64,000 nt of DNA from Apostichopus japonicus (GCF_037975245.1 NC_092563.1:10505001-10569000); one strand, 5' to 3'. Shown: positions 1-64,000, counted from the first letter of the stretch. Notes: generated from the letters alone by a model not told the origin. Numbers and translations: made by a program.

Positions 1-2675
1 GTACGGCGATATCACCGTCTCCGCCGCTGAGATTAAGCCAATCTTTAGCGCAGGAAGTAACTTTATTCCATCGTTTATTCGTCAGTGCCTTGAATGCTTC
101 AAATTTTTCAGATTCAATGTGCACTGAGCACTGTAGATTTCCGTGTGTCGGAGACTGACTAGCGCCCGTGGGAGCCGCCATGTTTGTTGTTTTCTACAAA
201 GATTGCACACAGAACTCATGGCTCATTGGACAATTCATATCACATGGTACAGATATCTCACTGGCGCACAACTTTTGAACGTAAAACGGCAGGTTTCTTA
301 ACATACGCAATAAAAAATATAGTTCGATCTTTCGAGCGGAATTGCAAAAAAACTGCAGGAAAGTACATGGAGAACTTTTGGATCATTAATCTTAGTTAAT
401 TTATGTATTCAATGCTGTAGAGAAATTTTAGACCCGCAGTTGCTGGAACGAAACAAGCGAATTTCGACCTTCAGCTGATGGCCTATGAGCTTTAAAGCAG
501 CATTTTGCGTCCTTTTCTATGGTTTTTCTCAACCTCACTGACTCCACTATGCCATAACGACATACACTAGCTTATCTATTTATATTTTACTTCAAATGGT
601 GGCATAAAAGTCGAAAAATTTGCAACTTTCAACTTTGTTGTTCTCCAAGATATTTTCCGTTGGGATCCCAATAAACCTCGCCCATAATATGAATATTTAA
701 ACACTACGAACGTCATTGACAAATACGTAATATAACACCATGCTTGATTTGTGTACAGTCTATATGGCAGTTGTACCAGGGAGTTGCATAACAACTCCCT
801 GGTTGTACCAACGCAAAGTCTTGAATCTATTTTTAGCAACGGCTCATACCTAAACCTGCATCTCTGATTGGTTGAATTCAAACTAGTGGATTTGGGGGAA
901 CTGAATGCGATTAATTTTGTATGTGGAATTTGTCGTGGACACTCTTCTCATTATCTGCAAATATCCTTAATTACTTGCCAATTAACGTTGTTGGCAGGGA
1001 AAAACTTGGCTAATATCTTAGTTTGCTGTTTTGTGATTGATATGTAAAGAACTCGATGGACATGTCAAAAAAGTAGAAAACGGCGACCAAACGCAAAATG
1101 CTGCTTTAAAGGGTCGACAGGTTATCTCAAATGGTGCAAAAATTTGCCATTTTCACTGCGATTTATACTACATGATTGTTGCTTTGGCAGTACGTTGTGA
1201 AACAATTTCACAGTGTGTAAACAATGTCATGTAACTCTCATTCATTAAAAACAATTATTTAAGGGATTTTGTTTAGCTCAAATTGGTAAAACAAAAATGT
1301 CCTTCTATTCATACATGTATGAGTCTATATTTCACATAAGAAGTCTGTTGTTTCTGGATATTGAAACATTTTGGAATAATAATTCTATACTGTAAGATCC
1401 TTACCAGTGAAAGAAATGGTTGATGTCAACACAGGAGTGCTACAAATAAGAGCTGGAAACTCTGATCTTTTCCTGATATCAATTTATTCATAGACAAATT
1501 TAACTCGCTTGCTCTTCATTAGTCGGATACGATAGAATTTCCAGCACATTGTATTGCAAGGAACCACAGAGCCAACTGGCTTACTGGTTAAGTAATTGTT
1601 TTCAGTCATTTGTCTATGTTCTTAGTGTTTTGTTCTTACTAATGCTTTCATTTGTACAACTTTGTTGGCTGTGTAGTAATGATTTGACATGCTGTGTGTT
1701 TAATTTGTGTAGTTTGTTTCTCTCCACTTCAATTTTGATTTCAATTTCAACTTACAGCCTAGATTTGACAGTTGGTTGATTTAGCACTATATATTTAATA
1801 TTTTGTTTGCCTTTGCTATGATTACCAACGATATATTTTATGATCATTACAACAACAGTATTTTATCAAGCTATAGCCTACTGTATATTCTGTAAATGTG
1901 GTTTGTGGTAGCTGCATGAAAGCAGCATTCATGCATGTAAATTTGTCAGATGCAAACATCTTTAGGAAATGTGTTAGAAACAGTAATGCAATTGTTTAAA
2001 ACATTTACATCAGCTTTGGTATAAAGGTGTTTATTGGGAGTATTGTAAAACTTCATATGTCTGGATCTTACAAACATGTGATAGCATTACCATTTATTCA
2101 TAGAAGTTTTTTCACAGATCATGTGCCAGGGAATTATTTAAAATTCAAACTTCATAAGTGAAAGTTATGTTTTGTGAAAATACCTTTGGTTTTGTCAAAT
2201 TCTGTCTCCAAAAAGTGTCATACATCTTTGCAGTTGTGTATCAATATGCCCATTTTGCATAGCATTTTGTTTTGCATTATTGCATTAATTATTCCCTGTG
2301 TGTCATACTGTTTGTTTGTTTATAATATATAAATCTCAAGAAAAACATGTGGGATTGTCATGGTTTTCTTGCAAATGCCTGATGTTCAGTACATGAGCCC
2401 TACTGCTTTTTATGAATCTAGGTCGAACTATTTCAAGTTAACCATACTAACTTGAAATCATTGCATATCAGTTGGCCAAGATGTTAATGTGTTTGTATAA
2501 TATATCAGATGATCTAGTTATAGAAACATGATGAACAACTTATGACCGCATAAGTGTCTTTGAATACAGCTGGTCATTCATTTGATGTCTTCAATACCTC
2601 AAATTTTCATTCTTTTTTAATTTACCACATGTTTTTGCAACATTATATATAACTTCCTCTTGTCTGTTTGTACAG
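1..2675. other. Upstream region of PDF, no coding sequence seen
   Basis: No exon with protein similarity was recognised. The first 200 bases are relatively GC-rich and include GCCGCCATGTTTG (175-187), whose complement CAAACATGGCGGC resembles a YY1 promoter motif. The PDF promoter and first non-coding exon may therefore lie here. A strong hairpin sits at 775-803. Otherwise this is AT-rich spacer or intron. Confidence 0.35.
775..803. repeat. Perfect 12-bp hairpin
   Basis: ACCAGGGAGTTG (775-786) is followed by the loop CATAA and then the exact inverse CAACTCCCTGGT (792-803). Confidence 0.85.
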
Positions 2676-2704
2676 GAATGAACGAAAATGCTGAAACTAA
2701 GTAA
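2676..2704 (+). promoter_or_regulatory. Splice acceptor and overlapping uORF at the PDF start
   Basis: The pyrimidine-rich run ending TTTGTACAG (to 2675) looks like an acceptor, so the PDF mRNA probably has a non-coding 5' exon upstream. The first ATG after it (2678) opens an 8-codon ORF ending TAA at 2704, out of frame and overlapping the true PDF ATG at 2688. Leaky scanning would be needed to reach PDF. Confidence 0.4.
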
Positions 2705-4433
2705 ATCCGTAGTCCTTGTGACCAGCAGAGGATTTGCTAGAAGGAAGATTATTGAGGAAACAATTTACAGAGAGCTGTGGAGAAACCTCAGAAATAGGTA
2801 CTGGAAAGCAGAATTTAAGATACCACCGTATGATCACACTTGTCAGGTAGGAGACCCTGTGCTACGAGGTCATGCTAGCCGTGTCCAGGTGCAGAGCATC
2901 AAGGGAAAAGACATTCAAAATTTAGTAAAGACGATGGTCAAGGTTATGAGAAAAACTGGTGGGGTTGGGCTAGCTGCTCCTCAGATCGGTGTTGGGAAAC
3001 AGGTTATTATCGCCGAGTTTACGAAAAAGCACGCTAAAGTATGGACGGAAGAAAAATTTGCAGCAAGGGAAGCTTTATTGTTTCCTTTGAAGGTGTTTAT
3101 CAATCCTGAATTGAAGGTGTTGGACTCAAGGCAGATTACCCTCCCCGAGGGCTGCCTTTCTATCAAGGGATTCTATGCCAATGTTCCAAGAGCTTACAAA
3201 GTGGAAATATCAGGTAGGTCCTAATACTTAAATCATCTTTGTACAATTAAATGATGAGTTTAGGCAGAATTTAGACTTGACAATTCATAATCCAAGAAAG
3301 TAATGTTTCTATAATAACTATTCTGGCTTTCAAGATAATTTATACACCTATTATGCAAAGTTCCTGGAATACTCCTTCAATGCTAAAGTGATGATGACAT
3401 AAGGCCCTCAGATCAGTAAACACTCTGCATACTATCATGCGCCCCCCCCCGCCCCCCCCCCCAAAAAATTATATAAATTATTTGTTGATATTCATGCTAA
3501 AAGTAAATGATATAGTGCCTTTTATATTTACAGCATATATTTACAGACTAATATGCCAAATAAAAAAATAAAAATGTGTTTGGTTTTTATTCAATTATTT
3601 ATGAGCTCTTCTGTCTCCAGGTCCTGATGTCGCAGAGGGTACTACTGTATATTTCTCATGTATTATCCTTCGTGAAGCTAATTTGTGAGACCACAATTAA
3701 GTTCTACAAATTGTATGAAATTAATGCCATTTATAACTATGATTATCAGTTGGTGTTATTGTTGCAAGTCAATTGATAAGACCATTATACATAATTCTAG
3801 GCCTTTCATGATACATGTAGAGTTTTGGCTAGATATGGGATGTATGTGTATACATAATGAAAGTATCTCAGAGTTCTCATGACTGGACCAATTTACCATT
3901 GTGATTCTGTGTTCTTCATTAGCATGCACAAATCTCAAGAAACAACAAGTTTGGAGGGTATGAAGACTCTCTTCTGTTGCTACAGTAGGAAATAGGGTTT
4001 AGTAACACATTCAAGGAAACTGACAAAGCACATCAGATATATACTGACTTTCAGAGCACAAATTTTGATCATTAATCATCTATTGACATAATATTCCTAG
4101 TGAATCGATATTCCATGCTTTGGACCTTCAATTTTGAGCCCATTTGGATAGTTTTTTAGTTAACTATGAAGTTAGCAAAATCTCTCTTTAGACTACCTTG
4201 TAGCCTTAACAAGAATAAATTGTATACTATTGCTCCAGGTCAGCTGCAGGCATCTTCTTTTTTTGTATGCAGGATACAATGAGCATGCTGAGCATGTGAC
4301 ATGGACAGCACATGGGTACTCTGCTCGGATTCTCCAGCATGAAGTGGATCATCTTCGTGGTAATTTGTTTATTGACATCATGGATACCAAGACATTCGGT
4401 GATGAACTCTGGCCCAGATGGAATTTGAGGTGA
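2688..4433 (+). CDS. PDF: Peptide deformylase, mitochondrial (two exons)
   Basis: Removes the formyl group from the initiator methionine of organelle-made proteins, in the mitochondrial matrix. Exons are 2688-3213 and 4273-4433, joined in phase 1 (donor CAG|GTAGGT, acceptor TATGCAG|GA), giving 228 residues against about 243 in vertebrates. All three family motifs are present: GVGLAAPQIG (92-101), EGCLS (154-158) and HEVDH (198-202). They supply metal ligands C156, H198 and H202 and the catalytic E199. The first 45 residues are basic and hydrophobic with few acids early on, as in a mitochondrial targeting peptide. The start is the first in-frame ATG after a likely acceptor ending at 2675; an in-frame TGA at 2679 rules out an earlier start on the same exon. 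A short out-of-frame ATG ORF (2678-2704) overlaps the start. Neighbouring genes are convergent. The function is secure from the motifs; upstream non-coding exons were not located. Confidence 0.93.
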
Positions 4434-5782
4434 CAATTGCAAGTGCAGCTTGAAAGTTGTACGTATGGAAACGTGATGGAACCGGTGTGTGGTTACAGTG
4501 ATATCTTCAGATCAAGGAGAGGATCAACAAAACATCAATTTGGAAAGCTGTTTTCAGTACAAACAGAACTGGGCCCCCAAGGAAGTATGTAAACTCACTA
4601 CATACTGTATCTATTATCTGAGCTTCTGCTGTGTTTGCTTGGCAATGGGAACCGAAATGTGGTTAAACTTTGGGGATTTCATATATGGCAAACCAATACT
4701 TTTACACTACAAAACTCCATAATATGCATTTCTCTTCAGGCAGTTCATTATAATTGCCAACAAATTCCAGAGTCGCCCAAGGCTTTTGTGCCAATATTTC
4801 GTCATGTTTTTACAGATTAATTGAATTGACTGTCAACATGCATGCCTTTGTCAGTCCTATTTTAGTAACAACTGGTTTTTAGCTTTCAGACCAGAACGGC
4901 CAGTGATTTCTTGGCATAGAGGGAGGGAGGAATATTTTGTCACCACGGTTAAATTGCTCTCATTTGCTCAATTAAAATGGTTGAAATGAAATCTGGTGAA
5001 AGTGTATAGTTTATAGTGGCAGTGAAATGAGTCATCTTTATTGTTTCAAAGTTATTTGAGGTCACAAGAATGTGTTCGTGATCATCCCCAAAAATGCTTA
5101 TTCTTAGTGTTTTGTTGTTCTTTTATAATTTGTTTTATATGTGTACACCAAGTTGAGTATTGTGAATGCCTTCATACTGACCTGTGACCAGTAACAGCTG
5201 TTCATGGATTTTGGAGATCCTTTCTCAGAAAAGCTGGTTATTTTTGTGCCATGATGGTGGGTTTGTCTTAAAATTGTCTTCTAGGAAACTGTAAAAATGT
5301 ATGAAAGTGTTGTCATGCAATGTTATTACAACTTTCATATCATTCATATGCCAAATGACATCCCATATGAACTCACAGATCCCTAGCTATTCATAGCTAA
5401 AAGTCAAAGTAAGGCCATATTAAAACACACATTTCAGTGAAAGATAGCAAAATGAAAGTTGTGGTGAGATAATTGAAACCTCTTACAATCAACTTATATG
5501 TTCACTCAGTCAGTACATCTGTTTGTCTGCATTAACATTTACATACCTGCCAACTCTTGCGGATTTATCCATCGTCTCAAGGTAGGATCTCCAAATTTTA
5601 AATGCAAAACTCTAAAAAACGTGTAAAACTCTATAAAGTAGATTGACATGGGTTTGTGGTTAACAATAATTTTGTTTTGCTTTTAGGGTGTTTTGTAAAA
5701 TCTCTAGGTTTCTGGCTCCAATTTGCTTGTCTTTTGGGAAAATCAATAGGAAGATCTACATTTAGCAAACCTTGTTTGTTTT
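4434..5782. other. Spacer downstream of PDF
   Basis: AT-rich sequence with no recognisable exon or transposon. It should contain the PDF 3' UTR, but no polyadenylation site was fixed. Confidence 0.4.
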
Positions 5783-6460
5783 TTATTCCTTGCTGAAGGC
5801 AGAAGGAATCTATGCGATGCTGATGGCTTGTGTGTTGTGTGTGATACTTACTCGTAAACACTCTAACTTCAGAAGGATAACTTGCGTACTTTTGATATTT
5901 GGTATGTAGGTTCCCCATAGGTAGAACTGGTTTGGGATTGTTGTTGGTATTGGTCAAAGGTCATTTGAGGTCAGCATGGGTCAAAGTCTGAAAAAATTCA
6001 CACAATATTTCAAGAAATAGAAGTTGCAGGAAGTTCAAACTTGGTGTGTAGCTTGACGTTTGTGAGTAGACAATTTGTAGCGTTTTCATGAATGTCAGAG
6101 GTCAACAGAGGAAGAAAAAGTGTGAAAAATTTTTTAAGTATATATGATCCCTCAAGAAGGTCACCTTTGCAGTCCTTATATTTGGCATGTGGATTTCTTG
6201 TAATTAGTTCAGCAAACCCTATTGTATGTGGTGGAGGTCGAAGTCATTTGGGCTCAGTAGTGGGCAAAATGTGAATAATCAAAAGTGCCATATCTCCAGA
6301 ACCAGAACATGAAAGGAGCTCGTATATGCATGATATGATAGTATAGTTTGTACACAATTTGATGTATATCAGGGTTAATTTAAGGTTACCAAGTGTCAAA
6401 ACTTGAACCACTATGTACTGTATACAATATTTCCAGATAGAAAACTGCACTAGCTGGCAA
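5783..6460 (+). repeat. Foldback-family repeat copy (plus-oriented half)
   Basis: Begins with the family terminus (ATTCCTTGCTGAAGGCAGAA) followed by a CTATGCGATGCTGATGG-type stretch. It then has about three diverged units carrying GGTCAAAGGTCA-like motifs (TGGTCAAAGGTCA at 5951-5963, weaker ones near 6095 and 6233). The layout matches the 53.6-55.4 kb element, but the opposite half was not found next to it. Confidence 0.6.
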
Positions 6461-7710
6461 ACTCAATTATTTCTTTGATTCATGGCTTTTCTGTGTCACT
6501 AACTGTCATAGGATATGACCTTTTCTCTTTTAAGTCGCTGAGAGGGTTTTCTACTTCCACTAATGAATGTTATCTGTTATCAACTTTCAGAAGGGTAATA
6601 CCTTTGCAATGATCAACTTTACTGGAACTCATGATTGATGTTCTGGTACTTGACTTCAGGAGTCAGGACACATATTTCTCAGTTACTCTATCAATCAAGA
6701 GATTCCATATACAGTATAAACTTGTAAAGTGTGGAATCACTAAGCTTGCTGGCTTTCTGGTTGTACAAAACTTGTCATACATATGCTAAACTTAATACAA
6801 AAGATTCTCATTTGAAGAAAAATGGAATATTCCATGCCATTCATGTGTCCTTGCCATAAATACATACAATATGGTGACTTCTCAACCTGTGATAGTGTCA
6901 CTTTACATTTCTATTACTCATGAGAGGAACCAGCAAGAGGAATTATAAAGCAATTTAGAGATCAAACTGAGTTTATTAAACATTGAATTATGAAAACTAG
7001 ACTTCAAAAGAATTCCTCATACTCCCAAGCACTACCATCAAATGTCACACACATAATTTATATCAATAAGTTCTTAAATAAGTTTCTGCAATGCTAGAAC
7101 AATGTCAACAACTTGTTTGACAAAAAACTATGAAATTCTACAAGTCATGGAAAGTGACTATACAGTACATCTTAGTGAAAGAATATAATTATCTCAAGAT
7201 CAGCAACTTAAACAGTTAGTTGGGTTTAGTTACGTTTCTTTAATACAGATGTCACATGGATATAATAACCTAAACAAAGCACAAGCAAATAACAGAAAAC
7301 TGACATGGATATAATTGAAATAACAGAGAAGATATTGGCTAGAATCATTGTCGTACGTGTAGGTTGAAAATATTACAAACCATTTGAATCAGGTTAGTGA
7401 TCCTCGCAAGAAATCACTGCACAAAAATATAAGTATATAAGAAACCAACATAAACAAACCATTAGAGAGTTTGACTTTGGCAATAGTCTATCATTATATG
7501 ATCCAAGCTGAAGGATGTTTTCAATAGACCTGTATTATTATTTAGCCTACTGTAGCAGAATATAAATATTGCCATAAAAAAAATGTAATCGCAAAACATG
7601 CAGATAGTGCTTTTCAACACTGCCTGCTTGCAGAAACTGCAGCAAGATGTAACTTAGTTTCATGAAATACTTTACACCAGGATATGGAATTTAAGAGAAA
7701 GTTGCCTTTT
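6461..7710. other. AT-rich spacer
   Basis: No gene, RNA or repeat family recognised. Confidence 0.35.
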
Positions 7711-8010
7711 TGATTCCTTGCTACAGGCAAAAGAAAGTGTGCAGTGGTGATGGTGTACAAGTAACTTCTTGTTTTCTGTGAAATTAAAGGTCATTTGATG
7801 TGAACAGAGGCTAAAGTCTGAAAACCTAGTAAATGTGATTACTTCAAACTAAACCTTGGATAAAATTCATATTTAGTATGTGGATCCATTTTATTGAGTA
7901 CAAAAATGCAAAGTCAACTGAGGTTCACAGAGGTCAAAGTTTGAGACCATAGTATTAAATTACAATAGCTGAAACTTCATACTTGGTATGTGGATCCATC
8001 CTATCAAGCA
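7711..8010 (+). repeat. Foldback-family repeat copy, degenerate
   Basis: Starts TGATTCCTTGCTACAGGC, like the other family termini. It continues with two decayed units (AAAGGTCATTTGATGTGAACAGAGG near 7786 and AGAGGTCAAAG near 7930) and the recurring phrase 'TTTAGTATGTGGATCC'. Confidence 0.55.
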
Positions 8011-8630
8011 TAAACCCTTATGTGCAATATAACCTATTTACCACAATCACCCCATCAAAATATGAAAATTAGCTTTAAGCTATTCATGATATTATTCAAA
8101 GTAAATAAGGATGCCATCTGCTTGCAAGATGACAGACTTAGCCTTCAGTTGTCTCATTGGAGCGAATATATCACTAGCCTATGAAATAGAATTTATATTC
8201 TTCTCTTTAAGACAACTTATGTAATAATCCAAAAGTTAACAGTTTAGTACTTATTTCAAGTGTATCGTAGCCCACACTTTCATTCCAGTCATCATTAGAT
8301 TGATGGAAACTTGCTTTTTATAGACAGTCAGTGTAATATGTGATCAGAGAAATGTCTGTCAGTTGCCCAGATGCCAAAGGAAAGAGAGCTATACCAGGTT
8401 ATCGGAAAGTGTTCTTTCTTCTGGTTCTGAAGAACTCATCTATTTGTACACCATATTAAGTCCAGTGAGAAATTACTGATTAATCACTCATTACCGACAA
8501 GTGTGTAACAAATCTATTTCAAATGGATCATATGTGTGATATAATAAAATGCAATCATAACATGAAAACTGTAGCCTAACGCTATGTTGTTGTAAGGCTT
8601 GCAAATGTTAATTCATTTTGAAGGAAGGTT

Positions 8631-11600
8631 TCATTCGTCCACTGTATGCAATGTAACTGACCTTCTTCCGTGTGAGCTATCTCTTCTACTTGTTTCTGTC
8701 AAACCTGAAGAACCATCCTTGATGTTGGTTCCATATGTGCTCCAGGATTCAACAGTATTTGTCATATCTCGTTTACTACTGTCAGTGTTTGGACCTATCC
8801 TGCTATTACCTGGGTTTGCTTTAGAGGTTGCAAATCTCGATTTTAGTTTCATCCAGTATACACAAATGACACCCATATTTCCATCACCTTTGCTGCTACA
8901 TTCCCTTCTTGATTTTCCTGCCAGTATTAAGACGATGAAACACAGTGATATCTCTTCGAGTCTCATCAGGGTCTGGAATACCCACCAGGGCCAGGCTGCA
9001 ACAAAGGTTAAATCTGAATATACACCAAAGACACCGGCAGCTCCATAGAGATGAGTGATGCAGTTACACAGTGCCACAGTACCACATGCAAAAATCAATC
9101 TCTCCAACCTCTGGGCTCCTTGGTCTGCATTTAAAACTGGAATTTAGAACAAAAGGAAATAATATCAAACAAAGAAAAAACAATGCTAGACCGTGAACCA
9201 ATACTTTCAGTGGCCCTGGAATGATCACGTTAAACAAAGTAGGTCTAACTACTTTTTAAGAATAGCACACAGCCACACATTTATAAATACGCATAGTTTT
9301 GTTGACTTGCTGACTCTCAGTAACTAAAACTTTCGGAAGAAAAGATCCTCCCGTTGCTGCATCACAATAATAAGGTTAATATTAAGGTTGGTTAATGTTA
9401 AGGTTAATATATGCTATTTTCTTGCAATGGCAATTGACAAATGATCAAGATGATGGGTGAATTCATAATATTTGTAGAGTTTATGCCAAAAGATATTAAT
9501 GCATTGATCAGATATTAACATGTGTTAGACTAAACTTGACAACTTCTCATAAACATTATATTGTGTAGTCACTCATCATGCATGACATATTGACAACAAT
9601 TATCAAGATGTTGCAATGTTATCGTAAACGTGACAAGCATTGGCATTAACCCTCTTCCGGTATGTATATGGGTTCATGCAGCTTTCCTCTTCACGGAAGG
9701 GAAAACTTAAAAATATATGTAAAAACTTCAAAATTTGAAAGTGCGGTCCATATATCCTTCGTGACAAACATTACAAGTTGTCATAATGGAGTATATTTGT
9801 TCAACAATAATATTAGCAAGCGGTGAGCCGGGTTGGGGCAGGGGGGGGGGGGGAGTTCGCCCTTCCCAAAATGTGAGCAAGAGAAAGAAAGAGAGAAATG
9901 CGGGGAGAATTTAAAAGTTGAACTTGAAGGTTTAAAGTCTTGTTCAAGTCCTCTCACAGGACTTTACAACTTGACCCTGGTAACTTGTCACACCTATACA
10001 CCAAAGAGTGCGCAATTCAATCAATCTCTCCTGGGGCACCACAGTGCACCAAATCGACATGTCCCCCGGGGGACTCCCCATAGTGTGCAGCCACAAACTG
10101 GTGCACATAACTATATTTACAAGTTACCTCGCAATTCCCCATGTATACACCTGGGTTGAAGAGAGGCAATCATGGGAGATAAAGAGCCTTGCCCAAGGAC
10201 ACAACGCAATGATCTGGCCAGGACTCGAACCTGCATTCTTTAGATCACAAGTCCATTTCTTGACCACAACGCCCCTCCAATCGAATTTGAAGAACAACGT
10301 GGAGCGATCACACACAAAGTTTCAGAAGTGTGAAAATTGGAATATCTCATCCCCATTTATGACTCAAATTAAATAAATTTCATAGGCATAGCGGTATATC
10401 TAAGCCTTTGTCCCTCACTATTGAAACGCCTACATAGCGTCGCTCTATCGAATTAAAAAAAAACACACAAATTGTAGGCTGCCTATGTATATGAGCAGAA
10501 ATCGAACGAAAATGTGTTTGGCCTCTATATTCACTCGATTTGGCCGGTAATTTCTCTAAATTTGAACGGTTGTGTTACAGGAAAAACTGGTAACCCTGCT
10601 GTTGGCTGTAAACTAAGTGCAACTTCAAACTGGTATCACACCGTGGCAGTAATTATCGTATAGCTTCTAGGGGCGTCAATCATGGGGGATACGTCCCCCA
10701 CTTTCTGAAGGGTGGGGGACAAGCGCGTAGCGAAGGAGGGGCGACTGCCCCTCCCCACCTCCCACCTTGAGCATATTTTTTTTTATGATATCTCTAGTAA
10801 TTTCAAAATAGAAAATGCTTAGATGCTACTTACAAGGCCTGGGAAGAGCCATTTCCAGCGATCTGGGAGGCATAGGCAAAAATGTTTTTGTACGCTTCGC
10901 GCCAACCCACGGTGGCGCTACGCTTAGATAGTTTGCCTAGAGGTTTCACCCCTCCCTTGGCACTTTCCTCGCTACGCGCCTGGTGGGGGACAGCATATCA
11001 AATGCCCTCCAGGTTAGGGACTGACTCTTGTAGATGCTAGGCCAATCAGGTACAATCATGTAATTAATATTGTGTATTCAGTTTGTTAAGCAATACCACT
11101 CATGATAGTTTTTAAATGTTTTTGAGATAATCATATATTTAATAGGATTTTTGAGACAGGTACATATATGGTGCTAGTCTGTCATGCTGTGGTTATAACC
11201 AGGTTACTCATAACTCAAGTTCTAGCTTAGTAGATATGTAGCCTACATAATTATGTTCACAAAATATTTCATTTGTGTGATTGCATATTTAGGCTACGGC
11301 TACCATCAGAATGCCCTAGGGTGCTTTTATATCTTCAATTACCTCTGTTAAACAATGCATAAAGCAGAGCTTATAAAGTAACGTAACATTACAAAGGGAT
11401 TTTACCGAATAATATTTTCTAATTCAACCTAAATTTCTAAAACATGGGATCTCAAAATTAATGATGTTTAGATGCAACTTAAATGTCTGGGAAGTGCCAT
11501 TTCCGGCAATCTGGAAGGTATCTGTGGCAAGAAATTTCTAGCTATACGCTACATGTCAACCGATGGTGGCGCTCCGCGTAGATAGAGTTGTGATGGTCCC

Positions 11601-12193
11601 TTTGGTAAATGGCCCATCCACTAAAATTTCTTTAAAAAGGCTGTGGTGCATACGCAAATCAAAGCATCGCTACGTAACATTTGGACAAGACATGATGTTT
11701 CACGTTGTTCCTCAACTGTCCCCTAAAAGGGATTCTACCCAGGCTAGACATGTTGATAACATGATTATTTTATTCGTGTGTCCAAGTTTAAGAATGTTTA
11801 CGTTTTTGGTTTAAGTTTCAATTTACTAATCATGATAAAGGCCCTAAGTTACAACCGGATGTTAAATAGATAAGACTTTACTTAGATAAGTCAGATGTGA
11901 CTTTTGTCAAAATATATTTATGACTGCAATGTCAATTCAGGGACCAAGCAGAAGCAAACTTTAAAATATCTATTATTGAGTCCGTCGCCGTGGCCTCGCC
12001 CCTGGACCCCACCCAATAAAGGATTTGAACCAAGGAGCTCTCGGTTCTGTCCATGTTCAGTCATTTATGTACCTCCTCTCCCCCCCCCCCTTTTTCAATT
12101 GGTATGGACGTCCCTTCCCTGGACCACACGCATATAGCGCAAACTGTTCTAGTTGACTGTTCAATAAATTGGAACCCCCCCCCCCCAAAAAAA

Positions 12194-12224
<31 letters not shown>

Positions 12225-15200
12225 CAGATGAAATCCTGGCTACACGCTGGGCTATTGGTAACCAACGACACGGACATCATTACTTTTGACAAGCGATTTT
12301 GTTTTGGTAACATCAGTCGCCAATAATATTGTTTAACGCTTTCGTTGTGGACAACATTGAACACGGACACAGATGTGAGCAGGTGACGTCAGATAAAGTG
12401 GGCATTGTGTCAAGTTTGAAGGTCTTATAGACACTTAACTTGTGAAATAATCATTTACACATATCAGAGTGCTTCGATATTGGCGATGTAACACGGAAAG
12501 TATCTAGCAATGACGCAAGAGTGTTGTTACAGCGAGTGTTTTGTGACCTTTCATTGACTGGTAACAGTATTCTTAGACAGTGGTCTGGGCGGATGACACC
12601 ACAAACTAACAGGTTGCGGGCTTCTAATGCGTCATTTAGCAGAGATCGAGTGAATCTAAGCCCAGAATATGTATGATCATCGTGGGACGGAAGAGCACGT
12701 CGCACTGCTTCCACTTTGCTTGATTTGCGATAACCGTGATATACTCAAACATGGAAGGGAACATACGGTGCGTACTGCCTGAAAATATAATATGTTACTC
12801 AGGGGGTGTATACACCATGGGGAGAGTTATACCCCCCCCCCACCACCACCCCAAACCATTTGCTAAGAAAATCAAGGTAGGAATGCGTTCCAAATTTTCA
12901 GAGTAATTCCACATTTGTCATGTAGTTTTGCGCACGACAATTAATCGTCATTACAGAACAAGAAATACCTTAAAATTCTGCAGTTCCGGTGGTTTTGCTC
13001 GATCTTCACGAGCCACCCCTTGCGACTCCAGCCAATAACAGGGAACCCTTACCTCCCTTAATCTGAAGTACCTTTCTATATATGCCTCTGTTACATACAC
13101 CAAAATCACACCACGGATGATAAAGTTTTGCACGAGCTTGCAAGAGTTGCGAATGTAAAAAGAAAAAAGCGTTTTAAAGCAAGCCCGTCCACTACCATTA
13201 TCATATGTGGTAGAGGTGTTTATGCATGATGATTACCTCAACAAAACACCTAGCAAAACATCTGTTTAGGATGTATATCATGGTTTTAATGTTCCTCATC
13301 TATACGTACACTGAAGACTTAATCAAGTCTGTAAGATTGACAACCCAAGAGTTGTCCTCATTCATCACTTTGTATTCGTTGATGGAGATGATATTTGGAT
13401 ATGCCTATACATTGATGAACTTTGTAGTATTACCCAATTAATATTGGGTAATACTAAATCGTCGTCACTTATGATTCTACCAACAGACTCTCACAAATCA
13501 AATATGAAAGAACAATCAGAAATTATATGTATCAACTCCAAGTTGCGCAAATTGACAAAATTCCATCTCATGATATCTCCCAATCAGCGGTGCGTTATAG
13601 TAAGTTTTGCGTATTGTTTAGGAAGCAGAATACATATATTTTGACCAAATGGGGAATCGGGGTTGGGGTATGCGGTGGCTTTCTCCATTTGGCCAAATGC
13701 TTCCATCTTTTGAAAGATTATATCACTGTTTTGTGCTACACTTAGTTCTAGTACCCTGTTAGTATAATAATAATAATAATAATAATATATTTCCTATTCC
13801 GAAGGAGCTGCCTTACGAACGGTAATACATGTACCCATGGAACGTTACTAGAGGGGGGTGTGGGGGTGTCTCCCCCCCCCCCCAATGTTGGTAAAACTGA
13901 CGATAGTTGGAAAATTTGTCTATATCGAATTTATATAAAGGCCTACGTGAGAACCTCAACCACTGAAAACTGTATGTTTTTACAGTATATTTTTATACTT
14001 ATTTCTAAGAACTTTATTGGTCCTTGACGAAGATGATAGGCAGATTGTTATTTTTTGGTAATTCACTATGTGTCGTCGAATATAATTTATTGAACAAAAG
14101 AAGATTTCCCCTTTGTTACACTAAAATAGCTTTTGTAGTCAGTATTCTATGTAGCCTTCAAGCAGATAACTTACACTCAGTTGCTTACTTGCTTAACCAG
14201 AGATTCATAAGTTTGTGAAGTGAGGGCCAGTGGATGCAAATGTATCGAGAAAAGTTCGGAACATAAGTGCAGTCGCGAAAGATGGGGTGTCTGACTGACC
14301 GTGTCGTTGACGAGTAACGCGGGGGGGGGGAGGGGTATACAAGGTAGCAGTCGGAATTTTCTGGCTTCAAAACCCATCCAGTTGGAATTTCAGCCACCAC
14401 ACCCCCCACCCCCTAATGATCAGGCCTTTAGCTACGTCCCTGCATGTACCTACCCAACTGGTGGGGAGGGGGCTTAGTCTCTAAACTCGAAAGCATTTAA
14501 AATATAACAGTCATGACTGAACGTAATGCAGAACCGCGATAACAGTTGGGGGAATACAGTTAGAACATCCTACTTCCAAAGCTATATGCAGTATACTAAC
14601 TACAGTATAGGAAACAAGAAATTTAACCTCAGCAAAGATGGATCTGTATTTTCAAAATGAATAACGACCGAACAGGCAAGTTTTTAATAAAAGATAGCTA
14701 ATCAGTAATACTTAATTTATAGGTGTTACTTTAGGAAGAATGTTGCGGGTACGTATGTTAAATATCATTACTATAGCCTCGCCTGCATGTAAGCTACTCT
14801 CCTCTTTATTTGCGCTTGTTTTACTACATCAATGAAGCAGAGTTCACCTTTTTGAATACAAATTCACCATTCATTGATGTGACCAGATAAATGTTTCCTG
14901 AAACAATGCATTCATGCTTGGACATTTGTTATTCTAAAGTAAGAAGTGTTTGGTGAAATATTGACGCACCCGTTATACATTTCCAATTTTTCTTTACCTG
15001 CTATAACAGTCGCTATTACCTGTCCCCACCCACATTCAGTTGGTTTAAATACTGTAGTTTCGGGATCATATTGGTATTATTGATATACGCACTTACTTGG
15101 AGAATCCCGACTGGCTCTAAAGTTTCTTGAGATGAGGTAGCCGACACGATAGAAACCGACCGTTAAAAGTATACTCCATGTGACGTAGATCAGTTGGCAT

Positions 15201-16891
15201 ACCAATAGAAGCGCCTTCAATTGGAGGTAAAACGATAAGATGATATCTGATCCCAAGACAACGATGAAATGGCAGACACTGAGCTTAATGACAACGTGAA
15301 ATTGTTGATACCTCGGTGGCCCGAGTGACACTTTGGTCGTATCAACTAGGACGAGGAGAAGTGTGGTCAGCATGGACGTCAAACAAGGGAACCCAACAGA
15401 CCACATCAGTCGGGATGCTAAAAGAGAAATTCGATCGAGGGAGCCATATGGGTTCAAAACCAGAGAGATACCTCGACTTGAGCCGAACAACAGTAGAAGA
15501 CCATTCAGAGATGTGCTCAGGCCTCGAGTGGTCACGGTTTTCGAGATAAATATCTCCACTAGAGTGGTGGTGGCCAAGGTCCCTATGAGGAACATGACGA
15601 AGGCAAATCCATAAATATGTATAAACCAAGCTACACCGAGGTACATATAAGCCGTAGTCCAGTCCGGTCCTGGCTCCGGCCAGGGTTCCGGTTCTGTTGG
15701 CACATCAATCTCTTCTTCGTTCTGCTGGTCCTCTCGATCTTCAAGTCCAAAATCTGATTTACAAAAGAGAGCAGTGAAACTTTACTTGTATTTGATTATA
15801 CTCAATGAGCATTAAAATATCCAGCTATAGGGTGAACATTTACTTATGCATGCGTGTCTACGTCGTCTATTCAATCTAGCATATATGCTAGATTGGAGCA
15901 AAAAACCGATTCATTGATCAAAGCTTGCTGGGAACAATACAAAGGACAGTTCTTTATACAATCCAAATATCAAATGAGGTTTTTAGAACTTACAGTACCA
16001 TTTGGATTTTGAACTTAAAGAAAACTGCATCATATAGAAGATACAGGGATAGGTTACTCGCCTGCATGCGACGAGTGTGGATAATCCTTACACATGTTTC
16101 CTCCTTCGTATTCTGTTCTCGTGTCGCACTGTTCGGTGGTGCCGACACCAGTAAATGGTATTGTCCTATACAGTACAAAAAAGTATCAATAAAGAAGTTA
16201 TAATTTGACACTTACTAAGTTTGGGATTCTTTTGTGTTTTAATCACGTCTTCTTCATCTGAAGTATCTGACGTCACAATAATTGGTTTCTCTGACGCGAA
16301 GAACACAGGTGCCAATCCGATGCCTGGGTTTGTGTCCGGTCTTAATGTTGTAGGAGGCAGCAAGGTCCATAGTCGTGGGGAACTACCGAAATCGGCCAGC
16401 GGCAGATCGGACTTGTCGCGTTTTGGCCTTTTTTGTACAATTTGAACTTTTTTATTTTCTAATGTAGTTCCTTTCTTTTCGTCGTAAGTCCTATTGTAGA
16501 ATTTTCTTACTATTTTGGGTATTCTAGTAAGATATAATTTTCTTTCTAGTGAAGATTTTCTTTCATCACTATTAACATTTCTAGAAATATTACGATGCAT
16601 CATATTGTTCGAGGTATCTACTGGCTTTATTTTACGCACAATAGTTTTAATACCGTATTTCGTTTTAAAATTGTCTAACTTTTTCGCCGGGACATTCCCA
16701 TATTTCTGGTCCCTTTCAGTAATAAGACTTTCTTTGTTGTCCATCGGTTGTCGATCTTTGCCATTTTTGGTAACGATATCACTTCTAGTTACCATGCCGT
16801 GTAATACGCCAACAGTGCCGCTATTAGTCCCAGTCGTCACTCGTTTGCAGGATAGGAGAATAGAGACAGTCAGTATGAATCTAAAATCCAT
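8631..16891 (-). CDS. PRRT3/PRRT4-like seven-helix membrane protein (three exons)
   Basis: Exons on the minus strand are 16891-16216, 15753-15097 and 9124-8631, all joined in phase 1 with GTAAGT donors, giving 608 residues. Residues 1-20 form a signal peptide (M-D-F-R-F-I-L-T-V...). A Lys/Ser/Thr-rich ectodomain with NRT and NIS sequons runs to about 225, then an acidic Pro/Glu/Trp segment (about 230-258). About seven hydrophobic helices follow between 267 and 512. NPYG (326-329), the NFR..RD stretch (435-442) and AWPWWVFQ (about 489-495) match the pattern I associate with the conserved C-terminal membrane domain of vertebrate PRRT3/PRRT4. After 515 the tail is Ser/Thr/Lys-rich and probably cytosolic. 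Molecular function is unknown in the family. The chosen start follows an acceptor at 16907 and is the first ATG in that exon. Family assignment is from remembered motif pattern, so moderate; exon structure is strong. Confidence 0.75.
9125..10150. other. Part of the 6-kb second intron of the PRRT-like gene
   Basis: AT-rich intron with short AAGGTTAAT-type repeats near 9372-9415 and a run of about 14 G at 9840-9853. No exon recognised. Confidence 0.4.
10159..10290 (-). mobile_element. tRNA-derived SINE
   Basis: On the minus strand GCAGGTTCGAGTCCTGGCC is a canonical pol III B box. It is preceded by a tRNA-like stretch and followed by TGCGTTGTGTCCTTGGGCAA, the tail shared with LINE-mobilised SINEs. 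It lies in an intron of the PRRT-like gene, in the sense direction of that gene. Confidence 0.7.
10660..10990. repeat. Dispersed GC-rich repeat, copy 1
   Basis: The segment 10847-10935 (CTGGGAAGAGCCATTTCCAG ... GGTGGCGCTACGCTTAGATA) recurs at 11487-11585 and inverted at 29752-29840. It is preceded by a GGGGGAC/GTCCCCC-rich stretch. Type unknown. Confidence 0.6.
11487..11590. repeat. Dispersed GC-rich repeat, copy 2
   Basis: Direct, diverged copy of 10847-10935: same order of 'GGGAAGTGCCATTTCCGGC', 'ATCTGGAAGG' and 'GGTGGCGCTCCGCG'. Confidence 0.6.
11591..15096. other. Intron of PRRT-like gene; microsatellites and poly-C tracts
   Basis: Holds runs of C (about 12079-12090, 12175-12186, 12832-12841, 13873-13883), trinucleotide runs (AAT)n at 12194-12223 and 13767-13786, and a run of G at 14321-14330. 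Also a perfect hairpin at 13425-13456. An unexplained open frame lies on the minus strand at 12451-12714. No exon with family similarity was seen, and phase continuity from 15097 to 9124 needs none. Confidence 0.45.
13425..13456. repeat. Perfect 14-bp hairpin
   Basis: TAGTATTACCCAAT (13425-13438), loop TAAT, then the exact inverse ATTGGGTAATACTA (13443-13456). Confidence 0.85.
15872..15895. repeat. Perfect 24-bp palindrome
   Basis: CAATCTAGCATA joined directly to its inverse TATGCTAGATTG, inside the first coding intron of the PRRT-like gene. Confidence 0.85.
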
Positions 16892-16906
16892 CCTTCCCTC
16901 GGAAAG
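16892..16906 (-). other. 5' UTR part of PRRT-like first coding exon
   Basis: A pyrimidine-rich run ending GGCAG on the minus strand is an acceptor whose exon begins at 16906, 15 bases before the ATG. A further upstream non-coding exon must exist but was not found. Confidence 0.5.
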
Positions 16907-16930
16907 CTGCCAAACAGAATGAAAAGACAA

Positions 16931-18560
16931 TTTATATTAAATGCACTGTGACATATCCATAGTCCATAATCTGAAACCTAACTACATCAACCCTGCAATA
17001 TATACAATAAGTCCCTTCCATTGAACAGTGATTACTGTTCCCGTAACCACATTTCTAGTTTTTAACTCAGGTCACGTGAGGTGATAAGCAAGTACTGCGT
17101 CGGTTGTTTAAGTAGGAATTACCTCAAACAGTAGATGGAAGACTTACGGAAAGAGAAATACCAAAACTGGGAACGAAACACAACAGGAACAGGAACGTAT
17201 AAATATAAAGAATATCCAAACTATGGTAGAAACAGTGCATGGAGGAAATAAGGATAAATAAATCCCTAAATTGGAAGAGAAACAGTAGATATTGTGGACA
17301 CATGGATAAGAAAGTACCTTATCTGGGAAAGAAGGAGTAGACGTATGACTTCAGTTAAATAAATACCTTAACTACGGAGGAAACAGGATAGATGGAGACG
17401 TATAAGAATAAACGTGGAATAGTCAATGAACATTTAGTCTGCGCAGTGTTTATTAAATGAACAATTTGAAGTAAGTAAAAAAATGTTTACGAAATGACAA
17501 GTGTATAACCTAACCTACCTTTTGATACTTAATATTCGAGATATAAACAATTGCTTTAACTCACTCACTCTAGTCGATGGCTCCGTAAACACAGTGTTTG
17601 TGTAGAACTGACTGAAAAGGTAGGAACCAATAAATATCCAGAATGTTTTGCAAACGTTTTTTAATTCCTGTGTCGTACTGCTTTATTGATTGTTTCTTGT
17701 AATCGATTTCAATAACAACTCCCTGATTTAAGCAATTGTGTATGGTGACGATTGCCACAAGTATCAACAAGGTCTTCTCAACATTGGTTTATCAAGGTTG
17801 ATCTTTATCACGGCTGAATTGATTTGATTGACGTAACCTAGAGTTCCGTAAGCGACGGTTGTCGTTTAAAAAAGATCGAACAGCCTTCAGAGAAAATTCA
17901 TGACGTCGACAAAAACAAACCGAAGTGAAAATTGACAAATGGTCACTGGCCGCATTTATGGACGAAAAGGGACTATAGACTAAATGTGATTTCCTAACTC
18001 TATAGTATGTGTAATTGCAAAGTTGCTTTTAATTATCCCTATAATCTCTTTTCTGTTTATATTATGCTTACACTTTCTTAACGTTTACCCTTAACATGTG
18101 TAATTTAATACGTATTTGTAAATTAATCGCTTACTTGAATACTACCAACTAACGTGGAGCCTTTTGCAAGGTTTCAACATGGTTTATCTGAGAGCTCATC
18201 AATTAGAATGCAAATTCCAGCTAATACCAATTGAAGATTGCTTCTGTGTATATAACTGAATAAACTAATTTGTGCATTAAGTGTCAATTGTCTAATTTCT
18301 AAAGTCGGGTTTGTACAGCAGTGAATGATTTTAGGCTGAAGTTGTGCGTCCTCTTTTTTTGCTCCCTTTTCTTAAACCATCTGGAAGTTGAAATTTACAA
18401 ACAAAGGAGGCATTTAATATTGAAGCTATTAGAAGGTGGTAAGATTTGTTATACTTTATACTTTCATGAAACTTAGTGGTTTTATAGTTATTTTCTTCAA
18501 ACTAAAGTGCTGTGAAATGAGATTTTTGTAATAACCATATCAAATGAATAACCATTAATA
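16931..18560. other. Spacer upstream of PRRT-like coding region
   Basis: AT-rich. Short GGAAANAG.../ATAAATAAATCC-type repetition at about 17140-17400 is irregular. The promoter of the PRRT-like gene probably lies here or beyond, but none was identified. Confidence 0.35.
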
Positions 18561-18569
18561 ATTGTCACA

Positions 18570-19960
18570 TTAAGCTAATTCAGTATGCAGATGACATTGC
18601 CTTCATTACAAATGGGAACGTCCTTCTATGGCCAATATTGTGAACTCCTTAAAACTATTCAAACTCTTGTAAGGACTTCAGATCAATTATGATAAGACAT
18701 CTGCCTTTTCTATTGGATCTAATCGTTCTGAGAAGGTAGTAAATGATGAATTTCAGATTCTCACCTGGGATCCCGGAGGAAAGTTCTCTTTCCTCAGTGT
18801 GATTTTTTTTTCACTTCACGTGAATGAAATGTTTGATTTAACTATTCTAGAGTGATTGATTCAATTGATGAGATTCTTGGCCATTGGTCTGAACAGAGAC
18901 TTACAGTCCTTGGAAAGATTTCTATTATTAAAACCCTTGCATTACCGAAGTTATATCATATTTTACTCACCATTCCCAATCCACCCTGTCATATATTAGA
19001 AAATATTCAAAAGCTTTTATATTCCTTTATATGGAATGGGTGTGACCGGATACAGCGTATAAGCAACATAGCTTACCCTATAAGTTTGGGGGTCTAAGAA
19101 TGATTGACTCACATAGCTTTATCCATTCACTAAACTAACTTGGTTAAAAAGATTTTTAAAAACGCCTTCTAGGTCTCTTATTTATGTATGTTTTGATTCT
19201 TTTTTAAAATAGCAAAGTAGCTTCTCTGTATGAAAATGGATCAATCTGCTTGAGTGAAGAGTTGGACTGTTTTTAAGAAGTTTTTCTACAAGGACCTTTT
19301 CGAAAGCTCTCTTCAGACTTAAAGATTCTCTAAAACCTGACCTTGTTGAATCTCCCAGTTCCCATCACTTTTTATGGATTAATGACAATAAACAAGTTGA
19401 TAGAAAACCGTTGTATTTAAGTATTTATGTGCAAAAAGGTATATACATAATTGATAATTTGTTAGATAATAATAATGCTCTACTCTCCTATCATAAATTT
19501 GTTTCACTATATAAGATTACGTCAAGCTTTTTGCAGTATGAAGGAGTTTTAAGGGCAGTTAAACTTAACTGCAATGGCCAGGGTTGTACTAAAACCGAAT
19601 ATAATCATTTATTCCTGAAATCTATGCTATCTTCTCAAAAAAGTGCTAAGGAGAGTGGGGGGGGGTCAATTTTCTCTTACAAAATGATTAAAAACACTGC
19701 GTTTACATCGAAGTTACAAGTTGAATGGGCAAACGAACTTTATTGGGAACGTATATACAATCTTCCCTTTTCATTCTCTTTGGAAATTAAGTATCTGGTT
19801 CTAGTACAGAATTAACAATAGAATCTTATCTACAAATAATTACCTGAAAAACATTAATGTATCAAACTGTGACGAATGTTCGTTTTGTTTGAAAGAGACG
19901 GACACATATTTGTCATTTACTTTGTCACTGTGAAAACTTTTTACCAATTAATGTGGAAAG
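18570..19960 (+). pseudogene. Decayed L1/Tx1-type LINE reverse transcriptase
   Basis: A retrotransposon polymerase remnant broken by stops and frameshifts. In order it shows an RT active-site box IQYADDIAFI (YADD at 18584-18595). Next comes a 'QLTVLGKISIIKTLALPKL'-like thumb segment (about 18895-18950, inside an open stretch 18852-19097), then FIWNG (about 19029) and GGLRMID (about 19087-19110, after a frame change). A downstream KGIYIIDNLLD...LSYHKFVSLY segment (19436-19520) and a late C..C.FC..E motif near 19870 complete the order. This order is typical of L1/Tx1-clade ORF2 C-terminal halves. No intact ORF, so inactive. The 5' part (endonuclease) was not seen. Confidence 0.75.
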
Positions 19961-21480
19961 AGCCCAAAGCACTTGTTTTTCGGACCACTGAGAATGTTCT
20001 ATACCTTTCAACATAATTAATGCTATTTGGTATTGTACGCAATGCTTTTGGTAATCAAGCAATAAAAAACATTAATTATTTGGTTCAAATTTGATATTTA
20101 TAAATGTAAAAATGCAGAACACTTCACTTTAATTTCAATCATTTTAAGAGTAATGACAGACACTTGCTTAAGGTTATGTATTATGATGCTTTTGTCCAAT
20201 CTCATACTGGAATATTCTTCAAGCACTGGAGTCATTGGCTGGCAAGTTTACAGATAGATTGTGCAAAACCCAGTTCCTTCCTCATCGTTGTTGTGCTGAT
20301 GCTTGTTACTTACCCTACATTTCCAAGTACAAGTTCCTCTGTTTATGTTAATATTATATTGTTGTCATATTACTCAATGTACAGCCTGGTGGTTGTATGG
20401 CTACCTTTAAGTTACTTTGTTAATTGAAGAAGGATTTCAAATAAAAAATAGTGGTGAAAGAATATGGTTATGATTTGTATTTACCTTTTCCCCTTTAATA
20501 TGTATGACAAATACACCCCCCCCCCTTTCCCCATGCTATGACAAAGGCTCGATCCTATATTTGTTTATTTCCTTTCAAAGGTAGATCTACGTGCAATAAT
20601 AATATTCAGATGTATTAAGCGGGCCATCTCTTGTTTTGAAAACAATGTCGTGATTTTAATGCATGTGAGAATGCATAACTAATGGAGCACTCAGAATGTC
20701 CAAGTTGCATACATCTCAAGGGAATACCCTCATTAAAGACAAGCGGGATCCGCCGTTGCGTAATTTTACATTACCGTCGTTAGTTATGGTCCTTTTGATG
20801 GTTTATAATATTCTGCTTGCTTGATTACATCATCTTCACTACTGGCTTTGAAACTTACTATTCTTGCACTTGGTTTGTTTGTGCTGACTAGTCCTCTGCA
20901 TATATTTAGATTTTGTGTCAACCTCTTAAATGACTAATCCGGATTAACTAATGCGCATCCATAAACCAACTAAAACTATAGATAAAACTGTTTCCCACTG
21001 GTTTATCGCACTGGCACTTAGCCTCATGCTACAACATGTTGACTGTATAGATCGAGGAACTACTATTACCCCTCTAATGATTTTCTACTGCAAATACAGG
21101 AATAAAGCAAACTCCTGGTTCGTGGGAACGCACTATATGTACTGCCATTCCTACCTTAATTAAGAACCACACACAAATAGTTGACCGGATCGGACATTAT
21201 CATAGAGCCAGCTGTGCTCAATTGCGTTCACAGGGTTGGGGGTGGGGAAACAAGGGATGTCCCTCTGTTTTGAGAATTCTGCGCTGAGATGCAAGGTTAG
21301 ATTTTGCCATTTTGAGGCAATTTTCAAGAAGTTAGGTTGTGAAGAAGTTAGGCCAGTAGAGGGGGTCTATGGTCATCCGGCATGCGCTCAAAGGCACATC
21401 TAATATACTGATCTGTATGCTAGTAAATACGTTTATGACAAGTCCTTCAAGGAAGCCTATGACCATATGTCATGATCATA
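19961..21480. other. Spacer after the LINE remnant
   Basis: AT-rich sequence with one C run near 20515-20525. No gene or repeat family recognised. Confidence 0.35.
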
Positions 21481-21525
21481 TATATAGCGACTTAGTATAC
21501 ATATCATCGCTTCAAATTGGAATAT

Positions 21526-21691
21526 GTCGATTTAAATCGATGATATATCAAATAGAACTTGTATAAGTCAATTTAAATCGACATCAACAAGTTTAAATCG
21601 ATGATATGTCAATTTAAAGGATACTATTCAATTTAAGGTGCTATAGAAACTGGTATAAGTTGGAGGAAATTGGTATATGTCGATTTAAATC
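21526..21691. repeat. Cluster of TCGATTTAAATCGA palindromes
   Basis: A perfect 14-bp palindrome TCGATTTAAATCGA (21527-21540) is followed by variants GTCAATTTAAATCGAC (21567-21582), GTTTAAATCGATGATATGTC (about 21591-21610) and GTCGATTTAAAT (21679-21690), each near GATATATC/GGTATAAG-type words. Confidence 0.7.
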
Positions 21692-22348
21692 TTATATATC
21701 GATTCCCTACGATTTGAGACTGATGGCCCGCCAGCGAATATTTTTTTCCCAAACTGAACTGACACTGAAATTATTTCCTCGATTCTGATTGGCTCTCAGC
21801 GAGCACGTGATATAATTTAGTATTCAACATGGATCCATCCATACTCTGTCGATATCAGTATGATCAACAAGAACATATTCAAGATATTCACATTAGCAAC
21901 TTTCCAAAACTTTTGGTAGGTATATATGAACGAAAGTGTTTAGTGTTTTTAACACAATGAAGCAACTATTCTCAACTACTGCGCCCATTATAGGCAGTCC
22001 TCGATCGTTTGTTTACTCGCTTGACTCCGCTCTACACAACACATGTAATGTAGCCTATGGTACTAGTATACAGCACAATAAAACACAGTGCATTTGTAAT
22101 TGTATACATGTAGCCGATGTACATATGTACGAGGTGTTTGTTTACATTCGGAGTTGCGATACTTTTAGTTTTATAATCATAAATTCAAATGTATTCAGTG
22201 AATGAATCATGGTAGTCGAATGTGCAGTGGCTATGAAGACGGCAAGCGAGTGTGTGCCAGCCAGTGAGTGTACACAAAAAAAAAGGCATTTGTCGATATG
22301 TCTGTGTCCTTTGACTTGTTAACAAGTTGTATATAGCCTTATAACCTA

Positions 22349-25300
22349 CACTGTAAACATTAGTTAGTCACGAATGGCAAAAATCTAGTCACAGTGACTA
22401 GAGTTAGCTAGTCATTACCAATTCGTTAGTTGCAGACCAATTTGCATGGTCGTTCGACTAACATAAATTAGTCACATAAATTTTTACGAACTTTGTTGAC
22501 ACTCACTATGCATGTCATGTATGTAAGCGTGACGAGAATATTCTAGTCTTCTGTTTGTTTACTTTCTATAACCTTCAGCTTTGACCAATGACGTCATTAT
22601 TTTTATCCAATCATCGTACCGTAGAATACCGTGTGCTCAGCTGATCAGAGATCAAAAATTCAGACAACGGCCGGCGATTACATGTATACTGTATGCACGT
22701 ACGTGTACGTCGTACGTCGTACATTGCGGCCATTACCTAACTGCAGATAGAACAGGGCCATCAACAAAATAAGAAGATTCTTAATCATTTAACAAATTGT
22801 CAGAAGCAGTTTCAAAATGTGGTCAGTTAGGTAAGTTCAATCACAACTGAAATTCTAATAAATAATAATTGACACAATGGACATAATGTTCAAAGAAGGT
22901 TTGAATATCCGCGATATGTTTGGCTGGAAAGTATGGGTAAAATTATAACGTTAGGCCATAGCAAGCAAAACTGTGGCTAACGCTAGGACGAAGCTAGGCT
23001 AGGAGTTTAGTCTACCTAGTGTAGCCCACATGCGCTCGTAGATGTATAGTACTATAGAAGCAGTAATACACACTTATATGACATATTTTATATAAATGTG
23101 TATTATTAGCTAGTATACTAGGCCTATATTCTATAATGTTACGAGCGCCTGTGGTGTAGGCTTGCATACGTCAAGTTTCTAGACACTTCGTCGACCACCA
23201 ACCCGGTCTGCATTTCGTGCACTCTGAACTGAAGATCTTCGGAGTGGTACTTACCTTCTGCTCTAGTACATGGTACAAAGTACATGGTACTCATATTTTA
23301 GGTTAATTTTGATAAAGTTGGAAGTACCTGGTGTTTAACTAAGAACAAAAACTAAGTTTCAATGCATGAAATACCCATAATGTTGTTAGCTTAGGCCTAG
23401 GCCTCAGGTTCATAGTGGCGCTATGCCGTTAGTATCCTACTTCCTAGACCAAGTCTACACCAGCTGTAGAACAATGTTGTAGGGTTCTGTATCCTAAGTG
23501 GAGTGGCTGCTAGGTGCTAATACCCTGGACAGAGAATGTTTTGAGTCTTATTTAGCAAATAATCCACAAAGGTATGCATTTTCTGCTCCTGCATATGTGC
23601 ATCAAGGGGGTTTGAGCCTACTCAGCCTATCATTAATTTTCTGTTGTTTGTCAATTTTCAGAGAAAGTTGATGAGCCAAGTCCTCAGCATTCACAGCTAT
23701 ATACTTTGAATGGTTGTGGTATCAATGGACTCAACTGGTTAGATGAGGTAACAACAAATTCCAAACAACTCTGACAGCAGAAATAGATATCCTGATACTT
23801 CCATGGGAGATCTACTGTAGTAACTATAGGAACCAGTGCTTGCCACCCATGGAGAATAAGGTAATTTGACGTTGTTGTTCTTTGACGAGCAACAAATTTG
23901 AATGTTTTATCACAAATTATGCCCCCTATCTACCTCTTGTCCCCTACACCTGTCTTTAATACATTGTAACAACCTATGGATAAACCTTTAAATGGACTGG
24001 ATATGTTATTGAGGTGAACTGTGTATTTAGATAGCATTTCAGTAAGCTTTCATTTAGACTACTGTACATACTGTTACAGTTAGGCTGTGGTTTACAAATC
24101 CCAATGATCCAGTTTTGGCAAAGAACACCTTCAATTCTCTTATTCTAAGTAACTAAACAGTTGCACTGAAGTGACAGGCAATATCAGTTTAACATGTTCC
24201 AAACAGTTCAGGAATACATTGGGGTATGTCCTGTAGGTCAGTTTGGGAGGAATCAACTGAGCTAAACAAAAGTAGTTTTCAATTTCATCACATTTCAGAG
24301 CCAGAGACGAAAAAGCCCTCCCCGCTGACCCTTCTCTGGATGATGTTGCTGCAGGTATGGCAAGCCAGACCAAGTGGACTGTGATCCAGATACCAATAAA
24401 ACCTGCAAGAATCATAAATGCACCCAACTTGGTCAAGTTTATCAAAATTGGTGACTGGAAATGTTGTTGCAGACGTAGACCTGGTTACTGCTTACACAGT
24501 ATTGCTCATATGTGTATTTACACACTGCACAGTGCATACTGAAATCTCTGAAAAGACATCTTTATGGACCAAAAATGATAATTGCATTGAAATATGTTGT
24601 GGTTTTATATTGTGACGACTATAAAAAGTATCATTTTGGTATGAAAAAAAATTAATCTCTCACTTAAGTTGGCATACTCCTATTAGAGTCTATATCCATT
24701 CCTTCGATTGTTCTCCTTCAGGAAAAGTGCCAAAAAGCAGCGCGGAATATCTTTTTTGAACTGTTATCAATCATAATATAGTTTTTTGTGGCTTGCATGT
24801 TGAAGAGCATGAATGTACATGTGGTGAGAAAATTGGGTCAATTGAGGCAGTTTTAGACCCCTTTAGGCTTCCCAGGAGCAGCATAGGAAAATTGTTTACC
24901 TCTGAGTGAAGAGGTTTGTTTACAAGTGACGAAAACTTCCGGCTCGAATAGCAAAAAATCTACATAGTCATGATACAGAAAATTGTTAGTGCCATGAAAG
25001 GCCAACTTGTCAGCTATCCGGTGATAGGTAGCATTTAGCTAGTGAAAACTTCTATCTAGACTTAGAGACCACATTACTTTTGTGATTTAGTGTGTAAGTC
25101 AATGGGGCTTTAAATGGGCTTATGCTACCTTAAGTTACATATAAGGAACAATCTGTGATATATAGTGCGCATTATGCAATCACTGAAATAACCACAGTAC
25201 GTAAAGACATAGAGAAGTTGTGGCGGAATGGTTGGGGCACTGAACACATGATTCCATGATCGTAGGTTCATGTACCAACCTGGTCGATACGTATGTATCT

Positions 25301-26579
25301 TTAATGAAGACACTTAATCTCAATTGCCGCTCTTTACTCAGGTGTATAGGGTACCCTGGGAGGTAATTCAAAAATATAGCATTTGCACCGCTTCATGGCT
25401 GCAATGATATGGGATGTCCCCTGGGGAACATGTAGCTGTAGCTCAGCATTGTTTCTACCATTCAAGACATAACTGATAGTTTGTGATAAAGTACTTCTAG
25501 AAATGTTTTAACTACTTTGTTTTCTGTTCCACCCTAATGTTGTGTCAAGGATAATAAGATATTCAACTTACATGTTCTGCATTAATATTGTACCATCACA
25601 TCCATGGTCAGAAACTGATAATAATATCACTTCCAAGTTCCTAATTCGAGATGAAGATTATAAGGATATTTTCTGGCCCTTTTTAACAGCTAAGGCCATA
25701 TAGAGCTACTCAAGGCCTTTTTATACCATTTGATTTGACATGGGGTATTATTTTTATAAATAAATTTATAAATATGATATATGGTTTTGTGTATATTAAA
25801 TATATGTTTTGTATATTTAAATATTAATTAAGATAATTTATTTGGCTAAACTTCTATTTTTATATTTGAGCTGTGTACTCGCAATTTTTCCCTTTGTCTG
25901 CCGACATCTCTTCCATGCTGCTATTTTGATGAAACTGATGGAGCCCATAATGATGCATAGTCAGTGGACAATGAGGGTCTTTAAGAAATTGTAGGTATAG
26001 GTCATCAGGGGGTCTAATTGTTTGAAAACTGTTGAACACTGCCAACTTAATGGCTTAGGAGCATTTCAAAGTAATCCCATAAGTATTCTCAAGATGTTTT
26101 GTGGGAAAAGATTTTGACAATTTTGTAAAGATAAGTTTTCCCAATTTTCCCATAAATATTTATTTTAGTTTTAAATGTTCTTTAACCTTTAGTGTTTGTT
26201 ACTGTTCTTTATGAGATGACTTTTAAATGGAATGTTTATTTGTCACATTTTGCATTAATACTGAATGTTAATAAAAATTACCATGAAACTTAAATGTGTG
26301 TCACTATCTCATTTCTTAACTAATCAGTACTTAATCTTAAACTAGTCTTGTGACCTAAATAAGTAGTCACAGTTGCAATGACTAATATTTTTGGTCACTG
26401 GACTAAGCTTTGGTCGATAGAGGCATCGTAGTAGGACTAATTTTAATTAGTCAGAAAACTCAATTTAATTAGTCACAAAACTAATGTTATAAAGTCAAAT
26501 GACTAGAAAAAACTGGTCGATAGAGACATCGTTGTGACTAATTTTTTTTAGTCATATTGACTAACTATTGTTTACAGTG
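22349..26579. mobile_element. 4.2-kb DNA element, CACTGTAAACA termini, TA flanks
   Basis: Left end TA-CACTGTAAACATTAGTTAGTCA, right end TGACTAACTATTGTTTACAGTG-TA. The terminal inverted repeat is about 24 bp with one mismatch, and both sides carry TA (22347-22348, 26580-26581). Inside each end are arrays of the word TAGTCA/TGACTA (22362-22475 and about 26320-26570). The interior has exon-like pieces on the plus strand, including an open segment with consensus splice borders at 23662-23747 and another ending 24352. No protein was recognised and no transposase seen. It is probably non-autonomous. Confidence 0.7.
25216..25372 (+). mobile_element. tRNA-derived SINE
   Basis: GTGGCGGAATGGTTGGGGCA resembles a tRNA A box. 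About 40 bases later GGTTCATGTACC is a degenerate B box. The tail AAGACACTTAATCTC ... GTGTATAGGGTACCCTGGGA is the kind seen in marine SINEs. Inserted inside the 4.2-kb CACTGT element. Confidence 0.6.
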
Positions 26580-27336
26580 TATACGTACGGAAACCTATTG
26601 GCTCGCTGAGAGCCAATCAGAATCGAAGAAATAATTTCAGTGTCAGTTCAGTTTGGTAAAAAAATATTCGCGGCCCGCCATATGAATGGCTGACAAGTGA
26701 AGCCTAGTTTTACGACGTGCCTCCTTTTATTTGTATGATTCGACGGTGAACGTGATTAAAACGGCGTTAGACAAACTGTTCGAAACGTAATCGAGCAGCC
26801 ATGTTAGACCAACGTACATAAATGTCCAACCAATATAACACTGCATCTATTCGTGATCGTATTTTTGACCATTCAGATTTAATTATACAAATTTCCTCTT
26901 CTTAAAGTTGGTCATCTTAATCATGATAGTTTTCTCTCTGATGATATATACTATCGCTTACATAGTTGTTTGACTTATAAAGGAAGTGTTATATTTCATT
27001 TCATTTTCATTCAGTTTTGTCTTAATTTAAAGTAATGACAGAAGAACTATAAACAACAACAACAATGAAAAGTACCTTCCCGAGTATACAGTGTACGTGG
27101 AGAAGTTTAGAAAGATAAATTGTAGGTATGTGTACTCCAAATACACCAAATGGCAAAATGAGGCTATACGTAACACTAAATGGCAATTTGTCTTGGGAGA
27201 CAAATTCATGCTGAATATACGAGAGGAATATGAGCCATCGTCAACGCGGCCACCTTTGTTAGCTGTGGCCCTATCCGTAACGCCAAATAAAAAATCTAGG
27301 CATAGAAGCATTTATACACTAGAAAAAGACCGGTAA

Positions 27337-27638
27337 TAGCGTCAATCGCTCACCACCACAGCGTCTCAAAGCACAGTTTATTTACATACAGCAGCTAGGG
27401 GTTGCTGCGAGCAAGCAAATCTCAATCCACCTTCTTACGGAGGGCTAGTAAGTCCAGACCCAGCCCTAGCCCCCACGTAAAAGTTAGAGGGTTGACCTTG
27501 CTTTTGCGGAGGTGTCAGGGCTGGCTCAGGGCTAGGTCAGGGCTGGGTCAGGGCTGGGTCAGGGCTGGGTCAGGGCTGGGTCAGGGCTTGTCCGGGTTGG
27601 TGGGAACTCACCTTATGTGATGTGAGCGATTGACGCTA
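27337..27638. mobile_element. 302-bp MITE, 17-bp perfect TIRs, TAA target duplication
   Basis: Termini TAGCGTCAATCGCTCAC (27337-27353) and the exact inverse GTGAGCGATTGACGCTA (27622-27638). Both are flanked by TAA (27334-27336, 27639-27641), a 3-bp target duplication. The interior contains an 11-bp minisatellite. No coding capacity. Confidence 0.8.
27519..27590. repeat. 11-bp minisatellite, GGGCTGGGTCA
   Basis: Four exact units from 27541 to 27584, preceded by two variant units (GGGCTGGCTCA, GGGCTAGGTCA) and a partial unit after. Located inside the MITE. Confidence 0.9.
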
Positions 27639-28022
27639 TAATAGTACCGTTCTGATCTAGTTTACATATCAACAACCTGAGTACATGTGAATATACACAG
27701 GGAACCACATTGCCGCTCTTCTTCATACAGAAATCGGTCTTCTCAATAATGTGGACCAATTTGGGATATATAGGCCTTTCGCCGAAGTGAATCACAATTG
27801 GAATGAAAATGTTATTCGATCGACTCGGAAGTTTTCTTCCCAATCTCTGTCTATGAAATTAAAAACATAGTTTTCATACTGAACGGCCGAGCTTCTCGGT
27901 TTCAGCAAAATGATTCTAGGCCTAGTTTTTTTATTTGGCGTTACGGATAACATAGCTAACATATAGATGACCGTTGACGTTGGCTCATATTACTCTCGCG
28001 CGTATATTCAGTAATTTGTCTC

Positions 28023-29308
28023 CTTTTCCGATGTGCCGCGTAATTGCGCTCTTTCGTTCTCTCAGGATATGAAAACCGAAATAAAATAGGCAATGAAGCC
28101 ACGAAAACTTGCAAAAAGAACTCTATGAACACTTTTGATTCAGCTACTCAATGGTGACCCGAGATTTCCGCTCTATCCAGTTGAAATTTGGCTGGTATTT
28201 TGGAACTTACAGTAGGCATACGGCACAGTGTACATGTCAGTGAGGCATACTTATACGTTGTGTTTCAAGTATCAGACCGTTGCCTTGAACACTACCTAAC
28301 GACGTACGTGAACCCATTTCGTTTTGTTTGTCGGAGACTAAAGCAAACTGACTGACAGTCCACTTCAATCTAATAAACTATAATTCATTGTTCGCCAAAC
28401 TCACAGGTTTTTGAAGAGGCCAAAATCGGTAAGTTTATGTTTATTTCGAAACGGATGATTTTGGAATCGGTTGCTACGGCAGTTACTAAAATGCTAAACC
28501 ATTACGTATGGCCCTAGCCTGTAATGAAGTTACATTAGCCTATGTATAGACTTTACAAGGTCTTTAGGCCTTCGATGTTGGATCGGGGAGTTGTTCAAAT
28601 ACGACATCAGCAGTATAACGTGCTGTGGTATATAGTGGTACGGACTAGTTTGAAATTTCTAATACAGTATATACTGTTTATGTGCAATGATTGAACGTTC
28701 CGGCGCAGTGGTGTACGGAGTGGTACGTCGAACTAGCACAACACTTGTGGCAACCGCAAACCACAGGGAAATGTACACAGCTGATGACCTTTTCACGCCT
28801 GCGCAGTATGTAAATGTGACCGCGTCATGTTCTTTATTGATAATCCTCCTCGCGGACTCCTCGCGGATATCAATAATCGCCCTAGCCTTGCGTTCTTAAA
28901 TGTGAACAAAGCCAAAGTATACTTGATTTGCCAATTGAAATGACCTTGAAAGTATACTTTATTAACTTTAGCTATATTTATAATATCTTCATCCAATTTT
29001 TACTGCCAAGTATGTCGAATTAATAACAGCCTTAGTATTATCAATGACTTATGTTATGCAACTATATAACGACAGTTATACCAGCAACATTATGAACAAC
29101 AACTCTCTGCCTGGCATTTTCGCAGTCAGTGTAATTTTAGTGCACATGTCGGATCTGCATATATTGTACAACGTTGTACATGTCATGTCTAAATCACTAT
29201 ATCGAGTGTTTTCTGTGTCTGGCTTTTTGGTCAATTCAACTTGGGAATCTTATACTGCGTTCTTACGAACTCACTGTTAGCCGAGTCTACCCTGCGCTCC
29301 GAATGGAA
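28023..29308. other. Spacer
   Basis: No gene or repeat family recognised. Several TATA-rich and CpG-containing stretches near 28300-28850, with no supported promoter. Confidence 0.35.
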
Positions 29309-29380
29309 CTCGGGTAAAGCTCGGGTAAAGCTCGGGTAAAGCTCGGGTAAAGCTCGGGTAAAGCTCGGGTAAAGCTCGGG
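29309..29380. repeat. 11-bp minisatellite, CTCGGGTAAAG
   Basis: Six exact tandem units (29309-29374) and a truncated seventh. Confidence 0.92.
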
Positions 29381-29751
29381 ACACGGTTCAGGATCGGCTA
29401 TTTCAATCAGATGGATTGAACTCGGGTATAACACCGCTGTGCGTAATGAATCATTACTGTAGGCGTTCTACCAGCTTGCTGTGGCGTCGGCTTAGCCATA
29501 TTTACTTTCACTCCGTTCCAGAGCACACTTACTTGTTTCAAAGCGCGCTGGGACACAGATCGCGATCACGGTGTCTGTTTCGCGGTCTGAGGCGAAGAGC
29601 ATCTCTTATAACCACCGGGTAATACAAATCGATGATCTTGTTCATATTTGAGAACACAAGGAGCACGGACGCAGATCAGTCTTGGATAATGGTGGGGACG
29701 CGTTTCTGTTCTCTGAAACTATCTAAGCGGAGCGCGACCATGGGTTCGCGC

Positions 29752-29840
29752 GTAGCGTACAAGAGATTTTTTTGGCAAATATACCTCCCAGATCGCCGGA
29801 AATAACACTTCCCAGTCCAAATGATGCTCCCAAACCTCCT
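29752..29840. repeat. Dispersed GC-rich repeat, copy 3 (inverted)
   Basis: Reverse-orientation relative of 10847-10935: CGCGTAGCGTACAA ... CCTCCCAGATCGCCGG ... ACTTCCCAG in the mirrored order. Confidence 0.55.
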
Positions 29841-29929
29841 TAAATTTTACACCTAATGGCTTAGAAATTTAGTTTTGGGAATACATGGGAGTCTGCAGAA
29901 AAAATCAGGGGACAAATAATCCAAGTAGA

Positions 29930-30600
29930 CTTTTAATAATAATAATACTAATTTATTCTTATATAGCGCTTTACATCAAAGAATGATCCCAAAGCACTTC
30001 ACAAAATCGCATATAATATTACAACTTAAAATTATTACAGCTTAAAAATATTATAGCCTAAAAATATTGCATCCTAAAAATTACAAAAATATGTATCCTA
30101 ACAATAATTATTAAAGCAATAAAATTCAGAAATTAAAAATATGACAATAAAATATGAGAGCATACAATAAAACTAAAATACTAAACTATTACAGCCGAAA
30201 ATTAGTAACAATAAGACTACCAAAATACAAATAGAATTTTTTTTAATAAACAACAATCAAAAGATGGCAACACAAACAATATGACTGGAGGTTTAAAATG
30301 AATAATACTTTCGAAAAGGTGAGTTTTGAGGAGTGCCTTTGAAACATTTAATGATGGAGCTGCCCTGATGTCATTGGGGAGTGCATTCCATAGATAATGT
30401 GCAAAATAGGCAAAGGATCGTGCGCCAAAGTTTTTTTTTGGGCGAATCTGCCCGGCTATATAGTCGTATCACCATAGAATGTCTGCTCCTCTGTCGTGTG
30501 CGATTGGCAATCTGCAGGGGCTCTGGAAGAGCCTGGAGACTTACGATGGGTCTGTGGTCCTCTCCCAGAAAACAATTATAGACTGCCGCAAATGCAATTT
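29930..30600 (-). pseudogene. 3' end of a non-LTR retrotransposon (LINE)
   Basis: The minus strand reads the C-terminal end of a LINE ORF2: an Arg-rich segment, then FGARSFAYFAHYLWNALPND, IRAAPSLN and KTHLF (about 30440 down to 30310), the usual 'LWN.LP..IR...S...FK..LKTHLF' ending. A UTR with ATATAGCGCTTTACATCAAA follows, ending in a (TAA)n tail near 29935. A second copy lies at 62072-62255. 5'-truncated, hence inactive. Confidence 0.75.
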
Positions 30601-31429
30601 CCGTCCAATATTTAACAACTGTGTATAAATATAATAAAATGATAACTGCTGCATGTCATTTGCACAATGCTAGAGCAAACTGCGCCAAAGGTCAATACTG
30701 GGGAATTTGAAATGCAGCGTTTGGTCAAGACAAATTGATGGGGACACGGTATATCATGTCCCCAGTACTGATAAAGTTGGTGGGGACGCGTCCCGCTGTC
30801 CCGCCAGGATCTGCGCCTATGACAAGGAGGATCTGACCCCGAAAGGCCGATCGAGATTGTAGTGGCAATTTTAAGACCATCAGTAGTTTATTTTGTTCAC
30901 TTTAGAGCTACAGTGGTTAACCTGAACCTCGCAGGCGGACGTGCACTTTGTGGTGCGATACCCTTAGCGCTCACAGCTGAAAAACCTGTTATACCGTGGG
31001 ACGGCGTAATTATTATCAAAGGCGGGATAAAGGTGGGCACGAGGCACTCCTCCTCCCCTCTACCCCTCCCACCCCACCCAGACCGGGTGGCTGCTTTACC
31101 GTTTTTTCGGTTGGTAATTTGGTTGGTTATGCTACTGCAATACTGACAACTCTGCAATATACTTTAATGTCATTACACAAGCTATAAAAAGATCGGCTAT
31201 ACAGTGACAATTCTTACTTAAATACATTTGTATTTCGCTCCATAAATCTGGCAACACGTTATGCAGATAGCATAAATACGTTTTCAAATACACAAATACA
31301 ATTGGGAATAACCAATAAACATATAGATAATTAGCCTACAGATATTATCGAACAGCGCAAATCAGATTTACAGGAATTTCAGTCTTCTTGGAAGCAAGAA
31401 GGTACTATGGCGCCATTTATCGATAGTTC
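30601..31429. other. Spacer
   Basis: No gene recognised. Overlapping short ORFs on both strands around 30860-31190 look like chance. Confidence 0.35.
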
Positions 31430-33746
31430 TACACTGTTAAAAATAATGGGCAAAATTTACCCAACTTTTTATCCAACGTTGGGCATGTATTCAGCAACCT
31501 CAAAAGTTGGGCAAAAATTGACCAACCCAAATAGGTATAATAAATTCTCAACAGTTGGGAGGGGAATTACCCAACTGTTCAGGTTAGCCATTTCCCCAAC
31601 TGTTGGGTGGGTCATTCATTTTGTTGGGCAAATCATTTAACCAACGTATGGGTTAAGGCACCAGTAATGTATCCATCTGTTGGGCAGTTCATTTAGCCAC
31701 CTGTTGGGTGTATACTAAATTTGTCCCAATTGTTGGACAATTCATGGATTTTGTTGGGCATTTGCAACAACCAAATGTTGGGTTAATCCTGAACCACTTC
31801 CAACTGTTGGGGGTTTCTTAGATCGTGTTGGGCAATAATGGAAAAGAACTGTTGGAATTCTAAAAAATCTAAGACATCACATCCTTTGAAATAAAGAAAG
31901 ATACTGTATTTTGTAATACATGGAACACCTTTATTCACTGACCTTGAAGAAGACATATATAACTCTCATGGGTGAATAAACTTATTGTTGAATGAACTGA
32001 ACTTGAACAAGACATATAACTATAATGGTTGAAGAAACGTATTGTTGACTGAACAGTATAATTTGATATAAGAAGTCTTAAATTCAGGTATTCTTGAAAC
32101 AAGGGTATGAACTGAAATAAATTAATTAATGAAGCCATATGTTTCATTTATGTAAGGTTCACGCACATTCCTTGGAAACTCATTTTGATCTGAAAACAAC
32201 CTTCCCTAAAGTGACATTAACATTTGTGGCCTCAATTTTCTTAAGAATCCCACAGGATAAATTTTATGGGAAAAAATGCCAATGGCTTTGTGATTCCTTG
32301 CCATGAGAACTAAAATCCCCCTTGTACATCATACACCAACTTTGCATTAATATTTTAACCTTTTAACTTAAGTTTAACCCCAAAAGTTTCAGTAATGTGG
32401 ATCAAAAGCACATATACACCCTCCATTTCTGGAGTACCCATGTCTGAAAGTGTACTGGTTAAAATTAATATTTAACCAATGCAAGGGTGGATCAAAATGG
32501 GCTGCAAAGCTCCATACTATTATTAAACAGGAAGCAAAACAGGTTGTCAGCAATGTTCTTGTACCTAAATGCTTACTGCCTTCAGCCCACTACTGCCCTT
32601 GCTGTCTTTTCTTGTTTAGGAAATGGAAATTTGCTGTGGTCAGACTCACTCCCTCTCTAAATCTATGTTAGGACCTATGTTTTCTGACCATAGCTAATCA
32701 CTTATTACCTTTTGAGTCTTTTAAACTCATCATTAATTAATTAATAATTATGTGGAACCATGTACAAAGTTGAATTTACAAAATTTACAGCAATTTCTTT
32801 TGCACTTGAACAATTGTCTTCCACAATCTAATGATATTGGCAAAACATTTTCCACAAAATGATTACTACATAACTAGCCATCTTTGCAAAGTAGCCGGGT
32901 CATGTACGTGCAGTAAGCGGGTCATTTGACCCGGGTCCCGGCTACTAACGAGAACCCTGCAGAAGCCTATAGTTCCTGAACTTTGAAAACCCAAAATAAA
33001 TTCTGTCACCACTGCGAAACATTATTGCTTTCCCATTGCGAATTATATCGCCCTCAACATTTGTCACGTAAGTCACGCAGAGAAATGAAGAATTTAAACT
33101 TTTTGGAGGAAATCAATAAATCCTGTGAAGCATTGAGAGAAATCTGCTAAGGGGCCTATTATATCTGAAAAGGATACATTGAGGAATAACTTCAAGGTAA
33201 AATTTAATTGATATGCATTTTAGTATGTCAGTTCATTGTACACTAGCTCATCACACAGTAGTTGCTGGAAGAATTTTAATTGGTGGTGCAAATCAAGAGT
33301 AAGTTTCAAAATAACATTTGCAGTCACATTGTGCATGAAGCTCTGCCTTTCATGGGTGCCCTTAATAATGTTGTCATTTTGATTTAAGTGAATACAATTA
33401 CAGAGTAAGTTCAAATCTAGATGTTCAGTTGTACATAAAAACTCCTATGGACTAGTTCTGCGAAATATCTTAACTTAAGTGCTACAGTAGCTAAATAGTT
33501 CCTTAATTAGCCGTAAAATCATGGCAACTGCCCATTTCAGCACGTTCATTACACAAATGTAACCTACATATACTCGTATCATCCACTTTTTTTACCCAAT
33601 TCCATGATAAATGCATGCTTCAAAAATGAATTTCTAGACACCTTGTAATTTGTGTCGAAGTTTGAAACAGCGGTATTAGGGCTTTGGATATGTATCCCAT
33701 TATGATACCTCGAGGAAAAAAGGCTCCGAGCCAGGTGATAAACTGT

Positions 33747-35775
33747 TTAAGGACTGGCAGCATTCTTCATGAAAGCTCTGAAAGACCGGATGGAGGAGGA
33801 AAGATTCTTCATTCCTGATTGTTTATATATGCAACTTTCAATGAAATCCCAAACATTTCGGCAGTGGTGCTGGTACTGCAAGTTGAATATGTAGTGTGCT
33901 TTATAGCAGATGTCGACTCCTTCAGAGAGTGTCTGCACGCTCACTGCGTGCCTCTCCAAGGTAACAAACACTTGTGATGGTGTCAGCTTGAAGTCTGAGT
34001 AAAACCCAAGGATGAAAGGCTGAGATCTTCATTCACTGCTTATTCCCTGTAAGTATGAAGGCAAATGGGTGTGCTCCTGTGAAACCAACAGAAGCAATGA
34101 AAAGTAGCTTTTAGTATTCCATGTTCAAATTGATTTATTTCTGGTGTGTTCTATATTACAGCCAAAACCATTTACTTTATGCATATCACAAATATGTTAT
34201 TGAACTTGTAGTATAAATTAAAAATGGAAACGCTCCCTTTTGATATGTCTAACCAGTAGGATGATACCAGCACACCACTGATTCATATGTAGAATTAGTT
34301 TGGAGGGACTTAACTGACTTAAGATCATCTAAGTGAACAAGAAGATTGTCGTAGGGCATTAGTTGGCACCTCCTTCCCATTCGAAATATAAATGTAGATC
34401 GCAATGGGTACATGCTAGTTTTGAACTTTGGAATTTTGCACAATCCAATGTCCAACAATAGCAATACCACACCTAATACTACTGATACTAACACTACTAC
34501 TACCACCAACGACAACGACAAGAACAAGAACAACAAAAAAAGAAGAAGAACAACAATAGCAATAATGATGAAAATACAGCTTAAAGGGTTTTACAGATCA
34601 GTGGAGCCTGTCACAAATCTCCAACAATCCTAAAGAGTAAGTTGCTGCAGTCTTTGTAATCCACACAGGGTTTTGCTCAGGTTCCTCACAAGTTCACATT
34701 TTCACCTGAGTGGAGTGAGGCCATCAAGATAGAGTGCCTTGCCTAAGGACACAATGTAGCCGGGATTTGAACCACTGATTCTTGGATTACGAGATTCAAA
34801 CCCTAGCTGATTACAAGCAAAGTCAGCAGCTGATATGAATAATGCATTTAGACATACCCTTTTTAATTCAATAAATGATGAAGCATGATCTGTTGCCGCT
34901 GATCGTCCTCCAGTTTTGGCCTAGCTCCTGGTCCCAAAAATAAGTGGTAACATGAGCAATGACAGGTTGTCCTTCTCCTCTGCAAGTGAAAACCAAAATG
35001 CCAAATTTAGCAAAGCATAAAAACCTCAAACTCAATGGTTGTTGTAATATAATAGTCTATCGGGAAGTAAATACCAAATTCAATAGTCATCAGGTTAGAA
35101 ACAATATGGTAGGTAAGTAGCTGGGAGACTCCCCTCCCATTCAAAGAAAGATAGTGATCCTGTATTCAATATGGGAAATATACAGAACATACTTAACATC
35201 ATCAACCTGGTTGTTCCTGAGGTAATATGGTTAAAGGTCATTGTTTGACCTCTGCTGACTTAATTTATTGTCATTTGACCTAGTTTCTATATTATCTACA
35301 ATAAACACTAAGAAATTACCGTAATATGCTGAAGCTACTGTAGATTGCCACTGTATCATAATAAAAACGATACACATTGTAAACATAAGCCCAAGATTTC
35401 AACCACGGATCACCATAGGCTTATTAAAAGGATATAAAAGGTTATTGGAAGTTCGAACTCCACACTTAACCTTAACTAGCCTAGGAGTAGGACTCGCTTA
35501 AGTAATCTAGGCTAGACATATAGTACGTACGTCGGTATACAGGTATCCTTTTGTCACTGTGATAGGCTACACTACTGTATAGGCTCTATACGCTAACGTT
35601 AGTATTACTGTACTACTGGGCCTAGCATAGGAGTACAAAATGTTGATGAAAATTGTGTGAAAGAATCGTCCCAGTTTATTCCGATTACTTCAATCCCTTC
35701 ACTGAAATGATTACCTTTCATAGACTGAATTATGTCGGGAACAAACAACCCCCAGCTCTTGAGTAGATCTTCCAT
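33747..35775 (-). pseudogene. SAMD3-like gene, decayed, inside the 4.7-kb element
   Basis: A first coding exon (35775-35715) starts MEDLLKSWGLFVPDIIQSMK and ends with a phase-1 GTAATC donor; this is the opening of a SAM domain. A second exon (from 34979 down to about 34883, acceptor CTTGCAG) continues with LSLLMLPLIF and then, after a one-base shift, GPGARPKLEDDQ, matching the end of a SAM domain. The C-terminal exon (about 34022-33747) reads QPFILGF, TPSQVFVTLERHA, EGVDICYKAHYIFNLQYQ, CRNVWDFIE and IRSFRAFM, the tail I know from the multicopy SAMD3-like proteins of fish and invertebrates. An in-frame TGA precedes QPF unless a later acceptor is used. The frameshift suggests a pseudogene. Family recognition is from memory of pattern, and middle exons were not resolved. 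Confidence 0.5.
34668..34812 (-). mobile_element. tRNA-derived SINE
   Basis: The minus strand reads AGTGGTTCAAATCCCGGCTA (B box) followed by CATTGTGTCCTTAGGCAAGG, the same tail as the copy at 10159-10290. Confidence 0.65.
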
Positions 35776-36126
35776 TTCGACTTTTGAGGCTGTCAACTCG
35801 ACGGAATATGTAACCCTTCGTCGTGCACGCGCGCTCAAGCACACTTTGCATTCAAAGTTGCCCAACGTTGGTAAACGTCGCCAAGGTAAAGCCGAATGCT
35901 TGCCCAGCGTATGGTATAAAGAACCGAAATTTCGCCCAACATACGATTACGATGACAGAAAAGACCAACATGTGGACAAATATGAGCAAGGAGTTTACCA
36001 ACTCGATGGGTAAACAAACTAATCTGCGATTCGATCATTTTTATATATAAATTGGGCACTATTTGACCAACACAGTTGAAAGGGTACTTGCCCAACAATT
36101 TTTTTACCCAGTGTTTTAACAGTGTA

Positions 36127-37306
36127 GGTTTTTTCCTTCTTATTGTCGTTATTTATTGTTGGGGGGTGGAATATTACCCCACCCCCCCCCCCAATCAAAT
36201 AATCCCCTCCCATTTACACCATTGTTCATACCAAAACAAATGGGAGAAATGTTAGTTCAGATAATTTAGGTATACATTATGAAGGTACGTCTCAGCGTTT
36301 CATTGGTTGATTACTGCAACGTGTTTAGTTATTTAAACTTATGATATTACTAATTTTTCATGTCCTACCAGTTTTAGAATATTTAAAAGCATTCTTGTAA
36401 GCTTTCTTTTTGGGGGAAATGTGAGGAATTAAATTTTTTAAGTCTCCTTACAATAGTGTCTTAGACTATAGACTTTTCTTCTGGCATATGCAATGTGGAC
36501 CTTTCGCTAGGAATACAAATGTATTATGTTAAGATCTTTAATGTCCTCATTCGATAGTATATACTATAATAATGGCGAGGTTTTTGGCGTGAAATATGTT
36601 GCTAACAATGACACACTGATCCGGGCAGTTTTCTTTGAATGATTTATATACTACTATGTTTGGATAGGAGAGATAAGAGTCAGTCTGTATACGAACTACC
36701 TCTCGTATTGTATTTGAAACAGTTAAATTGATGGATATGAGCTGATACAGTTGCATGCCTGTTTACTTGATCTTATCTACTCTGCACACTACATGTAAAC
36801 ATAGACATATCACGTTTGTTTATATAGCAGATAACATATGGATACATTAACTTTAAACTATAAACCTCCGTTATCACGCGGGTGCGAAGTTCTGTTAGCT
36901 CACAAGTTATTACGGGACAACTTTGTCTATAACTTAATTCACCATTACCTTATCAACCAGCGTGTGACCAAGAGTTGACTTCACCTACTTGGGAACATTT
37001 ATTCACAGGTACGAAAAAAATCTTGCAGTAATTCAGAATAATTAATTTATTTGTAACAAGCAGGTTATTACGTATTTCAGTGGGTTTTTATCCTTATTGC
37101 CTCCCGTAACTTCACGCCCATGCTTTTTATTTGAGTGTTTTTAAACAAAAATACGTTATATGTATCGGTCTGCACATATTTTGTCTTCAGAATCAATTCT
37201 TCGGAGAGCGCTTTGTACGTACTTCCTTATATAGGTGTAGCATCAGTATATTTCGTTCTTCAATCTTTTTCCTTCACTTTTTAATCTCTATAGTTTGAAT
37301 ACCATC
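36127..37306. other. Upstream region of the GH1 gene
   Basis: C run at about 36178-36192, otherwise AT-rich. A pyrimidine-rich stretch ending CTATAG (to 37293) looks like an acceptor just before the GH1 ATG, implying a non-coding first exon further upstream. It and the promoter were not located. Confidence 0.4.
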
Positions 37307-40260
37307 ATGGCTAAAGATATTGGCAAGGAGAAATTCGTTTACGAACAGTTTCAAGACCCCGAAAGAGACGCTTTTATCAGTGGAACCTTTCCTTCGGACT
37401 TTGCATGGGGATGCGCAACAGCTGCATATCAGATCGAGGGTGGTCATGACGCGGATGGTAAAGGTGAGGGTGCTTGGGACGCTTTCTGTCGTATTCCTGA
37501 CAAGATATTAAATGGACACACCGGCGACGTTGCTTGTGACAGCTACCACAAGATAGATGATGATGTGAAGTTGTTGAAGGATCTTGGTGTCAGTCATTAT
37601 CGATTGTCCTTATCTTGGCCGAGGATTCTTCCGTCGGGGTTCGTTACCGACGTAAACCAAGCTGGAGTAAGCTATTACCATAAACTGCTGGATGCGTTAG
37701 CAGCAGCGAACATCCAACCCATGGTCACCATACATCATTTTGATCTCCCAAAAGCTCTCGATGATTTAGGAGGGTGGCATAATGAGCTAATGGCGGTGTA
37801 CTTCAATCAGTATGCAGATTTCTGCTTCAAAGAATTTGGAAGTAAGGTAAAGCTTTGGATCACAATCAACGAACCTAAAGTGTTCGCCGTATATGGATAT
37901 GATTTCGGCAAATTTCCTCCTGGATGGACCCACGTTGGGTCGGGTACTTATCGTGCAGTCAGCATTATGCTGAAAGGCCACGCAATGGCATATCGCACAT
38001 ATGACATGAAGTACCGTTCAACCCAGGAAGGCCAGGTGTCCATTGCGTTTAATAGTTTCTGGTCGCAGCCAAAGACAGATTCTGACGCAGACGAGGCAGC
38101 TGCTGAGAGGTTTCGGCAGTTTGAGTTAGGAGGTCTCGCCCAACCTATCTTCGTTGACGGAGATACACCAAAGTCTGTAAGGGAAACTATTGCCAAGAAA
38201 AGTAGTCAGGCGGGGCTTCTGTGTTCTCGCTTACCACCTTTTACTGAGGAAGAACGAGAGCTGTTGAAAAACTCAGCCGACTTCTTTGCCCTCAACTATT
38301 ACAGCACTCGTTTAGTGAGTAATCGAGAGGTTGATCCACAGTCCCTCCTCTTACCAGATATTTATGCGGACTTTGACGCTGAGGAGTCCTTCGATCCGAG
38401 TTTTCCACGCGCATGTTCAGAGTGGTTGTACTCTGCGCCATGGGGCTTCCGAAAGCTACTGAATTGGATAAAGAAGAATTATGGAAATGTCAAGATCTAC
38501 ATTACAGAGAATGGGTTTTCTGACGAAGATGGTCCTATGAACTTGGAAGATGAAGATAGGATTAAATACTATAAAGCTCACATTAACGAGATGCTTAAAG
38601 GTAAAATGGCTCTACATGCCTTCCACCTAAAGTCTATTCTAAATTCATAATTTGTCAAAAATAGTTGAAAACTATCACCACATAATATCAAGTAATGAAG
38701 TAGTTCATACAGTTGACTATGCACGTCCGCCATTTTGAACAGCTGGAAAGATGTGAACAGATATCATAACACAATACCAGTAATGTACATCAGCTCGAAA
38801 TGCTAAGCGTCGAAAAAAGACCTTATGGAAAGAGCATATCTCAGATGGTGTGGAATAATGATGATTGAAGGTTATTTGCAGTATTTTAGATGTTCTTTGG
38901 TTAAATGTCAATATAAGTGCGGGCGATCAGACGGAAGGGTTGGGTTTCAATATGCTATGATATGGAAATCTACAGGTACAATGATAGGCCGAGCCACTAT
39001 CATCACGATCATCCACTGTCATCAATCATTATGGTATAAGCTAGTGGAGCTCTTCCTTATATATGTTCTATGTGGCTCAGAAAGTGACGAGTTTAGTGTG
39101 TAAAGCAATGGAACGATTAAAGAACTAACAGGGTTATCGAGCATGTCTGTCTTTATACATGACAAAAACGTTTTTACCCATGCACGTGACCATATTGATA
39201 TCTCATCCCCAGTCTTCGAGACTTCCGAAACCTTCGTGCACATGTAAGCTGGCAGTCAGCTCATCTCATCGGTACATGATATGTGCCGAGGATTTATTAA
39301 TGTTTATTTGCAAAAATGGTATCATAATTGCTGCCCACCTCACACCCCACGTGGCATTGAACTGATACCTGGTCAGCGCGTTTGTGGTAGTAAGAGTAGA
39401 GGATACCACGATAACATGCCACGCAGACTCCATTTCTGGGGTTAGGTCCAACTTGAATGTGTGTGTATGGATGTTTATCTGTCCCACGAACTCCTAAACA
39501 ATATCAAGTATATGAACTTCAACCTTGGTGGGCGTAGGACTGGGGTATGGGATGTTGAGCCTCGGTGAGTGTTAACTTCGTAGCGTCAATTACATAAATT
39601 CCAAAGCTGCTTTTGCTTCGCTCATTGCGAGATGTCAAAGAATGAAACCTTTCATACACAAGAAACGTAGAACGTCAGTCAAATGTCACATTGTCAATGG
39701 TAGCTAAACGTAAACTTGCCAAATTTGTTGCGAGCGTCTCCTTAGGTGTAAGCAGTTGAGCTTCCATTTGGTGATAACGTCATATCCTGAAAGAGCTCAA
39801 CGGCCCCTGATGCGGTTTGCACATTGATGACACTGACATGTGTCGCAAACTTCAGTTAAGCCATATATACAGTTCATGCATTTTAGCCTTTGGGGAATGG
39901 TGTATGAATTTACCTCCGGAGTGATGACATCATAGTCGTCATATCATGAGCAAATTGTGTGAAGAGTTCCGAAACCTCATGTTTTCCTATTTGTTGTAAT
40001 TGTTGTAAGCACATTGAATGATATATACCTATTATTAATCATCTGTATGTTATTGCCCCATAGCTCGTCTGCTCGATGGTGTCGATGTCAGAGGGTATTT
40101 TGCTTGGTCACTGATGGATAACTTCGAATGGGCTGAAGGATATCGTGAACGGTTTGGTCTCCACCATGTTGACTTCAACGACCCACAAAGGCCAAGAAGA
40201 GCAAAAGCATCTGCGAAGGTGTACGCCAAAATAGTCAAGGACAATGGGTTTCCAGAGTAG
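37307..40260 (+). CDS. GH1 beta-glucosidase, cytosolic type (two exons)
   Basis: A glycoside hydrolase family 1 enzyme, a retaining TIM-barrel beta-glycosidase. Exons are 37307-38600 and 40064-40260, joined in phase 1 (AAAG|GTAAAA, CCATAG|CT), giving 496 residues, the normal single-domain length. Visible motifs are [13 protein letters not shown] (about 33-46), HHFDLP (143-148), WITINEP with acid/base E189, LNYYST, YITENG with nucleophile E401, and [18 protein letters not shown] (441-458) with the glycone-binding W446, E453 and W454. No signal peptide or membrane anchor, so a cytosolic enzyme like vertebrate GBA3 is inferred. The usual Trp after NEP is Lys here. ATG 37307 is chosen for its good context (ATCATGG) right after a likely acceptor. 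The substrate cannot be told from sequence; the last exon is needed for a complete active site. Confidence 0.93.
39064..39125. repeat. 62-bp direct repeat, copy A (GH1 intron)
   Basis: TGTTCTATGTGGCTCAGAAA ... AATGGAACGATTAAAGAAC recurs at 42178-42238 with only a few differences. The two copies bracket the last GH1 exon. Confidence 0.8.
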
Positions 40261-42177
40261 TCAAGTCAACACACTACGTCTGTTATGGAATATCATTAAT
40301 AAATTCTCAAAGCAACGACTCATTTACCTTTTAGGGGACGCACTGTAGAATTACTCGCACTGTATTATCCAAATTTACAAAGTGGTTTTTTTTTTTTGGT
40401 CGTTGTTTATATCTATCAACAAGGATTTATTCATGTCTGTATTTTCATCAAAGTGGAAGGAAGAAGATATGTATTTTCTTTTTTAGTTTACGAACATAGA
40501 TAAACCATATATAGTTTTCAAACTATTAAACCATCGTTATATAGCACATCGTAGCTATTATCTAGATACATAAAATTGAAAATGTGTTTAGATAATAGTT
40601 GTTTGGTCGTAATTTACATAAAGTTGAACTAATGACTACTAAGGTATTTTGTTTTGCTTCATCTCCTTTAAGTATGACAATGGCATGATTTTATTAAAAC
40701 ATGTAATAGACGAAGATCAAGACGCACGTTATTTTCACGCTACACGCGACACAAACCGTTTCATTTTCACCGTTTCAAACGTGATAAGCGGTTTGAAATA
40801 GACGTTTTCGTGATTGTGATGTTGATCCAAGGAAGGAAATATTTGCCAAGTAATAAATATATCGCTATTGATATATTGTTTGTTGAAAGTGTTACTAGCC
40901 TTTATTCAAGCAATGTTACTTCATTGTACAGATATTTAGTTCTAGAATTTTGAAACTTTGACGTATCGTTGCCTCAAATGTTCTTTAACCAATACAAATT
41001 AAAAACAAAAGCGGTTCTTTTGTGGTGTGAGGTGTACCACATGGCCATTATGAAGATAAACTAACATGCATTTTTTGAGTTACTATATATGTTTGCAAGA
41101 CTTTTGGACGATGACCTCAGTTAATCTCAAATGACATTTGACCCCACAGATAACATATGGGTTCTTCTGCTCACCACGTTTCGACCTCAAGTATGATGTC
41201 GAACCACTTTGTACTGTTTGAGTTATAGCGTTGAAAATGTTTTCAGACTTTTGCCCTCCTCTTGTTTCCTTGACCTTTGACTTCCACGAAAACAATAGAG
41301 TTTTTCTTCTCACATATGTGTGATAGGTGAACACGCTGTTTAGTTGTAGGACTAGGCTTTTACGCACATGTCCATCATTAAAATTGCTTCCATAATATGC
41401 TTTAATTAGCGGCAGGAACTTTATGACAGGATCAATGGCATGCGGCAGAATCAGACACTCTTGTGTAAGTGTAACCTCTCCAGCCGTTTCTCTAACCATC
41501 CATCCTATACCCATCCTGTTACCAACCTAGTATTTCGCCACAACGTCGGATAGGTATGGCGTATAAAAGTTTGCTTTAAATACTCACCACTTACAGCCCC
41601 GTGTTTACTATTCCCCTATATCCAAGTTTAAACTATGCATTGTTATTTAATGCTGAGCTATAGTATCATACAGACAGCGGAAAGAGGAGAATATTGTCAT
41701 CTAATAGTTGACATTCCCTTTCAATTTCAAACGTTCTTGATTTTCAGGTCCGGTTTGCTGATTATCCAACAAATGGTTCCTGTGAACTTATATATTTAGT
41801 CATTCGATTGACATGATCTCACGAACATATTCTTATGTATTTCCAGAAGATTATTTAACGCATTAATAATTCTTTCACTAGTTTGTTTAAGTGTTTCCTA
41901 TATTTTTACGGCCTCCATAAAATATAAGTATTTGAAGTTTTAAAATCAGACTTGACTTTGGCAAGATCGGTACACCGTCTGAAATCTCATATAGTACGTC
42001 ATGTTAACAGACATGTGCTTGTGACCAATCATAAGTTTTAAATTGTTTAGTAATGCTCCATATGCTTATACTTTAGAAAAACTTGATAAAATGTCGGCTG
42101 GATGTTGAGACCCGCTACTTCCGTCACTTCGACCATCACTTCGATTCCGACTGCGTCAGTGGAACACTTCTTTCTAT
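40261..42177. other. Downstream of GH1; contains a foldback-family-like repeat
   Basis: Around 41110-41290 lie CTCAAATGACATTTGACCCC and TGACCTTTGACTT (41271-41283), the inverse-oriented motif of the dispersed repeat family. A 143-codon open frame spans it on the minus strand (41083-41514). It is probably repeat-derived. Confidence 0.4.
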
Positions 42178-42238
42178 GTTCTATGTGGCTCAGAAAGTTA
42201 CGAGTTTAGTGTGTTAATCAATGGAACGATTAAAGAAC
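42178..42238. repeat. 62-bp direct repeat, copy B
   Basis: Direct copy of 39064-39125. Both are followed by a similar CATGTCTGT word. Confidence 0.8.
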
Positions 42239-42724
42239 GAACTATCACCGCTCAACCATGTCTGTTTGTTTACTTGACCATTTGTTTTTTACTCACATCA
42301 GAGTTTCGTTTTCTATAAAATGTAGGAGTCAATATTTATCTCTCACCTTCTCATCTTTAGACCAAGTCACAACAACAGGATATTTACTTTTACTAAAATT
42401 GGATCAATACTCAACTGGAACTTCTTCCGTCTATTTATTTTGTGTAAAAAAGCCTCTATACGTCCGGAAGGTCACTATTAAAGCCCCACTTTACACGACA
42501 TTATAATGGCATAAACAATATGGTATAGTTCTAGGTCTCATTGTGTTGGGTTTATTACTAATCATCTACAATCGAGAGTTGATGCGTAGTAGTAAGAGCA
42601 AGGGCATATAAGTGCAATAGAATAGAATATACATTTACTCCTCTGAGAACAGTAAATTGGCTACATTAACTTAGATTGTTCCTACTTTCTGGATGATAAA
42701 TAACATTTTCATATATGATAGATA

Positions 42725-42729
<5 letters not shown>

Positions 42730-42768
<39 letters not shown>
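42730..42768. repeat. (TA)n microsatellite
   Basis: About 19 uninterrupted TA units. Confidence 0.95.
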
Positions 42769-42771
<3 letters not shown>

Positions 42772-44241
42772 GTCACCCAGAGGACCGCATTAGTACCATA
42801 GTTGTTGATGTGATACTCTTTTCAATGCTCAGCCTATTAGATGTCCAGATTCTCCATATGAATACTATTAGACAGTTAAGATTTAAGCATAACAATAAGT
42901 AGTCAGACGTAGTATCTTATATATTCTCATCTTACAAATTATTCCCGGATATCGAGGAGTGTCAAATATAACCATAATATGTCTCAGAGAGAGGAAATTC
43001 TTTCAAGGTACACGGCATAATTTATTTTTTATTTTTATAAAAAACCTGTTCATTGTCAACATGAGTGACCATTAACCATTAATTTTGACATTCTAGCATA
43101 CCAGTGGGATATCAGGACCAGAATGTTTGAAAGAAATAACCTCAACAAAGTCACTATATTGGTTATGATGATCACAGTTTTACGATTCTCTCAATAAGTG
43201 AAAATGATACAAAACTTCATGCCACTGCACACCAATTCGTTCCGCGTTCCATACGATTGTAGTACAGAGCCGTATATTTAGATATCTAATTATACGTCTC
43301 TGTTGCAGTACATAGCCGTATATAGAGAGCTCTGTTGCAGTATATGCCATAGCGCCGAACTGCACAAACAGAGAAAAAACAGACTCGGACAAACACATTC
43401 TCAGTTCCGGTAACAGTAATAGACGGCATCTAACCACTGATCTACACTAGCAACTGAACTAAAATTCAGTGCAAAATTCAGGCCCTGGCATAAACAACCA
43501 ACAAACTTTCAATGACCTGGAATCGTCACTCTGCAGTAGGAAAAACGCACTACCCATGTACGGTCATGTGACGTGACAACGGCAGTACGGAACGCCACTA
43601 TAACGGGCATTTACGGTAAATTTGAGAATAATTGCTTAGGTTTGAATGATAACTTTGTTGATATTTACTTTCCGTATCATAAAAATATTGATCTGCATGG
43701 ACTCTTATCATACCATACGCGCTTCGTGCAGGAAAAACGACAAGGATCATCTTGTGTTGCTAAAAAAAACAAAAAAAAACTATCGTCTGCTGTACGTGTC
43801 TATCTACATTTGTGTACAGAGCTGATAAACTGAGTGCGTTACAGTTGCAGTTCGACTGTTTGAAAGAAAATATTCAAATTAACAACTTTTAAATTGAAAA
43901 TTCTGGTTAACATTGAAGAAATGTACCATTTAGCTAGATTACACTGTTCGCATAGCTTTACAAGAAATGTGGTAGCTATGCAATCATGACATTAGTTGTT
44001 GAAGAATGTACATTCAGCTACAATGAGTACTTATAAGAGTTGAATGCTACGAAGGGAGCACATCACATGACTCTCTATGGTTGGCAGCGTTTTTTGCGCG
44101 TCTCTTTCTTGACATAGTCGGTCCAGGTTAATATATACACCGATGAGTAAACAGCTTTCAGCTGGTCTATACTGTGACTGCTGTCTTAGTGAAACTATGC
44201 TTGAGACCTCCGGCCATTATGTTTAAATTAATGAGGACAAA
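42769..44241. other. Spacer upstream of the zinc-finger membrane gene
   Basis: AT-rich, with no coding sequence recognised. The promoter of the gene starting at 44242 should be close to its 3' end. Confidence 0.35.
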
Positions 44242-47200
44242 ATGGATGAATTGATATTCGTTGTAGTATTGGTAACGTATGAATATCTATGATATTGCAC
44301 ATGTAGGCCCACAGGAAGGAACAAATGCTTCAAATACTGTGGCCTGTTTGATGTTTTTATAGCCTATGCCCATCGTTAGGCTTAAATTTAGGCTATGCCT
44401 GTTTTATATTATTTTTGGCAATAACCTACAGCGCACTATACAGGGCGAGAATAGGGTTATGATAATAACATAATTACTAGGATCCAGTTATGCCTTTTCT
44501 TCTCGAATGCAGTAGTTACTTCATGACCAATGGGTGTCACCATTCTTTGTGGGAAAACGAGTATGATTCACTAGGTCCCTACTGCATAAATCCCCTTGAA
44601 TTCATTACTGACTGGAATGTTTCCCCTAACTTTTCATTGTGACATTACTACTGAATTCTTCAATCTGCCTAGCCCTTACATACTTATAGAATTAGGTGAC
44701 CAGATGGCCCCGATTTCCTGAGACAATCCCAGATTTCACATAACCTATGCACAAGCACATGTATATCATACTCAATTATTTTGTACACTTAGAGAAGGAT
44801 TTTTTAAGTTTGTAGATTGCCATCAGGCAGGTGCAGTAATACTCTAGTGCTGTGTGAAAATTGCATATAGTCTGGACTAAGATGTGAAGTAAGGAATCAG
44901 TGTCAGATAAAAATCAGCCATTTTCAGTAGTTTATAAACATGAACCACAAGAATATGCATGTTCTCTGTTCATTTGCAGCTATGGATAAACAACATATCT
45001 CATGCCCAATTGGAAACACCATGCTCCAGGAGAGATTCCAGGCTTGCCTTGCAAATCATTGAAGAGGTTAATGTGAAATATTTCAAATTATTCTAATGCT
45101 TTGAGAGATAACTGTGTATTATTGCAGTGGAATATCAGCACTGATGTGTTTATATGATAAATTATTACATATGTATACTATACTCTGCACTAGTTTGAGT
45201 AGGTCATCCTCGACCGGCTTTGGCTCGCCTACTTGCGGTGGGCTTCATCTTCATCTCTACTGTAGATCGTAGTGGGTGTTCTGCTCGGTAGCCTGCACGT
45301 TCTTAGAAAGATCATCAGGTGACTGGTGGTTGGTGAAGTAGAGTGTCCTATCCGGTGTTTGTATGGTCGGGTGGTTTTTAGGCGACACGTAGAAACTAGC
45401 TCCAATCTTTTGTTTACGAGTATGCTTTTGTCTGCTTTCATGAAGACCAGTTTTTCTCCGAGACACAACAAGCATTTGTTGTTGACGGTTGCTGTGCTGG
45501 GAGATTATAGACCACACAATGCTGGAAATATGATTTCTTGTTTTAGGTCCATGATGTGTTAAGACAATTATGTTCCGTTCTTGTAACAACTTGAGAAAGT
45601 ATCTGTACTTGATTCTGTATGGAAAAGTGGAAACAGAATGTGTTGTTTCTATTTCCGCTAAAGGAATGCCTACTCTTATGTAACCTTTAAACATCATAAT
45701 TTGCTGCTCTTTCTGTATTGTTAAATGTTTGAATAGTCAGTATTACTGTTTATATATTTGAAAATAAATGCTTAACCAAGTCTTTGCTTATAATCAAAAT
45801 CACTTTTGTTTGCCAAATATTTAGCATGATAATAATTTCCTTTGTTACTAATTTCAGTGGCTTATTTTTAGGTGGGAGACTTTCATACCAATTACATTTC
45901 TAAGGAGGCTTATGACTGGCTGTTACTGTATTATTATTGATTTATTATGTTGGCAGGTTTTCGTTCCAATCTTTGAGGACACAGCGATGAGTATACCTTT
46001 CTCATGTCCTCTCAGTCCTAGCCGTAATGTTTATGGAGACAACGAGAAACACAAACTGTGGGAGGACACCAGTAGGTGGAGCTGTCAGTACTGTGGAAAA
46101 GCTTTCTTTGGTCAGGAATATCTTGACATGCACTTTGAAAACCGTCATCTTGAAACTATTAACCAGGTACAACAACAATTTCTGGCGCTTCTAGGGAATG
46201 GCTGGTGTTGTAAATTTCTGACATGTAACTTAGAAGTAACTGTTGCAAATATCTACTGTGTGTGTTGTTTCTTGCAGGTACTGTACTTCTAATGGACTAA
46301 TATTCAGTGGCAGTGCTAGGTGGTGCATTCTCCTCAATAATGTTGCTTGTTCCACAGTTAACCCCCACCCCAGTTGGCAGGAGTAAAATAAGATCAAGCC
46401 TTCCTTATGACAAAATTTCCTTTATGAGGGTGATATTAGGCATGAAAATGTTACACCTTTTGGGGACTTTGCCTCCTTGACCCCCACAGGGGCTGGAAAA
46501 CATTCCAAAGAAATTCTCTGGAATTTATTTCTGTGCTTAAGATACAAGAGAACTGTCTGAATGCAGTGTAGCTTCTGGGCTTCAATTAACTTCCAAAGAA
46601 ATTAAATTCCTCTTTCTGACATGAGCTTTTGTACTTTAAAGTTGCTATGAGAGAACAAAATATATTTCAAAATCCCACAACTTCTGGTGCTTCTCCCCCT
46701 GGACCCCGACTGGGGTGTTGAAATAAGTTCTGTAAAAATTTAATTAAGCTCTGAAATCACTACAAGCGAACAAAGAATATCTGAAAATGCTTGAGCTTAC
46801 GGGGGTTTGACCCTCTGGACCCCAACGAGGGTCCTGAGATAAATTCCAGAAAAATGTAAGTGTATTTCCTCTTTCTGATATGTATGTTTGCACTTCAAAA
46901 TTGCTACAAGGCAAACCAAAAGAAAGTGCTGCAACTTCTGGGAGACCTGCTCTCTCAGCCAATAACAGTGTGCAGTTTTAATTATAAACAAGTTGTCACT
47001 TTTTGTCAGTTGTGAATTTTACGCAAAAGTTAAAATATTGATAAATTAAATTTGGTTCACCGTTGAAGCCCTCTAAATTTTCCTGTGATGTGCAGTGTTT
47101 ACATGTGCATTTTAGCATTTCCAAAATGATTACCCCTCCCCCCCCCAACTGTTGCTTGTCCCTTCCCACTCCCCACTTTGGAATTTCTGGTGCTGCCACT

Positions 47201-50200
47201 GCTCATCATTAATGTATGCAATTATTGTTTAATATTTTGTGCTTTTGTTACATGTTATTATAAATCGTTTTTCTCCTTTTGAAGCTACAGTTGTAAATAA
47301 ACGCACTAAATAGTTTCTTCATGAATGTTAAATATATGCATTTTTCAGCCTCCTAATGGAGTATGCCTTGGCGATTTGTGTGACATCCTGAGGTGTGAAG
47401 TTCTTGATGTTATGTATCAAGCTAAAGACCCTTGCAATGAAACTCATTTGAGCACCCTTACATCAAAATGTGAGGTGAGTATTGTATGCAAAGTCAAGTG
47501 TGAATCTTTAAGATGCCTCAACGTTTGTTATTATTCTGTCGAACTAACACAGTTAAGTTCACATACAGAGATCAGACTCTCTCTCTTGAATGTTCTATAC
47601 TGTTGACTATACGTTCAATTTAGCTGGTATCATGACTCGCTCTTAATGACAATACTAATATAAGAAAGAAAAAGTGACTCCCTTCTTGGAAATTGTGTTA
47701 GCTTTGTCTATCTTGTAAATGAACAGGGTGCATGGATCTATGTTATTGACAAGTATGCATGTTTAAAAGTTCCTGCTGAGTGGTAGCAGTAAGGAGGTAT
47801 GAATATTGCATTCAGTGGAAGAAGGAAGGGTTCATCGGCTAAAGTATTTTTTAAACAATTATTTGGAGTGACAGAAACAAGTTATTGAGTTCTGGTTTAT
47901 CAACTTGCAGTGTTGATTTTCATTTTGTATTTTTCCTTTTGGCCATGCATAGAACGATTGCTTTAACTTTACTCAATATTTTTACCCTGCACATCTTTTA
48001 ATATATGTGGTCATTATTTTTTTGTTCTCTTTGCTCATCAAACAGAAAATCATGAAGCTGTGTGTTCCACCAGGATTATCAGGAATGAAAAAATACTCTT
48101 TTATTAGTGAGTTCCTTGTTGGTTTCGATGATAATTGTAACTTTTGCATTCATGATCATGGTGTGCGTGCGTGCGTGCGTTTGTGACGCCCAGCTTGTAA
48201 ACACGATACCTGAAGAAGGGAAGGTTTGACCAATTTCATATTAGGTGTGCAGAAGTACCACATTAAGTATAAGAAGCCTATTGTTTTTTCTGGAGGTTAA
48301 AGGTCATTTGGGGTCACCAGGGGTCAAATTGTGAAAAACATTGTAAACACTATATCTTTAAAAGGGAAGCTTGGAAAGACCTCATATTAGGTGTGTAGAA
48401 GTACCACATTAAGTACAAGAAGCCTATTGTTTTTTGTGGAGGTCAAAGGTCATTGCGGGACACCGGGGGGGGGGGGGTGGTTAATGGTCATGTAGGGTGT
48501 ATGTGTTCACATTCAGGAAGTGGGAGCCCCGAAACAGCCACGTGGCCTACATGCCTAGTGTGTGACAGCTTGGCTTGTAAACTCTCAAACCCAAAAATTA
48601 TTTGGTGGTTTAGCTACCTGTAACTGATATGCAGGTCCAGCATAGTTTGTAAGAGAACCCTATTGTATTTATTTTGAGGTTCTACAAGACACAAGTTCCC
48701 ATCATGGGTTATCTTCCTACCTAGTTTAAGCAACTCGGTCAGTTGTATAGGAGTTTGAAACAAACTTGTTACTAACATTTACACTTGACCACATGACCTT
48801 TGACCTCAGTTAACTTATTTATAATACTTCATACTCCCATTATACCTGTGAAGGTTGCATACCAATTCAGTTTTACCCTTGGCATTGTAACAAAAATTCA
48901 CTTTCACTTCAGTTGACTTTTAGTCTTTTACCTTTCGATTTGAGGTTCCTCGAGACCCAATTTCCCATCATGAAGAAAATAAGCCAAGCTGTTTGAGTTC
49001 TAGCACAAACTTGCTAATGTAGCAGACATGCACATACCCACAAAACAGGAAGAAGGACAGGTTTTAACCTCTCTCAGAGGTTAGACATCTGTTACCCTCA
49101 ATCACCCGTAACAGAAATATGAAAGTCAACTTTTATCATGTCAACCGCTGCTATGGCAACTGAGATTGCCGTAATGACCAACCGACTACAAGATCTCATC
49201 CTCCCTCAATAAGGAGTGATGAGGTTATACTACACCTTATAAACTTTGTTCAACTGATTTACCAGGTATACTAAAGTTTGTTACTTGCTAAACTGATTTA
49301 CAAGGTATACTAAAGTTTGTTACTTGGTGAACTGATTTACCAGGTATACTACACTTCATAAACTTTGTTCAACTGATTTACAAGGTATACTAAAGTTTGT
49401 TACTTGGTAAACTGGTTTACCAGGTATACTACACTTCATAAACTTTGTTCAACTGATTTACAAGGTATACTAAAGTTTGTTACTTGGTAAACTGATTTAC
49501 AAGGTATACAAAAGTTTGTTACTTGGTAAACTGATTTACCAGGTATACTAAAGTTTGTTACTTGGTGAACTGATTTACAAGGTATACTAAAGTTTGTTAC
49601 TTGGTGAACTGATTTACCAGGTATACTACACTTCATAAACTTTGTTCAACTGATTTACCAGGTATACTAAAGTTTGTTACTTGCTAAACTGATTTACAAG
49701 GTATACTAAAGTTTGTTACTTGGTAAACCCACATAGGGAAAAAGTTAACTTGGTTTGCATTGTTGTTTACGAGTCAAAACCAAATGTTTGTTAATCATAA
49801 ACCTAGTTGTTTACCATTTTGGGTGATGCAAAAGACTCAATAAATTGTTATGATAAAAGTCCCAATTATTAGATGTTGCACTTCATTTGAAATATGGATG
49901 GCATGATAACAAATGAAAAGTTGAGAACTATTGCAGAATTGTTGCTATTGAGTTATTACAGTTTTCCTATTTTCCCAATACAACAGTACACAGGCCCATA
50001 CAGCCAGTAACCTAACAGTTGAATCTGTCAGTTTCAAATGTTTTTCTCTCCTGTTTACAGATGACATGAGGTTAGCTGTCTGTGGTTTCCTAACTTGTGA
50101 TCGTTATGATGAAAGACCCATACAAGAGGTTAGTATTGTCACACTATTAAGTAGTGGTTTGCTTGCATTTTGCTGATGTTTGGGTTAATATGTAGCACAT

Positions 50201-51715
50201 TAAATAACCAGAGTACAGTATTGTCTTATCAGGGCCAACTGCAAAATGATTTTGCCTACAGAAAACAGGTAATAACTACCTGTCTTGTCTATAAACTGTA
50301 CTGGTAGGCATTCAGTCAGATATTTGTTTGATGTGAGCTATTTATGATTTGTTGTCAGTAACCATTTCTGCTTGTCAACTTAATTTATGTCTCAATCGGG
50401 TGTATAACTCATGAAGAAGGTATAGATTTCCAATATTGTGTTGTGAGTAAGTGAGTTGCATTGTTATTCATAAATTCAATGATCTTGTCCCTCAGAAAAT
50501 GAGGAACCTTCAGGGATGTGATGAATGGGATTTTGTTTAATAATCTCAAAAGGTAGCATCTGCAATGGATATTGCAAAGAGTTTTTGAGAAGTAAACAAA
50601 CCTTCTACTGTGTGCACATCAATAGAAATTTTGTCTGAATGAAACAGCGAAGATGTCCATTAAATAGCCCTAACTGGCATAGTTAAGATGTGTCAAAAAA
50701 GAGGAAAAAGGTCATTCTATGCAAGGAAAATCTCACTTTACATGAGCATTAGCAGTGCGGTTTATAACAGTCACTTCATGTTCAGTAATTAAAGCAATTA
50801 CAAAATATCTGGGGTACAGTTGGTTGATATAGTGAACTGGGTATGAGATTTGAAACCAAACCAACTTATAAAATCACAACTAAAAAGTTGCATTTGGAAG
50901 GTCACATGCAGTATTCAAATCTAAATATCTATTTCTTTATTGCAGACTTCATCTATCATGATGCTGTTTCTTGTGTTGGTTGGCATTTCATTCTTATTCA
51001 GTGCTGGAATCTTCCTTCTTCTCATTTTCACAGATGTCCTGTAAGTTGATCTTTAAGTTTTATAATAGGCAATTGTCTCTGATGTAGCAAGAAAAGAGGC
51101 ATTCACTTAAATACATCTAGGGATGCATTGAATTTGACATTCCAACCAGGCTGGATAATGGATTTGCCAGATTCTGTGCAATAAATAACTGTGATTAGAA
51201 CCTTATTGCTTTGTAGGCCACAGTATATAAAATTCCATAATATTGCCTGGCATTCTCAGGCATATAAATTAAGACAGTTTGGAGACGACCTGCTGCACAG
51301 TGTAATAAGCCCACAACTGTATAGATCCACAGCTGGAAATTAGATTAGAAATTCAAATATAAAGAGGATGTCCTCAGCCCTTAAACGGTGACAGTTAAAA
51401 CGTACTGGGTCTAAATCCAACGTTTCGTACACAAAGAGGAGAAAAATTATGTAGTGGCTAACAATGTTTGCTACTTGCTCATTTTGTATGCACTATACAG
51501 TTCCTTTGCTCCTTTCAAATTTAATATATTATGTGAATTTATAGAATGATGTATATATTTGTCTTTACCATCTTAGAGTCACTGAGACAATAGATCCAAA
51601 TTATCCTGACAGTTATGCCGAACGAAAGGACAAATATGTTGCGATCCGCATCCCTCGTGAAGATTCTGAGCTCAGATATCGACACCGTGAAGACTTTTAT
51701 GATGCTTATAGGTGA
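44242..51715 (+). CDS. Type I membrane protein with a single C2H2 finger (eight exons), unnamed
   Basis: Exons are 44242-44271, 44980-45066, 45957-46166, 47349-47474, 48046-48106, 50061-50128, 50946-51040 and 51577-51715. All have GT-AG borders and matching phases (0,0,0,0,1,0,2), giving 271 residues. The first exon (M-D-E-L-I-F-V-V-V-L) joins LWINNISHA to make a signal peptide, likely cut before QLETPC. A canonical C2H2 finger follows: C82, C85, H98, H103 (W-S-C-X2-C-X12-H-X4-H). Then comes a Cys-rich stretch (CLGDLC, DPCNE, KLCVPP, AVCGFLTC), one hydrophobic helix (about 198-222) and a charged, Arg/Asp-rich 46-residue tail. By topology the finger faces the lumen or outside, which is unusual. 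I do not recognise the family name or function. The exon chain is supported by phase; exon 1 is the least certain because it is short. Confidence 0.8.
45229..45700 (-). other. Open frame in an intron, possible transposon fragment
   Basis: A 146-codon open stretch (45697-45257) on the strand opposite the host gene, long for chance in this AT-rich DNA, followed by a GC-richer tail to about 45210. No start context or domain recognised. A repeat-derived coding fragment is the likeliest reading. Confidence 0.25.
48150..48500 (+). repeat. Foldback-family repeat, plus-oriented half
   Basis: After a short (GTGC)n run, two direct units about 144 bp apart share 'CATATTAGGTGTG.AGAAGTA', 'CCACATTAAGTA.AAGAAGCC' and 'TATTGTTTTTT'. 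They carry AGGTTAAAGGTCAT (about 48296) and a perfect AGGTCAAAGGTCA (48440-48452). The array ends in a run of G. It lies in intron 5 of the zinc-finger membrane gene. Confidence 0.75.
48770..49200 (-). repeat. Foldback-family repeat, minus-oriented half
   Basis: Contains TGACCTTTGACCT (48794-48806) and the AACTTTTATCATG-type words in the opposite orientation to 48150-48500. The pair forms a second foldback arrangement inside the same intron. Confidence 0.6.
49224..49729. repeat. ~39-bp minisatellite with two unit types
   Basis: About 12-13 tandem units of the type AACTGATTTACAAGGTATAC / TAAAGTTTGTTACTTGGT. A longer variant carrying CTACACTTCATAAACTTTGT recurs at spaced positions (49229, 49350, 49430, 49625), giving a higher-order pattern. 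It lies in intron 5 of the zinc-finger membrane gene. Confidence 0.9.
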
Positions 51716-53620
51716 CAGCAGGCTAATGATCAATGCTCCTGGTTTGGCAATCTATAGATATGTTGGTGAAGACAAAGAATATGTATTATGCAGTAGATGA
51801 CAGGGTACTAGTTAACATGTACAAACATCACTGATTCAGTTCAGATTGTCTATGCAAAGGATAATACAAGACTGTATCCATTTCAAAGGTGCCTTGTTGG
51901 TGGAATGAATATAAAGAAACTAACATGAGGCTTAAACTGCTGTTTTCTTCTACACTACTTCACAAGGAAGAAACTACATATGGTAACTGTATAGTTTGAT
52001 AATTTTGTATTTAAGTTTGCATAGCTGATCTTTGACAGAGTGGCATGTAAACAAGTGAATGTTGTTATTAAATGAAATATGTGCAAATAATTCACTTCTC
52101 ATCTTTGGCAGTTGTAGATGGAATGTGGTACCAGTATTTTTCTTGATTAGAATTTTGTATTCATCCAAATATTAAATTAACCATGAAATTCAATTTGTGA
52201 GGTTTGAGACGTGAGGTTCTTCTTTCAATACAATGCAAATTCTGCATGCAATAATCAAGTTATGATGGGCAGATACACTTCAGTATCTCTCTTTATCTGT
52301 TATTTATTTTGTTTTTTTATTTCATATGATCTTTTTTTACATTTAGACAAAATTGATCAAAGTTTAGGATAACTATTGGTGTTTTATAAATATGTGCAAT
52401 TGGAATTCAAATTTGAGCCGGTTCGTTCCCATAATGAAAATACTAACAGGTAAAATGTTGAAAATCACAACCTCTGTTATAAGGAGAGCAATTGTCACCT
52501 TTACAATCTGAAGATAAAGCAGTGTTATCTTTTAGTATGTATGCCAATCAATTAGCCTATTTTGACTGTTGGTATTTTTGGAGAGGCCATAACTAGTTAG
52601 GGTGGCCAGATGTGTTGCATTGGACATGTCCTGCAAGTCAATGCACTCTCCTCCATCTGGCATTACTTCTGGCCAGACACATGTATGTCAGTCTGGCATG
52701 TCTAATAAAGGAGTCAAAGCAAAACTAACCAATGTACATTCGATATTATTTACGGAATTCAACAGCTTCACATTGTCTGTGTGCTGTACTTTCTTGTGTG
52801 TGCATGAATATTCATGTATTTCCAACTGGGGAAAACAAGTACCATTTCATTACATTTGACATGTTAGCTTTCACACTAAATGTATTGAAATTCTATAAAT
52901 TCATTGTGTACATTTACTAGAATTAACAGTTTTTCCTCTGTAGACAAATGATGATTAAATTATAAAGAAAAAGACCTTTGCAGCTTAAGTGCCCTGATGA
53001 CATCATCCTTTCTGTTGTTGCCAGATGCTTTTACAAAATATCACAAATTTTGAGAATTTTATGTCTTCTGGATACAAAATATTTTAAATAGGGGGTCTGG
53101 GACAACATGTAGAAGGTGGAGTGTGTGGCCTGGGGAAGGTGTCTAAAGGGAGGGTGTCCCTTTTTGGAGAAAAAGGTGATAGTCTGTTAGAGCACAGACA
53201 TAACATAATCAAGAGTCGGTCTATAGGTCAGCACAAGACTTCCTCCAGTAACATGACATCCATCATCCATGTCACTGTGGCCAGAAAGCACTTTATACCG
53301 TTATGGCATATGGTGCACATAAGAGGTTTTCATGGTAGTTGAGATGCATATAGAAGAATGTACAAAGGGGGACTGCTTTTAATGTATTTACTTCCAATAT
53401 CACTAAACTTACAATCAGATACCAATAAGTGCCCTAACAAAGTTAACCTATAACTTTTGTATGCTAATGACATGGACAACATCACAAATCTGACATGTAA
53501 GAAATAACTAGACTATTTACACTTATGTTAATAAAGTATCATGTTTGCATAATCTTTATAACGGCATCATTTGAACATGAATAGAGACTTCAAAACATGA
53601 CATTCTTATGGATCATCATG
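51716..53620. other. Spacer between convergent genes
   Basis: Expected to hold the 3' UTR of the zinc-finger membrane gene. No canonical AATAAA was confidently assigned. No other gene seen. Confidence 0.35.
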
Positions 53621-55359
53621 TTTGACTACTTGCTGAAGGCAGGGAAGTAACCTATGCAGTCAAGTTTGCGTGTATGTGACGCCCTGCATGTATGTGTGTG
53701 TATGTGACGCCTTTGCTTGGAAACACAATATCTTGAGATAGGTACGCACTGCAGATCTCATATTTGGCATGTGCATTCATGATGTTTAGAACAAGAACCC
53801 TATTGTTTTGATGGAGGTCAAAGGTCATATGGGGTCAGCAGAGGTAAAAACATAAATCAAGTCCTTAATCTAAAGAACACAAACATAAAGGAAGCTCATA
53901 ATAGCACGGTAGTTTAGTGTAATACTGTATATATGGTTACACTATTCTGGAGAAGGTCAAATGTCATGTTTGGTCAGCAGAGGTCAAATCTTGAAAAACT
54001 TGTAACCACAATATTTCAAGAAACGTAACAGTAGATCTCCTATTTAGCATGTGGCTTCTGTGAATTGAGTGCAGGGTCCCTATTGTTTTTGACCGAGGTC
54101 AAAGGTCACTAAGGGTCAGCAAAGCTAAAAGTTTGAATATATTAAACCATTGTAAGGTCTAGAATCCACAGACTTCATACTAACATGGTAGATAACGGCA
54201 ATATTGTATAGCATTTAAACTCAGTTGTAGAGTAGGTCAAAGGCCGTTTAATGTCAGAAGAGCTCAAATCCAGATAATGCCATCACTTCTCCAATGAGCT
54301 GTTCAATGTTCTGTAATATCATGTTTAAATAGGGATTGAATTTTGCTAACCTTAAAGAACCATTGACTTGAAGCAAAATCAAAGTCTTATCTTGCAAAAA
54401 AAATCATTTTCAGCTGCAGTGCTATTAAGGTTTTTACACTTACCCCCTTGCTGACCTCAAATGACCTTCAAAATGAATTACAATTACTGGGCTCTTGTAC
54501 TCACTATAGGAAAGTCATATGCCAATATGACATCTGATGAAACTGCCTATCTTATGATGTCATGTTTAAAGAGTTTCTAGAGTGTTACCTCTGCTGCACC
54601 CAAAAGACATGTACCCTCCACCAAAAACGATAGCATTCTTGTACTCATTGTAGAGAATCCATAGCCATACATACCAGCCACTGCAGTTTACTATCAGGAA
54701 ATATCGTATTGACATAGTGTTCAAGTTTTGAAACCTGTTGACCTTAAATGAACTCTTGACCTACATCAAATTGTGTACAAACTATACATAATGCAAGGCT
54801 ATCATATCATGCATATATGAGCTACTTTCATGTTCTGGTTCTAGAGATATAGAACTTTTCATATCTTAACATTTTGCTCACTACTGTCCTCAAATGACCT
54901 TTGACCTCCAGAATCAATAGCGGTTGCTGAACTAATTACAGGAAATCCACATGCCAATTATAAGAACTGAATAGGGGACTTTCCTTGAACTATCATGATT
55001 ACAAGATTTTCATACATTTTTCTAACTGTTGACTTCAAATGACCTTTGACATTCATCAAAACCACTACAGATCGGCTACTCACCAATGGCAAGCTACACA
55101 TCAAGTTTGAACTTCCTGCAACTTCTACTTGAGAGATATTGTGTGATTGATTTTTTTAGACTTTGACCTCAATTGACCTTTGACCAATACCAACAACAAT
55201 CCACAACCAGTTCTACTCAATGGGGAACCTACAAACCAAATAGGAAAGCACCCCAGTTATCATTCTGAAGTAAAAGCATTTACGAGCAACTGTCACACAC
55301 ATGTAGTGCACACCATCACCATCGCATAGATGCTTTCAAGGGAATCAAATATTTAAATT
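53621..55359. mobile_element. ~1.7-kb foldback element with internal DR1 units
   Basis: The left end (TTTGACTACTTGCTGAAGGC ... CTATGCAGTC ... TGTATGTGACGCC) is mirrored at the right end (GTCACACACATG ... ATCGCATAG ... CAAGGGAATCAAA). The left half (to about 54270) holds direct units with AGGTCAAAGGTCA at 53815-53827 and 54096-54108 and weaker ones at about 53955 and 54226. The right half (from about 54440) holds inverse units with TGACCTTTGACCT at 54895-54907 and weaker ones at 55040 and 55174. No coding capacity. Confidence 0.7.
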
Positions 55360-55694
55360 AGAAAGCATAATAGGAAAGACCCTTCTTAAATTGTGTTTGT
55401 CTTTCCTCCAAAGAAAATAAAACTGTGTAAATAAACTTATCTCTCATTATCTCGACTCATTTTTCCACTTATCTCGACTCATTTTTCCAAGAATAAATGG
55501 AAAGAGGCCATTCTCAGAGGAATGATACCTTGTAAAAATGTATATACATGAGCTTTGTCAGGCAGGACCAATGCCCTAGACAGTAATCAACAACTCAGAA
55601 TCCACATGTCCTTTCATCCCATTGTTGTATGTATTATCACATTGTCCCACAAACATTGCAATGAGGACAAAAACCTACATTCCAACTTGTAAAC

Positions 55695-58600
55695 TTAATA
55701 AGGTATCTTGTCAGAGGTAAGTTCCTTCTGCTGGGCCAAGAAAGCTCTTATTCTATGAAGAAGTTCTTTCTTCACATCATCTGGAACAAGTTCTGAAAAG
55801 TGAAAACAAAAATATAACCTCAAGCAAAAATGAGTCAACATTGTGATTGTTCATTTATTGCATACTTGATATTACATGCTGATAAAGTGCCATATTAGAG
55901 TAACAATATCAAGAAAGATTTCATTACAAGTATCAATTAGTTGCTACACAGAAACCTCACTGCTTCAATTTCAAGTAAGATTAAACTGCAGGATGCTACT
56001 GGGTGTAAGTACTCTAGAGACAACACTGACCTTCCACTCGTTTCTTATGCCCATAATAAGAAACACTAGCAGCAGGCATTTACAGCAGCCCTGCACATCA
56101 CCCAGCAAAACATAGATTGGCTTATTTTCTTTAATCAAACTTCAACTTCCAGATGCCTGCCTTGTTCACATTGATGTCTTCACATGCTTATGAAGCCATG
56201 TATGTTGTGAAGTTGTTTCAAAACATTTATATATAAGCAGCAGATACATCCTTGAGCAGACTAACAAAGACAACCCTTACAACGTAGGAAAATACAAATA
56301 TCAAATGATGCTGAGAAGTACAATACTAGTATATGACATTTATTTTCCTGAGTACAAGTATGTATCCAAATTTATTAGTATGAGTACAAATCAAGCAAAT
56401 TGTATTAAGTGAGTATGAGCAAGGACGCTAGTACGGCAACTATAAATCAATGGCTAATGTTGTACACTGTGGGATTATGTTAGTAGTGTCAGATAAAGGT
56501 TATGGAATATAGACATTGCCCTGTGGTTTGATTATGTCTAATGCTATAAAGACTATATTACTACTTTGGGCACTCCATATAAAGGCATTAAGAAAATCTG
56601 GCAGCTGAAGGGACACTGTTATTATTGAATGAACCTTACACTATTATCGTTGGTGGAATTTATGCACAACCTTAAAATAATGTACTATTACTGAGTCCAA
56701 AGAGCCAATCACTGTTACAGCTTTTCATGTATGCTTCATGAAAGAAAGCTCATTACAGAGAGGACACCTGGCTCGTAAATGAATTGTTTCTTAATAAATT
56801 AATAAACTCCCACAGATGCCAACTGATCTCCTGGATCAATCTAAGAGAATAAATCAATGCCTTTGATTACGTTTCAATACATTGAACAACATGATGAGCA
56901 ATCATCCGTGATATAATTACAGTAATCTTTGAAGACTATTTCTTCTCTTTCAGGTTTAGAACCACATGTCTCTGCCACAAACTAACTTACCTCTTCCTTT
57001 TGGTGTTATTTCAGTAACCAGATCATCTACTGTGACATGCTTTAACCCTTTCCGTCTCACAACCTCTGCAAATGGGCAAGGTGGTCAATGAAGGTGGTTA
57101 ATGAAATGTCACAAGATTAATGAAAATGAAGTAATATACATATTATAATAATAATCAACAGTAAATGACCCTCAACAATGGGCCTCTTGTACTAAATTTG
57201 ATACATCAACATACTAAATATGACTTCTGTTCTTGTTGAAATATTGTGTAAACATGGTTTTCACAATGTAACCCCTGGTGAACTCAAACGACCATTGACC
57301 TCCACCCACAACATTAGGCTTTTGTACTTATTAATGTGGTACAATTACATAACAAATATGCGCTCTGTCCAAGCTTCCCTTGCGATATTATGTTTAGGGA
57401 GGTGCGTTAGTGTACATCTAAGGTAAGAGGGGAGTGAAGTAAATGTTTGGCATTTGTTGACTTCAAATGACCTTTGACCTCCACCATAATCATTAGGCTT
57501 AGAACTTTAACTCAATGTTATACACCTTCATACCTTCATAAGTAAGAGATCTGCCAAAGCTTCCAATATTGAGATATCATGTTTACAAGTTTAAAAATTT
57601 GACCGCTGGTGACCCCAAATGACCTTTGACCCACTAAAACCATTAAGCTTCTTGTACTGAATGTGTTTCATGTATATTAAATATGAGATCTGCCCGAACT
57701 TCCCTTCTTGAGATATTGTGTTTACAGGTTTTCACAATTTGACCCCTGGTAACCCAAAATGACCTTTGACCTCCACCAAAAACAATAGGTTCCTTGTACT
57801 CAATGTGGTTCATAAACATACTAAATTGAGAAAAAGTGCTCAAGCTTACATAATAAAACTAAAGGCCCCTAGTTTACTTCACTCAAGATATTCCAATCAA
57901 TGATAATCTCAGGAGCCACAACTGTACAAAATTGGTTTTTACTAACATTTACTTCTAGGTATCTCACCTTTGCAATATGCTTTCAGCTGATCTCTCCAAC
58001 CACATTCGATGAGTTTATTTCTTAACATTTCCTTCAACCTAGGAAAAGCAAAAGCACAAACATTAGAACTGCATTACAGCACCAATAGTGTAGAAACCCC
58101 AGGGTACCACTCCATGAGCTCAACACTGAGGGAAAATATCGAATGAAGGCAACCTTTTTTGACCGTTGCATTGTTAGGGGAGTAAAAAAAACATGATTCT
58201 TTCCTGAAGTTTTTAATGGTCAGCAACAACATAAGTAATTTGACTTTTCTTGAAATTTAAAAGGAATAGTCATTCTGTTTACATAGGTGTATGAATCAAT
58301 ATGGCAATCACTCAGTGACATGGATAGCATTATTGTCAATTAATTCTACCGCTGTTGTCACAGATAAGAATGTTATGACATCATCAGGAACTAATTTTCT
58401 GAAGCAGTCCAAATAGAGGGATTGGAAATTGTTCTTTCTCTTCCTTTTTACTTACTTTGTCTGCAAAACTAGTGCTTTTTGGCAGGTGATAATCATGCAA
58501 AAAAACATGCCAAATTTGTATGAGTTACTTCTTAAAATATTTGATAATTATTAATGTATGAAACTGTAGCAATATACTTTATTCTACCCTGTTGGCCCTT

Positions 58601-60977
58601 TGCACACTATCCTTTACACACACAGTAAGGTTATATTAATGGTAATATCAAAGGCACTGATATGAACAAAAGAAATGGTCCAAACATGGATAAATAGTTA
58701 ATGAACAGTATAAACTGAGTCATTTTTTCAGGTTTACTAATATTTTGTAAAGTATCTTGCCCAACACAATAACACACTTCAGCCTTCATTATAGTTCAGA
58801 TGTTTTTCATATTCATAGATAAATCCCAAATATAACCAGACAGCCAGAAGGCTTTATGATTTCTTGCCATATAACTTGCTCAAAAATTCACTTAACTATC
58901 TGAGTAATGTAGAGCTAGTGAGTTAAATTTGCCTCAGCATTAATTGAAAACCAGAAAAGACCAAACAAAATCAGTTCCTGTGGGCATCAACCAAGAAATT
59001 CCACTGGTAGGGATTTTACAACATAGAATTTTTCCAAAATGTTTTCAAACATCCATAAAGAACAGCATAAATTCTATGTTAAATATAGACACAGATGTTC
59101 TACATATGAGCAAATGCACATTTTCCTTTACCAAGGAGCAACTCAGCTCAGCCACCAACCACCTTTAATAATTGTTATTAATGAAGAAAGTTACATGATA
59201 TTGTTTATTCAGTGCTGTGAAATATTTTCAAAAATCACTGCCAGTCATATAGTATGTATCACCTCATCACCCAAAACACTGTTATATACAGTATATACTT
59301 AAAGTTATATAGTATGTATCACCTAATCACCAACTACACTGTTGTATACATACAGTATATACTTGAAGTAAACCCCATTGATAACTAACGTCTTTATCAT
59401 GCCATGGGGACTGACCTATAGTATAGCTAAACCATCTAAAGTATTCACTTTCTGTATCAATCACATAAGTACTATAACCCTTGGAACCAAATACCACTCA
59501 GTAAGCCAGTAAATATAATTTGAAGACAAGAAAACTGTTTCTGAAATGTGCAGTCTTGCACCATATGCAATACTAGAGCACCGATGGTGCAGAAGCTCAT
59601 ACCTTTTCGAACTTAAAAATGTAGGGCCCACAAAACTTTATGGCCCACCAAGTTTCAGGCCATTTTTCAGATTCCACCAATTTTGGGCCCATGAGGGATA
59701 ACCCCCCCCCCCCCCCCTCGGTTAGCAGAATACTGGCCACACCACTGGCTATAATTCCTATTTTCCACCTTTAAATCCTGTTTTACCCACTCTCTCAAAC
59801 AATACCACTGACCTACCCTATTAAACTTTCTCCCCTCTACCTGAGCAGACCTGAAGCACTCCTTGCCAAAATTTTGGCTGGCTGCCTACATACCTCAGGC
59901 TCAAAGACTTCTAAGAATTGGCAAGTGCTGATTGGCTATAGGGCTCTCATGCTTACAGTTCAACAGTTAATAAAAACTCCCAGTCCTGCTTTAATTCCAC
60001 TAACAGCCTCTGCAGAGCTTAACCACAAATGTAAACAAACACTGCAGAGACTGGGAGACAAATTAAAGGAGCCTTGGCAAAAGGTGAAGGCTCAGATTTT
60101 TTTAAACAATGGGAATTAATTGTAATTAATTAACTTTTGACCAAAAACTATTAGGCATCATCTTATTCATACACAATCCAACAATCATCAGTTCAACTTT
60201 GAATATGATCCATCAAAATCTTGAGGAGATTGAGATATTTGAAAATACTACAAAGAATGACCCCTGATGACCCCCTAAATGACATTTGACCTCAATTTTC
60301 CGAACACCCCTCATAACCCTCATCCCGAGGAACGTTGTGACCAAGTTTCATTACAACTGGCCATACACTGTACGAACAGGAGCAATTTGAAAATATAGGG
60401 CCGCGGCCCGGGCCACAAAAGACCCCTAGTTGATCTTTGATCTCAAATTCATGAACACCCTGAAGGTAAAACTTCCATAGTACTATCGTGACAAACCCTC
60501 AACATTGTACCATGGAATCTGTAGGAGAAGAAGCATTTTGTGTATTTCCACAAAATGGCCCATTACGGCCCACAGGTGACCTTTGACCCCAAATTTCGGA
60601 CCATCTCTGATGGCCCTATACCCAATGGTCCTTGTGTCCAAGTTTCATGAAATTCCATCAAACACTGTGCGAGTGGGAGCGATTTTACCAATTGTTGACG
60701 GATAGAGTGATAGACGCAGCACTGTAACAATAGCTCACACCAGCATGCTGGTATGAGCTAAAAATCAGCCAAAACAAATTGGAACATGACATTTAAATGT
60801 TAAGCATTTTAAATTAATATAATAGTATTGAGCCACCCCCCCCCAAACCCCGTCTCCCAACAACAGTGACATTCACATTCAGGTTAATACAACTTCTCTT
60901 ACCGTATATCATAATGTCAAGGCTTACCTTTCTTTTTCTCCACTTTCTATTAATGTTTGGTTGATGCTAGCCTTCAT
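55695..60977 (-). CDS. ENY2: ENY2, SAGA and TREX-2 subunit (four exons found)
   Basis: A small helical protein shared by the SAGA deubiquitinase module and the TREX-2 mRNA export complex, in the nucleus. Minus-strand exons are 60977 (or up to about 60998)-60928, 58038-57968, 57065-56991 and 55792-55695, with phases 2, 1, 1 agreeing. From the ATG at 60977 this gives 97 residues against 101 in human. Recognisable blocks are [50 protein letters not shown] and [19 protein letters not shown], nearly identical to vertebrate ENY2; the C-terminus is a few residues longer. Codons upstream of the ATG in the same exon (E-Q-K-L-K-D-S-Q) stay open and look like family sequence, so the true start is probably in an unlocated upstream exon. 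Intron 57066-57967 is filled mostly with DR1-bearing repeats. Confidence 0.92.
57210..57840 (-). repeat. Four diverged tandem units of the DR1 repeat in an ENY2 intron
   Basis: Units spaced about 140-180 bp share 'AATGACCTTTGACCTCCACC', 'TTGTACT.AATGTGGTTCAT', 'GAGATCTGCC' and 'GAGATATTGTGTTTACAGGT'. Motif cores lie at 57291-57303 (degenerate), 57468-57480 (perfect), 57620-57632 (one change) and 57760-57772 (perfect). Orientation is inverse relative to 48150-48500. Confidence 0.8.
58039..59240. other. ENY2 intron sequence
   Basis: Large first mapped intron (58039-60927), AT-rich. No exon or named repeat recognised in this part. Confidence 0.35.
59248..59368. repeat. 60-bp tandem duplication
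   Basis: TATAGTATGTATCACC (59248) through CAGTATATACTT is repeated from 59308 with minor changes. Confidence 0.85.
59830..60119 (+). other. Open frame in an ENY2 intron, unrecognised
   Basis: Open from about 59831 to a stop at 60119. It contains [20 protein letters not shown] and a Lys/Gln-rich amphipathic end. The composition looks protein-like, but no family is recognised. A repeat-derived fragment is most likely. Confidence 0.25.
60150..60765. repeat. Dispersed repeat with TGACCTTTGACC units and a terminal palindrome
   Basis: Contains three spaced motifs (TGACATTTGACCT near 60289, a decayed one near 60433, TGACCTTTGACCC 60577-60589). Twice it has the phrase 'CCAAGTTTCAT', and it ends in the 30-bp palindrome at 60731-60760. 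It differs from the foldback units in its flanking phrases. Confidence 0.6.
60731..60760. repeat. 30-bp palindrome with one mismatched pair
   Basis: TAGCTCACACCAGCA followed by TGCTGGTATGAGCTA. Only positions 60738 and 60753 fail to pair. Confidence 0.85.
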
Positions 60978-60998
60978 TTGGGAATCTTTCAGTTTTTG

Positions 60999-62050
60999 CT
61001 CAGAATAGCTTTCGAGAGAAGAAATTTTATGAAGAGATATAAAAAATGCGACCTTTTCACAATCAAAGAAATAACATGCCACTTTCATATTCCCTTACAA
61101 AATGAACACACCAAAGAATCAGCATAAATTTTTAAAGTGTTTATGATTTTTGTTAAAGAATAGCAATAAATCCGATTTAGTTTATTGAATCAGATTTTCT
61201 TCTTGTTGTGTAAATTCCCTTTTCCTTTTGTGGTTGTCATGCCAATGGCTCAGTAATCTTTCCATCAGGCGTAGTAGGGGGGGGGGGGTGGTAATTAGCT
61301 TTATACATGTACTTGGATAATACTGTACAATGTAAGTTATACGTAGATAATTACATGCATATGAGATCTAAACTTTGAGCTCATTAATATTCATGCATGT
61401 ATCTGTTTATACAATGTCACTAAATAGACTGTCAATATGATAGCTGATTCCTGTTTTTTTCCTTTATATGTTGCCACATTAGTCAATAGATATTCCTTCA
61501 TTTTTGTGTGCACAAGTTCATGAATATTTACATGTATGGCTTACTACACTATGAATATGTATGGGCATAGGAACCACTAAACGTTTTCGTTTTCTGGTTG
61601 ATCCCATGTTACAAGATTTTAGTAATCATATTTTATATTGCAACTTTTAGTGTTCTGAATATTCCCTTACAAAATACTGTTTCCTTTGTACAAAAACTCC
61701 TATACACCTCTGCACTTGTATAGCAATTTGTCCATTTTACATAGAACTTTGCGATGCGCTATAGCTGATAAATTATTCCCCTGCAGGGGTTTTAGTGAGC
61801 TCCAAAATTGAAAATTTCTATGGTAAAATATAAATATTTAAGTCATTCACTGCTATTCTTAAATGATTCTATTGTAAATAGACTAAGCTTTGCTTACCTA
61901 AACTTATTTCACAATACTACAGGATTAAAGTTCAGCGACACTTTTCCTCAAGTCATCTAATAAATCCAAATACTGTCTACAAATGTGATTCCCATATTTA
62001 ATCTGACAGAAGGAGGACTAGTTGTTGCAGCCTTGAGCGAGGTCTAAGAT
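60999..62050. other. Upstream ENY2 intron or promoter region
   Basis: AT-rich with a G run near 61271-61281. The missing ENY2 first exon should lie here or beyond, but no convincing short coding exon was found. Confidence 0.35.
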
Positions 62051-62071
62051 CAGATGGCAAGATGGTAAAAC

Positions 62072-62255
62072 AAACAATATGACTGGAGGTTTAAAAAGAA
62101 TAATACTTTCGAAGAAGGTGAGTTTTTAGGTGTGCCTTAAAAACATTTAATGATGGAGCTGCCCTGATGTCACTGGGGAGTGCATTCTATAGATAAGGTG
62201 CAAATTAGGCAAAGGATCGTGCGCCAAAGCTTTTGTGGGCAAATCTGCCAGGCTC
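62072..62255 (-). pseudogene. LINE 3'-end fragment, second copy
   Basis: Closely matches 30285-30460 (ATGACTGGAGGTTTAAAA, TTTAATGATGGAGCTGCCCT, GCAAAGGATCGTGCGCCAAA) and decodes on the minus strand to the same LWNALP..IRAAPSLN..KTHL ending. Confidence 0.75.
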
Positions 62256-64000
62256 TAGTCAAATCCATATATAACACCATTTATTCAAGCTAACCCCTTA
62301 TCATATGCTGGTCTATTTAAATAACTACTGTGCATGGTAAAATACACACAAAACAACAACAAAATAAATGAATAAACATAAACATACTTTATCATAACCA
62401 CCAGTTGATTCTGAAACTGCTTACAAGACATATATAATCTACATACAAAGAACTGAAGTAATTAATGCCTGTCCAAAGTGTGGTACTTATACAGTATTTA
62501 TACTGCCGAAGGCTACGTTGGGTTGTCGGGAAAAAAGTCACCCCGTACATGAAACAGATATATGTGAGGGTGTTGATTCTGTTTAGAATAACTCATTTAA
62601 GCAATTAAAAAGAAAAGACTCTTGAAAAAAAATAAGCAGCATCCCAAATGTAGCCTTCTACTCTTCGTTTGGCCGAATCTACAATTTGACCTGTCCGATA
62701 TTTTCTTCACAGGAATTGTTGAAAAACAATTGCACTCATAAAAACTGGTCTTATATGTCTGGAAAATTTACTATTTCAAAGTTTTTGTTTGCTGTTTTCC
62801 ATCTACAATACATAAATTAGAACATGTGGCATGCTTGGAACAATGTAGTAGAACGTTTGAAACTTTTGATACCTCACTGTAAACGCCATGTACTAGTAGG
62901 ATGGTGACTTCGAAGTTCGGCCACTTAAGACTTAAAACACCCCAAAACTAAATCTTCTGGTATAAATCATTTGAAAATATACTTCATATGGTGGGAGAAT
63001 TTTGTTATAGTACGATACACGGCCAAACTTTCTTTCCTGCAAACTGTTTTCACGTTGATTTCCAAGAAGATTCTTCGTGATTGTGGAACTGGTATTTCTT
63101 GCTAGAGTATTGCGAAGTTCGGACACGCAACCCACAGTGTGGCGCTGGTAAAAATTGGTGGCGCTGTTGCTCTTTCAGTAATTATAACAGACTTCATAGA
63201 TCTTCGTCATTTTATTGACAAATATGTAAGTAATTTCTTGCACACGGGTCATTTTGGAGAGAAAATAACTGTAGCTTCGTACTTTTTGGTGAAATTTGGC
63301 TCTTCCTGTAGGTTTTCTTGGTGAAAATCGTGTATTTCTTAGGGTGCCCGAACTTCGCAGTATGGGGAACTTCGCAATACTGACTATACTATTCCCATTG
63401 TAGGTTAAATTTGCTATATTGTTGATAGCTGCTCTCTCAGTTACCGCTGCACAAGACAAGGCAATTTCTCAGAACTTGTCACAAGATGGACATTAAATTC
63501 CTTCTTTTTTTTTAAGTAGCAACTGACTTAATATTTCCTTCACATTGCTTCAGAGTCGATAAAAGCAATGAACCCAGACAGCCTAGCCTAGGCCTGTATT
63601 GGTTTGAATGTATTATTGACATCTACATAAAGCAATGTTGGCTGCCCTTGTCATGATTGAAACATATTTTCATTTGGTATTAATGGTCTTATGCAAAGGC
63701 CTATGTGAAAAGTGTTCAATATGCAAATTTTCGTACATATATAGCCTATGAATGAAACCTCGGCATATAATGAAACTTTTGTCTGGAGATAACGTTTCTT
63801 CCCAATTCACTGGGATTTCTAGTGAAAGACTTCAATACATCATTTTGCTGTCTAATTTGTATATGTTACCATTTATAACACCAGACAGCGAAGCTGAAAA
63901 GCTGCAGTACATCAGGTCAGGTGAAGTGGCATGTTAATGTCAGTTTTGGCCTTGCCTAAGCAAGGCTTGTAAGTATTATCTTAGGCCATAGTGTTACTTA
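62256..64000. other. End of window, unannotated
   Basis: No gene recognised. TATTGCGAAGTTCGG-type words occur near 62911 and 63104 and inverted near 63348-63375 (CCGAACTTCGCAGTAT, GAACTTCGCAATA), suggesting a small inverted-repeat unit. Confidence 0.35.

Follow-up and report, generated by a model that had tools for sequence, protein, structure and literature searches.

In the maize transposon En/Spm, the open reading frame (ORF) of the transposase, tnpD, is located in intron 1 of a second gene, tnpA; the TNPA protein binds the subterminal repeats of the element, and transposition needs both proteins (PMC2613891). Among the En/Spm families the repeats and the proteins that bind them diverge, while the transposases remain alike (PMC2613891). 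EnSpm/CACTA is also a member of the larger CMCT group of Kojima, together with Mirage, Chapaev, Transib, Plavaka, ESTA and Lanisha; this group is characterized by the catalytic signature D...D-C(2)C-H(3-4)H-E, by CA..TG ends and by target-site duplications of 2-5 bp (PMC12730594).

We analyzed a stretch of 64,000 nucleotides from Apostichopus japonicus (GCF_037975245.1, NC_092563.1:10505001-10569000), called here the window. Positions 31432-36124 of the window are occupied by one copy of an element, family W, with fragments of a gene of a type that we take to resemble SAMD3 and therefore call SAMD3-like. Very likely, family W is a non-autonomous, EnSpm/CACTA-like element of the CMCT group whose autonomous members encode a transposase and a SAMD3-like protein, a candidate analogue of TNPA, with one gene apparently nested in the other. 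This reading builds on the mobility of the element, its ends, duplications and empty sites, as well as on gene content, gene pairing and exon order. The features of the window copy are the following:

31430..31431, no strand: left-hand TA of the target-site duplication
31432..31442, plus strand: left terminal inverted repeat (TIR) CACTGTTAAAA, exact, 11 bp
31443..31850, no strand: left subterminal array of GTTGGG/CCAAC words in both orientations
32886..32960, no strand: 75-bp unrelated filler, in place of ~340 bp of the other copies, present in the window copy only
33222..33223, no strand: breakpoint of a deletion that removed 184 bp still present in the other copies
33747..34028, minus strand: final coding exon of the SAMD3-like gene, with the C-terminal block (QPFILG...YKAHYIFNLQYQHHCRNVWDFIESCIY)
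34858..34979, minus strand: penultimate SAMD3-like exon, flanked by AG and GT, with an in-frame stop at 34918-34920
35715..35775, minus strand: probable SAM exon 1 (MEDLLKSWGLFVPDIIQSMK), donor G/GTAATC
35850..36113, no strand: right subterminal array of GTTGGG/CCAAC words
36114..36124, minus strand: right TIR TTTTAACAGTG
36125..36126, no strand: right-hand TA of the target-site duplication

The element has perfect 11-bp inverted ends within a TA duplication, the right end being the reverse complement of the left one; the inverted repeat at the element ends (I10) measures 14 nt at 100%. The search space was the window's own 671.6-Mb genome. The 13-mer TACACTGTTAAAA, made of the end and TA, was by itself hardly enriched genome-wide (210 matches vs 187 for the reversed control); therefore, the case for an element rests on whole units. 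The right-end 18-mer CACTGTTAAAACACTGGG had 25 matches compared to 0 for the control, 24 of them in family W and one in a related element, Z. Family W was found to have about 25 copies on many chromosomes, with 92-98% identity, all ending at the TIRs. A preliminary description of the window had proposed a TIR pair with TA at both sides and a search of the assembly for other copies of the unit. The exact ends, the units that stop there and the 18-mer count bear out the former, and the search was successful.

All the copies read at both ends (21/21) had a 2-bp duplication: TA in 19 copies, CA in one and CG in one. The CA and CG took the place of TA at insertions on C9 (L033/L034) and C22 (L035/L036). 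TA as the target, as initially described, thus holds for most of the insertions, but not as a strict rule. In an alignment of nine copies, each was about 1% away from the majority sequence and the window copy 1.7% away, a divergence small enough to indicate that family W moved recently.

For the empty-site test, the two flanks of each of 19 family W copies were fused around a single target dinucleotide, and the resulting sequences were searched. Empty sites with a single TA, which the preliminary description had proposed to look for, were observed for four insertions, with uninterrupted relatives 99-100% identical over ~160 bp: the L024 site (C21:13338052), L053 (C20:23240469, C17:16130558), L051 (C9:30731122) and L045. 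The L045 insertion lies in a single unit of an array of tandem repeats near 12.38-12.51 Mb of C3, where at least 35 other units are empty (the array, G000:C3:12381590-12509570, has a unit of ~3.26 kb and at least 35 units, 99% identical over the 160-bp stretch compared). The feature of the window is confirmed as a mobile cut-and-paste element.

The subterminal arrays of GTTGGG words, also reported initially, stand out in counts: GTTGG/CCAAC occurred 16 times in the first 350 bp of the element vs 2.2 expected, and the last 350 bp held 7 such words vs 0.9 expected. The density of these words was 1.5 per kb in the element interior and 1.7 per kb in the remainder of the window.

With respect to coding content, the window copy is a non-autonomous, defective derivative that holds fragments of the SAMD3-like gene and not the whole gene. 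Its last exon matched the same exon of the related families X, Y and Z (E 2.6e-22, 2.4e-18 and 6.9e-28, respectively), and the block of this exon had at least 150 matches in the genome. The penultimate exon showed a weak yet ordered match to family X (E ~7e-4 to 2e-3); most of the sister copies are free of the stop that interrupts it in the window copy. The segment 35715-35775, which by itself is without statistical support, is probably SAM exon 1, judging by where it lies, by its ATG and splice donor and by its similarity to exon 1 of family X. None of the family W copies was matched by a profile of SAM exon 2, and the transposase is absent from the window copy. The mid block of family A had no match in the window element, as expected for a copy without that exon. 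Of the minus-strand exons first read as the start and end of a SAM domain and a C-terminal block, the C-terminal block was verified and the SAM start is probable, while the end of the domain was not found.

The window copy is 4693 bp long vs ~5150 bp in its sisters. We infer that its deletion and its filler, which contains the palindromic AGTAGCCGGG...CCCGGCTACT, are a scar of the type left by interrupted gap repair. Window positions 32965-33601 were considered as exons of a related family and dropped; this segment is probably a nested repeat, devoid of SAMD3-like coding sequence. The same segment (also L021:2218-3138 and L071:655-2028) is ~90% identical to eight other loci (C1:21304699, C20:34396249, C20:19899922, C9:36335984, C4:17481823, C21:15791519, C16:1415032 and C1:16965084); the stretch common to them begins with GGGCCATTCCA(C/T)GT and resembles a separate nested repeat. 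Elsewhere in the window, two ORFs were noted on the plus strand: one of glycosyl hydrolase family 1 (37241-38650, 469 aa), ~1.1 kb from the element, and one for a peptide deformylase (2682-3224).

Among the relatives of family W there are fuller elements. Element A (C1 1536098-1549389, L055+L056) is 13.3 kb long, has the same TIR, and contains a 917-aa transposase ORF as well as a SAMD3-like block. Similarly, B and C carry the transposase and the SAMD3-like gene in one TIR unit; in family B a SAM-like exon is located between the transposase and the mid block, i.e., after the transposase. Family X (C7:10996502; C3:18906686) is ~12 kb long, with both genes in a single unit, ends formed by TA followed by CACTCTAAAAA, and GTTGG/CCAAC arrays. 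A repeat with ~20 or more copies at 98-99% (L074:9315-9901) adjoins the right end of X. In family Y (L075:1103-8278), a derivative of 7.2 kb, the transposase is missing and the SAMD3-like gene was kept; the family has at least 15 copies with 92-97% identity and a TA duplication in 8/8 copies read at both ends, and relatives with a transposase upstream exist. Element Z, 3.9 kb long, shares its ends and words with the window copy; SAM exon 2, the transposase start and the last SAMD3-like exon are retained in it. A search by the exact right end for an autonomous partner of the window family returned only W copies and Z.

Ends were examined in eight families, both ends in A, B, C, X, Y, Z and W and the 5' end in E. 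Two types were observed, CACTGTTAAAA in W, Z, A, B, C and E (5') and CACTCTAAAAA in X and Y. The preliminary idea would have been refuted had other SAMD3-like loci lacked these ends; the loci examined do have them, at both ends in A, B, C, X, Y and Z and at the 5' end in E. Some SAMD3-like C-terminal blocks outside these eight families may be host genes. Seven SAMD3-like C-terminal blocks, each with a stop, were found on one strand ~40-50 kb apart in G000:C9:12289576-12568549; this series is perhaps a larger repeated unit.

The two genes tend to come in pairs. In the A clade, 45/45 of the transposases listed had a same-strand SAMD3-like block 1.3-8.8 kb downstream. In the X clade, a partner block was located downstream in 22/52 cases and, with a second listing, in 28/52 (the six more were counted by hand from coordinates), leaving 24/52 transposases with no partner among the matches listed. 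The chance expectation for co-directional pairs is ~0.2. Conversely, 101/123 C-terminal blocks had no transposase upstream among the matches listed; transposase-less elements explain such unpartnered blocks for W, Y and Z only. Transposases and SAMD3-like blocks diverged in parallel, with respective identities of 52% and 43%, 43% and 32-38%, and 39% and 27%.

In family X, SAM exon 1 (CAAG/GTAAGG) is followed by SAM exon 2 (GAG/GTAAGC), then, 13 bases past this exon, by the transposase ATG, and then by the rest of the SAMD3-like gene. SAM exon 2 immediately preceded the start of the transposase in X, Y and Z and in three further families, with transposase identities to X of 42, 36 and 33% (tblastn E 1.7e-7, 1.9e-7 and 5.6e-9, respectively); it was not found in a family with 28% transposase identity. 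Since SAM exon 2 ends just before the transposase start, an intron of the SAMD3-like gene appears to enclose the transposase, to judge from the exon order and the GT/AG sites. This layout agrees with the exon order and splice donors in X, Y, Z and the three further families. The spliced SAM of Y reached 25.8 bits with Pfam SAM_1 (cut-off 23), and that of X was below the cut-off; an N-terminal SAM domain is thus present in Y, and the window copy has its probable first half only. The two clades differ in that the SAM exons come before the transposase in the X clade and the SAM-like exon after it in family B of the A clade.

At its N-terminus the transposase has C2H2 zinc fingers (profile match to GLI, E 1.2e-6). 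The residues D, D, C2C, H3H and E do not vary among six families (A, B, D, E, G and X). The first D is in [YF]-x-D-x-F-E-x-x-N-P-L-G and the second one, at a spacing of 90-93, in G-D-N-L-G-x-H; C-R-x-C comes 20 residues past the second D, followed by P-K-x-H-x3-H-Y, and the E is in R-[FY]-E-x-K-H. The stretch ahead of H-D-x2-E-G and a D-x-[LM]-H motif recall box A of SmTRC1 (PMC1636069). Domain searches with the transposases returned little else: Pfam gave only zinc-finger-like and chance matches and no transposase domain, NCBIfam gave no match, and a PDB profile search gave essentially zinc fingers, with no match to a catalytic domain. Transposase_21 (PF02992) had no match at E <=10 in four transposases and at E <=1 in a fifth, although a single-sequence profile may miss it. 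As there was no Pfam transposase match, membership in the plant-type CACTA elements with Transposase_21 is not claimed. Among viral contigs, 60 pattern matches were obtained and none was confirmed.

Both end types have the form 5'-CA..TG-3', the duplications (2 bp in family W, TA in Y) are within the 2-5 bp of the CMCT group, and the CMCT signature is present in the transposases of the partner elements, the window copy having none. The likeness to this group rests here on ends, duplications and transposase signature. Transposons of the Transib/RAG type make 5-bp duplications. One of them, ProtoRAG with its RAG1L-RAG2L pair (PMC7481187), is likewise a two-gene animal element with a distantly related catalytic signature, but its partner protein and its ends are different. 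In PMC12730594, EnSpm, Mirage, Chapaev, Plavaka, ESTA and Lanisha have the CA..TG ends and the D...D-C2C-H3H-E signature seen here, and ESTA has the 2-bp (TA) duplication; unlike our elements, the animal and fungal CMCT elements carry no mention of a SAM/SAMD3-like partner in the parts of PMC12730594 and PMC1636069 consulted. With plant En/Spm (PMC2613891) our elements have in common the CACT-type TIR, family-specific subterminal words, two proteins, and large elements with internally deleted derivatives; a transposase ORF in an intron of the second gene would be a further similarity. They differ from plant En/Spm in having duplications of 2 bp instead of 3 bp, no match to Transposase_21, a transposase with N-terminal C2H2 fingers, and a second protein made of SAM and the SAMD3-like block and not of TNPA/TNP1 type. 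SAMD3-like genes annotated as host genes also have an N-terminal SAM, a conserved C-terminal block and many copies (their resemblance to SAMD3 is again presumed), though the genes described here are inside transposons, beside a transposase.

The subterminal words are clade-specific: GTTGG/CCAAC in W, X, Y and Z, and CTGTAA/TTACAG in A, B and C, the latter being absent at the right end of A. Such specificity is expected if an element-encoded protein reads the words. Which protein does so is the point of the main rival on function, in which the SAMD3-like protein is a core component with another role, as a regulator or anti-silencing factor, and the words are bound by the zinc fingers of the transposase. 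We regard this rival as quite possible. The N-terminal C2H2 fingers could read DNA words, and PMC12730594 describes fungal relatives with extra genes thought to counter silencing; on the other hand, the layout matches that of tnpA and tnpD in En/Spm, in which the subterminal repeats are bound by the product of the outer gene (PMC2613891), and the word arrays vary by clade.

A more distant alternative is that the SAMD3-like gene is host cargo acquired by Pack-type capture, with copies spread as passengers. Transposase-less elements that keep SAMD3-like exons are indeed common (W and Y), and SAMD3-like blocks outnumber transposases. We nevertheless find capture improbable, since the same-orientation pairing persists across families with transposases only 33-52% alike, both proteins diverging in parallel, and since the place of the SAM exon before the transposase start is kept in six families, which a recent capture would not yield. 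The preliminary description had offered both cargo and core component; the presence of the genes in one unit, their common direction and the SAM exon order in six families favor the latter. Finally, a mariner/Tc1-type element that encloses part of a host gene by chance would account for TA in 19/21 duplications, but it is hardly credible given the CA and CG duplications, by which TA is merely preferred, the 4-20 kb elements with subterminal arrays, and the CMCT signature, in place of strict TA and a mariner transposase, in elements with the same ends.

If family W is indeed a derivative of two-gene EnSpm/CACTA-like elements, they would move by cut-and-paste into 2-bp, mostly TA, targets, and autonomous members would make two products, a C2H2-finger D...D-C2C-H3H-E transposase and a SAM-domain SAMD3-like protein. 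In the window copy's clade the transposase ORF starts no more than ~60 bases after SAM exon 2, within what would be the next intron; the two proteins would then arise from spliced and unspliced transcripts, like those of tnpA/tnpD in maize En/Spm. By analogy with TNPA, the SAMD3-like protein may bind the palindromic subterminal words, and SAM-SAM contacts may join both ends of the element for the transposase. On this reading, transposition would account for the number of SAMD3-like copies in this genome.

A literature search, conducted outside Repbase reports and most subscription journals, found no link between SAMD3 and transposons. As the fuller relatives carry a transposase beside the SAMD3-like gene, the many SAMD3-like genes of this genome give the impression of a functional component of a transposon rather than of a host family that has expanded; calling them host-like, as was done initially, probably has matters the wrong way round. 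We suggest tentatively, with more doubt than conviction, that SAMD3-like proteins as a class are the TNPA-equivalent of an ancient two-gene group of animal EnSpm-like elements, with the SAM protein bridging the ends. In that case, SAMD3 genes found elsewhere in hosts would descend from transposon genes by domestication, and a nested layout of the tnpA/tnpD kind would be common to plant and animal elements. Animal gene sets list many "SAMD3-like" genes. If these are transposon genes, the annotations and the "gene family expansions" inferred from them would be wrong. The EnSpm-like elements of this genome gain a candidate second protein with a known oligomerization domain, so that the joining of ends by such elements becomes testable, and a possible source for the host SAMD3 is suggested.
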